Shown one piece after another: positions 1-64,000 of a stretch of 64,000 bases of DNA (position 1 is the stretch's first letter; each line of letters begins with the position of its first letter). The position numbers and the translations under genes were made by a program. Under the pieces are notes generated by a model. That model did not search any database, was not told the origin of the DNA, and was given only the letters and a program-made list of their open reading frames with translations. The stretch is from Rhizodiscina lignyota. Its lineage: Eukaryota > Ascomycota > Dothideomycetes > Aulographales > Rhizodiscinaceae. Location of the stretch: the NCBI GenBank assembly GCA_010015805.1, contig ML978124.1:2418001-2482000 (forward strand), written 5' to 3'.

Positions 1-377
1 AAGTCGTAAGTCGGATTGGCGCCGAGGATTTCCAGTCCGGCCTGTTCGTCGAAGACGAGGAAGTCTGCATCAGATACAGCACCAGTAGCGAAGGGATTGT
101 TGGCGGTTGAATGATTCGACGCTGGCACCGCGGTCTGATTGTTTTCTGGTGGGACACCAACGATGGTATCACCGTAAGGGATGGGTGTACCGCCAACGGG
201 AACATAGCGGTAGAAGTGGTACGGTAAGACAGCATCGTACTTGTTGATACATAAGACATTTGAAGCCGGAAGGCAGTTAGTTGCCAAGGGTGTTATGACA
301 CCAGGAGGATTAGTCTCCTGGGCCCTTGACGAAGAAGCAAATGCCAAGAATGATAGTGAGATGCTTAAGAAATCCAT
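1..377 (-). CDS. Secreted SMP-30/gluconolactonase-like protein, N-terminal part (cut by window edge)
   Basis: Reading the minus strand from the ATG at 377 gives 125 open codons that run off the window start. The product begins MDFLSISLSFLAFASSSRAQ, a classic signal peptide with likely cleavage after SSRA, so the enzyme should enter the secretory pathway. The next stretch (VLPYHFYRYVP, then DADFLVFDEQ and LEILGANP near residues 105-123) resembles the start of fungal SMP-30/gluconolactonase/LRE-like beta-propellers, which hydrolyse lactones or phosphotriester-type substrates. The metal-binding and catalytic residues lie outside the window, so activity cannot be judged. The N-terminal region has N-x-T/S sites (NQT, NHS). 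No intron is needed in the visible part. The start has an A-rich context (GAAAAATGG). The family call rests on recognised phrases, not on an alignment. Confidence 0.72.
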   Translation of the reverse strand, partial: MDFLSISLSFLAFASSSRAQETNPPGVITPLATNCLPASNVLCINKYDAVLPYHFYRYVPVGGTPIPYGDTIVGVPPENNQTAVPASNHSTANNPFATGAVSDADFLVFDEQAGLEILGANPTYD

Positions 378-2893
378 TTTTCTGAGCTTGCCTGAGATTA
401 TACTACCACACTGGCAACGAAATGGACTTGCAAGCCTCCATGATTGGAAGGCAGTCAGCATTTATACCCAGAGGATGTCACTGAGACCATTCCCCGCGGC
501 TATAAACGTGCCATGGACAAAAGATCCTATTGCCGGCGTGGTTCATGGTGCCTGAGCAAGAATTGCAGCCTGTCGTCTAGGGCAATCACTGCCAGCGTGC
601 GCCGGCAATTAGACGGGCGACGAGGAGAAAGCTGAAATTTCTCATCAACTGCTGCAAGACTAGAGCAGTGGAAGTAAGCCTCCGCCCAGCGGATACTTGC
701 AATCTTGCTGAAATTCCCTTGCAATTCCCATCTTGGGTCTGAAATCGGACAGAAAGCCGTGAGAGGTTTGGAGGTTTTGTGACGTCGCGAGAGGGGAACA
801 TCGAAAGTGACTTGCGGGGAACTGCTGTGGGGCAAGGAAGCCCTGATGATCGCCCCCTTGGAGAACAGGCGACAGAAGCGATCAGTCCAGATTTTCATGC
901 GAACAGCCGGAAATCTTCGGGAAGAGGTGAGAATCGAGTTCGGAGATATTGTTAATTACTTTCATTAACTTCCAAAGGGAGAGAGAGAAAAAGAAAGCTT
1001 CGAGGTTGTGGTAATGAAACCTGAACTGCAGAAGGGTGGCCAGACTGCTCCGCAGCGCTACAAGAAGGATCAGACAAAAGTCGCCGAGCAGTTGGAGACT
1101 GTTTCAACTCGACTCTAAATTGCAAAACTCAATATGATAGGTTCTAAGTATCGTCTCTGAGACAGTCAAACGCGCTGAAAGGGTGAGCAAGCTTTGTCAG
1201 AGCAACGACACAATCCGATCCAAAGACTATGAGTAATGGACCATGGGAATGGCACCGAACAGTCTTTTGCGAACGCTTGGACAGAAGTAGACTCAAAAGT
1301 ACAGCATGGAGAATCAAGCGTTGATGATGCCCTGTTCCTCCATCGGATATTACAGTGAGGATCAGTGCTGCAGCGAGGAAACGAAATAAGAAAAGAGAAA
1401 TGTCAAATTTGCCTTTGGCTGAGGGAAAATAAATATTGACTACGGCAATATGGAGGACGGAAGCAATCTTATCTGCCGCGTAACACGTTACAATGAAGAT
1501 AGCTCCGTGGGACCGTGATACATGTTCGATTCAGAGCAGCTGGCGCGGAAGTGCAGCGACTTGCAAAGGCCAAGTTTGTTATGAAAGGGGACTGTATAGC
1601 GCTCGCCTAATTTCGTCCGGCTTTGCCAAGGTCCAAGTCATCAAACGAATTATTACTGTAGCGGCGCCTGCCCGAAAGACCTTAGCTTAGATGCGAATGA
1701 AGATTGCGATGCCGCGGGCCCGTCCATGCTTAGGACGGAGCTGCTTCTGGAAGGGCTCACAGAAGGAAGGCATGATGGTGTGGACAGCGATGATCGTTGA
1801 AGACGAAGGCATCGAGTGCAGACATTGGATTAGCTGGAGATTTGGATGAGCTTGAAGCGGCTGGGAAGGTTCCTGTCGGGCTGTTCGACGCTGGAGGAGG
1901 GCCAGGGTGGAGGGAGAGGACGAGAAGCTCAGACGGTGAGAGGGCAGGAGGCGACGCTCGTGCTTCCTGTTCCTGGCGCTAGCACACACTAGGCCAGCGG
2001 CAGCCTAGTGTATCAGCCTCTTTCTTGGCCAACCTCTGTGGCAGTCCTGGCCGCATCTCCTCCAAAGCGACCACCCGCTGCAACTGGCCTGCGAGTCACG
2101 TTGCTCTGCGGAATTTCGGGAGCGGAAGTGAACAGCGTAGCTTCGAGGGCGTCCGCGGCGACTCCCATGTCCTGCAATGTCATGTTGGATAGGCTGCTGT
2201 GACCGTGGAAGGTTCGTAAGAAGATCCTGGAGAAGCATGCGCTTGTCAATGCGAGGAATCAATACCGACCAGGCCTGGAGTGGATTCAGCGCTCCCTTTC
2301 CGCCGTACTGGGCGGCCAGAGAACGTGGCACAAGCGATGCTCGACTTAAAATAAGCCTGGCGATGCGCGAAAGCGCTGTAATTAATCGGGACGTGATGTT
2401 GATCTGTGTGTTGTGCGGAGCCAATCAGCGGGCGTGAAGCAGTCCGCAATTTGCCAGCCCGCAGAACGGCGCGCCCACTGACTTTGCCGACGCCGTGCGC
2501 TCCTCCTCACTCACTCATCACGCACTTCATCTCTTCTTCGTCGAGAGGCAGCAATTGTCCTTCTCTCCTCACTCTCTTTCACTTACGGCAGCATTGTCTC
2601 CAGTCGCTCGTTAATTCTGTACTTACTCCAGTCATTCATTTGATCGGGCTAGACCCTGATACGCCAGCTTGTTTGTTTTCGACAAAGGAATTGCAGAGCC
2701 TCGCAGCCTCCCTCTCCCCTTTGCCGACCAGCACGTTCACGACGACCGATTTACGACCTCTAAGCACGACCCAGCGAGCTTTAATTCACCATACTGTAAT
2801 TCGACAACTTCCCAATGCAGCCTCGGTAGCATCGAGCACCTCCACTACGCGCTTTGTATTCTGTCTTCGCTCCGGTCCGGCATACAAGGCACA
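378..2893. other. Intergenic region between divergent genes
   Basis: This 2.5-kb stretch separates the divergent SMP-30-like and SKG6-like genes. I recognise no gene in it. A minus-strand reading from 2180 to 2013 (55 codons, starting MTLQDMGVAADALE) has a fairly GC-rich third position but no recognisable family, and it ends just before a perfect 9-bp inverted repeat. From about 2500 to 2890 the DNA is CT-rich and becomes the leader of the next gene. Other open frames overlap each other on both strands and look like chance. Confidence 0.5.
1986..2011. repeat. Short perfect inverted repeat (hairpin)
   Basis: ACACTAGGC at 1986-1994 and its exact complement GCCTAGTGT at 2003-2011 flank an 8-nt loop, which would form a 9-bp stem. 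It lies a few bases past the stop of a dubious 55-codon minus-strand frame. A role is not known; it may be chance. Confidence 0.6.
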
Positions 2894-5144
2894 ATGAACG
2901 ACCACCTTCACCACCGTCATTCCCTCTTCCACAGGCACACTGCAGGCGCTTCACGACGTGTCAGATCCTTCGAAGAGCATCACCATGACGCTATACCTGT
3001 TCCTAATCGTTCCATCCAGGAGAGAGGCCCGGACCGCGTTCTTGTAGCTCGCAGCTCAAGCTCAAAGACATGCACAGACACCCAGAGTTCAAATACCTGT
3101 GAATTGCCTACAGACACCTCTGGCAACTTGTCAATCATTCTCGGAGTTGTGTATGTGTTTCGAAACATTTCGTTTCGAGCCCCGCTAATTTACTATAGCA
3201 TCCCGGTCGTCATATGTATCATTGGGTGCATCTATCTCCACCGCAGATATCTTCAACGACAGAAACGCGAGGACAATGACAGCAGGCACAAGTCGCTGGA
3301 CTTTGGATTGGAAGTTGCCCGCAAGTTTTCGAAGAGGGGAAAGAAAGGTCAGCAAAAGATTCCTGAAATGAGTGTCACCGACTTCGAAAAGTCCGTTCGG
3401 CATGGACGGGGCCTGTCAATGGACGCGGATATCACTAGCCCGTATATTCTCCCCGCGGCATTGAAAGGGTCGAGAGAGTCTATCCACTCGCTTTCCCGGT
3501 CAATGAATGATGAATATGATCCTTACCGCCCGGTCACCATGGTCTCTGGTGACAATTCTTCGATACGACATCCTCGTGGCCGTGGAGGAGACAATGAATC
3601 GACTATGACAGACTCAAGCCGTGGCACGGATGCATTCACTGCTGGTCTGCTAAAGAATGCCAAGGGAATGTCAGCATCTCCACCTCCTAGAGGCGACTCA
3701 ATGTCACCCAATCGCAACGAGTCGATGTCTCCGTCTCTCAGCGCGGCCACATTCTCCAAGGAGGTGGAAATTCCATCCAACCCCCCTCCGCCGCCTGAAC
3801 CACCAGCGAATGCATACCTAAAGAATACTGTGTACCAGAAAGAAGCTCTGTCTCCACCAACGACCGAACCAGAGCGAGATTCCTACTTCGAGAAGAACGC
3901 CCAGACCTTCCTGAGTGACGACACATATGTTCCTCCCCCGAGATCAGCATCTAGCCGTGCTCCAGCGTTAAATCAGTCTCCGCCGAAGAGTCAGCCTAGC
4001 CTTCCTCAGATCGACGTGCAGGAGCATGACTTTTCCAATACCGACTGGCATCAAGGACAAGATCAGAGTAGAGCACTTCCTCCTCGCGGCCAATCTCTGC
4101 AGGACTCACAAACTCCCCAACAAGAGCCAGTCCCACGGCCTCGGAATCTTGGTGTCGACCAGCCAGACAACAGTAACCACAGGCTGTCTATCAGTGTTCG
4201 CCCACTGCCTCCAGAAGACCCTTCTGAGGATGCTGAGATGCGTGCCAATCGCATTCGGTCATTCTACCGTGAGTACTTTGACGACTCAGGGAAGCATCCG
4301 GTGGAGGAGATGCCTCAGAATCCATACGCACAGCAAGACTATTACGAAGACTACGGCCAGGAATTCCTCAATGATGGTGCCGTCTTCGATCCTGAGACTG
4401 GCCAGTTCGTCGTCGCAAGCAAGCCTTTCTCTGAACCTGTTACTCGTCGCGCAATGACCCCTCCACCCCGAGCTCCTCCGCGATTCAAAGGCGGAGCGAG
4501 AGGTCACAACTCGGGTGGTTCGCTGCACTCAACTGGCACCTTCGCGACCCCACCCCGTGGTCATTCCGCCATGAGCAATCGTGGATTCCAGCCCAAGCCC
4601 AAGCGCCCTCTGGCCCCTCTTCAACCGCTCAAATCGCTGCCTACACCACATTTACTTAAAGATGATACAAACCTCATCTTCTCGGCGGCGGACTTCGCCC
4701 CTCCGGTGTCATATAGGGACAGACAAGCAGGACGTAGACCCGACAGCCCGTTAGGCACTGCAAGACCCTACTCCCCGAGCGTCAAGGCCTTCACCCCGCT
4801 CACAACCAGTTTGGACGATCTCACCGTTATGCCTAGCCCGTAAGTCTTCCTGATCTCCCTCTATCTCAATGTTCAAACTAACTTCTTTGACCAGACATTT
4901 GCTTCGCAAATCTGGCACCTTCACCGCCCTGGATTTCGCCCCTCCAACGAAATTCCGCGACATCGACAGCGGCAGCGACGTCGCCAGCATGCGCTCCGGC
5001 CGCTCTGGCCTCTCGCAAGCCCAGGTCTACAACATCCGCGCCGGCGCGTACCGCGTCAGTCGTATTCCTAAAGAGCTGGCTGGCACGAAGGATGAGCTTA
5101 GCACAAGTTTGAAGCCGACGTGGGATCTGCGTGGTCCCGCATAG
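2894..5144 (+). CDS. SKG6-like single-pass membrane protein
   Basis: Exons 2894-3150, 3199-4839 and 4895-5144 give 715 residues. The start is the ATG in ACAATGAAC at 2894; the frame is open upstream but that part is leader. The first 78 residues are polar and His-rich, followed by one membrane helix formed across the first splice junction (SIILGVVIPVVICIIGCIYL, about residues 79-99) and a basic stop-transfer segment (HRRYLQRQKR). The remaining roughly 600 residues are disordered, rich in Pro and Ser. This layout, with KSLDFGL just inside the membrane, fits the fungal SKG6/AXL2-like family linked to polarised growth and wall integrity; that role is known only from yeast relatives. Intron 1 (48 nt) is a multiple of three and lacks stops, so retention would add 16 residues inside the membrane helix. 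The last exon encodes a second copy of an ALDFAPP motif that resembles FSAADFAPP in exon 2. Confidence 0.75.
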
Positions 5145-6205
5145 CCACTTCAAGTGGAGAGATACTAAAGGGGAGTGAATGTTAATCTTCGTAATGGCGT
5201 GCGCTGTGTTGTACATCTGCGGCGGCGCGGAACGCTCGTTATACAAACACTCGAGCTGTGTGGCTCGATTTTGCATTTGCACCCGTTCTATAGCACTAGA
5301 CCTTTTTTGCTTGTTGTTTTTCGGTATTTGCGAAGCATGGCATGGTGAGCGCCGCTACGTACAGATGAGGCGTTGGCTCATATTTTCTCTTTTTCCCTTT
5401 TCTGCGACTGCTTCAGTTTGAGCGCCGCTTTAGTGCTGTCAATGGGGACGCTAGCTTTCTAAGTTCGAGCTTCGACTGGCGGGTAATAGAACGAGGAGGT
5501 TCTCGCTAGTGGTAGGGTCGGTATGGCTGAAGGGTTGCTGAGTGTGGGGGAATGGGGAAGAATGTATATACTAGTGGATGGGGTGTGAGGCAGATGAGAA
5601 AGCGTACTCGAGTAATAGACGGCACAGAAATGAAAAAGAAAATCTTATGAGATGCAGATGCTATTGCAATGTACGTACTCCGTATATACCAGCAGAGATT
5701 TCCATGAAGTGCCTGACTGGTAAAAGCAGCCTTTTTGTCAAATCTAAAGATGTACCGAGAGGCACCTGTATTCTGGGTAGTAGGTACCTAAGCTCAGCAC
5801 CTTAAGCCCTACAAAACGGGGGTCATCGGTTGCAGAAGACGGGCCGTGAAACGATTAACTTTGTATTTATGTTCTACTCCGTGCTGGGTTTTCGTCTCGA
5901 AATGCCCACGTACGACGTATCCTTCAGGTCGTATATATCGCTGCTTGTGTTTGATGTTAAGCACATACTTGTAATGAGAGGCTATGTAAGGCACTGGAGT
6001 TTCGAAGCTGCAGATTCAACTACCAATCAACTTGACCTGGTTCATTACAGGATTTACTAGCTTCATCCTCTTTTGCAGCTTACTTCTTCAAAGTACATGT
6101 GCATCAAATAGAACCTTGCTAGTGATGCAGTGTTCCTTCCAATATCTTGGGATATTTACTTGCATTTATGACATACTCCCCACAAATCTACAATCGAACA
6201 ATCAA
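5145..6205. other. Intergenic, no gene seen
   Basis: About 1 kb between the 3' ends of two converging genes. It is moderately AT-rich, especially 5560-6200, with only short overlapping frames on both strands. I see no RNA gene or transposon ends. Confidence 0.5.
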
Positions 6206-7390
6206 CTAGCTCTGCATAGGACATATCGTTCTGTGATGACCTCTACTATCGCAAGCCGTACAAAGCAGATCCTTTTCGCCGTGGGCAAAGGGGCAATTCG
6301 GTCCATGCATGCAGCGCTCCCTCGGGCAGAGTTCGTGCTTCTTGGGTATCTTACGTCCAAACGTTTCGAAGCGCTCCTGCTCCTCCCTAGTGCGACCGTG
6401 TTTGCAATCGATACCATCGCGACAGTAAAAGCCCCAGTAGCAGTGCCGTCGCCACTTCCGCTCGCCCTTCTGAAATATTTTCTTTTGCTGCTCTGAGCGA
6501 TGATTTACCTGAGTGAAACCATCTGTGGTGTCGGTAACCTCGTCGTGGTTATCGCCCAAAATCCCATCTCCGTTGCTTTTCCGACTTCTGTCCCCGGTGC
6601 CCGGAAGCTCTGGGTCTGGCAGCTCTGCGAATCTGTTGGAGATCGCCAGTTCATCTGTACGAGAATCCCAGAAAAAGTGTTGGCGATATTGGAAGTAGGT
6701 CGTCGCGTTAAGACCAGAAGCCGCAGACTTTGCTTTAGAGTCTTGGAACAAGTCGACTAAATCGGAATGGGCCATACGCCAGACAAACGAAGGGATAATA
6801 ACGAGATCCTTGCTGAACGCATTCTCGCGCTGTGTAGGGCATTCATACGTATGAACTGGAATATTCAGGCCGGATATGAAGGATTTGACTTCATCGACCT
6901 TAGACAGCGGGTCGAGGATGACGATGCTATGTGGACTAATGGTGTTTCGGTCCACACGGAACGTAGTCTCTCGGATGCCGATTTCTTCGAGATAATAGTC
7001 AAGAAGGTATATCTAAAGAAGTTCGTCTTGGTTCCGTCGGTATACTTGACCCAAAGAACTCTCCCATGCCCACACGTGCACCGGAAACCCGTCCTTGACG
7101 ATTTCTGATACCGCTGAATAGAGATCTCCGTCGCCCGAGACAAATATGAACTCGCTTTGAAGGCCAGCAGTACTATCTCTTTAAGCCTGTTTTCCGGACT
7201 GAACGCCCATTGTCATGTCAACTTGCTTTTCACGTCCGGTCCATGTGCTTCGAGCAAATGTGCTCACTTCCACGTCACAGGACTCGATCGCTTTCCAGAC
7301 AGTGTCCACAGGAGGTGGTGTCGACCCATACAAATGGATTTTGCCCGCTCTTCGGCTCGAGGCGCCGGAGCTAGGTGAAGCGGCGGCCAT
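6206..7390 (-). pseudogene. Decayed NYN-domain / CCCH zinc-finger protein gene
   Basis: One reading frame runs from the ATG at 7390 to the stop at 6206 (394 codons) but is interrupted twice: TAA at 7183-7181 (codon 70) and TAG at 7015-7013 (codon 126). Around both stops the frame still reads as the same family: LYGSTPPPVDTVWKAIES and TWTGREKQVD before, FIFVSGDGDLYSAVSEIV and DYYLEEIG after, which is the fold of NYN RNA-nuclease-like proteins. The C-terminus has two CCCH-type clusters (about codons 315-370) and a CCHC zinc knuckle (C-x2-C-x4-H-x4-C) at the end. The usual N-terminal NYN segment with its first catalytic Asp is missing upstream. Both stops are explained by C-to-T in a CpA context (CAA to TAA, CAG to TAG), the pattern made by repeat-induced point mutation, though two sites cannot prove it. 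No plausible intron removes either stop. Confidence 0.75.
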
Positions 7391-8678
7391 TTCAGGTGCA
7401 CTTTGGCCAGAGAGGCCAAAGAAGCCAAAGAAGGTTGAAGGGGCTGAAAGAAGAGTGGTAGAAAGGATAACCAGTGGTAAAGCGAACTGTTCTTAGCTAT
7501 TTTCACTCCTAACTATAGGCCAGATAGGGCCAACCTGACTTTATTCTTAAAGGCAGACGCAAGCGCCCATGTAGGCCACATGCAGAGGTGCAGTGGCATA
7601 TCTGCACCTGAAGCCAATCAAGAAGTAAAGTACAAACCTGAAGCCCTCAAGGCCTCAAAACTGCCGAAGAGAAGAAAAAGTAATAAAATAGGAAAGAGAA
7701 GGCGCAACGGAAATAGAATTAAACGGAAATATGCGCTTGAGCTGCATTCACACCCACCCTTAGGATTGGACTCCTTAGACCCAAGGACAGTGCCCACCGA
7801 TTCTAGGTGGTTCGCACCTACGCTTAAGTAGCAATGCCCCCAAAATCGGTCCATCTTCGGGATTCGGTGTGGTACGAGATCTCCCACGCTTACGTTGGGC
7901 TTTTAGCTCCGCGTTCCACCTTACTTCTTTCTAAGAGATATACGCAACATTAACAGGCAGTCTTAATATGAGATAGTGCATGTCCTAGTCCTTTATCATA
8001 CTGACTTGACTCTCATGAGTAGAATCAAGACTTGTCCAGCCCGGGACATCCGGCCTTCTAGTCCTGCAGCCGGTTCAGCCCTCTGGTTCAAATTATTTTT
8101 TTTGTCTCTGCCTGCTCCTCTCAATCACTTGGATGGATTTCATTCTTGTCTCTCGGACTCTACTCTATCCAGCCGCTCTCAATATTCACCATCCAGATCA
8201 GGTTCTTGTCTCCGCGAAAGCAAGCCAATCAGGCATGACATGTACTTTCAAAAATGAGGCTGATGCCTAGGGCATTCAGTTTAAGGCAAACATGCAGCTG
8301 CTGGAAAATCTTAATGGCTAACAGCGGAGCCATGTACCTTTAATATTCTCCCATTGGAGAGTTTTGAGGGGTTGTTGTTCATGGTTTGAGACTGCCAGGG
8401 CTGAATCTATTGGGCGTTACGAGTTCATGGGAATCAACATCCTGGCAGCCCGGTGGCAGAGCAACAGTCCGCATGCAGGTAGCGGTTGCCTTGTTGATCA
8501 CGGAACTGCGCGAGACTAACTTAGGCGCCTACAGGAATACACCCTCTATTCGACGCTGCCGGGACATCATTCTGTTTATTCTACCGTCCAGCCAATGTGC
8601 AGCTTAACCAGAGAAGCTCAATTCAGTTGGGAAAAGATCGATTGATGGGCTAGATATCCTGCTAGGATACCAGCTGTG
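7391..8678. other. Intergenic, no gene seen
   Basis: About 1.3 kb between divergent units. A purine-rich tract lies at 7660-7715. The N-terminal NYN segment expected for the decayed gene was looked for here on the minus strand and not found. No other coding or RNA signal is recognised. Confidence 0.5.
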
Positions 8679-11378
8679 ATGTCCGGGTACAGGTTTACCT
8701 ATTCGTGGCAGAACAATAGCCCGCCTGTCAATCGGCCTCTTACTCCACCAGACCTTACCGAATGGGCACCAGACCCTCGGTTGCAGAAAATTGGTCTTGC
8801 AAACAAGCCAGCAGCTGAATTTGATAACTTCTATACACCTCAGAATCAATCCTTCTACTCAAAGTCCCCATATCTGCCCTTAGATCCAAAGCGGCGCGAA
8901 ATCCGGCTTGTCAAAGTTCTTGGACGAAAGCCTTGGGCCGAGTACGTTACAGCAAATCCTCAACGGGTGCAGAATGGTCTAAATGGAAAGTTCGCGAGAC
9001 CTCAAGAGCGGCGACTCCCTAGCAAAAAGGAGCTGTCTAATCCCTCGTCGTCCCTGCTAATGGCATCCAATCCATCGCCAATGACATGCGAATTGGTCGA
9101 CAAAGTTGCGCTTTCAAGAATCGATGGGCACTACTGCACCTTGTCGTATAATGCGGGGAAGCCAACGGATACAAAGACAATGATTGTGGACGGCATAGTA
9201 TTCAATGCGTTCGCAAATCTCGAGCACGCGATCGGATGTGCCTTCGAGAGTTGGTCATCAAGGAACCCCGGCAGGGAGCTGCTGCTATGGGTTGATCAAA
9301 TTTGCATCAATCAGGTGGACCAACTCGAACGAGGAAGCCAAGTTGCAATGATGAGAGATATATATCGCAGGAGCAATGAGACCTTCATCTGCTTATCCAC
9401 TCCCGGAGCAGAACACTGCTTATCATGGGTTCCTCGTGTCCCACGAAGGGTATCCAGTGGCCGGCCTTCCACACAGAGCATCGGGCCGCGAGAAGAATGG
9501 CCTGCCGTATCGGCTCTCAAAATGTGTCTTCGACGGTTACTTGTCGGACCAGATGCGTCTATCTCTCCTCCAATAGCCCAGCGTAGGCTTCAAGATACTT
9601 CGCATCGTCGGGATACCTCGCGTCATCGGGATACATCTAATCATGAAAATGCAGCACGCCGTCGAGCTACATCGAAGCATCGATATTCATCCTCTTCCTC
9701 CGTGTCAAGTCCAGAACCGAGCCCCCCACCTGTAGATAAAAATCTCCGGCGACATAACAAAACTCAGCCTACGAAGCCTGTAGCAACAGAGCATTCCGAC
9801 TTGTTGGCGCCTAAAAATGGCGTTGGAAAAACGAAATCTGCGGTAGATGAATGGGTGGCTGGGTCACCACGACCTCAGGGAGTAGCTGTACGTGTAAAAG
9901 TTGCGCCAATGCGACCGAACACTGTATCAGCGGAACAAGAGACTTCATTATCACGACCAGAGACTGTATCACTGCATGGAAATACCGCAATATCAAACGA
10001 AGTAACCGCCGATCGATTGTTGACTGGCCTAGAAGCCTTCACTACGAGCCAGTGGTGGGGTCGGTCATGGGTCTATCAAGAATTTATAGCATCTCCTCGG
10101 CCTCATTTTCTCTCAGGCTCCACTTCAATTCCTTGGACAGAGCTGGCACCTACTTTGGAGTTTATCTGCGGCGGCCTCGATGCATTTATTGACCCAATGC
10201 TTTCGGAAGCCATTACCAGCGCTTCGCAAGAGGACAAGCAAAAGAACAAAGATGCTCAAGAGGAATATCAGAGAAGCTTACGTGAATACGAAGAAAAGAT
10301 GAACATATATCAGCAGCAGAGCCTTCTGGAGTTGCGAAAGTGGTGGCAAGCGCGCCAGATTTCATCCCTATTAACATACGGGACTGGAAGCTTCAAAGAG
10401 GCGAAGCGTGAATGGGAAAATGATGTGCGAAACGGATCTGGCGAAGGTAGAATACTGACCAGGGGATTCAAGCCAAGCTGTTCGCGACCCAAGCCCCCAG
10501 TTCAGCAGCCATTGGCCGTAGCAGGAAAGCAGCGGGCCCAACACTTGTCTTCCCTTCAAAATCGGTTCCGAGCACTGAGTACATCGACAATCTCTTCGAT
10601 GGTGGAAGGCAAGGTGAACCTGCGAAGGTCTTCGGACCTAAAGACCATTCTACAGCATTCCAGACATTGCAAGGCATCAGACCCCCGAGACAGAGTTTAC
10701 GCATTCATCGGTTTGGCGGACAAAGAGTACGCAATTATCCCCGACTATTCCACGAGCAATACCGTAGTCCAGGTCCTAATCAATACCGCGCGGCGAATCA
10801 TTGAGCACGAAAAGAAACTTAGTATCCTCAAGCACGTGTGCCACGGCCGTGAAAAACTGGGCTGGTTGCTTCCTTCGTGGGTGCCTGATTGGACCAGCAC
10901 GGAGGTCGACCGAAGAATCAAAGACTCCGACTTGGTCTGGAGTGGCGGACAGAGGGAGAGATCGTTTGATGCGTCAAAGGGCCTGGTCACTCGGCCTGAG
11001 TTCCGGAAAGACGAAACGAACGAGTCCAACATGGATTTGAAAACCAAAGGTGTTTTTTTCGACTTTCTTGACGAGTATTACGAGGCCGACGAACCGGACG
11101 GGGCTGAGGATGCCTTTCCACATTTTCAATCTTTCTTGACCCAGAGCAGTCGGCGAGTTATTGCCCCCAAATCTGCTCTTTTGGACGATGAGGTCTGGGT
11201 TCTCCACGGTGCGTCAAAGCCTGTGCTTCTACGGCCGGAGGGTGATGATACGTATGGCTTTCTCGGTGAGATTTTGGTTTGTGAACGGAACGGCACTTTT
11301 TCGGATGTAATGTTCGGCAAGATGATTGAACTGGCAGAGCAAGGGAATGCGGAGACGAAGGATATCTGGATTGTGTGA
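8679..11378 (+). CDS. HET-domain (heterokaryon incompatibility) protein
   Basis: A single 899-codon exon from the ATG at 8679. The HET core is clear: YCTLSYN near residue 152, LLLWVDQICINQ near 206-217 and a following block through ETFICLS near residue 240. The second conserved part appears only after a long insertion: QWWGRSWVYQEF near residue 458 and later DPRDRVYAFIGLA near 668-680, followed by a Trp-rich stretch (PSWVPDW). Residues about 245-445 are low-complexity, including a short Asp-Thr-Ser repeat (DTSHRRDTSRHRDTS). HET proteins mediate non-self recognition and programmed cell death after fusion of unlike hyphae; the partner and specificity of this one are unknown. The family is large and fast-evolving, so no symbol is given. 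No intron is needed. Confidence 0.88.
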   Translation: MSGYRFTYSWQNNSPPVNRPLTPPDLTEWAPDPRLQKIGLANKPAAEFDNFYTPQNQSFYSKSPYLPLDPKRREIRLVKVLGRKPWAEYVTANPQRVQNGLNGKFARPQERRLPSKKELSNPSSSLLMASNPSPMTCELVDKVALSRIDGHYCTLSYNAGKPTDTKTMIVDGIVFNAFANLEHAIGCAFESWSSRNPGRELLLWVDQICINQVDQLERGSQVAMMRDIYRRSNETFICLSTPGAEHCLSWVPRVPRRVSSGRPSTQSIGPREEWPAVSALKMCLRRLLVGPDASISPPIAQRRLQDTSHRRDTSRHRDTSNHENAARRRATSKHRYSSSSSVSSPEPSPPPVDKNLRRHNKTQPTKPVATEHSDLLAPKNGVGKTKSAVDEWVAGSPRPQGVAVRVKVAPMRPNTVSAEQETSLSRPETVSLHGNTAISNEVTADRLLTGLEAFTTSQWWGRSWVYQEFIASPRPHFLSGSTSIPWTELAPTLEFICGGLDAFIDPMLSEAITSASQEDKQKNKDAQEEYQRSLREYEEKMNIYQQQSLLELRKWWQARQISSLLTYGTGSFKEAKREWENDVRNGSGEGRILTRGFKPSCSRPKPPVQQPLAVAGKQRAQHLSSLQNRFRALSTSTISSMVEGKVNLRRSSDLKTILQHSRHCKASDPRDRVYAFIGLADKEYAIIPDYSTSNTVVQVLINTARRIIEHEKKLSILKHVCHGREKLGWLLPSWVPDWTSTEVDRRIKDSDLVWSGGQRERSFDASKGLVTRPEFRKDETNESNMDLKTKGVFFDFLDEYYEADEPDGAEDAFPHFQSFLTQSSRRVIAPKSALLDDEVWVLHGASKPVLLRPEGDDTYGFLGEILVCERNGTFSDVMFGKMIELAEQGNAETKDIWIV

Positions 11379-11543
11379 TACTCTGGGTCATGATAAATAC
11401 TCCGAATTGAAATTCAGCAATGCTTCCGTCTTACAATTCACAATCTCATTAAATACATCGCAAAAGTAAGATCTCTCGCTTTTGACAAACAGCGTGTTCT
11501 TAGCCAGTCTTGCGTGGAATTACGAGACATAGTTGTGTCAGCT

Positions 11544-12602
11544 TCATGCGCCAACTTCTTGCAGGCTCTTGACAGTGTCAATGATGCACTGCTTCAAGGG
11601 TCGGTATTCAATGCCCAGAATGTTCCTGGTCTGGCTGTTGTCAAATCCATAGATGTCCCTTCGCAAGTCGGATTCGTAGTTGTTTGGCAGCTTCGTTGCG
11701 AGCTGTGGATACCCTTCCTTGATGGCGTCCGCGATAGCCGTATTGTCAACGTATCCCGCAGCACAGAAGAATCGCTTGCCGGCGGCCGCGGGGATCTCCA
11801 TGGCCTTGACGTGCGCCAGAGCAACGTCGCGCACATCGGCCCAGAGGAAATATCCAGTCGGAGCAAGGCCGTCCTTCATCTTTCCCAGTATCATGTCTCT
11901 GAGTCTCTCGTTCGACGTGTTCAGTGAGTCGAGCGAGTTCAGATAATGTACTGTTGGTCCCAGAACCAGAGTCGGCAGGATTGTGGCCACTTGGAAGTTG
12001 GGCCTCTCATTCTCCACAAACTCCCACGCAGCTTTCTCGGCATATGTCTTGCCGACCCGATAGGCGATGTTAGCACTCTCCTGAGCTTGCTCGAATCTGA
12101 CAGGATTCCAGCACGTCTCGTCGTAGATCTTCGGGGGGTTGAGGGCGTTGACCATTGCTGCAAAAGATGAGGTAATGACGACAATCTTGACAGTTGGTGC
12201 AGATGCCTTGATAGCCTTCAGAATTCCTGTCGTCCCAATAATTGCTGGCTCGATCAGGTCCTTCTTGAAGTCTGTGGGATGAAAGTGGAAGGGGCTTGCA
12301 GTATGCAGGACTGCTTCGAAGGGCAGATCCGACTTGACAGCATCCTTAAATGCATCTTCCTTCGCGATATCCTCAACTATGACATAGGAGACCCTGGATT
12401 TGGCATGATCGGGATGGCTGGACAGCATCTTCTTTCCTTTCTCATGTGATCTCACGGTGACGACAACATCGTGTCTGGTATTGTCAGTTTCCTAAATCTG
12501 ACGTCCGATAAAAACGAGTTCCGTTTCTTACCCATGCTGGAGAAGATAATCGAGACAGTGTGCAGCAATAAGACCGCTGCCGCCAGTCAGGAGGACCTTC
12601 AT
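11544..12602 (-). CDS. NAD(P)-dependent reductase, extended SDR (Gre2/dihydroflavonol-reductase-like)
   Basis: Exons 12602-12532 and 12474-11544 (intron 12475-12531, donor GTAAGA, acceptor CCAG) give 333 residues. The first exon supplies the nucleotide-binding loop TGGSGLIAAH at residues 6-15. The catalytic Tyr-x3-Lys is Y162-R-V-G-K166, preceded by the conserved strand VVITSS. The product matches the yeast Gre2/fungal ketoreductase group, soluble NADPH-dependent enzymes that reduce aldehydes and ketones such as methylglyoxal; the actual substrate cannot be read from sequence. It lies tail-to-tail with the HET gene, 165 bp away. Length is normal for the family (about 330-350). Confidence 0.9.
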
Positions 12603-14601
12603 CTTGTTTCTCTTGAAAGAACTTATTGATAGGTGTCGCAGATGTATTATGAGAAAGGTGACTTCGACGATTGGATGCAAACTGAAGGATGCTGCCTCCT
12701 CGTTGATGCGGAGAGCAAGACCTTAATATACTGCTCATCGAGCAATTGTGGTAGATGTTAAACTCCGTCATGACTGAAGGTTGGATCCCGGGTTTAGACT
12801 TAATTGCGGCTTTAGGAAATTAGACGTAGCTGCGGAGTTGGAAGGAACTTTGTTGTGACAATATCAAAGTCCTCCATGAGTTTCAATGAAAACACCGGAA
12901 TCGCCGTTGTCCATTTTCGGCGAACTTCGTCACACCTCCTCATCTTCCGCACCATAATTCCGCGCCTCTCAAAGTTCGTAAGAACAATCTATCGCCGTGC
13001 ACTCAGAGCCTCACCCATATGTACGGTAGCGGATCTGTATCGTGATGAACTCGTCCTGTGAGTCGGTTCGCGTGAAGATCTTTGAAAGCATCCCAGTTAT
13101 CGTAGCTTGCTTACTACTCATTTCTAATGCGAAAGCAGAGGTCTTCGTTGAACTCAACACCAGAACGAACGGCAAAACGCAAGTCTGATGCTGACGGCAT
13201 CAAGCTTTCGCTCGAAGAGGTAGTATTGCGCGCGATGGTGGACAGTAGGACTGAGGAGACCATGAAGGGTGTGACTCCTTGCCGGCTCTCTCCGTTTCTA
13301 CATCTGACATCCGACGATCCGTACCTTTTTATTCTCCTGGACATGTGCACAATCGATCTCATTTGGAGGAGATGAACAAGAAATACGATGATCATTTCCG
13401 AGATCATTACTCTGAGCCGGAGTAGACCACACACTGCTGCGGGTGTTCTTGGACTCCAAAGGTCCACTCCTCGGCGAGTTCGCTTGTCTGCCATTAGCAA
13501 AAGTCAACTAACGCAGCTTTTTCAATATTTGACTTTGTTATGTTTCATCAGTTCTCTAGTCCGTGAGTCGTCTTTCCATTCAGTCTCTTGAAGATGTGAA
13601 TATAATGGATGACGCTACACCGGTCGGCCTCTGTACCTACCGTCAGCGACCTCGTCCCAGGTGACAGTGACAGTACGAGGGCCGCAAAGGCGACATCGTT
13701 ACGAAAGCTGACCTTGTCCTCTTGGGGAATTGAACTGAAGAGCAGAATTGAGGTAGTCGCAGAAGCAAAGTATTCAAACGCCGTCTTCCATGTGCAATAG
13801 TTGACTCCAAATCGCAGGGAACTCTACCCTACTTCTCCCCTTCGAAAGCTAGAAAGTCCGCAAAGGGAACACGAAACGGGTAGAATGGATTTGCAGACTC
13901 GAAGCATTCTATCCTTGATAACAGGTGTAGTCGTCGCCACTGATTCTACCCGGAGACTCACTGGTTCTTATTTACTATGTCTGGTGTCTGAGACCGTCCC
14001 CGGGACTCCCGGCCATCATAGATGTCACTCTCGACCATGATATCGTAAGAAGCCGATCTAATTAATCTTTCACGGTGGACTACATGTGCCCAGCCGAGTA
14101 CGATCCAGTGCAAAAGAGTGGAGGGTGGAGAAAGCCAATGAGTTGTGTGGGCATCGAAACCAGTAGCAAAACCCATCGCGCCTCCGTCCTCACAGAGTCT
14201 CAGCTCTCGTTGCCTGCTGCATCATAGAGATGGGGCATTCAGCATGAGTACAAATCTTCAAATTGAGTTTCCATCTGCTACAAAAAATAGCACGCGGATA
14301 GTCAGTAGTATGATGTGTTAAATCACGCTGTCCGGCTATTGGCGGTTACATTCACAACGCTTCACGTTTTGACCTCCAGCGGAACACTTTGATAGGGGGT
14401 TTACGATACCACGGTTATTAGCGTAATTTAGATTAATTTGAGAAGAGTATATAAGCTTCCTACTCTCTTCCGAATCTCTCCTCCCTTCAACAACCTCCGA
14501 GATCAACACCTTTACAAGCGTCTCTCACTTCTCACTACAACCTCTTCACTCAACCCTCTATCATCAAACCGAGTCTTCAAAGTCAACTGCCTCTACTCAA
14601 A
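12603..14601. other. Intergenic region and promoter of the small secreted protein gene
   Basis: About 2 kb with no recognisable gene from 12603 to about 14250; the overlapping frames at 13114-13500 do not resemble a known family. From 14280 the DNA becomes AT-rich, ending in a TATA box and a CT- and CAA-rich leader that precede the start at 14602, as in strongly expressed fungal genes. Confidence 0.55.
14448..14454 (+). promoter_or_regulatory. TATA box of the small secreted protein gene
   Basis: TATATAA about 150 bp before the ATG at 14602, followed by a pyrimidine-rich leader. Spacing and context fit a strong TATA-type fungal promoter. Confidence 0.55.
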
Positions 14602-14895
14602 ATGAAGGTCAACTTCCTCAACATGGCGCTCCTCGCCGCCTTCGTTCCCGCTGTTCTGGCAGGCCCCGTTGCCACGCCCACTTCTCCAGCACCCTCGCTT
14701 ACTGAGCTCACTGACCGTAGCGCACCTGTATGTGTTGCGCCGGATGAGAATAACATTATGATTCTAACGTCACTGTAGTGCCGCATCCAGGGGTCGCTCT
14801 GCCAGGAGGACAACCAGTGCTGCACTGGCCAGTGCACCGAGCCCGTCCCGACGTACAACTGGTTCTTCGGAGTTGTCATCGGAGGCTGCCTCTAA
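14602..14895 (+). CDS. Small secreted cysteine-rich protein (knottin-like, effector-type)
   Basis: Exons 14602-14727 and 14779-14895 give 80 residues; the 51-nt intron has donor GTATGT, branch TTCTAAC and acceptor TGTAG. The first 20 residues (MKVNFLNMALLAAFVPAVLA) form a signal peptide. A Pro/Thr linker follows, and then all six cysteines fall in exon 2 with spacing C-x6-C-x5-C-C-x3-C-x17-C, the order of an inhibitor-cystine-knot fold but with a long last loop. The intron separates the secretion leader from the cysteine module exactly. Size, leader and cysteine pattern are those of candidate fungal effectors or antimicrobial peptides; no specific homologue is recognised, so activity is unknown. 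The TATA box and CT/CAA leader suggest high expression. Confidence 0.85.
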
Positions 14896-15396
14896 AGCAA
14901 TGACTCTTCAAACACTATCGGACCTTTTGATCGAGGATTGAATGAAATCGGAGTTGGCGGTTATCTGGGAATGAGTGGGTTTGGATGGGAATTACGCACA
15001 CCAGTGAATCAGGGAACGGGGAAACCAACTACGGCACAAGACAGTGACATGTCCATCCCTGGAAGTCTACACTTTTAGTTAGCTGCAGTCTAGCTAGGAA
15101 TGGCAGGAAATTCAACTGGTGACATGCATTATCTTTGAAATAATTCCGCGTGCTGTGTTACCTTTGCATAACCCGTGAACTTTTCGTGTTAATTTGAGAT
15201 ACCCTTCGGTGTGGGTCTAAGAACTCTTTAAGCTCAAAATGAGTATCGCAGCAATCTCTATACTGGCGGACAAGTCACTAGTGACCACCGCAGGTCCCAA
15301 TCGCTGAAGTAGATGCTAAGAAGACATACCCAAACTATCGTTCGGAATTTCATTGCGTGTTCAAACTTCTTCAGGATCTCTATGTACTCGTCGACT
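14896..15396. other. Intergenic, no gene seen
   Basis: About 500 bp between the converging small-secreted-protein and ALG10 genes. It should hold both 3' untranslated regions; nothing else is recognised. Confidence 0.5.
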
Positions 15397-17316
15397 CTAC
15401 CACATGAAGCGCTGTATATTTCCTGGCTCCTGCGGCCAGCTGAACCCACGGTACAAGAACATGTATCCCGTTGCAGCATTGATGGCGAAGAACCATAGAG
15501 TTTCTAACCACAAGCGGTGATCATGCTCTTGAAGAGCGTCTACCAATCCCTCTTGAGCGGCTCCGTGCGGACTCCCGTTCTTCGCACGAGTCGGATTTCT
15601 GCCTGATGTCGCAGCAAAGCGATAAGCTGGTACATGCAACCGCCAGACAACCCACGGGATAATGAAGTATCGCGGCTCAACTAGGGGCGCCGTAACAAGA
15701 GACAGCGCTGTTGATGCGAGCCACACAATGACAAAGCTCGCATTGCAACTGCCATCGCTCCGAGTCGCGGTCTGTTTTGCTATATCCTGGCCTTTCTTGA
15801 CACATTTCTCTTCTTTCCTCGGTATCTCTGACGCTTCCGAGCCGCCGAGAGCATTAATGCTCAAGTAGGCGCAGAGAACGTATGTCGGAGCTGCGCCGTA
15901 TTTTGTGAAACCATTTCGAAGCAATATCCGGAAGACGTAGAACATGTAATGCCTGTTGTCCGCGAGTGTGAAAGGATGCACAATAGTGTTAACGCGAATC
16001 ACGAGTGCCGCAATCGCCGAGAAGGCCGCGAATATGCAAAGTCGAGGTAAGTTCGTTTTGGCTTCCTTTGACCGGGGGCTGAGACCGGGAGCGCGGGATA
16101 GGAGATGCAACGCGAGACGCAAAGCGCTCGGAAGCATTAGCGGGAAAGAGAAGAACACAAAGTAGGGCCAGATGTATAGCATCTGCGGGAGATGAATTGT
16201 TGCGACATGATTTGACTTGTCGCCTGGTGTCTTGAAGTTAGCTTTTCAGATTGTGATGAACTTGGGTGACCTGCATACCAAGTACTACGCCACCGTTCCA
16301 CAAAACGAAACAAGCAAAGATGCCCAGGATGAAGCCATACTGCAGAAGAGCAGGTACAACACGTCTGAGGTTCCTTAACGTGGCGACTATAATAGACGCT
16401 GTGGTAAGAAGGTAGTCTGTCAGGGAAGTCAGAAACTCGTCGGTGACTGTAGCATCTAGTCACTTACCCTCAAGGGTAGCTTCAATAATTGGAGGATCAT
16501 ATACACTGCCTTCTGTCCAAGCCTGCTTCAATACACGAGACGACAGCTGCATCAATGATTCACTGTCTCTACGACGAGCTCCAGCAGGGGAGTGTTGCAA
16601 TGTGGAAATAACAGTGAGTCCGGCAGGAAAGACTGCAACCCAAAAGATGTTGGTTTGTCTGATAGTGAGACTACAGAGTGCCCATGCGATTTGCGAGGGC
16701 GAGAACAGCTTGGCCTTCGAGGATTCCGCCATGTAACACCAATAGAAGCTGAGAACGAGCAACGTGGATGCTATGTCCGTGTAGTAGAGTCCGGAGAAGA
16801 AGAACAGCAGCGGAAATAGCGTTATGTTGAATGCGCTGTGGGCGTCATTCAGAGCCTGCGTCAAAGAGTTCCGAGGAGTTGTGCCGTTCGCTCTCCGCAA
16901 TTCCAGAATCCAATGCGCTACGATGCCAACTGCACCAAGTAGTCCCATATTCACAGCGCGAAGATTATAGACAGTGCAGCCGTCGCCTACCCATCTCAAC
17001 GGAATTGAGAGAACATATCTGTAAAGAATTAGACATCATTATGGGTAGATATAGGGTATTCCCTCACAGCCCAGGGGGAGTTGTGATCTTTGGATCCCAT
17101 TGACTCAATTTGCCATCACAATAAGCTTGAGCTTGCCGGAGATGGAAGACTTCATCCTAGAAACAACTGTTAGATATATCCTACTCATATTACAAAGCTT
17201 TGGTGGAGTACCAGGTAAGGGGCTGGAACGATGGCAGACACCAGCTTGTACCAATATCCAGCAAAGATCGTGCATAAGAAGAAAAGAAGGGGAAACAAAA
17301 CGAGAATATTCATCAT
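15397..17316 (-). CDS. ALG10: Dol-P-Glc:Glc2Man9GlcNAc2-PP-Dol alpha-1,2-glucosyltransferase
   Basis: Five exons (17316-17212, 17156-17068, 17018-16468, 16416-16279, 16223-15397) give 569 residues; introns are 49-55 nt. The enzyme adds the last glucose to the lipid-linked N-glycan precursor in the ER lumen. The family landmarks occur in order: VPAPYLDEVFH across the first junction, [60 protein letters not shown] across the last junction, [15 protein letters not shown], and the C-terminal [13 protein letters not shown]. The protein is strongly hydrophobic with many membrane spans, as expected. Splice sites were chosen to keep these motifs; the first donor (GTACTC) is weak but the resulting join is the conserved one. 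Length is usual for filamentous fungi. It shares a 336-bp promoter with PSF2. Confidence 0.95.
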
Positions 17317-17652
17317 TTATGGATTTGAGGCGCTTAACAGTGATATCTTCTTCAGTCCATTGCGAATGAGCTCCTTCGAAGACGCCTGGCAAAAGATTGA
17401 AGCAGTAGTTGGATGGCGAGAGACGAGGTCCCCCGTTGGAGATGTTTGATTATTAAAGTAACTTCTAAAGTCTCTGATTGCTTCTCATGTCAGGTCTTTA
17501 GATCTTTGAAGAAGACGCCACTTCTTTTTCAAGATGTATTCCTCTAGCTGGCCTAATTCGATTGGATCGGATGAACTTCGGACGACGCGACGCATTGTAC
17601 AAAGCGCGAACTTCATCAAACGCACCAACTCCACATCTCCTCGCAATCAACC
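17317..17652. promoter_or_regulatory. Bidirectional promoter of ALG10 and PSF2
   Basis: The 336 bp between the two divergent start codons. An MCB-like ACGCGA lies at 17585-17590, 63-68 bp before the PSF2 start, a plausible S-phase element for a replication gene. No TATA box is evident. Confidence 0.55.
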
Positions 17653-18524
17653 ATGGCGCTACCATTACCGCGAGGCTTGACGCCTCCCGAAGTTGCTTTT
17701 ATCTGTGAAATGGAACTCGTCACCGTCATACCGCGACAGCGACTTGACGCACTCGAATTGCTTGGGGTGAGTTAACCCTCAAACCCACGCGTCGTACGTG
17801 TAAAACTCAGTGCTGGACGCGTTTGCACTTTGCTAACCGAAATACTATCTTCTAGGGGCCGACACCTGCTCTGCGACCGCCTCATAGAAACAATATCCCC
17901 CTCTGGCTCGCGTTGCTTCTGAAGCGCCAGCGACGCGCCAATATCGTCCCACCTCCATGGCTACAACCCGCCGCACTCTCTGCGATCCTCGAATTCGAGA
18001 CTAAACATGCTAAGGATGTCTTCTCTCCACCGCCGAAACTCCCTCCATCTGCAGACGGATCCAACATGACGAGTCCCCCATTCCTGCCTTCATCTACAGC
18101 AGATGCACCGCCCGATGCTCTTCCTTACCACTGGCTTGAACTCGGAGAGATGCTCCTTAACGCGGCACCAGATGATTTTGAGGAGCCAGATCAAGTAAGA
18201 AGACTGATGCGTGATTTAAGAGAAGTGAGAATGGCAAAGCTACGGGCAGGCGTCGACGTTCTTGATGCAGGAGGCGGGGTAAAGATGAATGGCGTTGGTG
18301 GCATGGAGGTCGCTGAGGGGAGAGCCTTCATCGGAGGGGTGATTGATGGACTGAGGTATGCGTACTTTTTTGAGAAAGCACGATGTGCACTTGGCGATAC
18401 TGATAGTTGTTACAGAAAGATTGGAGCATCAAGAGAACAGAGCAGGCGTGAAGGCGAGGCGGACGGTGGTGCAAATGGATACGGACGGACCGCAGACTAC
18501 GATGACGACGAGATGGACGTATGA
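17653..18524 (+). CDS. PSF2: GINS complex subunit Psf2 (DNA replication)
   Basis: Exons 17653-17766, 17856-18355 and 18416-18524 give 240 residues. Psf2 is part of the four-subunit GINS complex that joins Cdc45 and Mcm2-7 in the replicative helicase in the nucleus. Landmarks are [20 protein letters not shown] (near residues 50-70) and [12 protein letters not shown] followed by [20 protein letters not shown] linker of about 30 residues between these blocks is Pro/Ser-rich. The third exon encodes a polar, acidic tail ending DYDDDEMDV. Intron 2 (60 nt) is a multiple of three without stops, so its retention would not break the frame. An ACGCGA element lies 63-68 bp upstream of the start. Confidence 0.95.
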
Positions 18525-21500
18525 TACTGCGCCTAAATTCGACGAGCTGTCAGCTCTGGGGTTCTGCTGGGGGAGTGTTTCGTCAAGCTCCAGCAGAACT
18601 GACAGAAGCCCGCAGGGAGTGGCATCCGACTCCATAATGGGTGATGTCCGCCACCAACTGCAGTGTCGATCCTCCGCACGGTAAGGCTCCAACTGTCGCA
18701 TCATGTCGACTCGAGCTCCAATGCACCCAGTGGGGTTGATCAGTTGTAGGCGTTTCTAGCCACGCCACGCGGGGAGAAAACCGCCAGATCCAGAAACATC
18801 GATCCTGAAGCAAGCTCGTCCAGGTTGGGTTGGAGATATGGAGACACAACTTGACAGGTCCCTTGCGTCTATCTACGTACACCAGGTGAGACGAGTGGAG
18901 CTGATGCGTACATCACATGTGGTAAGAGTCAGCAGATGCTGTAGATATAATCCTAAGCGAAGCAATGTCACGCTTAAACTTGTCCAGTCTCGCAACTTGC
19001 CGAGGGACCCTGAACTTTGCCATCTGATGGCCTGAACGTCAAATGCTTCAAAGATGCTTTTCACCCTGGGGACTGTTGAAACGTGAAACACTTCATCTGT
19101 GCCTCGGCCTTGCTGACGTTTTCCAAACCTCGCACGCTCCCTTCAAGATTTTGACGTTTCGAGGTTCGTGACCTAAGAAAATAACTCGCAGGGTATTTCC
19201 GGAGGCCGCTGGATCCGCATTGAACAACGTGGCAGCCACGATGGGTGATTGCTGTGTGAGGTAATGCGAACGCTAGTTAGACTTCTTACCTGAGGGCACT
19301 CTGAGAAAAGTCTATTTGAACGAAAAGAGAAAGAAGACTCCGTCGCCAGGGCATGAATCAAAAACTCAAAGACTGCTTTGCATGTGGGGTGCACGATTCA
19401 TGCAGTTCAAATTCAATGCTCAGAGCTCTCCGCATCCGGACAACGTGGGTGCTCAAACAAGCATAGCACGGGAAGAACGTCAAGGGACTTTACGGAGCGG
19501 CTTCCTGTCCGGAATACCTCCCCGAAGCAGTGAAGCACACTGGAAAGGCCTAGGTTTATTATTGCATGGTTCGTGCAAAAAGGTTACCTGGCAGCCTGGT
19601 AGCCTGGTTAGCACCTATACCCACTGCAGGAGGTAGGAGCTATATCCAAGCGACGTATCATTCCATGCCCACGAGCATGATCGTACCACATCAATGCCGT
19701 TCAGATAGCCTCATGCACAGTAGTAGCAATTCCATCTACAAATTCCAGCCCGCTTTGCCAAGTTCCAGGCTGAGCTGCGTGCGCACGCGGTTCGGAGATT
19801 TCAGAAGCGGGAAGCTGCGGAGAAAATTGCCCACGCGGCATTAGAGATGACATTCTCAACGACGGCTGGGCTGTGGGACTGCACCTGTAGCGTGATTTTG
19901 GGAGGATCACGATCGTGCGTTCGACGAGACTGCGGGAAGTCCCCCGCATTTCAGGCTGAACCGTTAGTTGGGTTCTTTCTGGACTTCCGATGGAATGTGC
20001 AAAACAGTTTCATGGTTTATGATCTGAGGTACATAGAGACTAGCGATAAGGGCAAGACTCGGATCATGAATGAAGCCCTGATGCCGAAATGGGAGTGATC
20101 AGTGCCGATTGAAAGCCAAATTGGTGAAGGAAGAGAAGCCTGATATCGGTCACTTAGCCTAAATGGTAAGCTTTGTCTGGTCCGAGCGATTTCTAATGGA
20201 AAGAGAAACCCGTTACGGCTTCGACGCGCTTCTCACGCGACTCATGGAAGAGGGTTGAATAATGTGAATTCCTTTTGTTGACTCGATGGAGGAAGCATTG
20301 TATTCCTTCACAACGATCAATCGTGGAGTTGGACGAAGCTAGACGTCCAAGTCGGAAGGATAAAGCCGCACATGGCACAACCAGTTCCTCGGGCCCAGAG
20401 TCGCGAATTCCCAAGCTCAACAAGTGCCGTGACGATTCCATCACGTTCCTTTCGATAAAAGCCCAGTGTGAAAGTCGCGTGAAATTGGCGTCTGCATCCC
20501 AAAGGGCTGGGCATCTGCCGCGCGTGTGGGCCGCTCGAAAGAGCAACTCGTAACTGCGATATTCCCTGCGAGTCTGCACGACGGCAGCTAAATCGCACGC
20601 CTACTGCAGGATGGTGCAGATGGCGTAGATCACTATCTTTTTCCCCGTCCAAGCCAATCAGCACTGGTAGAATTCAATAAATACTTTGTTTCGCCAAAAG
20701 GAAAGGGGACAGGGAAGGTGACATCTGGTCGTCAAGCAGTTGTCGGGGAGAGAGCTGTGGTCGTGAACGGTATGGCGAGTCTCGAGATGACAATCTTAAC
20801 CCCGCTACCATATCTGCTGCCATGTGGAACATCGAATCAGAACGTGCAAGTCTTCCATTTCATATCTTCTCAGCTAACCACCGCCCGATCACGCGCGCGT
20901 GGTTCCTGCAGCGGGAAGGAATCGGCCATTGCGAAGAGAGCACAGCTTGGCCCCTCTGCCAAAAAATCTCCGTGCAACAGGCCTGGAGTCGTCAAAAATA
21001 AACGGCGGATCAGAAAAAGAAAGGCCGCAGGTTGGGGGCTTTTGAGGGGAGGCCGCTTGCAATGCCGTGAAGTCACGGAGGTTGCGCCGGCTAGAAACAA
21101 GCGAATGGGTTGACGCCATGACCAGCCGACAATTTCATTCTGCTCCGATCGAAACTTCGAGTCAGCGCGCTCCCATCTCTTCGGGACCAACAGGACTCGC
21201 CCTCTACGCTCCCAATACTCGTGCAGCGGTTGCGTGCGTTCAGCGAGTGGACGCAGCTGTAGAAGGTCAGCTCGACGATGAAACCCCACGTTACAGCTGT
21301 AGGAGAAATTAGAGTAATCTATTCTCCGAGTATGACCATGTGATGCTTGCCAACACGTCTTGAAGCCCAATAACGAAGACGAAGGCCGACGCTCCGCGTT
21401 GCTTGGTCAAAGATTAGCCCGCCAGGGCCCAACAGGAGGTTTTAGCGCAGACGAACGGCAGCCCCATTTCTGCACGCCGGCTTGGCCTCTGCCCTCGCCA

Positions 21501-22946
21501 CGGCCACAGTGATGTTAAGCCGTGATGGGATGGACGACCGCGCGGAAAGAGTCGCCGCACGCCAGACCCTCCAGTGGCTCTGTGCGTCCATGTGAGGTTT
21601 CGACACTACGGCCAGAAGAGCTGTGATGCTCCTCGCACGGCCCCGGCCAGTGATGACAACCCCAGTCCCCGGATGGGGCCACGAGGGAGGATCCATGTGT
21701 TCGAGCAGCAGGGCCGCATAGAGAAAGGCGCTGGTGGTAAGCAGGCATGTAGGGGAATAGGGGTTGGCGATCCACGCTGCAGACGACTCGACACGAAGTC
21801 GAAAGCAGCCATGTCGCCGGCGGGTGGGTTGCGAGGCGGAGGTGGATATGAAAGTGGCGTTAGATGCACTCACTCCACCAACGCCTACGCCGGCACAGGC
21901 TTGCGATCCTGCGCGAGGATCAAGCTTCTCAGCCGTGTGCCCCGGAGAGCGAGAGGTAGCGTGTGTTTTTCGCTGAGCAACAGGCACAGACGGCGTGCAG
22001 GCCCTCATCCCATAGTGCTCCGGGGTAGGTCGCGCGCGAGCGAAGTTAGACTTCGTCTCTCCCTCTGACATCCGTACCTGACGTCCGCCTGTAACCACCA
22101 CGGTCCTTACAGAACGCAGCTTACGAGCGTGTCGTCAAACCTTCCATTCCGCCGGCACCCACCGTTGGCGCACGAGGGCGAAAGGCGCTGGACGAGGATT
22201 CTGGCTGACAGTGCTTCTCTCGAGGCTGGACCCCGGACGCCTGGCACGCGCTGCACACTGAGCGTCGAGCGAGTGCAGTCTGCCAACCTCACAATTCCAC
22301 CTCGCCGCATTATTTGCAACCTCTCTTCTGGAATTCGGCGCTATTCAAGCATAACTGCTTGCCCGGACTCGCTGTCCCGCCAGAGCTGTCGGACGTTGCA
22401 GCTCAAACGGATCGTGTCACAGGCAACGCTCCCGAAGCGCCTTCGAAAACAACTCCCAGACGTGGTGATGCTCGTCATATAGCGTCACTCTCAATAACGC
22501 AAAGCCTAAGAAACAAACGACGCTCGGCCCCTCAGCTATTGCTTGTCGTCATACTGTACAATAGAGCTTTGTGCGCGGTAAAGAGCCTGGAAAGTGTTCG
22601 CGTGCAGTGGGAATGCTGTGCGTCTGCTCATTCTTCATCGAACCCAAGCAAGAGGCAAGTGCATTCCGCATCGAAGTCACGCTCCACTCTCGCTCTAATT
22701 CTCTGTTTAGACATAAACATACTATCGCTACCGAGGGACATCGCGCATCTGAAAACGCTTTGGCTCAATTGACATCACCGTCGCGTCGCCAGCCGACATA
22801 GGCAGCGTTCAGTGCCCGTCGCAGCTTCCGCGGACTCCAACAATCGTTCGATAAAAGCTCCGACCACCTTCTGGACTGGCTTTCGCACCACCAATGCATC
22901 GAAGGCCACCGTCTGGTGCTAGAAGACACCGCTGACCAGAATTCAA
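18525..22946. other. Long gene-poor interval upstream of the RasGEF gene
   Basis: About 4.4 kb with no gene I can support. From about 21400 to 22300 the DNA is GC-rich and open frames occur on both strands (for example 21442-22101 minus and 21574-22068 plus), which is what GC-rich DNA gives by chance. The last few hundred bases are likely a long leader of the exchange-factor gene and contain a short upstream ORF. A lncRNA or a very long 5' leader is possible but not shown. Confidence 0.45.
22894..22935 (+). promoter_or_regulatory. Upstream ORF in the leader of the RasGEF gene
   Basis: A 13-codon ORF with its stop TGA ends 11 bases before the main ATG at 22947. Its ATG context (CCACCAATGC) is acceptable, so scanning ribosomes could use it and dampen or regulate translation of the exchange factor. 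Confidence 0.45.
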
Positions 22947-25900
22947 ATGACGACTTTCTTCGCAGAACCCTCTCCCGTAGGAGAGGCAGAATGGGGATCC
23001 GAGAAACTGGCTGCTACGACAATGCTCGTTCACAAAGTCAGCCATGAGGACATTCGAGCGAGCGCAATGGTGCCGGCTCCCTTGGCCATCGGAAAGGACC
23101 TTTCCCGGAGTCGGAGCACAGGCGTGCGCAGCGCGAATTCAAGCCACACTCGACAATCATCAGGCAAGACCCAACGGACTATGTCGCTAAAATCCAAATC
23201 GAATCCCTCACCACCTCTCACGCCGAGAACGTCGCGAGAAGAGATGGACGGAGAGGAAGAGGAGGAGGAGGAGGAGGAGGAACCTACCTTTCACAACTAC
23301 ATGCGCGCCTTCTATCCATTTCATCCGTCATCGACCGTCTCATCATCCTCCGACGCAAATTCCATAACCGTTCCGATAAACCAAGGCGATGTCATCCTTA
23401 TCCACTCCGTACATCCGAATGGCTGGGCGGACGGAACATTGTTGGCTTCAGGGGCGCGTGGTTGGCTACCAACGAATTATTGCGAGGCGTACGACCACGA
23501 GACAATCCGGAGTCTTCTCAACGCCCTGACGCAGCTTTGGGATCTTGTAAAGAATAATCAAGTGGACAACCTCGCGGCCTTTACGCGGCAGGATTATGTG
23601 CGCGCCATCATTGCAGGTGTACGCATCTTCTTGGTAAGTGCAGGAATATTGCAATTTAGAAACCAACATTTTATGAGACGGAAAGCACTGATATTTTGTA
23701 CAGGAAAAAACCCGATGTTTAAACCGCGAGTCCGAGCTCATCCAATCGCAAGTAAGCCTTCGCCGCCTACGGAAAGGTCTCTTGGGCGATCTGTCTGCGC
23801 TGGTGAAGATTGCCAAGCGGCTGCAGGAGCTTGTGCAGTCCGCTGCAGCTACTCAAACGGTCTATGAAGCGCTGGACGAGCTCGTTTTAAAGGCTTTTAA
23901 AGTCGTGATCCGGGCAGTTCGGTTTTTGGACATCTGGAGCCAGGACGTTCGGTCAGCGCACACCTCAGTAGACTATGCCGAGTCCACAAAAAGGCCACCG
24001 ACTCCGCCGTCAGATACTCAGACGGTGCACACAGTTGAGACTGATGCATTGTCCACGGCGAATATCGCATCTGATGCAGGGACAGATTCGATCATCGGAG
24101 AAGTATCACAAGAACTAACACAAAGGCGGACCGTGATAGAAACTCCTGCTGTATATTCTCCGACTACCTCAAGTTCGACAACAAACCCCAAACGAACATC
24201 TTCAATGCCATCTCGACGTCACTCGAAGCGGCTATCTGTTTCACACCGAGCCTCATACATTGGAAATTCAACTGGCATAAGATCTCCGAATCTCGCATCA
24301 GAACGGTTAAATGCGGCCCATGACGCTTTCCTGGGCTACATTGGGTCTTTCATTGGCCTCCACCTCCAATCACGCTCCTCCTCCGACCTACTTCACATTA
24401 CTCGACAATCCGTCATCGCGTCCAGAAAACTTTTGCTTGTTGCAGACGAGGTCTGGGAACGGGACGGCCGACGATCTGGCGCCTTGGAGCAGGCCAAAGA
24501 TGCCATGTATGCGCGATTGGCGGAATTAGTGCAAGCCACGAAAGACGTTCTCTCTCCAGCCTCCTTCGAAGACGACGTGTTCATGCCAGACCAGGGCAAG
24601 CAATTAGTTCTCGCCGCGACAAGTTGCGTTCGCGCAGCTGGCGAGTGCGTGTCGAAGACTCGATCTGTTATCGAACTAATCGGAGATTTCGAATTCGAAC
24701 CCGTCGGCTTGGGTTTACCGGACACCATTTTCCAAGATGTCGCACGTAGTGAGACCTCCGAGAAGCACAAGGTCAATCCCTCAATAGACGGTGCATCATC
24801 CGTTCACAGCACAGACAAGCCATTACCTCCGCCTCCTCAACCGATGCCACCGCAGCCAACAGAACCTCCTCCACCACCTCCACTTGATATCCCCACAGTT
24901 ACTGTGGACTCAAAACCTTTACCTGAGCCACCCGCACAATCGCCTGTTCAGACATTAGAAGATCTAGATGCTGGCCAAGCCGATGAGGCGGCTCCAAGTG
25001 TGCCCGAAACAATCGCAGAATCACCAGAATCATCACCAATAAGGGACGCACCGGAGCCTTCCGAGCCGCAAGACACAACTGCTGGAGCAGAGATCGTATC
25101 GCGGTCATCGATTGCAGAGTCCTTTGAGAGATCTGAGAGCCCACAGATTGTTATAGAACCTGTTCAAAGCCCAACAGAGAGCAATCCTCGAATGAGTCTG
25201 AGTCTCCGAGCTAGCCGCGTTTATAACAAGGGTATTCGATCCGACAGCGTCAACGAGTCTATCCCAGAAACTTCGAGCACTTATCCAAGTAGCATTCGGG
25301 ATGACGGCGCAAGCATTCTATCACAGAATTCAACTCGAGCAACAACACCGGACAGGTCACCCATCAACCTGCATAGCAATGACTCAACGATGCTTAGCAG
25401 CTACGGGAGCACTTCTGAGTTACAATCTATGGCCAATGACGATGTAACCGGCCTGGAAGAGGTTATCCTCGAGAAGACATATGCTCATGAGCTTATCCAC
25501 AACAAAGATGGACAGGTCACTGGAGGTTCACTACCTGCGCTTGTCGAGAAACTCACCACACATGACACGACACCCGATGCCACATTTGTCACCACATTCT
25601 ATCTCACTTTCCGCCTCTTCACCACACCTCAAGAGTTTGCTCGATCGCTTATTGATCGTTTCGAAAACGTGGGCGGCAATGCGAAAATTGGGGTTCCTGT
25701 TCGACTGCGAGTGTATAATGTCATGAAAGGCTGGCTCGAAAGCCATTGGCAAGCTGACACCGATGCCAGCGCGCTCCCTACCATCACAGAGTTTGCGAAC
25801 GGCCAGCTGAAGACTGCCCTCCCTGCTGCAGGAAAGAGACTTGTGGAGCTAACATCGAAAGTTACCGAGCTCAAAGAAGGTTCCATCGCTCCACGACTGG

Positions 25901-26925
25901 TCTCATCTCTCGGTAAGAGCAGTACATCGGCCACAGTCTTTTCCGTCCCCGACAGCTCGATGCCAAACCCCATCATCTCGAAAGGCCAGTTGAATGCGCT
26001 TAGACATGCAATGATAGGCGGATCGCCCTGTAGCATTACCGACTTTGACCCGTTAGAGCTTGCTCGCCAGTTTACGATCATCGAATCGAGAATATTCTGC
26101 TCAATTGGCCCTGAGGAGTTGCTTGGCTCGGAGTGGACCAAGAAAGTGGATTCCAAGGCCGTCAACGTTCGCGCCATGTCCACGCTTTCTACAGATTTGG
26201 CAAATCTCGTCGCGGAGACCATCCTGCAGCTCGAGGATCCAAAGAAGCGGGCGGCAATGATCAAGCAGTGGATCAAGGTCGCCGCCAAATGTCTTGAGCT
26301 GAACAATTACGATTCGCTCATGGCAATCATTTGCTCTTTGAACTCGTCGATGGTTCTTCGACTCAAGCGTACTTGGGAACACGTCTCGCAAAAGACGAAA
26401 GCCAAGTACGATGAGCTTGTTAGCATCGTTGACGTCGGCCGTAACTACGCTGTCCTGCGCCAGCGCCTTCAGAATCATGTCGCACCTTGCATCCCGTTCG
26501 TTGGTATCTACCTTACAGATCTGACATTTGTCGACGTTGGCAACCAGAGTACTCGACAACTTCCAGGAGACGGTTCTGGTGAAGGTACCTCTGTCATCAA
26601 TTTCGACAAGCACATGAAGACGGCCAAGATCATTGGTCAATTTCAACGATTCCAAGTACCTTACAAGCTCGCGGCGATACCGGAGATGCAGGACTGGATG
26701 AACTCACAGATCCAGCGCATGCGGTCAAGTGACCAGGCCAACGTTCAGAGCTATTACCGTCGCTCGCTCTTGCTCGAGCCGAGAGAAACCCAGAACTCCA
26801 AGCTAAGCCCTGGGGACAGTGGCGCGAGCATCTTCTCGAATGACAAGAAGGAAGGGTTTGATTTATGGGCAAGCTTCTCTTTCAAGAGGCCATCACACCA
26901 GCGACAACCGAGCAACACCTCATAA
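22947..26925 (+). CDS. CDC25: Ras guanine-nucleotide exchange factor, CDC25 type with SH3 domain
   Basis: Exons 22947-23633 and 23704-26925 (70-nt intron) give 1302 residues. An acidic Glu run (residues 103-112, encoded by a GAG/GGA microsatellite) precedes an SH3 domain at about 117-183 (MRAFYPFHP, GWADGTLL, GWLPTNYCE). A Pro-rich linker (about 570-620) and a Ser-rich region lead to the RasGEF N-terminal module at about 810-960 (LEEVILEKTYAHELIHN, FVTTFYLTFRLFTTPQEF) and the catalytic CDC25 domain at about 1010-1255 (DPLELARQFTIIESRIF, PCIPFVGIYLTDLTFVD). This is the layout of fungal Cdc25/CdcE proteins, which load GTP on Ras at the membrane upstream of cAMP signalling. The start is the first ATG in frame; a short upstream ORF precedes it. 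An alternative symbol from Aspergillus would be cdcE. Confidence 0.9.
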
Positions 26926-28026
26926 CCTCATCACACCACATCACCAACAATCACGACTGATTGTTCCGCCTTTGTATCTATTCCCACATCATGAATTGAT
27001 TTCAGCGTTTTTGGAGCTTTTGCTTGGATACCACTTGCGGAATGAAGGCTCCCTTTTACGCCCGTTTTGATTTTCTGCTTTTCCCGCAACATTGTACGGC
27101 TACTACACGACTGGCGATACCTCTACTGGATTGGATTGGAGCTTTGGCGATTGCGGAGCAGATTGTTTTTTCAGGAACTGGGGCAGATTCAAACCTTTTA
27201 CGGCCCCCGTCTTTTCACGCGTTCCGACGGCTCCACGTTGAGTGCCCCTTTAACGATTTTCCTTTTTTTCTCCCGGAGTCGTCTGTTTTTGGATACCAAT
27301 ACCTCTTTAGCGAAAACGGAAAGAACTAGAAGAGCCGCGAGGGCATACTACAATATGTATTGTGTAATTGTGAAAAAAGGGGGACATTGTTCTTTTCGGC
27401 TCGAAGACAAAAATTGGCGAGGGAGCGGGCTCGCTGCCTGCGATTTGGGAGGAAAAGTTTGGATAAAAGAAAAGTCGCTTTGGGCGTTCTTTTCTGCGCT
27501 GGGGGGATGAGATTGTCGGAATTGTCAAGGAAAAGGGAAATACAATTGTACATACTGTGATGACTGGAATAAGAAATTTTGAGAGATTTCAAACAACGTT
27601 TTGGTCTTGCTATGTCCTGTGATCGATGCGACGATGTCGTACTGAAGAATGCAATTATGCACACGGAGTAGTAGCGCCTATCCTCAAGGGTGACTTTGTG
27701 CGCGAGTTCTTACTAAAGCACCTCTACCGTCGACTGGCCTGGCCTTCTAACGATCGAAAAGCGAACAAGGTAGCTTACTATAAAGATGAATCTCCCAAAA
27801 GTCATTCGCTGTTTATTACGGGCCTGCGAGATTCATAATTAGCAGTTGGCGGGGGTGCTTCGCTTGCATCCAATGTTTCCATGTTTTGCATCTTCCGTGG
27901 CTTGCAGAGCTGCTATCTAGAGATCGCAATAGGTATCATACGGATTAGTGCTTTATTGTGCATCGCGTCGCCAACTCTTCAATAAGAAAAACAGAGAGGG
28001 TTTTGAGTATTCTTGCAAAGGGGCCA

Positions 28027-28176
28027 GAGAAGTGTGTTATGAGAAGTGTGTTATGAGAAGTGTGTTATGAGAAGTGTGTTATGAGAAGTGTGTTATGAGA
28101 ATTGTGTTATGAGAAGTATATTGTAAGAAGTGTATTATGAGAAGTATGTTATGAGAAGTGTGTTATAAGAAGTATA
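28027..28176. repeat. 14-bp minisatellite, ten full copies plus a partial one
   Basis: The unit GAGAAGTGTGTTAT is repeated head-to-tail from 28027 to 28166, then part of an eleventh copy to 28176. The first five copies are identical; copies six to nine carry one to three changes each and copy ten matches the consensus. This implies recent growth at the 28027 end. It ends about 200 bp before the CHK1 start. Confidence 0.95.
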
Positions 28177-28287
28177 TCCAGAGGTATTGTTGAAAACTGC
28201 GGCCGCGCTGGTGACCGGGGGTTCTTCCCTTTTATGGCTTAGCGCAGCACCGCCTTTGGGATTAGTACGAAAACCGCGTTGTTTACA

Positions 28288-28293
28288 ACGCGT
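28288..28293 (+). promoter_or_regulatory. MCB-type ACGCGT element upstream of CHK1
   Basis: ACGCGT, the core of the MluI cell-cycle box bound by MBF/SBF-type factors in fungi, lies 81-86 bp before the CHK1 ATG. A single 6-mer is weak evidence on its own. Confidence 0.4.
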
Positions 28294-28373
28294 CTTCCCA
28301 GACTTGCAGCGAACGGATAGACAACGCACGACGAAGAGTTCATAGAGGCCATTGGAGTATTCGGATATCCAAT

Positions 28374-30119
28374 ATGACTATACAACTTCCTTCGGTAAGT
28401 TTAATTCTCTTCACATAGCCTCCATCCGCTAACCCTCGTCCAGTCTCAGCAGGTACCGCTGCCAGTAAACTTACCATTCCGCATAATATCGAAGACAATT
28501 GGACAAGGAGCCTATGCTTCGTACGTGTCAATCTAACCGTGCGCTTTGAAGTACTTCTTAAATGCAACAATTGAAAGTCTGACCTACTTCTACTATTTAG
28601 AATCCGCAAAGCTATCCCACTCAATACCTCGAAACCAGTCATCGCCATCAAATTCATCAACAAAGAGCACGCCTACGCGCACTCACGCCTACGTCCGAAA
28701 CAAATCCAGACCGAGCTAGTCCTGCACCAGCACCTCGGAAAGCACCAGAACATCATCCGCTATATCGCGCATGGCGACGATCCACTATGGATATGGATTG
28801 GAATGGAACTTGCAGAGGGTGGCGACCTCTTCGACAAGATTGAGGCAGATGTCGGTGTGGGCGAGGACATAGCGCACTTTTACTTCACACAGCTGATCAG
28901 CGCGGTGTCATACATGCATTCGAAGGGCGTGGCGCATCGGGACATCAAGCCAGAGAATATACTGCTGAGTGGCGAGGGGAACTTGAAGATTGCGGACTTT
29001 GGGCTTGCGGCGCTATTTGTGCGGGATGGGAAGAAGAGGCTATGTAACACGGTATGCGGAAGTCCACCGTACATTGCCCCAGAAATTGTGGCCGGGAAGC
29101 GGAGCAAGAGACAGGACTTGCTAGAGACGGGCTATGCGGCAAACATTGCAGACGTCTGGTCTTGTGGAGTGGTTCTGTTTGTGTTACTTGTGGGAAACAC
29201 GCCATGGGACGAGCCGACGAGGCGGAGCTATGAGTTCTGCGAATACCAGGACAATAATGGCAGGACGACAGACGAGCTGTGGACGAAGATACCGCAGGAC
29301 ATGCTGTCGCTGCTGAGAGGCATGCTGAAGCTCGATCCGAAGGGGCGCTTTACGCTTGACGAAGTCCGCACACATCCCTGGTTCACTCGACGGAATCCTC
29401 ACCTCAGTTCCTCTGGCACCGCTGCAAATCCAATAGTCCTCGCGACCCAGATGCTCGAATCGCTCAAGATTGATCTGAACGCACGAATCACGCCTTCCCA
29501 GCTCGCTGCAGCATCTGATCCAGACGCTATGGATATCGACTCCGGACCCGCTCTTCGCTCTCGCTTCTCGTCCACTCAACCTGAGACGCCAGTAGCAGAA
29601 ACAATCTTCGACTGGGAGCGCCCTCCGCGACATCCTGCTGCTGACGGAATTTCAGCAAGCCAGCCAACCTATCCACAAACTCAAGTCTCCTCCGCCACAT
29701 TGGACCGTCTCGGTGAAGACCCGTCATTCTCACAATTCTCTCAGACGCCTGCAGTGCCGATGTCTCTCACGCAAGCAGCTCGTCACTTCGGCGACATCGT
29801 CCCATCGCACAGTTTGGCACGCTTCCTTTCACCTCTTTCCTTCTCATTGCTGCTGCAGTTGCTCGTGGAGGCTCTGCATCGCCTCGGCATACCAGCACGG
29901 GCAATACAAGAGCAGGGGAGAGAAGACGCATGGTGGATTCGTGTGCAGACTATCGATGGACGACAGCAGCCGTTAAGCGGGACTGTGTTCGTGGAGCGCT
30001 ATGATGGAGAGATGCTAGAGGTACGATTTGTGAAAGCGAAGGGAGATCCGCTTGAGTGGCGGCGGTTCTTCAAGAAGGTTGTTGTTCTATGTAAGGACGG
30101 CATCATGCTTCCGAGCTGA
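28374..30119 (+). CDS. CHK1: Checkpoint kinase Chk1
   Basis: Exons 28374-28394 (21 nt), 28444-28520 and 28601-30119 give 538 residues. Chk1 is the nuclear Ser/Thr kinase activated by ATR after DNA damage or stalled replication. The kinase domain starts with TIGQGAYASI (glycine loop), then AIKFINKEHA (ATP-binding Lys), ELAEGGDLFDKIEAD, the catalytic HRDIKPEN, ADFGLA, and CGSPPYIAPE. A linker rich in Ser-Gln/Thr-Gln pairs (for example SQFSQT, SLTQ) is the usual ATR target region. The C-terminus (about 455-538) matches the KA1-like regulatory domain. The tiny first exon was accepted because its join places the glycine loop in frame; an alternative acceptor six bases further on is also possible. 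Confidence 0.93.
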
Positions 30120-30650
30120 GCAGGGCTCCGGTTTTCATGCTCGTATGTGTCTTGCTTATGTTGGCAACATATGCTTGTGTGGTCAAACATGCATATGGCA
30201 ACGAGTCGGATTGACATAGATTCGGGTTGTCACTGCACAAACGATGTAGTTTTAGGAAATAGACTCATATATCAAGCCACGTGAATGCGAAATCCAACTA
30301 GACATCGATATGTATTTTGATACTCTTGCCAATATCGATTGAACAACTTAGAAAGATTTTTATATGTGCTAAAGCAAGCGCCAAATTGAATGTTTCGACT
30401 ATTCGACCTAAAAGTCGCAGGATATGGCCAGTAACTCGACTTAAGTGGGAAATTATAAGCCGAAGGTTTATGAGATTTTCCATTATTAGGTAGACCCCTC
30501 CGGAGGCTGTAGATTGGTAAAGCCCCTAAAAATCTAATAAGCCAAGAGCCACCAAGAGAATAGAGAAATTGAAAGAGGGCCAAACTCTTCATCCAAGATG
30601 CCTCCGTCACATCCTCCCGGTTCACGTTCAGTGGCAGGGAGAATAGCTTG
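30120..30650. other. Intergenic, AT-rich, no gene seen
   Basis: About 530 bp between the 3' ends of CHK1 and the retropepsin-like gene. It is AT-rich, mainly 30240-30540, with open frames that do not resemble a protein family. Confidence 0.5.
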
Positions 30651-32631
30651 TTACTGACAGTCGGACCAACGGCGATCAACAAAGTCAGGATGATTCATAT
30701 CATTTGGTTGATGAACATGTAAATTCCCAGGAAAGGTCTGAGCATGGTGACTGACCCTAGGGCGCTGAGCGGCTTGAGTCCGGTGAATGGGCGAAACTCT
30801 CGGGAATGATTGAGGTTGCTGACCAGGATATTGATGCAGAACAGGCGGGGGTAGTTGCACAGGTGGAATGTACTGAGCAGATGCCGCTTGTTGAGTATTT
30901 GGAGGTTGTTGTGACGAAGTACGTTGCTGATTGGAGGGAGCCCGCGAGATGGAAGCTCGCTGATCGAGGTGGCTTTGCTGGAGAGATGGACGGACGAGAG
31001 ATGGTTGAGAGCTAGGAGTGAGCGGAGCATATTGAGCAGGCCGTGATGGCTGAGTAGACTGATAGCCATGAGTACCTTGAGGGTACTCAGCGTAATGAGT
31101 AGATGAGGGAACAGAAGAGCTACGAGAATTTCCAGATTGCTGGAACAGTCCATTCCGGTCTACGGAGGACGTCGACGGAAGACGCTGAGGTGGTTGAGCA
31201 TTTCGAGTAGACGAGCTATATTGTAAGGATGCAGGGTACGAATGCTGCCGAGGACGCCCATTTTGTTCTGGGATGTGATTTTGAAACCAGCTTGACGGGT
31301 GCTGTTGAGGATTTGGACCATTTGAAAAGGCCTGATTCTGATTATCATGTGGACTCACTGAAGAAGCTGGAGAATAACCAGAATGCTGTTGCAAGCGACT
31401 ATGCTCCTGATTACTGCGTGGAGAAGTGTTTAATGACAGCCGTGGAGGCTGTTGAGTGTATCGATATGCCGCGAGGGAGGAACCATGTCCTGGAACTGGG
31501 GACTGCCACTGCTGATGAGGACCAGGGCCGGGTCCTTGCTCAGGAGGAAAGCGATCCGTCTGAGCGTAGTGTTGGGTCCTTGCAGCTCTTGCCGGATTCT
31601 CGCTATGCGAAGCATGTTGTACATTAACAGGTTCCTGTGTAGGCAAGGGTCGGGATAGATAATCAGGAGGTCGTTGGGAATGCAGAAACTGATGAGAGTT
31701 TTGAGGATAATGGAGGTCTTGAGGCACCCCGATATCGTTTGCGTGGAAATTGTTCGGCAGCGGAGGCTGACTGGCGTCTGACCGGCGCTGGGGGCGTCCA
31801 GGAGTTGGCTTGACCTCACGCTTTGAGCCATGGCTCTCAATTCTTCCTCCCGCTTGCGTTGATTGCGTTCCCTCCGCACCGCAAAGTCTGAGAGGTTCGC
31901 TTTCTGTTCTACAATGAATATGTCAATATACAGGTTCAATGCGCGTCATACACGTTGAAATTGTCTCACTCACTTCGCGAGAGTGTACTGGTGAGGGATC
32001 CAAATTTTTTGCCAGGCGTGTTGAATGTGATTAATCCTCGCTTTACGCATTCGCAGATCCCGATAATCATATCGTACGGCATTTCGTCGATGACAAAAAA
32101 CGTCGACTGGAAGACGTGATCTGAGTTGTGGAACAGCCACTCGAGCTCGATCTTGTCGCGGACGGTGATTCTGGTTCCATCACCGAGTGTGATCGGAATG
32201 GCTCTCCTGCTGAGTTTTGTCTTGTGGTCGAGACAGCATCGCTCTAACGTCTCGCGCGTGACGAAGTTATAATCTGCTCCAGTGTCCATTCGAGACTTCG
32301 CGGTTCTCGATTTGCCTCCCACCTGGATATTGACGATTCGGGCGACTTGCCTGAGCATTTTTCGCAGGGCCCGCCCCCTTTTCGAATGGGATCGGTTCCC
32401 ATTCCCAGAAAATGCCATCAAGAACTGCTCTTTCTTTTCCTTGATCGTCATTCTCTTAAAGAAAGACCCCGCAGCATCGCCGAGCATTGGGCTGATATGC
32501 CCATTACCGTCGCTGCTCGTGTCGCTCGTGTCACTGTCGCTGCTATTGTCGCTGACAGACTCATCATCTTCACCGTCATCAAAGTCATCGTCTGTGTCAA
32601 AATCTAGGTCGAAAAAATCATCGAATTCCAT
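30651..32631 (-). CDS. Retropepsin-like aspartyl protease-domain protein with Pro/Gln-rich tail
   Basis: Two coding blocks on the minus strand. The upstream block (32631 to about 31970) opens with a very acidic Asp/Ser-rich segment and then a retropepsin-type domain: the catalytic motif MDTGADYNFV, GDGTRITVRDKIELEWLF, and the closing MPYDMIIG. The downstream block (31908-30651) starts with a charged helical stretch and continues as a long Pro/Gln/Ser/His-rich low-complexity region. A spliceable junction lies between about 31908 and 31974; exact exon borders in this part are uncertain. Such single-domain proteases are widespread in Pezizomycotina as host genes that descend from an LTR-type protease. 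No LTRs, reverse transcriptase or integrase are seen near it, so it looks like an old captured domain and not a resident element. Substrate and location are unknown. Confidence 0.6.
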
Positions 32632-33251
32632 TCTCGAACAAGCACACTCTCTTGCTCTTATGTTCAACTGAAATGAGTCCTACACTATTCGGTCGAGCTT
32701 GTGACGATAAAGTGTCAGAATATCTCAGCCTCTCAAACGAGACAAGGCTTTCGATATCGCTAACCTCTAATGACTCGCTGGTTTCATCTTAACACCTCTT
32801 CGAGGATTTCAGATATATCACGATGAGAGCCCAAGGCTTATAGACATAGCCATCCCCTCAAGGCTGCGGCAGGGCGCCGACCTCTGAAGCGGCTGCTTGC
32901 AGCGCCCCTGCCTGTAAAATCCCAATCGATGCCACAGCTTGACCTCCTTTACGATACTCTCGGCGGTGTAGCTTCCGAATTCGTCACACCGGCTCTGTAT
33001 ACAAGTTCCGCAGCCGACGCAACCCCTGTGATCAAAAAACTGTCCAATAATGAGCATGAGGTTTTCTGCACTCTCACAGAAAGCCCTAGCTCGAGGACCT
33101 GTCCTTCACGTCTTGCCCTCTCCGGGCGCAAATGTCAACCTTGCGTGATGAGTACACAGCCTTGCAAGCCTGGCATAGGAGCTAACTATATATGCTATAT
33201 TGTGCGTTAAGGCCCCCATTATACGGTTGGATTGGAATTTACGCAGCAATT
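32632..33251. other. Intergenic between divergent genes, no gene seen
   Basis: About 620 bp containing the two divergent promoters of the retropepsin-like and DUF6594 genes. No TATA box or other gene was recognised. Confidence 0.5.
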
Positions 33252-34281
33252 ATGGATGCCACAGTTGTTGATGCAGACGATAATGTTGACAATGGGCAGA
33301 CTGGCTATCCAGGTCTCGCAGAGCTTATGGGCAAATATCGAGATTTGAATATATTCAGCAGGTTCGCGACGCTCAATGCACGAAATCTCATCTATATGCA
33401 GGCGGAGATCTTATACCTCGAGCGAGAACTGAAAGTCATCACTTGGGTGAAGCACAAATCCCCTCTTGATGCTGACCGGGCGTACGAACGAGAGGCTAGC
33501 ACACTAATAAGCTCTATGGAGAACGAGGACTCGCAATGGAACATCGTCCTCAAGATCAGGGAAAAGTTGAAAGAGTACAGTGAGTTGCCTCACTCTGGGC
33601 CGTTTGGAGCAAATATTGACCCTTTACTCAGACCGTGCACTTCTACTGCAATCAAAAATAAATCATCTTCCTCGTGCGAGACGGCGAAATCTTAAGATTT
33701 TACAGCAGACGCTTTTGAGTCATAACCAACCCGATACTGAATTCGACGAGTGGACCGAAATTTGGGATGCGGAACGAATTTCGGATCTAATTTCATTAGC
33801 GCCACGGTCGGACTTGGATTGGTTTTCGCGTTTGATCGAATGCACGTTACTGCCTTAGTTGATGGAGAAGTCCTATCGCAGGCTTAAGGTATTCCCTAAG
33901 ATGAGTGTGGTTAGTGCTAATGCGACTGCTAATTTGAATCAGCGAGTGTTTAAGCACGATGCACCACTGATCGAGACGAAAGAGGAGTATTATCATGCCA
34001 TTTCGAAAGCCTTCAGCGTGGTTTTGTCAGCGGCAATCATCTCAGCGACGGTGCTGGCCTTGTACTATATCCCATCTCTTCACCTCCGCGTCCTGTCCAT
34101 CGTCCCATTCACTCTCTTATTCGCGACAGCCGTAGCGGTATTTACAACTGCTCGATCCGCGGAAATCTTTGGAGCAACAGCAGCGTTAGTATAATGACTC
34201 GTCTGCATTAAACTTCAGCTCACCATGAACAGATATGCCGCAGTGTCAGTGGTTTTTGTCGGAAGCACTAGTATCATGTGA
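33252..34281 (+). pseudogene. DUF6594 membrane protein gene with one in-frame TAG
   Basis: Exons 33252-33579, 33632-34184 and 34233-34281 (introns 52 and 48 nt with good donors and a TATTGAC branch in the first) give 309 sense-plus-stop codons. The product reads as a complete DUF6594 protein: GYPGLAELMGKY near the N-terminus, FATLNARNLIYMQAEILYLE, a WNIVLKIREKLKEY helix, and a C-terminal block with about three membrane helices ending in the family motif AEIFGATAAYAAVSVVFVG, which forms only when the last intron is removed. The single flaw is TAG at 33856-33858 (codon 185), between RLIECTLLP and LMEKSYRR; no intron can remove it. Everything else is intact, so it is either a very young pseudogene, a recoded gene, or a sequencing error. 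The function of DUF6594 is unknown. Confidence 0.7.
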
Positions 34282-35028
34282 TGGCAGAACCATCCGGCGT
34301 ATTAGAACTTCAATGACGAGGAAATGGGTTGTTTGGATGCATGCAACGTCATTTGGCAACGGAGAGTCGAGGAAGTGGAAGCTGTAAATGCACGCTCATT
34401 TGCAAAGGCTGAATGGACAGCCAGAACGGACAAACGGGCTCACCGGAGTCGCAACCTATTGATGTCAGCCTCACGGGGCGTATATTTTCACAAGATTAAA
34501 GCATCCTTTGCCTGCCAAGCACTAACTGTGGACTTAGCTTTCTGTTGTGTAACCCAGATATGCATCCACGGCACCTTCTACCCAATGAACTTTTTGCGGC
34601 TGCTGAGCGAAATCCCCAAAGTTAAGCGAGGCTGCAGGGAATGTTTACTGGACCGCTGACTCTGATCAATCATTTTTTATACTCCCCCTCCGAACAAAAT
34701 CAGTTGCCTTTGTAACGGGACCTCGACTCCATTAGAGCTTCACCGATATTCTGCAGTGCACATTGGCGATACTCAGATTACGTCCTCTCGCACATGCTTG
34801 CATACAATGCAGGCAATTGGATCGATGGTGCAGAAATGTTTGCCTTGTTTCTCAAGGCTGAATGATGCGAGTCGACTGCTCGTGATTTACTTCATGGACG
34901 TCTCTATGTTGAGAGTTAGAAATTCCATCCCTCATCTGGTATCTCTGGACTGCCGTACTAGCAACCAAACCAACAAATGAGAGCTTGAAATAAAACTTAA
35001 TTTGGTCGCGGATGAATGAACATAAAAA
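34282..35028. other. Intergenic, no gene seen
   Basis: About 750 bp between two genes on the same strand. Only short frames without family resemblance are seen. Confidence 0.5.
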
Positions 35029-36186
35029 ATGAATCTTGCCAATTTCTTCGAGGTACTTGCTATTGCGGCCTCTCATTACGATTTATGCGCCCCAAACACT
35101 CGCAGTGTTCGATTTCTTTCCTTTTTACCGTCTTCACGTGGGGCGACTGACGACTGCTGATAATAGGGCGGTGGGCTCAAATCACATTACAATATTGCGA
35201 GGGCAGTGTACACCACGCTCGGGTGTTTCACTCAAGCGCATGAACTGTACAAGAGGGTAAAGCAAGGCAAGGCTGATCGGGAGCGGAACAAGGAGTCGTC
35301 CAAGTCCAGATCAAGGAGCACCGAAGATCGAAAGAATGGCAGGAGAAGGAACCAAGACTACGATGAACCGAGAAGCATTGTGGTCGTAAGCCCTCTCGGG
35401 AGGACACTGCAGGAATCCGAAGCGGCGATCTACTCCGCCTATGGGAACCACAGAAGACTGGGAGATCGATTTGAGATAGGAGACAGTATCGGATATACCG
35501 AGCTACTGGAGCAGAAGGTGCGGTTTCAGCAAAACGTTATCAAAATCCTCCAAGATGCGGCGGCTAGCGGAAGGAGCTCATATGGCCAGATCGACACGGC
35601 CGCTCTCGCCAGAGCATCCGAAATAGCGCGTGAAGGCTCGATAGAAGCGCTCAATCGTCAATACTACCGTCTGCTCGATCCAGGCCCCCGGACGAGAGCT
35701 ATTCTCGCTCCACCATCCAGTTATGGCGACATTCCTTCACGCTCTCACTCATCATCGACGCGAGGTGCAGGAAGTGAATATCTTTCGGAGGCCTCACGTT
35801 ATCCTCCAAGCAATCGGACCTTACTATTTTGTCCACATGGCAGCATGCTGCAACAAAGCTTTGACGCAGCCGTGATAGATCTGTTCGCATCTCATGGCTC
35901 TCACAGATGTGACGAATGCAATGCCGTGATCAGGATGGAGCCCAACGCAGCGTTGCGGATCTGCACGTCAGGCCGTAATGAGGGATACGAAAGGCGAAAG
36001 TTCCATATCCTCACCAAATTCTTTCTGAAGTGTCATCGGCCATGCAGCGAATTCGCATGTGCCCTTTGCTGCCGGATATATGGGGTCATCACGATTCGTC
36101 CTGATGAAGAGAGCCTGGCGCGACACCTCCGGGATCACAGTTCGCAGGAGCTTAGTGGAGATATCGATATTGAGGAGCTTTCTTGA
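35029..36186 (+). CDS. Uncharacterised fungal protein with C-terminal Cys/His-rich region
   Basis: The secure part is the exon 35207-36186. It has no early ATG, so an upstream exon is needed. The best candidate is 35029-35104, starting MNLANFFEVLAIAASHYDL, joined by a 102-nt intron; its donor (GTGTTC) is weak, so the N-terminus is uncertain. After a helical start (AHELYKRVKQG) comes a basic Arg/Lys/Ser-rich stretch, a helical middle, and a C-terminal region rich in possible metal ligands: FCPHG, then CDEC, then KCHRPC and FACALCC, ending with HLRDH. This looks like a zinc-binding module, but I do not recognise the family and do not assign a function. It is not secreted by prediction from sequence. 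Confidence 0.6.
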
Positions 36187-37245
36187 TATGAGGAAGGCTG
36201 TTGAAGTGATATGGCATGACTCAAGCTTGGCTGTACATTTTTCGTTCCATGCTAAAGAAAGCAACGAAAACAGGGATCTGAAGCATAGCTAGTGATGCCA
36301 ATCTCGAAATATGAGATCACAGAGCTGAACATGATGATGAAACCTTGCTAACATCTGAGGTGTAACGTAGGATCTCAGGTGCGTTGTACGGAGAACGTAC
36401 ATACACATCCTCCGTGTAACATTCCGGCTCCTTCATTCGCAAGGCCAACGTACGGACGCCGTTGAATTGCAAGACAATTGGAAGATATCGAGTCCTCAGT
36501 TGGCCTAGAAAGTTGATTGGTTATTCATCGGGATAGAGAGAATCCATCTCAAGCAGCGGGGCTGCAGTTGGAAGAGCGCAATGGGCTCCGAGACACCCTT
36601 CTTAGCGCGCGTATGTGACATGTCCATGCTGTCCTCCCCCACGCATGGCTCGTATGGAACAGTGCGGGTGTCTGGGGTCAGAGTGCGGAGAAGGCGGAGG
36701 GGGAGCGAATCGGAGGCACTGCAATGTGGGTGAGTCAGGGTAAGGAGGTCAAAGACGCGTCGCGCGCGGCTGATCGACCGTCATGGGTGTCTCTATAGCC
36801 TTTCGACTTCATCTCACCTTTTCGCCTTCGACATGGCGTGTTCTCAGGTGATTGTATCGCAAGTCGCCGACTTTTCACTGCGACGGATGATTAGCTGAGC
36901 AGCGGGTTCTCGCCATGAGGCTCTCGGAAGGCCGGCAGCCAATAAGAGCGGCGCAGGTGGGTCGACACGATTCAGGGCGGCACTCCGTGCTCGCTGCCTG
37001 TGACGAGATTGACAAGATGTTCCAGTCTGAATTTCTTACAAACTTCCAAATCTTTTTCTTCGCCTCGACCGTTGCTTCTTCACCCACCCCTTCAATTGCC
37101 TACTTACAGTCTCTACCACTCTGGTTTTCCACCTTTCAATTTTCTCCCGAGCTCAAGCTCTTGACAATCTCTGCGGACTATCGTAAGCAGCAAACGCATA
37201 TCGCCTCCTTATCACCGATAGCGTATCGAACGCTCCCACCCAACA
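36187..37245. other. Intergenic, promoter and leader of CCP1
   Basis: About 1.06 kb upstream of the cytochrome c peroxidase gene. An ACGCGT lies in a CG-rich stretch near 36755-36770, and the last 200 bp are CT-rich leader. No other gene is recognised. Confidence 0.5.
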
Positions 37246-38421
37246 ATGGCCACCGTAGCTAGGAACTTCACGCGCAGCGCGTTCCGCTCGACGCCCTCTA
37301 CGTTTCGAACTACAGCAGCACGTAGAACCTTCGTCAATGTCCCTCGCCAGACTCTCCGCCAAAGCTTCCGCCGTGGCTTCGCCGATGAAGCTGCCCCAAA
37401 GGCAGCAAAGGCAGAGTCCACTCCTCCTCCTCCGCCACCACCGCCAAAGTCAGGCCTAGGCTCCAGCAGTATCATCCTAGGAGTAGGCTTCGTCACGGCC
37501 CTCGCAGGAGGCTACTATGTCTACATGATAAACAACGCTACTGGCGCGAACGATAAGGCCGGTGCAAGCGGCAATTTCCAGCCCACCTTCGAGGACTACC
37601 AGAAAGTCTACAACACCATCGCGAAGGCTCTGGAGGAAAATGACGACTATGACGACGGCTCCTACGGCCCCGTGCTCCTCCGTCTCGGCTGGCACTCCTC
37701 CGGCACCTACGACAAGGAGACCGGTACGGGCGGCTCCAACGGCGCAACGATGCGCTTCGACCCCGAAAGCGAACACGGTGCCAACGCCGGCTTGAAAGTT
37801 GCCCGCGACTTCTGCGAGCCGATCAAGCAACAGTACCCATGGATCTCATATGGCGACCTGTGGACACTCGGCGCCGTCTGTGCGATCCAGGAGATGCAAG
37901 GACCAATAATCCCATGGCGCCCCGGCCGCCAGGACCGCGACGTGTCGTTCTGCACGCCAGACGGCCGTCTCCCCGATGCTGCGCAGGAGCAGAAGCATGT
38001 GCGCAACATCTTCTACCGCATGGGCTTCAACGACCAAGAGATCACCGCTTTAATCGGCGCTCACGCGCTGGGCAGATGCCACGCGGACCGCAGCGGCTTC
38101 GATGGCCCGTGGACGTTCAGTCCCACGGTGGTGACGAACGACTTCTACAACCTGCTGCTGAACGAGAAGTGGGCGTGGCGAAAGTGGGACGGCCCGAAGC
38201 AGTACGAGGACGTGAAGACGAAGTCTCTGATGATGCTCCCGGCGGATATGGCGTTTGTCAAGGATAAGAAGTTTAGGGAGTATGTGGGGAAGTACGCGAA
38301 GGATAATGATCTGTGGTTCAAGGACTTTTCTGCTGCGGTTACGAAGTTGTTTGAGTTGGGTGTGCCGTTCACGAGTGGCGAGGAGAGCAGGATGAGGTTT
38401 AAGCCCACGATTGAGTCTTAA
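37246..38421 (+). CDS. CCP1: Cytochrome c peroxidase, mitochondrial
   Basis: A single 391-codon exon. The enzyme reduces hydrogen peroxide with electrons from cytochrome c in the intermembrane space. The N-terminus is an Arg/Ser/Thr-rich mitochondrial presequence, followed by a run of eight prolines (about residues 60-67) and a hydrophobic sorting helix ([18 protein letters not shown]), the bipartite signal that is cleaved in yeast. The heme peroxidase core has the distal R146-L-G-W149-H150, the proximal His in [10 protein letters not shown] (H273) and the radical-site Trp in GFDGPWTF (W289), so all key residues are present. Length is slightly above the yeast protein (361) because of the presequence. 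The start ATG at 37246 is the first in frame and fits the presequence. Confidence 0.97.
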
Positions 38422-38799
38422 GCGCAGGAGATGATGGACCGTAGTAGAGGGTTTGATTGCTTCTGTGTTTTCTCGCAAATGACTTCTGACTCCCTCTTTC
38501 CCCTCAAATTTCCTTTTTGCATGAGCATACCATAGAGCTGATATCCTAGATTATAGCATAGCATAGAACTTCCTTTCTCTTCTCCCTTTTTGTTTCAGCA
38601 AACAGGCGTAATTCTCTTTTTCAACAGATCTTGGAAGTGAATTATTCGGCCTGCCTGAATTCAACTGCATGTAGTTACTTGGCTCAGACCATTTCAGCTA
38701 TAGATACAGCAATCTGATCTTCAGTGATCTCTCGAAACACTCCATATTCGCCGTGATTGAAGAGCCACATCAGCAAATCGATGTCCGTCCACAGTTGTA
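38422..38799. other. Intergenic between converging genes
   Basis: About 380 bp that should carry the 3' ends of CCP1 and the minus-strand gene beyond it. T-rich tracts at 38560-38620; no gene. Confidence 0.5.
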
Positions 38800-39768
38800 T
38801 CACTTCTCACGTTCCATCGCCTCCGTATCAATCCACAACGCCTTCTTAGCTTGCAGCATCCCATCCTTCTTCGCCTTCTCCTCGGCATCGACTCGAACTG
38901 TTGCATCTTTGACCAGTTCATCCACCCAGGCCCTCACTTCCTCCAGGAACTTCTCTTTCTCTGCCGTATCATCTTCCGCCTCTGCGCCGTCCTTCCTATC
39001 CGGGTCAACGATCGCTTGTCCTACTTGTGCAACCTCCCCGCAAATATCCTCCCATTCTTTCTTGAACGATGCAAGAGAGGTCTCCGTGTCCATGATGAGC
39101 TCAGCAAAATCCGAGAATGATTTGCCCAGGGTAGTCTCGTACGGCTCTTTTCTTGCCTCATTATCAGAGTCTCCGAGCTCGGCCGAAGAATCGATATTAC
39201 TTGACTTTGGCACGATTCGAAGTACCTCGTCGCCGATTGGGCGGTGAAGATACATTTGACGCCTGACCAAAGCATCGATGTTCGTCTCGTCGTCTCCATC
39301 GACGGACCGTGCTGTTATCTTGTCTATAAACGGGTCATTATTCTTATCTTGCTCCTGTTGTCCTGTCTCGCCACGTAGACCAGCGAGGAGGGCAGCCTCG
39401 GCCTCATCGAGCGCACTGGCTGCTGAGGCGAGGACGCCATCGCGGTATTCGACGAGCGCATCTGTTCACAGTCAGAAAACTGACAGGTTATAGTGACAGA
39501 AAGTGAGACACTCACCAACCCATTTTGCTGCGAGCAGATACTTCTCCTTACCTCGACGCGTCTCTTTGGAGGAGCTCGACTTTGAGTTGCGCGCGCCTGC
39601 ACTACGATGCGTTTTGCTTTTCGTCATATTAGTAGAAGCCCCAGTACCCTTTCGAGAGGAACAAGATGAATATGGCGAAGCATACGGTTGTGGGCCCACT
39701 CGACGAACGGTGAGGATTTTATGGACGATGAGGGTGAAGATCGTGATGTATAAAACGGTGAAAAACAT
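38800..39768 (-). CDS. Uncharacterised N-terminally membrane-anchored protein
   Basis: Exons 39768-39516 and 39461-38800 (54-nt intron, donor GTGAGT, acceptor AACAG) give 304 residues. The first 20 residues (MFFTVLYITIFTLIVHKILT) form one uncleaved-looking membrane anchor. A basic Ser/Lys/Thr-rich segment follows. The rest is charged and mostly helical, with possible coiled coil near the C-terminus (EKEKFLEEVRAWVDELVKD, then Lys/Ala-rich). I do not recognise the family. Coding character is supported by the intron, which joins two blocks of the same style, and by codon use like the neighbours. It is close (225 bp) to GRX5 on the same strand. Confidence 0.7.
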
Positions 39769-39993
39769 GGCACCGAGAGGAGTGACAGATCAGATGAGGC
39801 AGAGTAAGGCGAGAAGAGTGAGTTAATAGGAGAAGATTGAGGTTGTTGAAGTTGTGATGAACGGGTGTGTTGAACTTAATACAGTGACAACTGAACTCGT
39901 CGTCCCACGTGCAGCTTCATCGCAGCTTTTGTCATAGGCTCTGCAAAGTACCCAAGGATCTGTCTCTCAATACAGTTACATATTATATACTCT

Positions 39994-40767
39994 TTAAGCT
40001 TCTACCACAACCTTCTTCTCTGCCAGCAACTTGGCTAATGACCCATCCTGATGCATCGACATCAAAATATCGCAACCTCCAACAAACTCGCCATCTACAT
40101 ATAGCTGCGGTATCGTCGGCCAGTCCGAAAACTTCTTGATCCCTGTCATCTCATCAGTATTTGTTCGCAGCTTCCCTTACTGCTGTTGTGTATTGCCTAC
40201 CTTGACGGAGCTCCTGATCCTCTAGCACATTGAACGCCGCAAATTTCGCTGGATCCACACCCTGCATGCCCAAAATTTGCACGCTCGCCCGTGAGAACCC
40301 GCATTGTGGCATCTCTGGTGTGCCTTTCATGAAGAGCACAACGGGCTTCTCCTTCACTGCCTTGGCGATCCCTGCCATCACCTCATCGTCCCGCGCCTTG
40401 TCCGTTGCGGTGTCTGCGCCCAGGTCGGTCGATGGCGCAGCTGTGGATGAGGATTTGGGAGGATTGGGAGTCGCGTCGGCTTGCGTAGTGGAGTATCGTA
40501 GGGATCGAGTGTAGGAGAGGCATCGTGATTGTGTCGCGAGGCGGAGAGCTGGTGATGGGCGTGCTCGTGCTGGTTGAGTCGCGAGTCTGGCAGGTTGAGC
40601 GGAGCGAGCTACTCTTCGTACAGCCTTTTGCCGTTGTTAGCTCTCCAATACACAAACGAAAGCTTTGAAACTGAATGCATTGTGCTGGCGATGGACCGTT
40701 GTCAAAGCTTCAAGAACAGATGGGATGATCGAGCACATACCGACGCCACCACAGGCCGAGAAAGCAT
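39994..40767 (-). CDS. GRX5: Monothiol glutaredoxin Grx5, mitochondrial
   Basis: Exons 40767-40741 (27 nt), 40624-40201 and 40142-39994 give 199 residues. Grx5 passes [2Fe-2S] clusters from the Isu scaffold to target proteins in the mitochondrial matrix. The N-terminal 75 residues are Arg/Ser/Ala-rich and acid-poor, a matrix presequence. The glutaredoxin core has [16 protein letters not shown] with the CGFS active site (C117), then [33 protein letters not shown] and a helical end. The last exon was joined because [14 protein letters not shown] is the conserved family sequence across the junction. Intron lengths are 116 and 58 nt; the first has a GCTAAC branch site. The protein ends KKVVVEA. 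Confidence 0.95.
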
Positions 40768-41294
40768 TTTGTTGATGACAGAGATGGGAAAGGCCAGGTC
40801 TGACAATTAAATGGGTAATCTCCGCAATTGCGAAAGGGAGATACTCTGATGATACGTGCGGTCGTTCGAGTAAAGGTGTGTGTGATGGAACGGAGGAGCT
40901 CTTTTTCGCCGCATCAATGACATTGCCAGTCTCGACGAGCACATGACTCGTCGAATCACTAATCACTTTTCAATTCGACTTCAATGTACGACGCTGAGAT
41001 GAATTATAGAAAGAAACCTGTCTTTCCGTATACTAAAGATCTTGCTAAGCATCATAACCTTAAAGCTGGTACAGGAAACTCCTTCACCAGCCCCTGAATG
41101 ATACTTCACAATATTGTACCTTCCCATGAAAACGCCGGAGATTCTGCTAACAGCCGCAGGGAGATAGATCTCCATCGATGCTGAGATTCAACCCCTTTGC
41201 TTTCTGATAAAAGAGACCCATTATCATCAATCAAATGCCCATTCAGAAAGAATCGTATGCCCAACAATTGTTCTGGTTCCGTCAAGGATGACAT
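40768..41294. other. Intergenic, no gene seen
   Basis: About 530 bp between GRX5 and the 3' end of the next minus-strand gene; likely GRX5 promoter and leader. Confidence 0.5.
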
Positions 41295-42455
41295 TCAACC
41301 ATACCACCAATCGTAGAAGTTGTCATCCTCGTCAGGTACCAAAGGTGAAACCTGAATGGGTCCTCTTTCACCCCAAGATGAATATCCAGACTTGTGCTTC
41401 AAAGCCCAACAGATTCGATTATCGCAGACATCTTCAACTTTCACTTGGTCATCCCAGCAAAACTCTTCTGCATAATGGAACTGGCCCATGACTCTCGCTT
41501 CAAGCCCATCGCTGTCTCCAACGACCTGTCGAACCAGGTCAACGATCATCTCGGCGAAGTGGGACTTGAAGGCGCAAGATTCACCGTAGCCGCCGTGCAA
41601 TCTACAACGAAGATAAATTTGGGGCTTTTCAAGGCCCAATAGGACTTGTAGTAGTCCGGTCAGCGCACTAAGATCGAACTTAGCCATGTGCTCATGCTTA
41701 TCGCGCCAAGGGAAATCGAGGTCGATTTGCATGGTCTCCAAGTTAAAACAGTATGACAAAGCTTTAAGGCCGTCATCGTATGATCTTCCCAGCATACAGT
41801 GACTTATGCTGATGTGTTTGATATGGCTGAGTGCCTCATGAGACATAGGGTCGGCCCACAGGCAGCGTCCGACGATGCGCTGTTCGTAAAAATCGAAGAT
41901 CGTATTGCCGATGACAAGGGGAAACGTTTCGCTTCGAAGCTGCTGGTTTGTATGGACAATTGCTGGAAATAAAGGAGGCGTCCACATAATGACGTTCCAA
42001 TCCTGGTGGCTCTCCGACCAGCCGTTGTCCCAGCCGTCGTCACTCTTGCTACTCAACGTCCAAGTGACCGGTTTCACATGGATTATTCTAGGGGGAATGA
42101 GATAGTCGTACACTCGATTTCGCAACTCCGCTGGCAGTTCCCTGTTACCGATCAATATCCTGACATTCTGGCTGGAGGTTATACTATCTTACAAGAATGG
42201 GAAGGTGTACAAGAACGGGAACAAAGAACTTGCGGCTTTGCCCCGTGCCAGAGCCTCCGCATAGCTCCATGTCTTGGCGGATTGAGTTGGTTGCTGTGAC
42301 TCGCTATGACCATCGGTCTGAATCGAGACACAGGTCTCGTCGAGGGACCTCGAGTCTCGCGATTTCGCCCGGATAGGTGTCGATAAGGATGAGGGTGGTT
42401 GTCTTGAATGCTTTCGAGGATCGTTGTCGGGACCACGCGAGGACTTTATGGGCAT
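41295..42455 (-). CDS. F-box-like fungal protein of unknown function
   Basis: Exons 42455-42193 and 42141-41295 (51-nt intron) give 369 residues. The splice creates FPFLELPAELRNRVYDYLIPP, the opening of the very common Pezizomycotina proteins that start with an F-box-like LPxELRNxIY motif. The region before it (about 85 residues) is polar and low-complexity. The body has the usual motif set of this group (IVHTNQQLRSETFPLVIGNTIF), and a conserved-looking C-terminal half. Members are thought to bind Skp1 or act as substrate receptors, but this is inference. An extra 5' exon is possible: ATGAGATCTGCAACT at about 42537 could splice into the frame just before the chosen start, adding a few residues. 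Confidence 0.78.
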
Positions 42456-43370
42456 GCCACCAGCAAGCTATAACACATCAGGACTCCTGCTCCAGAACGA
42501 TTACCCCAAAGTTTTAGACTTACAGTTGCAGATCTCATAGTCTTCGTCAATCGAGCTGGTTCCCTCATTTCGTATACTGATATCGAAGGATTTCGACCGA
42601 AGGTGGCCTCCAGGAATCGGAGGCTGTACACTCAACCGAGATTGGTATGGGTGTTGAGAAGGTAAGGAGAGAGGTATGTGGTGTAAGATGTGGAAAGGAA
42701 CAAGTAGAAGTTAAAACATATTCATAATTATATACTCAGAAGTCGCTGGGTTGAACAACAGCGCGGTAATGGAAGCTTTCCTAGTGACACAGCGCTGTCA
42801 CAGAGTGCAGCGTCACGTTCTGTGTAAGCGCCAAAGGATACAACATCAGCATCTATTCGCTTTAGATCGACACAAACTCGCTTATTTGCTTGTTTAATTT
42901 GTGAAGCATCGAAGTCGCTCGATGTTTGAGAGCGAGCGATTGCCCGGTGCCATTCAGACCTCGGAACGAGGACATTCCCAGGCAAATACCACTCTGGTTC
43001 AAAGCCTTAAAATGTTCAAAAGTTTCGACAATTTGTGATGTTCTAACTAGAACTTTGTGGAATTGATCAGTAGCAGCGGATTTCCAATTGAAAGTGCTTA
43101 GCTATTCAAGGGAATGCAAACGTTGAAGCCGAGGATCACCATCTCAAGTGAGACGTGTGTCTGCGAATATAACTTGCTGACTCAAATAATTGCGAAGACA
43201 CAGAAGAACGGCTTTACATCCGCCGGGGCAGACTGGTCGGCTTTCTCGTGTCACAACTACGCGTATTGTCACGTATGTATATTGTGGAAGAGGAAGGGGT
43301 TGAAAATGCACGACTAATAGAAGACAAAAAAAGCAAGAGTTCTTTCGACAACTCTATGGCTTTCATCATT
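42456..43370. other. Intergenic, no gene seen
   Basis: About 915 bp between two minus-strand genes. A possible extra first exon of the F-box-like gene lies near 42520-42540. Otherwise nothing is recognised. Confidence 0.45.
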
Positions 43371-44406
43371 TCATGTAAAGTTGTACAACCCCACATGCAT
43401 CGACCTGTGATCACCATTGTTCGCATGGAACACCATGTGCTTCCCATCTGCTGCAATGCTCCCACCACCAGGCGCCGTCAGGTTGTCCGTACCAGTCTCC
43501 ATTATCGTGCCGAGCTTCTGATATGGTCCTTGTACATTTGTTGCCACGGCGCACTTTACATCGTATTCATTCGATGACCAGCAGTTCGACGAGTAGAAGA
43601 GATAGTAGTATCCATTCTTCGGTATGATTGAGGGTGCTTCGACTAATGGCCCATCGTCGTCGTCTCGATCGAGTATTAAAATTCCAAGCTCGTCGATGAG
43701 CTGAATACCATCACCCCAGACTTTGTGTAGTACGATTGGCGTCGTAACGATGGGCTCAACGAGATTGCCGCAACTGCCACCGTTGCCGACAGCGTTACCA
43801 TCAACTTTGTATACGACATAGCGCTGGCCGTCGGCATCACGGAAACTAGAGGGATCGATTGCGCCCCCGGTGCTATGCGGACAGAACATCGGTTCGGAAT
43901 GGGGAATGAACGGTCCGTAGATGGATGGAGATACAGCGGCGCCAATGCAGTGACGCCCGACATTATTTGCGCGTGCGGAGTAATACATTACGAATGATCC
44001 GTCATCCTATTTACTTATGAGAAGGTGCAGGAAATTTTTCGGCATGGAGTGAACTCACAACTTGCGAGACGTCTGGTGCCCAGAACTGAGCGCTCGTGGA
44101 GTTGACCCAGTCGGGGATGAAAGCCAGAGCATCCCAATCGCTCAAGCTCCAGCTCAGGAAGTCATATGACATCGCCAGCTGGATGTTGTAGGCCGTTCCA
44201 TCTCTTGTCGTCGATGACGCGAATGAGTACCATACTCCTTCCACATTGATAAGTGAGGGATCCGCGAAGTCTGATGCGACGACAGGATTCGTGCTGATGC
44301 TGTCGTATTTGATGACAATGTCTCTGCGCGCCGGTGCAACGACGGATAACGGGAGAAGAGGTATCAAAAGGCGTCGTGCCGCTTTGAGGTGGCGGCGGAT
44401 GGCCAT
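43371..44406 (-). CDS. Secreted glycoside hydrolase family 43 enzyme
   Basis: Exons 44406-44059 and 44006-43371 (52-nt intron) give 327 residues. The start at 44406 was chosen over an upstream in-frame ATG at 44541 because it puts a signal peptide (RRLLIPLLPLSVVAPA) at the N-terminus. The five-bladed GH43 propeller shows its three acidic residues in order: D49 in SDFADPSLI (general base), D167 in GGAIDPSSF (pKa modulator) and E239 in PLVEAPSII (general acid). GH43 enzymes cleave arabinan or xylan side chains in plant cell walls; arabinanase or beta-xylosidase activity cannot be separated from the sequence alone. Other family features are QFWAPDV and the C-terminal GGGSIAADGKHMVFH. Length is typical for a single-domain secreted member. 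Confidence 0.92.
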
Positions 44407-45565
44407 CGAAAATATGTATGTAACGAGGGAATGAAGAGGCTTCGCAGGATCCCTGGAGTGGGAGAGTGGTGGACTAACAGAATAACGCAAACGTTGAGAA
44501 ATGGCGAATGAGAGTGAGGAAAGGGAATGTAGAAGTTTCAAAGCGATTCGGGCAGAATAATGGACTCAACAGTCAGATGCTGCGCCTTCCAGAGGAAATC
44601 GCATAACAGGAAAGCGGCTACCTCTCGGCGCCGCGTGACGAAGGTCCATTTACCATTGCCATTCCTTGTCCACGTAGGATGGAATGCGTGCGGGGAAGGC
44701 GGGATGTATTGTGTTCGTTTGCAAACAAGTGCTGAACCAGGTGGTGTGAAGGTTCGACTCTGTGTGGTGTCTTTAAGGAGAGACGTCAAGCGTGCAAAGC
44801 GCTTCGCAGATGTGGGTCTTGGTCGCGCCCACAACGCTGAACGATTTGGATCAGAAAGATAATCTGGAAATGTATTGTGATTGAGCCCCTTTCTCTTTCG
44901 CTTGATTGACATCGACCCTCTGTCCGTCAATGATAGAGGGATAATTAAAACTGATTACCAATCGAGCGAAGAGAGGTGTTCCCGCCTCTAGCAGGTGCGA
45001 TTGTCCAGAAAATTTCGAGTGCCTAAAGCATTGAGATTTGGAAACAAGATTGTCGAATGGACATCAGTTGATTCATTTGTCGCTACTTCCTGTTTTGAGG
45101 CGGCGTCGGGGGAATAACAGAAACTCGTCCATTTCCTCCGGACATTGTTGGTATTTAGTAGTGTTATCTACCAGATATCATCGGAAATAGTAGCACCAAT
45201 GTGTCTCTACAGCCGTATGGAATATTGGACAGAGCTGTGGACATCAGCGCAAGAATTACAGCGACTACAAGCCTCATGGATTCATTGGAAAGCCTGACAC
45301 CATATGCGCGCCAGTATCGCATCCACTGCACAATATCAGGATGCTCTCACTCATTACCGTGGGAAATAGATACGAGAAATGTACGGAGTCATTGAACTGA
45401 CTTGATTGGAGAAATTTAAGTGAACATCTTCCACGATTGCCGAGCCCGTCTAAGGCCATCGTGCAAATCGCATGTGAATCTAGGGTAGCCTCCAGAAAAC
45501 AGAGATTGAACCAAAAAGAGATTCGTCCTTAATTCATGGAATGAAAGAATCCGTGAATCAGGCGA
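44407..45565. other. Intergenic, no gene seen
   Basis: About 1.16 kb upstream of the GH43 gene and downstream of the bZIP gene. An open frame at 44538-44930 on the minus strand has no family resemblance and lies in the likely GH43 leader/promoter. Confidence 0.5.
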
Positions 45566-46423
45566 TCACTTGGAGGTTCCTACGCCGTCTTTCCGGTCTT
45601 CCTTACTGCGAGACTTCTCAAGATCCTTCGTGAACTCCTGGAACATTGCGCTTATGTCCGTCTTGTCGTTCTTCTCCGTAATGAGTCCCTTGAGCCACTT
45701 GTTTTCCATCTCCAGCTGCTGGACACGGTTCTCAAGAATGTTAACCTTCTCGGTCATCTCCTTTGACGTCTTCTCGAGCGCCTGCTCGCGCTGCTTCTTC
45801 TTGATGCGGAAGCGAGCGCTTGCAGCCGTGTTCCTGCGGCGCTTGTCCTCCTCCGCTGCGAGCCTGGAAGCCTCCTCCATGACCTGAGCACCGTTGGGAT
45901 CGCCCATGTAGTCCAGCTTACGCTTGTCACCAGATTGAGGACCGAGCGCGCGACTGGTTGGGGACGTAGCGGTAGGAGAAGCGTGCTGGAGGGGTCCGCT
46001 GTGGGGCATAGCAGGCTTGATGTCAGGATTGTGCCCATCGGCAAAGTTGGGAGCGAAATGGAAGTCGGGAAATTGGAAGTCCGCTGTAGACTGCGAGTTA
46101 GAAAAAAAGTTTCCTGTCGGAAGTCGAGATCACTTACCTTTACCCATAGTGGAAGAGGACGGCGAAGTCTCATAGGATGACTCTTGCTGCCTCTTGAGAC
46201 GAGCTTCAGCCGAGTCGAAATCAGAAGGTTGCGCCATGCGAGTGACTTCTCCCAAGTCAAAGTCGAAGAAGTCAGTGTTGGTGAACAAGGCCATGTCGTT
46301 GTCCAGGCCGGCAAACTCGTCCTGGTTCTGCGCAGCGGGATCTTGAGCCGACGGAATAGTATTCAGGTCGGCCAAATATTGAGACACATTTGGTGCCCTG
46401 CGACCGCCACTGTAAGTTGTCAT
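45566..46423 (-). CDS. cys-3: bZIP transcription factor, CYS-3/MetR type (sulfur regulation)
   Basis: Exons 46423-46138 and 46083-45566 give 267 residues; the 54-nt intron was placed at the second of two nearby acceptors because only that one keeps the frame (TMGK joined to ADFQFPDFHF). The bZIP module lies at about 176-228: the basic region RRRNTAASARFRIKKKQREQ, with the NTAASARFR core typical of Neurospora CYS-3 and Aspergillus MetR, followed by a zipper (KVNILENRVQQLEMENKWLKG). These factors turn on sulfate uptake and methionine/cysteine genes when sulfur is scarce. The N-terminal half is acidic and may activate transcription. It shares an 859-bp intergenic region with CHL4 that holds a TCACGTGA palindrome, although CYS-3 itself binds a different motif. 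Confidence 0.85.
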
Positions 46424-47158
46424 GACGGTGCGCACCCGTGGGAAGAGAGAACCGTCTTCCCTCGTCGCGATTCAGCTGCTCTCTTCCTGTGTTTCGCGAT
46501 GAATATTTTTGGGTGGCGACGGAATGAAGGCCGGAGATATTAGGGACAACGGCAACACAATTATCGTGAGATGAGCGGTCGAAGGGGTTGATTCTATGTT
46601 GACGGTGAGGTGTAAAGTTGAAATTTGTTTGAATATGACGCTTATAGGATCGAAGTGCCCGAGGCAATAGGGCGTAGTTGACGTCGAGATTACTCTGACG
46701 ATCAGATCGTTGATGACAAACTCGTTGGTGGGTGGTGTCCCGCGTCTGCCGGCGAACAAAGCCCTGCCAAGCGGCGTCGAACGGGCGGCCGCGGCTCCTT
46801 GATGCCTCGAGGTGTCAATAAGAACCACCTGATACCGATTGATCAGAGGTAGGATGTGTAGAGGAAGACTGTGCAGGAGTGAGAGAGATTCACTTGGCTC
46901 GTTGTTGAGGCTCGCTGGAGTGAGTCGCGCGATTCCACGGAGCGGGGCAATTGGGAATGGCGCAATTCTGGGGTTTTCCATCAGACAAACACTCTTTCCT
47001 CTTTGAGCAGTGCGATCCGAGTTTGCACGTGCAATCTCGGACATTTCTCGCTTGCGCGGCCCGGATTTCCTGACCCGGCCTCAGGGCTTCAGATCACGGA
47101 GCAAGGTTTTTCCGATCTATTCCCGAAGACGGAGGATTCCGAACCTATCCCTATGAGT

Positions 47159-47168
47159 ATCACGTGAT
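47159..47168. promoter_or_regulatory. E-box/CDEI-type palindrome ATCACGTGAT
   Basis: A 10-bp perfect palindrome containing TCACGTGA, the site bound by Cbf1-type bHLH factors, which act both at sulfur genes (with Met4/Met28) and, in yeast, at centromeres. It lies 115-124 bp from the CHL4 ATG and about 740 bp from the cys-3 ATG. Confidence 0.45.
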
Positions 47169-47209
47169 CCGCGCATCCCATCGCGTGGCTCGGCAATAAG
47201 CGCGTGTTT

Positions 47210-47215
47210 ACGCGT
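47210..47215. promoter_or_regulatory. MCB-type ACGCGT element upstream of CHL4
   Basis: ACGCGT 68-73 bp before the CHL4 start, within a run of CGCG motifs. Its position mirrors the ACGCGT upstream of CHK1. Confidence 0.4.
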
Positions 47216-47282
47216 GTCAACAATGATATTTTAACATCACGGACTCGATACCACCCTTGAACAGAGCCATTGACGACCAACT

Positions 47283-48888
47283 ATGGCTCCAAGAGCTCGC
47301 CTTTCAGTTCCTACGAATGCTGCGCTTTCCCACAGCCATCGACTGTCGCCGTCAAACCGCGATGTTTACAAGGCCCTTTCGCGACTGTCGCGTCCTTCAT
47401 TGCTATCACTAGCATTAGAATGGCTCTCAGATTCGAATCTCCAACACTGCCTCCCATACACCCTTGCCGATGAAGACCAAGATGATGCAGACGACGAAGA
47501 TGCGCCTTATTCGGCGGCGCAGAGCATTGAAGAGCTGACGGAAATATACGAGGAACTGCGTGGTCGCAAAGATAGCAAGAGAGAGATCATAGACCGCATA
47601 ATGGAAGGCGACTGGCGGCGCGGAATCTCATTATATCAGCTAGCAATGGCAGAGACACGATACGTCATGGAGCACCAATCGTCACAAAAGTGGCACGCAC
47701 TGCGCCTCACAAGTATCCGCGACGATGACAGCGGGCACGACACAGAGAAGCGAGAGGAAGAAGAGCTGCCTCGATTCCGCCAACAGACTTTCCTCCAGAA
47801 CTTACAGCGCGAAATCGGCCCATTTGCAAAAGCACATCACTATTTCATGAGAGATGAAGAGCTCCGCATCTCATTGCTGCGCGTTCAACTGTACGATCTG
47901 CCGTATAACAGTTCTCAAGCATTACAAGATGTTGCTTTAGCGAAACGTGGACCGTCGGAAGGAGCAAAGAGCGTATATGCTGTGTTCCCTGATGCTACGG
48001 CATATGTCTATGTATCTCTTGGATCATCCTCGAACCAACCTGGAACGGATGGGAAGAGCTTACAACGGATCGTCATTGACGTAAGAACCCGATTGGATAT
48101 TTCCTTCTCTTGCTGATACATCTTAGGCAATTCCAAAGGCTCTCTCGCGACCACAAGCAAGATACACATTGAAAACGACTGCTCTATCTGCCAAGTCTCT
48201 GCCGTCTCTTCTAGCGCTGAGAGGTTCTGGAAGAAGTAACACGGCATCTGGAGGATGGAGCATATTCGTCGAGGACAGTAAAGGATCAAACGCGCTGGAC
48301 TATGCGGAGTCGGCAAGCAACGACATTTTGACGCCAGCAGACAACAAAGAGAACATGCAGCACGGAGAAAAGCGCAGGCTTGAGACTATTGGCGAGACAA
48401 ACGACGTTCAGAATCGAAAACGATGGAAACGAATAGCAGAAGGAAGATTCGGACGCCCAGGCCTAGAATGTGATGGACATGGCATTGAGCGCTTCGAAGT
48501 TCGTATCGATGACGCCTTTCCAAAGTCTGACGATGGAAAGACCATTGTCTCGCGCAAACGCGACCAACCAGAAGATAGAATTGATGGTTCTCACCAGAAG
48601 GTGGTGACAAAAACATCGTCAAAGTCGGGACGCAAGAAGCGCCCTTCGCTGTTGGACAAGACGCAGAATGACGAAATGGACGAATCGCGTGAGGCCAACA
48701 GCACGTGGAAACCGGATGTTCGCATTCTGTTTCATGGCGCTCACGTCTTTGCGGGGATAAGAAAGTTGGTCGAACAGGGTGTGGTAGATGGTGAGAAAAT
48801 GCCAGGCTGGATGACAGGCGAGGCTGGCGTCAGCATTGGTGTGGTTAAGCATGGCAGAATGATGGCTAAGACAGATGCGGCTCTTTGA
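47283..48888 (+). CDS. CHL4: Inner kinetochore protein Chl4 / CENP-N (Mis15)
   Basis: Exons 47283-48080 and 48127-48888 (46-nt intron) give 519 residues. Chl4/Mis15 pairs with Iml3/CENP-L in the constitutive centromere network that binds Cse4/CENP-A nucleosomes. Recognised parts are an N-terminal RLSVPTNAALSHSHRLSPSN block, the helical SIEELTEIYEELRGRKDSKREI, DRIMEGDWRRGISLYQLAMAE, and the C-terminal DVRILFHGAHVFAGIRKLVE with EKMPGWMTGEAGVSIGVV. A basic, Lys/Arg/Ser-rich linker (about 320-420) fits a DNA-contacting segment. The start at 47283 is the first ATG and matches the family N-terminus. Confidence 0.92.
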
Positions 48889-49040
48889 GATCCGTGGGGC
48901 GGAGCTGTACCATGTACCCGGGAGTACGGAGTCGAAAGGGCTGATACCCAATGGGTTTCGATGGCTTTGCGGCGGCTGGATTCGACAATTGATGGGTGTA
49001 GTTACGAGTTGACGATTCGTCCAGCTTCAGCTCTCACCAA

Positions 49041-49385
49041 TCACGATCGCATTGGAGCTTCATCCCCTCTCCCCGATACCATCCTTATCCTGATAGGGCC
49101 GCTGATGTCTTCCACGCCAATGTGGTCGTCTAGAACAACCCCACGCTGCAAGATCTCCACCTGACCACCTGCCCGCAGCTTCCAAGCGACCTTCCGTACC
49201 GGCTCCATGGCACCTCTCCAATCCTGAGCGCCTAAACTGCTCAGTTCTGCAGTAGAGAGGGCTCGGGCGACCTCGGAGGGGCAGATGGTCTTTGGGTAAG
49301 CGCGCGATTCTAACAGAGTGCGCAAGTGGCTTTCCACGGTGTCGGCAGGGGTGGGCGAGGCCGGCGGATTGGCCGGATAAGGCAT
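49041..49385 (-). CDS. DUF3253 small protein
   Basis: A single exon of 114 residues from the ATG at 49385. The central block (LRTLLESRAYPKTICPSEVA, then LGAQDWRGAMEPVRKVAWKL, VEILQRGVVL and GPIRIR) is the DUF3253 domain, a winged-helix-like fold found in bacteria and fungi whose function is not established. The family usually has this length, so the gene appears complete. The C-terminal dozen residues are variable. It converges on CHL4 with 152 bp between stops. No signal peptide or membrane segment. Confidence 0.85.
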   Translation of the reverse strand: MPYPANPPASPTPADTVESHLRTLLESRAYPKTICPSEVARALSTAELSSLGAQDWRGAMEPVRKVAWKLRAGGQVEILQRGVVLDDHIGVEDISGPIRIRMVSGRGDEAPMRS

Positions 49386-50644
49386 TTTAGCCAGGCTGTC
49401 GATGCAGCTTTGGTCAGCCGAACGCTGCCTGGTTCCGCGTCATGAGACAATAGGCAGCTGTTGAGGATGTAGAATGGACCTCTCAGAAGCTGATGAAGAT
49501 GTTGGATATTGGCTCGAGCTTCCAATGGATGGAGAAGACGACGTCGGAGGTGGGATGGTCCGACAACATGGCCACGCTTGGAGCTATTTTTGGCCCCTGC
49601 GACCCAAACGCGGGAAGCCCCGCGGCGATCCGCCAAAACAAAACAAACCACCACCAACCTCCATCTCAACTTCCATTCGGCTATCCACCGACCACTCACA
49701 ACCGCGGATTGTCGCTACGCCGCACGATTCTCTTGCTCATATTCGTTCATCACAGTATCCTCAAACTTTCCAACATGGTTTTCTGTACTCCTCCAATTGT
49801 GATAGAGCTTCGTGGCCTATCGTCTACCTGCGCCGCACATGTGGCTTGTAACAGCAGTGAACGCCTCATATCAACAACCCCAACCCAGCCCACCTTACGC
49901 TCGTTTTCAAGGCGCTCGGCGGGAAGGCGGGCAGCTCGAGGCCATGCTGAGACATCTCGGTCGCATCGAATGACAATTCTATACCCTTTTTGGGGCTTTG
50001 CGGAGAGTTGCCGTTCATCTTGGCCGGAGGCTTATGCACTAGTTCCACTACAGCGCTTAGATCCGCCGCGCTTAGAGACCACATCCCATTCGAAGGCTTG
50101 CCTTCTACCAGCTCTCACTCGTCGGTTGTTTCCTATCCGGCTGCATGTGCTGCTTATTTTTGCATCTGTTCTGCATGTCAAACGTCCTCGTTCCTGCCAC
50201 CTCACCACCTTCTCGCCTTCTGGAAATCCTCCGGAAGCGCGAATCATGGCACAGCTGCGAGGCCGGCGAGAATTCAGGCACCATGATTCCTTGACATTTT
50301 CGTAGTCAGTCCAATGAGGACAGTATGCATCTACGCGCTGCCTCCGAAGTTAGTAGGTTCTGTTATCGGGCTGAATCTCGAGGCTTGCTTTGCCTCACTA
50401 GGTTCATGGATTAAGCGTCGCGATATCTGCAAGCATTCACGGTGCATGAAACATTAGATCGAGCGAATAGTTGACTATGAGTGTGGTGTTTGTTTTGTCC
50501 GTTTATGTGACCGTGTTGACTTTTGTTCAGTCCATATCCGCATTCTCTGCTGATCGGCTCCAGTTCTCATCGTGTTCCTTTCTCCTGACTACCTTTGAGA
50601 CAAACAGCCCTGGAGAGCTGCAATTGTAATTCTTTCAATTCTCA
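49386..50644. other. Intergenic between divergent genes, no gene seen
   Basis: About 1.26 kb upstream of both the DUF3253 and the first DUF3176 gene. A 270-codon frame at 49493-50305 on the plus strand lacks family resemblance and overlaps two other long frames; it is likely chance. Confidence 0.5.
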
Positions 50645-52963
50645 ATGGCGCATCTTGAAATTCCAAAGGCTCCGGGCAGCCCTACTACTACAATTCATTC
50701 CCAATCTGATACGATGGAGTTACCCCCAGGGTGGCCGCTCAATGACCGAAACAGTCCGCAGTTCGTGAGCCCATCGACGCACTATTTCCAGAATGGCGCC
50801 TCTCCACCGAGGGCAACAGCCTATGTCACCGACTACCCGATTGCATTCGACGAGAAGAGGCCAATTGAGAACCCTGAGTTCGGTCTTCCTCAGATCCCGG
50901 AGGCTGCTGCCATACCGAATAACGCCTTCTATCCGTCCCACGAGGATGTGTTGGGCCCTCACATCACTCAATCCCAATCAACTAAAAAGAGCTTTCGGCG
51001 AAAGCGATTCAACTTCAAGAGCGGTATCCAGCGTCTCTACGAAAGCTGGGTTGACAACTGGTGGCTTTGGGAGTTGATGGCGTGGTGTCTCAGTGCTGTC
51101 TGTATGGGCATTATCGCTCTAGTCCTTCTCCTTCTAGATGATACCCAAACTACCACCATGGAGGTGACACTCAATTCTATCATATCCGTCCTCTCTGGTA
51201 TCGCAAAAGCTGCCCTTCTTCTGCCGACTGCAGAAGCCCTGGGCCAGTTGAAGTGGAGCTGGTTCTGGCGCGACTCGAAGAAAGTTCGGGATTTTGAGAC
51301 GTTTGACGCTGCAAGCCGCGGGCCTTGGGGCTCTCTAATGCTTTTGATCCGAACGAAAGGAAAGTGAGTCGAATTGATTCTGACTTGCAGGTCTTTATTC
51401 GGATCCACTGACTGATGCTGCAGAACGCTCGCTACTATCGGCGCCGTCATTACCATCCTCTCCATCGCTGTCGATCCATTCTTTCAGCAATTGGTCATAT
51501 TTCCCCAAAAATGGGTCGCCCAAGGCACTGGAACCATGCCGCAGCTTCAGACTTACTATGGTTCAAACTACAACATCACCATGGCTGGCTCTGCGTACTT
51601 CTCGGCAGACACGGAGTTGCGGAGTTTCTTGGAACCAATGTTTTTTGGCCACGATCTGCAACCAAAAATCCCTCTGAACTGCCCAACAAGGTAACAAATC
51701 CGTATTAGTCCTTCTGGAGTCTTTGGGACTAATGAGTGCTGCAGTAATTGTACTTGGGAGCCTTTCGATACTCTCTCGATCTGTAGTGCTTGCCACGACG
51801 TATCTGACCTGCTCCATTACGGATGTTACAATACCACTTTGGATTGGCTCCATAACGTCACCGGTCAAGAGAAATCGCTCCCTGTCATCGAGACTTGCGG
51901 ATATTTCTTGAATGCAACATCAGACAACCCAACCCTTATGAGCGGATACATCCCTAAAGGAGATCCAGCGTTGCAAGAAGTCTTGATTGCGAGGCTATTG
52001 TCTATGGTGACCCAGACAGCAGATGGATACAAGGTGTACTATGATGGGTCCATCCATTTCAAAGATATCGTCAATCCCATCGCAGACTACATAACGGTCA
52101 GCGCTCCGAACGGTGTGCCAAGCGTTTACGGAAACTCAACGCCTGTCGCACAAGAGTGTGTTTTGAACTGGTGCACACAAAAATTCAACATGTCCTACTA
52201 CAGTGGCAATTTGACACAAATTCCGGTAGACCCTCCGCTGCGGACAACCGAGAAGACTCCATTCCCGTGGGCGATGGACGCTCCAGTGGATGGCCAGCCA
52301 AATTACATCTACTATGCCAATTTGTCACTTACTCCTCCGGGTCAGAATCTTACATTTTCCTTGTCAAACGACACCTTTTTCCAAACCATCGTCACAATCA
52401 ACGAATTCCTGCCCTCGCTTCTGACTGGACGAAGTGGCGACCCCGAGATGCAGTACAGATTCTACAACACTATTCCCCCGCCATTTGTGCGGCCTATGAC
52501 TGTGAATCCGTTCTCTGACATCGTGAATTTGAACGACCGCGTTGGCAAGCTCATGACAAATGTGCTCCTTACATCTTTCGTGGGGGCGAACCTTCAGGTT
52601 GGCACAGCATGGGAGCAGGTGGTTTTTATCAACGTTCGTTGGATATGGATGGTACTCCCATTCACACTCCTTCTCTTTAGCTTGCTATTCTTACTTGCGA
52701 CGATCTTCAAGAGCGAGGATGAGAAAGGCGACATCGGCATCTGGAAGACATCTGCGCTAGCTGTCCTGTTGAATGGCCTCCGAGGAGACGTGCAGCGTCA
52801 AATGGGCGATTCGCACGAAATGGGCGAGGCACGAAAGAATGCTGAGGATGTCCGAGTCAAGCTGATGCTCAACAAAAAAGGCCGGTTCCGACTCTCTGGA
52901 ATCAACGGGCCGTCCTGGATGGTATCACCTCGAGGTGGACCTGGAGGGCGTACATGGTTTTAA
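50645..52963 (+). CDS. DUF3176 multi-span membrane protein (paralogue A)
   Basis: Exons 50645-51363, 51424-51690 and 51745-52963 (introns 60 and 54 nt) give 734 residues. After a polar N-terminus come helices in WWLWELMAWCLSAVCMG and SIISVLSGIAKAALLLPTA, the hallmark ALGQLKWSWFWRDSKKVRDF and ASRGPWGSLMLL, then IGAVITILSIAVDPFFQQ. A long presumed extracellular loop follows, with a Cys motif (CPTSNCTWEPFDTLSICSAC) and many N-x-S/T sites, and a final helix (about 600-630) leads to a basic tail. This is the DUF3176 layout; no biochemical role is known. It is about 40 percent similar by eye to the second DUF3176 gene at 55492-57592, which lacks the second intron. The Cys motif spans that extra junction. 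Confidence 0.88.
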
Positions 52964-53290
52964 AATGAACACAGTATGAGAGAATTTCACCGACTACAGC
53001 TCGAATTGAAATTGATAATGGAGACTTTTTTTTGTGACAGACAGACCCATTGATTCACACAGAGGAAACTATTGAAGACAGGCAACAAATCGTCGAGGAG
53101 CCCCTAAAGAGAACCGTGGAGCCACGCCCAACACACCGAACGCACCAAGGAAATCCAGAATTTTGGACGACGAGACGTCAAAATATACATCAGAAACATT
53201 ATCACAGAAGAAAAAGGTGGCCAAATGGAACACATATCTGCGTCGCACCACGGACTGCCTCGGACTCACGCCAACAACACTCTTCTTTGT
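52964..53290. other. Intergenic between converging genes
   Basis: About 330 bp that should carry the 3' ends of DUF3176-A and of the repeat-peptide gene. No other feature. Confidence 0.5.
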
Positions 53291-53867
53291 CTAGTAAGAG
53301 CCTGGCCCTTTCTGCATCAAGTCAGCGATACATCAACTGGTTCTCACCGGGGCATGACTTACGCCATTTGTTCCTCTCTTGGCTGGTTCAATGGGACCTG
53401 GAATCATTCAGTACATCGCTGCTTTCATATACAGTGAGACACATACTATACGAGCCTGGGCCTTTCTGTACCGAGTCAGCGATACATCAAACGTATCATC
53501 AGCCGGGCTTAACTTACACCATTCGTTCCTCTTTTATACGAGCCTGGGCCTTTCTGTGCCGAGTCAGCGGCATATCAGCGGGTTCCCAGAGGGACCTGAC
53601 TTACACCATTCGTTCCTCTCTTGGCCGGTTCAATGGGACCTGGAGTAATTCAGTACATGGTTGCTTTCATCTACAGAGACTCGAGTGTCACATACTGTAT
53701 GAGCCTGGCCCTTTCTGTGGCGAATCAGTAACACAGCCATGTCATAAGCAAAGGCATTACTTACACCGTTTGTTCCTCTCTTCATCGGCTCGATCGGGCC
53801 TGAGCTTGGTCAATACGCGAGCCTTTCTATCTAGGAGTGCACCAATACTGTAAGAGCCAGGTCCCTT
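53291..53867 (-). repeat. Tandem microexon-pair repeat of the precursor gene
   Basis: Each full unit holds a 19-nt exon (KGPGSY plus one base), an intron of 49-56 nt, a 35-nt exon (SPIEPAKRGTNG) and an intron of 49-52 nt, about 155 bp in all. Introns of the same type are alike between units (for example the CGCTGACT branch in introns 5, 6 and 8, and the GTACTGAAT branch in introns 4 and 7), so duplication copied exons and introns together. In the third copy the two exons are fused into one 36-nt exon without SPIEPA, so that unit is about 88 bp. Confidence 0.9.
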
Positions 53868-54042
53868 CTGTTGTTGGGTCAGCTTGGGTCCTTTGATCGG
53901 GCCTCTACCGACTTACGCCGTCTACCCTCTTTGCGAACGGCTCCACAAGCTCCCCATTTGCAACAGGAACCGCCAATGGCGCCGCCGCCACAGTAGCTGC
54001 CAGGGTTGCAGTGAGAAGGACGAGAAAATCGCGGGGCATCAT
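53291..54042 (-). CDS. Kexin-processed repeat-peptide precursor (nine exons, five peptide copies)
   Basis: Exons on the minus strand: 54042-53917, 53867-53849, 53799-53765, 53714-53696, 53639-53605, 53553-53518, 53465-53447, 53397-53363, 53311-53291. They sum to 345 nt, 114 residues plus stop. Residues 1-21 form a signal peptide; a short propeptide ends EPFAKR. Lys-Arg pairs at 38-39, 55-56, 73-74, 85-86 and 103-104 each precede one repeat: VDGKGPGSYSPIEPM, GTNGKGPGSYSPIEPA (copies 2 and 4) and GTNGKGPGSY (copies 3 and 5). All eight introns (49-56 nt) have GTAAGT, GTATGT or GTATTG donors, a CTGA- or TTGAC-type branch and an AG acceptor, and every junction keeps frame. This is the design of fungal alpha-pheromone precursors and of dikaritin-type RiPP precursors, whose peptides are freed by Kex2. 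The core is Gly-rich with a Tyr and no Cys or Trp; I do not recognise it. No UstY-like gene is nearby; DUF3176 genes flank it on both sides. Confidence 0.88.
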
Positions 54043-55491
54043 CTTGTTCAAAGAGATTGGACGCGCGCTTAAGAATAGAAAGAGTCGAGATTAAAGGGTG
54101 GTATAGAGAACAACTGGCTGTTTGGTGTTGTGGATTGAAAGCTGTGTTGTGCAGTCTTTTCGGAGCGGTCCATGGACTCAATTTATGTTTGACATGGGAC
54201 AGGAGACACTCTTTCGAACGGCAGCCCTCAATGCGGAGAACACCATCCCGGCAGCGGTCAATAACCTCGAAGACGCACACAAAGAAACACATCACTCCAT
54301 CGCGCTTACGGATCTCGCCAATGACGTTTGTGTAACGAAACTGTAAAAACAGGCACAAGCAGCTTACTGGTCCAACGACTGAAAGGGCTGGAAGTATCGC
54401 AAAAGAAATGCCGGGCGCTTCGAGAAATGAGTCCAAGCAGCGAAAAGGGCTCGATGACGGTGGCCATGGAGTGCCCAGATCCCACGAGGCGGTCGCCATT
54501 CTTCGACCTTCGATACGCCAGACGCGGCCGATGGCATTTGTGGCGTGTGCTTCGAAACAGCCGACGCACGTCTCCCACGATTTCCGCACCACGGTCCACG
54601 ATAACGAGGGTCTGTACGAAGCAAAAACCTCAAACATTTGTGATTGTGGATTTTTGCTGTCGAGTGTCGTTGACTTGACGGGACGAGCTTTTCGCCTCAA
54701 ATTGTGATGCGCGGGTCCGGCCAATCAGAGGTGCAGGCTACCTTGTTCGCGCACGAACTCCACACAGCTACGCGCCAACCACCAAACATCCTCTGACATC
54801 TTCATGCAATCTCCACCACTCAAATCTTAACGCCAACCCTGCTCCATCAGGCTGATTCCCATTATAACGGCGACGCCAAAAGTTAAAAGGACGACGCCAT
54901 AAGCGTTCTCCTCGTCTCATCGTGCAGGTGCGACCGTGGAACTTGGAAGGCCTCGATTTTTCGTACTGCAACTCAGGGCACTGTCACCGCTTACCCGACT
55001 GCAAGGCACACATGCTACTTGTCAACATCCTTGAACATTCACTCACCGTCGTCATGTCACACAGTTATCACTACGTTACGCATGTTTCTGGCCCTTTCGA
55101 AGCGCCGAAGGATCTTTGCGTGTGATCTTTCTGCTTATGGATCGTGTACCGAGCTCGGATCATACTGGTAGTATGACCCAGTACCGATTCATCTACTTTG
55201 TACAGCCTTGCGCATTGTTCGCTATTGTTCCTCTCCAATAGCCAACTCCAGAGTGATTCACTATCGCTACGTGTTCATTTTGCGATCCTTTGTATCTAGA
55301 CAACGGTATATTCTCATACTGTAAATCTTGGGTTCGTAAGATAGTCGTTAGAGTAATGCCCGTAATTCTAATTGATGTACGGAATGGCCAACCACTCCAA
55401 ATCTGTCTTTATGTGAGCTCATTGAGAAGTCAAGAAATTCATGGGACCGTTAAATCAACGCAGTTATAAATCGAATATTGCAAATTTTCTA
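54043..55491. other. Intergenic, promoter of the repeat-peptide gene
   Basis: About 1.45 kb between the start of the precursor gene and the 3' end of DUF3176-B, both on the minus strand. Long frames here (such as 53879-54724 minus) overlap the signal-peptide exon in another frame and have no family. No second precursor or modifying enzyme was found. Confidence 0.5.
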
Positions 55492-57592
55492 TCACTGCGA
55501 AGATACATGCTTTGAAAATCTCCACCGACCTTTACGCCCGCGCAATCGAACTATCAGTCGCGGCTCGTTGCGTCTTCTTCGCACTGTTGTCTGCATGTTA
55601 TCCTTCTCTTTGATCAAATCTTCTCTCAGTCCATGCATGAGAATCGCCAATGCCGAATTTTTCCACACATCTACGTCACCTGATCTGCTGTGCAAGATTG
55701 CTGCTACCAGGAATGCTAAACTTGAAAATAAAAGCACCAGTGGCAAAGAAAACCAAACCCATCGAATATGCACGTACGTCTGGGGACTCAACGCTATGCC
55801 TTCGACCATCTCAGTCCCATATGACGATGAGCGCATGACGTTCGTCATGACTCCCGCAATTCTGTCCAGCTGAGCAGTCCAGTTGTTTCCTGTTAGCCAG
55901 GGATTTGACGGAAGTTGAACTAGATCCGGGGGCCCTACGGGGTCATCTTCATACCTGACCGTGGGCGTGGAATTGCGGGCCTTTGATGTCGTGAATGCCT
56001 GCAAAGGTGACGACCAAAACACGATGATTTCGTCGAATTGGGTGTCATTGGAACTGGGCCCAAAAGTAGTGTTCGACCCTGGCGGTCGAATTGATGGCAC
56101 ATCATATATATAGTAATCCGGGCTCCCATCATCCATATCTTTAACATGCCATTCCGGGGAAGACATCTTCGTTCTGTTATCGTACTTTGCCACGACCGAT
56201 TCGTTATATTCTCCATTGAGAACAGATGCTTGGACCTTCTTGACACACCAATGGAGATTGCACTCCTGAGCTAGTGGTCTTGTATTGGTCTTCACGCCAT
56301 CGTAACCGCCTGGAGTTGCGATGATCATGACATCCAGAAGTGCAAGTGGTATATCCTTGAAGTGCATCGAACCATCGTAATGGCAAGTGTTACCGACGTA
56401 CGGAGCATTGAGAACGAGTGTGCGCCCAACTAAAACTTCGGATTCATTGGCAGAATTCTCATACCCGCTGACGAGCACTGGTGATGCGCTTGTGCCATTG
56501 AGGAAAAATCCGCACGTTTCGGGTGCTGGAACTTTTTTGTTGACATTAGTCGTAGTGTTGGCCGCCCATTCTTGACTGTAATCTACCACCGAGCTCTTCC
56601 AATTGACTGGCGTGGGCATGCATCTGAACGAGAGGAGGTCAGATATATCTGCACACTCGCTACAGACCCCCAAAGTTTCAAATGCGGGAAACTGGCAATT
56701 TCCAGTGGGACATTGTACTTTCAGATCCGGTTCCTTACTACTCTCATTGGAGTAGAGCAGAGGGGTAACAAAATAATTCATTGAGACATCCGGAGTAAAC
56801 AGTTCGCTCCCCATTTCATGAACAGTAGCCGGAATGAGACTGTCCCATTGATATACCACGCTTCTGGGGAGCATCGCTTCTTTGACAGGTACACTCCGCA
56901 GAGGAAATACTACAATTTGCTGGAAGAACGGGTCGAGTGCAATGGAGAGCAGCATGACTGCCGCACCTATAGTAGAAAGAGCGCTTTGAGACATAGTTGG
57001 TCAGCTGCACCGTATCCACTGCTGAGCAATCCTTGATCACATACCGGCCTCTCGTTCTCAGGATCAACATAAAGGAGCCCCAAGGTCCTCGGGTTGCCTC
57101 ATCAAATGTTTGAAAATCATTCACGTCACGGCCCCGAGTGGCAAACCAATTCCATTTCAGCTGTCCAAGCGCTTCTGCGGTCGGTAGCAGGAGCGCCGCT
57201 TTGGCAAACGATCCAAAAACAGAGACATAGGAGTTGATCGTTAAGCCCAAGGGCCACTCCGGAAGTGGGCGACCTTCATAGACGGCCAGGAAAATCGCGA
57301 TTGCACCCATGCAGAAGGCCGCAAAACACCAGCTGAACAATTCCCAAAGCCACCATTCGTCGACCAGGTTCCAGAAACTGCTGTTCGGCGCGACCCTCCA
57401 TGAGGTCTGTCGTCTGAAGTCGCGAACAGTAGGTACGTCATCTGCCGCTATTGACTGGTTGTTACTGCATTGCTCAGGAGTATCGTTTCGTGTGAATGAA
57501 GGGATCCAATGTCGTCTCTTTTCGGCAATCGCCCAGGAGTAGCTCGGAGGAGGACGGGGAAACACAGTGATGGACTCGACGTCAGAATCCAT
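55492..57592 (-). CDS. DUF3176 multi-span membrane protein (paralogue B)
   Basis: Exons 57592-57045 and 56983-55492 (61-nt intron) give 679 residues. The start at 57592 was taken because the longer reading begins at a non-ATG codon. Conserved parts match paralogue A: WWLWELFSWCFAAFCMG, KAALLLPTAEALGQLKWNWF, FDEATRGPWGSFML, STIGAAVMLLSIALDPFFQQ, the loop motif CPTGNCQFPAFETLGVCSEC, DISDLLS, and a late helix (about 600-625) before a basic Arg/Lys-rich tail. The first intron sits at the same place as in A (after RTRG), but A's second intron, in the Cys motif, is absent here. The large loop is rich in N-glycosylation sites. Function unknown; the pair brackets the kexin-repeat gene. Confidence 0.88.
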
Positions 57593-59285
57593 AGCATCCA
57601 ATCGCTGGAGTTGATGTCTCAAAACTGGTCAACTGACGTCTCAATAATGATAGGAAAGAAATGAAGGTCGCGTCACAAGCACATGCGTGAGTCCTGAATA
57701 TTAGAAGTTATTCAAACTATACAAAACAATGAATATCAAGGTGGCATAGCCCCAGTACCAACACAACATGAGACACAAAGAGATGCGGGTGTTCTCCCAG
57801 GCGCCATGGAGACAGGAGGTGATGTTGGAAGATTGTCGTTCACATCATCATTGACAGCCTCTGACAGGCGCGAGCAAGATGGAAGCGCGCTCTCCCCAGA
57901 CATGTTGGCTTGCGGAAAGTCGCCGCACAGAGAGATTCTCCTATATCGAGGTTGCGTGTAGGAGCAGGAATACATTGCAGAACGCCTACAGAGCGACTCG
58001 ATACTTCAGCGGCTATCGCAGACGTCGGCAATTCAGATGAACGAAGGCGGCCAAAAAGAAGCGCGGTGGTAACGCTGGCCATGCGCCGACCGACGCACTG
58101 CAGGTCAAGCAAAAGCGGCCGAAAAATGCTGCAGCAATGAGCGAGGGCCAACATGCGAACGCCGGACGAGAGCTTGGCCGTGGTTCGCAGGGCGGCCATG
58201 CAGGGCATTGATAATCAGGGCGCTCAGGGGAGAGACTCCTTTGACCAGGATAAAAGTGCACCAAGCTTAATTCGGGCCCCACGGCGCTTACGGAGTATTT
58301 ACTACACCAAGATATTAATATCTACAATTCTGGGGAAGCATTACGCGACGGCGAGGCAGACAAGAACTCGCCGAGTTCTGCAACTCGTATTTCAGCATAT
58401 GTATCATGTATGCAGCTCCTACGTCTGGGCGGCAGGAGTGATGGCGCTTCGATATCAGTGTCGACACGGATGGCTTTCCTGGCAGCACACCCCTTCAGCC
58501 GGGCGCACATCGATTACAATTCGACGTCCCCAAGAGCCTCAAAGTTAAGGGTCAACGAGGGCACCCACATGCAGTCCTTCGTCTCCCGCGAACGTTCTGT
58601 TTTCCTTCAAAGATCGCGTTATTTTCAATGAATCAGCCTTCCACTAATTCCGATGCTTGACCTCTTAGTTACCAGAGTCGTTTCATGTTCAAGTCCCCTC
58701 TACTCATTAATAATTGACAAATGCTGACATGTGATCCTCTACTGTATCTCGTATTACACTGCAGCTACTACTTGAACCTCTTCCTTGGTGACACAATTCT
58801 CAAACAGACGATCCATCGCTTAAAGCGATCGAGAAGAGAAACGGCTAAGGCTTGCCGTGGCAAGAGTGAGAGGCCGAACATCTATGCATTTGTTCAGTAC
58901 CGCTTGTGAGCGATAAAGAGAAATGGTTGCACCGAAGCAAGGCTTGAAATGGTGGGGTAAGTATCAAGGATATCCCGTGAGAGAATACGGAAATTGCAAG
59001 TCCTCCCAGACATTACAGTTTTGTGATAGACAGAGCCTGTACCTTGCTCACACTCCTCAGACCACTCCTCAGACCACTCCTGAGAACATGTCTGTATTAA
59101 CAGGTCTATCTCAATAGATGCATCTGCTGTGCTGCCTGCTCGGGCAGGTTATTGTGCCTGCCATTCTCTCGCTTCTTGGACAATTCATGTCCAGCCGCAA
59201 GATCGTTTATCGGTTGCTTATGAGCATCCGATTAACAGCAGATCAGTCATGATCCATCTGGACCTGCAGTTCCCTCAGATCGACA
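57593..59285. other. Intergenic, no gene seen
   Basis: About 1.7 kb between DUF3176-B and PEX8. It has only short overlapping frames. A three-copy 12-bp repeat is at 59052-59087. A fragment reading KWWGKYQGYP near 58950 recalls a chromodomain but is too short to support. Confidence 0.45.
59052..59087. repeat. Three copies of a 12-bp repeat
   Basis: ACTCCTCAGACC occurs twice in tandem, then a third copy with two changes. Too short to assign a role. Confidence 0.8.
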
Positions 59286-61421
59286 TCAAAGCTTACTCTG
59301 CCCTTCCTGCATCGGCAACGCTCCGCTCATGAACGGGCCATTCTCATCAGCACCCTGGCCAAGGAATACCGCATCTCTTCCCCCATGCGTATTCCACCAC
59401 GTCACGCACATCTGCGACCGCTCCGGATCCATCTCGCCACTGATGAGAATCTCCCACAACCGCTCCTGACATATCTTACGCATCGATACATCTGATACGC
59501 GATTGATGAGATTCGCAGACATGGGGAGAGACTCATCGAGTAGATCCAGAGGCAAGAATGGTAGAGCGTCGAGGAAGGTCAGTACTAGAACTGCTTGTTC
59601 TGATAACGGTGGAGAGTCGTCTGGTTGGGTCATTGGTGTAGTAGGCTGTGGCGTGTTGAGAGGTGTGGCTGGTGCGGAGAGAGCTCGGTGGTGGACAAGT
59701 TCCATCAGTGCTCCAGGAAGATCAGGTTGGGTTGCAGAGAGCGGTGCGGGTGGAGCAGTTACGCGCATCAGCGTCTTGAATGCAAGACGAAATTGGCGTG
59801 GAGAGAGATTGTGCGGGAAAACGCTGAATAGTGCGTCGACGTAGAATGGTAGATGTTTTGCCGTGAGTTCAGCACTTTGTGGTGCGGATAATACCGATAG
59901 TATTACGCTGTGTGCGGCCTCGAAAATGGGTAGTAAGTCATTGCTGCCACCCGCAGCGAGGTATGGTGCAGCCGCAGCTACGAGCAATTCTTCGTTTACG
60001 GTGGGCGTGAGGACGAGAGTGAAGTGCTCCGCCGTGTTGAGGAAATACAGGTCCAGACATCGGTCCAAGGCATTCTCTGGGATCTGGCCAAGCCCTACCG
60101 GCCTGATTGATTTCAAGAACGCGTCAGCATGGATCGCGTATGTACTGAGAATATCGATTGCTGTCAAACAGACGAATGTGTATTGAGTGAACGAGTGTGT
60201 GCCCGTTCTGGAGGAGATGAAGTAAAGATTCCTGAGTGCATGCAGAGACTGCGAAACCATGACAGGTGCTACAGCATCAGATGAGAGTAGCCTGTCGCCC
60301 AGAAGCCGTCCTATCGCAGCGCGAAGAATGATGACGCTTGCGAATAGCGTCGACCTGAGCAGCTTCCATAAGGGTGGTAATGTTGTGCGAAGCGTATCTG
60401 CCGTGAAGTATTGCGCCTCCTCCGAAGCATCGACTTCTGAGAGCCCAATCTGGCGCCATTGGGTGAGAAGAGACCTCGTGAAACCAGCAATGTCGTCTAC
60501 AAGCGTCTGGACGAGCAGAGAATCCCGTACTTGCTCCGCAGCATGCGCGATTAACCTCGAAAGCGGGCCCATGGATGCTACAAGCGGTCTGGATACTACT
60601 CTTGCAATCTGGCGAGCTGAGGCAGAGTTTGATGGCCAGTCAAACTTTTGATCCTCCGTTGTTTTGATGTGCATGCCGATAGATGCAAGAAAGTACGCCG
60701 ACTGGAAACCTTCAAGCGAGTAGTATGCCGTTCCAACCAAGACTGGGAGTAGTCCATCGTAATCCAGCTTCGCCCGATCCGCGTCCGAGAGGAGTGGGAA
60801 CGTATGATTTAGCACAAGCGTGATACAGTGTGCACCAAGTTCGTCGCCATTTCGGGCCTCAACAATAGCCAGATTCGTAGCTCTTGCTAATGCATCCTCC
60901 AAAGTTCGGCGCATCGAACGAGTGAGTCCCTCACGATCTTGTCCTTCAAAGCCAACAAACAGACCTCCGAGGACCATGAGATGCTTCCATCTTTGTGAAC
61001 GGTCGTCTGCTCCTTTGACTACTGCTTTCACCCACTCTTCCCGTGGCATGCCTCCACCAATCTGAGGCGTATCTGGATACAAAGGCTGTGGTTTATCCTT
61101 CTCCTGTATTTCTCCTTCGCGTACTAAAGTCGCAGCAGCAGAGTGGAATACACTCATCACCCGGAGGCATGTGCCCAGTCCTTCCGGTCTGTCCCATATT
61201 GCCGGTGCTGCTAAGAGGTGCGATGTGAGGAGTGTGAGGTTAAGCGGATTCGTCAGAGTCGTGAGAAGAGATGATGCGGTGGACAATAATCTAAGAAACC
61301 GGTATCAGTTCTGCATGAATGGAATTGCAGCTATCATTGTCACTTACCTGGGCGTGTCTTGTTGGTCTGTATACGTCTGTAGAGACCGAAGGAGGGTGCC
61401 GAGCAATCTGTCAGCAGGCAT
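59286..61421 (-). CDS. PEX8: Peroxisomal import protein Pex8
   Basis: Exons 61421-61348 and 61290-59286 (57-nt intron) give 692 residues. Pex8 sits on the inner face of the peroxisomal membrane and links the docking complex with the RING complex during matrix-protein import. The C-terminus is the PTS1 signal Ser-Lys-Leu (QEGQSKL). The N-terminus DRLLGTLLRSLQ, then LLTTLTNPLNLTLLTSHLL and APAIW, and the block ICQERLWEILISGEMDPERSQ near the end match Pezizomycotina Pex8. The body is helical and hydrophobic in patches without clear membrane spans, as in the family. The first exon is short but its junction (TPR/LLSTASS) is natural. Alternative names in databases include peroxin-23-like; the SKL end favours Pex8. 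Confidence 0.82.
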
Positions 61422-62122
61422 GGCTGTTTAGGTGAGACTCAAGGTCTGCCCGCCTTGAGTGGAAAACTCCCTGAGCCTTCGCTTCATCTACGAGCAGTTT
61501 GATAAAGCAGTGTGAACTTTTTGGAGGTTGATACTCCTTCTGGAATGCCTCGGCAAATATTTAGGGTTAGGGCTCTTCATCAAACCACTCGAATGATCTG
61601 ACCCTCGCTCAAGGCGCTCCATTTTCCTCTTCCAGCACACGCACAAAGTCACGGCCGTATGTCCATGTTTCAGCTCCAAGTATATTTCATCCGAGTCAGC
61701 ATCGCAGTGCATAGTTCTACGCCCTTTCGTCCAATTATGTCATCAATCTGAGTCCCAAACTACGGTTACTTCTTTCCTGATGCAGGCATTGCGAAGAGTC
61801 GGACTTTAAGGAAGGATTTTGTAGGGAACATGTCAAGTGGATTATTGCTATATGATTGCTTGCACGAGGCAATATAGGATGTAGGGCGTTAGATCAGCAA
61901 TATCTCCCGAGTTTGAGCGGTGTCCATGGCTGTGGACAGACCATCAGGCCTCCAGCCGCGGCGCCGAGGATAGTATTTAACTCCAGAGTATGTTACACGA
62001 TGTAAGAACCGGATCTTATGTATATGAATTCCTCCGATACCTCAGTTCAGCCCCGTACTTAGTACGGTTCATTATTCCTACCTCCCTCTCGTCCGCTCTC
62101 TCAAGCGCCTCTCGTTCCCAGA
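61422..62122. other. Intergenic between divergent genes, no gene seen
   Basis: 700 bp with the promoters of PEX8 and the DUF3237 gene. CT-rich tracts just upstream of 62123; nothing else recognised. Confidence 0.5.
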
Positions 62123-62676
62123 ATGGCTCCACCAAAGCTCGAATACCTCTTCAAGATGAAGGGCTATCTCGCACCGGATCAAACAGTCGAGGTTGGTACC
62201 GTGAAATCCGGTCCACAGCGAATCTTCGCACCTATTGTGAGCGGTTGGCTGGAGGGACCAAGTGTTGGAAGAGCAGAAGCAACTCCCGGAGGAGGTGACT
62301 GGATGCTCGTATGTATCTCCTCTCCCGAAATCAGCTCTTACCAGCACTGATGATGTGCTCCCAGGTCGACCCACAGAGCCAAACAATCCACCTGGATGTC
62401 CGATTCTGCGCTAAATGGGAAGACGGCAACGCAGCCTTCTTTCACTATCCGGGGATCATCCAAATAAACGAAAAGGTCATGAAGGCTATGACCTACGCAC
62501 CAGACGCAAAGAGCACCGAGTTCGAGGATCTGGAGTTTTGGACGTCACCGATTGTTGAAATTAGCAACAAGGAGCTCAAGTGGTTGGAGCGAAGTATGCT
62601 TGTCGCTCAAGGTAAGCTGATCCATGATGATGGAGGATATGGAGTTGAATATGAGGTCTATAAACTCGCGCATTAA
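62123..62676 (+). CDS. DUF3237 family protein
   Basis: Exons 62123-62308 and 62365-62676 (56-nt intron, donor GTATGT, acceptor CCCAG) give 165 residues. The splice joins GGDWML to VDPQSQTIHLDVRF, which is the conserved DUF3237 strand pair; the frame is otherwise closed. DUF3237 proteins are small beta-barrel proteins, common in fungi and bacteria, some placed near aromatic-compound degradation genes, but without an agreed function. The N-terminus (MAPPKLEYLFKMKGYLAP) has no signal peptide, so it is probably cytosolic. The length and both ends agree with the family. Confidence 0.85.
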
Positions 62677-62738
62677 ACGATCAAATTTAGTTGTTGGGTA
62701 TATAAGTCGCTAAATCAAAGAGAAATATGCTATAATCT

Positions 62739-64000
62739 CTATCTCTGCTTGCTCCTCCGGACCAGAATCAGGAGGAAGAATGCGATAACGCGATAGGTCG
62801 TGCCTATCCCAAGTAGCACGACCATATCCAACCAAAATCTGCCAAACACTAATCCCAAAGCTTGTGCTGCATCATCGATCTGCCATAGATAACTGACTGG
62901 CATAACGTTCTCGCTGTAGTATACCTCCGCGATCCAGACACCAGGACTAGCTCGCCAGAGCCAAGTCATGTGCCATTGTGCGACCTGGTTCAGCGTTGGA
63001 GCGAAGCCCGAGAGAATACCAACGATCAAAGATGCCATGGTGGCAAGAAGTGGGCCGTCTTCGCGACGGGTGAGCATCGAAACGCAAGATGCGAGGCCGT
63101 AAATGCAGTAATAATACAAGAGGTTGACGACGAATGCTTTCAGCCAGTCTATGCGAGGCGTAGCAAGGAGCATGAAAAAGACTGTGAAATGATAACAACC
63201 GAGGATGATGCGAGGAAGCGTAGCAATGACTTTGCCCATGTAGTACGAGAAGCGGTTGTGGCCGGAAGCCGCCTCCCGGCGGTAGGTAAGCTTCTCCTCA
63301 CCAAACACCTTCACACCTGGGGCAGAAGAGGTAAGACCAAGTGCGATGGCGACGAGGAGCGCCAGGATAGAGAGGGTTTGGTAATCGATAGATGAAGAGA
63401 GATATATGTAGTCGTCGTGATAAATGCCATGGAAGAGAGCGCCGTCTTCGCCATTAAGCGCTAGACCAATCAGGAAGCCGGCCAAAGAAGCAACACCAAT
63501 CTCGAACCAGAATGCTGCTTTGAGTCTGTATTGCTGCAAGAAGCTTCGAAGCATACAGAAGTAGAATTGGGTATAAAAAGGGGCGCCACGTCGTCTTATC
63601 GACTTCTTAAGAGAGTGTTGTTCTCCATATGCACCCTGCATTTGGGACGGTCCTCGTGAGTCTCGATTTGTGGAAATGTTCGCCCAATGCTCGATCAGAG
63701 ATTCCTTCGAAGTGTCACCAGCCCGCTTGTATGGCCGTCCTGCACCTGTTATGATATCCATCAGCGTGTCGGCGGGATTAGAGTGCTCTGGAAAGTCAAA
63801 GCCTGCACGTTCGAAGTAGCCTTGTACATCGCGCTCCTTGCCCTGGTAGATTAGCCTGCCGTTGGCGAGAAGAATCAAATCGTCAATGGCATGGAAAATC
63901 TCTTCTCGAGGCTGGTGGATAATGGTGACGACCGTTATGCCAAGTCGAGCAAGAGCTGAAAGGATTTTCATTATATGCGAGGCAGCTGTAGCATCGAGTC
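62739..64000 (-). CDS. ABCG-type (White/PDR-like half) transporter, C-terminal part
   Basis: An open frame enters at the window end and stops at 62739 (about 420 codons visible). The first residues LDATAASHIMKIL continue the nucleotide-binding domain just after Walker B, followed by the switch His in TIIHQPREEIFHAIDD and the linker GYFERAGFDFPEHSNPAD. About six membrane helices follow, in the order of the ABCG transmembrane domain (for example FWFEIGVASLAGFLIGLAL, LSILALLVAIALGL, FTVFFMLL, a loop with FAPTLNQVAQW, and a last helix near the end). The domain order NBD-TMD shows an ABCG half or the second half of a full transporter; the missing N-terminus would tell. Substrates of fungal ABCG proteins range from lipids to drugs, so none is assigned. 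Confidence 0.9.
   Translation of the reverse strand, partial: LDATAASHIMKILSALARLGITVVTIIHQPREEIFHAIDDLILLANGRLIYQGKERDVQGYFERAGFDFPEHSNPADTLMDIITGAGRPYKRAGDTSKESLIEHWANISTNRDSRGPSQMQGAYGEQHSLKKSIRRRGAPFYTQFYFCMLRSFLQQYRLKAAFWFEIGVASLAGFLIGLALNGEDGALFHGIYHDDYIYLSSSIDYQTLSILALLVAIALGLTSSAPGVKVFGEEKLTYRREAASGHNRFSYYMGKVIATLPRIILGCYHFTVFFMLLATPRIDWLKAFVVNLLYYYCIYGLASCVSMLTRREDGPLLATMASLIVGILSGFAPTLNQVAQWHMTWLWRASPGVWIAEVYYSENVMPVSYLWQIDDAAQALGLVFGRFWLDMVVLLGIGTTYRVIAFFLLILVRRSKQR

Follow-up and report, generated by a model that had tools for sequence, protein, structure and literature searches.

The locus described here raises the question of whether five copies of a short peptide word, scattered over all three reading frames of a 752-nt stretch of the Rhizodiscina lignyota genome, belong to a single gene, and if so, what that gene makes. 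The stretch lies within a window of 64,000 nucleotides, by which we mean the whole piece of DNA that was read for genes (C4:2418001-2482000 of the 33.4-Mb assembly). R. lignyota is a Dothideomycete of the order Aulographales, in agreement with the Pezizomycotina that had been guessed at from the sequence. A sequence-only reading of the window had placed here the spliced precursor of a family of repeated peptides and had named alpha-pheromones and dikaritin RiPPs as fungal products made from precursors of this design.

On the minus strand, which the earlier reading had not named, nine exons between positions 54042 and 53291 join in one frame to encode 114 residues followed by a TAG stop codon (Table 1). 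All eight introns are of the GT-AG type and measure 49 to 56 nt each. Their donors read GTAAGT (five of eight), GTATGT (two) or GTATTG (one), every acceptor reads CAG, and a branch-like word (CTGAC, TTGAC, CTGAT or CTGAA) starts 14 to 15 nt before the end of each intron. The joined 114-residue frame bears out the coordinates and the nine-exon, in-frame structure with consensus splice sites that had been proposed, and the exon lengths agree with the earlier remark that none after the first exceeds 36 nt, this being the length of the longest. The five cores are spread over all three genomic frames, and the ATG frame, if left unspliced, ends after 45 residues; splicing as modelled is therefore needed to give the conserved peptide.

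Table 1. Parts of the precursor gene, listed 5' to 3' by exon, and the two DUF3176 genes on either side of it (window coordinates).
Feature	Position	Strand	Length (nt)	Content or remark	Basis
Exon 1	53917..54042	-	126	ATG, hydrophobic leader (MMPRDFLVLLTATLAATVAA), pro-region (APLAVPVANGELVEPFA; its boundary with the leader is a guess), first KR (53931-53926), VDG	translation, hydropathy
Exon 2	53849..53867	-	19	core 1, KGPGSY; phase 1 at end	translation
Exon 3	53765..53799	-	35	SPIEPM-KR-GTNG	translation
Exon 4	53696..53714	-	19	core 2, KGPGSY	translation
Exon 5	53605..53639	-	35	SPIEPA-KR-GTNG	translation
Exon 6	53518..53553	-	36	core 3, KGPGSY-KR-GTNG; short unit without SPIEPA and without a type-B intron	translation
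Exon 7	53447..53465	-	19	core 4, KGPGSY	translation
Exon 8	53363..53397	-	35	SPIEPA-KR-GTNG	translation
Exon 9	53291..53311	-	21	core 5, KGPGSY, with TAG immediately after	translation
Type-A introns (n=5)	53868..53916 (intron 1); 53764-53715; 53604-53554; 53517-53466; 53362-53312	-		phase 0, between GTNG or VDG and KGPGSY	
Type-B introns (n=3)	53800..53848 (intron 2); 53695-53640; 53446-53398	-		phase 1, within the Ser codon after KGPGSY	
DUF3176 gene	50630..52960	+		convergent with the precursor gene; context, no functional link shown	PF11374, 2.8e-25
Second DUF3176 gene	55495..57628	-		same strand as the precursor gene; context	PF11374, 2.2e-28

The spliced translation begins with MMPRDFLVLLTATLAATVAAAPLAVPVANGELVEPFAKR and continues with VDGKGPGSYSPIEPMKR, GTNGKGPGSYSPIEPAKR, GTNGKGPGSYKR and GTNGKGPGSYSPIEPAKR again, before a last GTNGKGPGSY. 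Behind the initial MMPRD lies a hydrophobic stretch (FLVLLTATLAATVAA) with a hydropathy of up to 2.44 over 10 residues, on which the leader is putatively assigned. The protein holds five Lys-Arg sites, as had been counted before, and five KGPGSY cores. Five copies of a decapeptide had also been claimed; the core indeed occurs five times, but the exact GTNGKGPGSY stands in four units and the first reads VDGKGPGSY. Similarly, the SPIEPA extension does follow two of the cores, as stated, although a third extended unit carries SPIEPM; units 3 and 5 have no extension. The residues after KR are VDG or GTNG, with no Ste13-type XA/XP dipeptide among them, and there is no Trp in the precursor and no Cys in the cores. 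A Pfam scan of the precursor matched no family at E 0.01, and no mention of KGPGSY was found in the literature searched. Taken together, the frame, leader, KR sites and cores support the description of a hidden, spliced and predicted-secreted precursor of the Kex2 type with an unfamiliar core.

Because the copies have diverged in their DNA, the repeats carry their own coding test. Variable columns among the copies number 1, 1 and 16 at codon positions 1, 2 and 3, respectively (binomial p = 1.7e-6). Across the five copies of KGPGSY, five of the six third positions vary and the residues never do (pS 0.64, pN 0). The five KR sites behave in the same way (pN 0, pS 0.80), as does GTNG (pN 0, pS 0.50) in four of the five copies, the VDG of unit 1 having been omitted from this count because it has no residue-for-residue alignment with GTNG. 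The sole residue difference among the three copies of SPIEP(A/M) is at the last position. When an equal number of differences was placed at random, all five KGPGSY were retained in 0 of 200,000 trials. Mean p-distances are 0.38 for type-A introns (n=5) and 0.41 for type-B introns (n=3), and 0.17 and 0.21 for the exons. Judged by these differences between copies, the KGPGSY cores are kept by purifying selection. Furthermore, GTAAGT or GTATGT occurs seven times on the gene strand of the 752 nt and not once on the opposite strand; about 0.3 would be expected, against a background of 49 such words in the 64 kb when both strands are counted, the seven of the gene included.

Words of six residues (at least four of them different) that recur four or more times inside 2 kb are found in the window solely here, on both strands, and in a short tandem repeat near 28.0-28.2 kb. 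The word scan covered the window and the loci inspected, 285,940 bases in which overlapping loci are counted repeatedly and from which the six loci of the precursor gene are excluded. It also picked out short tandem repeats with periods of 14 nt and 13 nt, at about 28029-28172 of the window and about 9329-9503 of locus L026, respectively.

The recurrence of words on both strands bears on whether the pattern is a minus-strand coding gene at all, the alternatives being that the repeats are non-coding or that the plus-strand frame at 53038-53850 is the gene. This frame stays open for 271 codons and its words recur too, EPGPFC for instance five times. However, the plus-strand frame reads copies of the EPGPFC type in differing phases, the differences between repeats concentrate at the third positions of minus-strand codons, and the splice words within the 752 nt are confined to the minus strand. 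We consider such alternatives extremely improbable. The 271-codon frame was rejected as a gene because its copies read in different phases, and its openness was judged incidental. That the minus strand holds a real, functional and spliced gene, apparently unannotated, is well supported by the features of the DNA itself.

By design, the predicted precursor is a Kex2-processed repeat protein (KEP), with tandem near-identical motifs and dibasic Kex2 sites. The hydrophobic leader would carry it into the secretory pathway, a Kex2-type protease would cleave behind each KR, and a Kex1-type carboxypeptidase would then remove the KR; one P_proprotein (Kex2-type) match is present in the whole genome, at C5:221382-221642. 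The linear peptides released in this way would be GTNGKGPGSY (two copies), GTNGKGPGSYSPIEPA (two) and VDGKGPGSYSPIEPM (one), for which the calculated neutral masses are 936.430 (10-mer), 1530.731 (16-mer) and 1532.718 Da (15-mer), respectively. The core, which is conserved and contains Pro-Gly and a Tyr (C-terminal in the 10-mer), would work extracellularly, most probably as a self-directed or community signal. We favour, as rather probable, a Kex2-processed repeat protein of R. lignyota that yields linear GTNGKGPGSY peptides with or without SPIEPA, their most likely role being that of an extracellular signal.

A signal of the mating type, either an alpha-pheromone or a second ligand of Ste2, is an alternative. 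Ascomycete alpha-pheromone precursors of the Dothideomycete two-Cys type share with ours the predicted secretion, the five cores and the KR-type processing sites, and one Ste2 gene is present in the genome. There is also a loose likeness between the end of yeast alpha-factor and the Lys, Pro-Gly and C-terminal Tyr found here. However, the genome already has a canonical two-Cys alpha-pheromone precursor (L050, around the pattern cluster at C6:1851507-1851821) with a leader, a single frame and five CHLVGQPC cores, whereas the gene studied here is split by introns and its product contains neither Trp nor a Cys-bearing core, lacks a Ste13-type spacer behind KR and matches no Pfam family at E 0.01. 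In the passages of PMC6339444 that bear on this point, the Ste13-type XA/XP signature is the mark of good hormone candidates, and the two-Cys pheromone type, which the CHLVGQPC precursor resembles, is recorded in 13 Dothideomycetes outside the Pleosporales group. The spacers of the CHLVGQPC precursor are of the EPEP/DPEP type (EPEPH and DPEPH, for example) and its core units end in LKVR, LKAR or KKKR; its 309 aa are 100% identical over 309 residues to R. lignyota NA57DRAFT_76356, a "hypothetical protein" in NCBI. The strict WCxxxGQxC pattern occurs at one place genome-wide (L028; reversed control 1), where a single copy stands with no KR, and the Pleosporales-type PYGxPxG pattern likewise at one place (reversed control 2), again a lone copy (L059). 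A relaxed two-Cys pattern hit 49 places, its reversed control 24; of the 30 inspected, three (L050-L052) fall in the one five-copy precursor and 27 are single copies. The MAT alpha-box (PF04769) had no match in the genome and equally none in the control genomes, so this null is no evidence of absence. With a canonical two-Cys, five-core precursor elsewhere in the same genome, and with KGPGSY being neither of the two-Cys nor of the PYGxPxG type, the alpha-pheromone reading was rejected, and a role as a mating pheromone or second Ste2 ligand appears very improbable.

Another known use of this design is in modified peptides: the precursor could feed a RiPP of the dikaritin or epichloecyclin type, with an unlinked gene supplying a UstYa-type oxidase that cross-links the core Tyr. 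Every core contains Tyr and Lys, which would suit a modified product, and UstYa enzymes exist in trans, since UstYa (PF11807) has 76 matches (gene pieces) in the 33.4 Mb. A peroxidase-family frame at 37222-38418, about 15 kb away, is a possible partner. According to passages of PMC6514808 and PMC9233826, epichloecyclins come from a KR repeat precursor and are cyclised at Tyr; PMC6514808 also mentions methylation of Lys. Their precursor GigA shares with ours a signal sequence (here predicted) and KR-separated repeats, as far as the passages of PMC6514808 go; it differs in its core, and our gene has no UstYa nearby. Dikaritin precursors of the ustiloxin and phomopsin type likewise have KR-separated repeats and a Tyr in each core. 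The nearest UstYa match on the contig (C4:2218506-2218676) lies about 252 kb from the precursor gene, however, whereas three of the 20 UstYa loci inspected with 1.5-kb flanks (L002-L021) contain a KR repeat precursor, and the part of PMC7329392 that deals with the matter gives a mean UstYa (DUF3328) distance of 3.09 genes. No UstYa, methyltransferase or P450 family was matched among the 29 window frames scanned, and no UstYa was found in six frames between the precursor gene and the contig end (90/90 candidates scored), a search that a gene of very short exons could escape. A clustered dikaritin RiPP was accordingly rejected on the whole-genome PF11807 search, and modification by an enzyme acting from elsewhere seems unlikely to us. 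Of the two fates that had been suggested, a modified Tyr or a linear peptide, the latter is the likelier.

The three UstYa-side precursors carry the repeats GELYQNPSEKRD (L004, minus 226-19), KREEDPFKWDKT (L012, plus from 3309) and KREEANPLIASGAYGIYRK (L016, plus from 2860), each in one continuous frame over its visible part; each reaches or nears the end of its locus and none is complete. These loci are likely dikaritin-type clusters. In contrast to their unsplit visible parts, the repeats of the gene studied here are split, and no UstYa gene adjoins it. The 76 UstYa matches look like an expansion.

The linear peptides might instead act on another organism or serve as surface material, that is, as a host- or competitor-directed effector or as a coat peptide like Ustilago Rep1. 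KEPs with effector or coat roles are named in passages of PMC6339444 and PMC9769878. The locus, however, offers nothing that points to either role, and the short peptides look soluble, not amphipathic, by eye. R. lignyota is, moreover, a wood saprobe, which counts against such a role. We regard this reading too as improbable, and an extracellular signal remains our preferred function.

Candidate relatives of the precursor were sought among proteins and in the genome. In 5.8 billion protein sequences, no homologue was found at E <= 10 among 20 candidates (proteins of about 63-367 aa), and a second search, in which scoring was limited to the 8,000 candidates with the most words in common (again about 63-367 aa), gave no relative and a best E of 0.13; a longer product of faulty annotation would escape this size range. 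The two weak matches, P0008 (E 0.13) and P0009 (E 1.3, annotated PF07004), are apparently unrelated by eye. P0008 is a protein of 250 aa with HHWTYGKG repeats (HHWTYGKGPGSY-like) and no KR between them. DNA and pattern searches of the 33.4-Mb genome revealed no second copy of the gene. A KGPGSY-like pattern occurs at eight places, five in the precursor gene and three elsewhere (reversed control 4), and the KRGTNG pattern at six (reversed control 2): four in the precursor gene, one on C6 as KSGTNG and one on C16, where there is no repeat precursor. The precursor is possibly a lineage-restricted KEP.

KEPs that lack homologues are common. In the passages of PMC7329392 that give these counts, KEPs that have no DUF3328 neighbours and are not annotated as pheromones make up 74% of 7,878, and stand-alone KEPs (no homologues) 2,560 of 7,878. 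Ours shares with stand-alone KEPs, as portrayed in passages of PMC6339444 and PMC7329392, a leader (putative here), the tandem repeats, a KR before each core, the lack of a Pfam family and the lack of a detected homologue. It differs from them in having two introns inside each full repeat and later exons of 36 nt or less. The word "intron" is absent from the main texts of both papers, and the terms intron, exon and KEP are all absent from PMC12048977. Neither the studied gene nor introns in every KEP repeat are described in the passages of PMC11333574 or in the literature searched, a scope outside which most subscription papers fall.

Two introns per full repeat are an unusual feature, and their sequences tell something of how the array grew. 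Introns can be aligned from unit to unit, with pairwise p-distances of 0.14-0.41 among units other than unit 1, and loosely with unit 1 (0.39-0.56 for type A, 0.53-0.55 for type B); the unit was therefore probably duplicated with its introns already in place. The array would have grown as a unit with its two introns in place was copied in tandem. In unit 3, the type-B intron and SPIEPA are missing together, exactly in frame; the segment and its intron may have been lost there, or never have been present, leaving a clean 10-mer. Skipping of whole units would preserve the frame, since the 19+35 exon pair and the 36-nt exon are, by simple arithmetic, multiples of three. A bolder proposal would see in this gene the first example of a hidden class, that of fungal genes for signalling peptides with intron-cut repeats, in which alternative splicing could alter the core count and the balance between 10-mer and 16-mer, the product being a non-mating signal of a new type and the class being missed by surveys of annotated proteins. 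We think it unlikely that the whole of this proposal holds.

The product class, KEP, is already known; what the architecture shows is what annotation-based KEP surveys can miss. They would probably overlook genes of this kind, because no match to the precursor emerged from the protein searches, although the database does include an NCBI protein from R. lignyota. The KEP survey of PMC7329392, in the part that describes its input, began from 14,491,621 annotated proteins. Repeats that carry their own introns provide a built-in coding test, and raw genome sequence could be screened with it for further peptide precursors. Should the peptide prove to be a signal, it would join the non-mating peptide signals of fungi, of which, to our knowledge, few are known.

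In the surrounding window, 19 of the 29 frames scanned (27 of the 50 listed frames together with two others) match a Pfam family at the E-values applied, the families including DUF3176 (twice), CENP-N, DUF3253, bZIP, DUF3237, ABC transporter and peroxidase. The two DUF3176 genes are convergent to each other and flank the precursor gene; genome-wide, DUF3176 has 15 matches.
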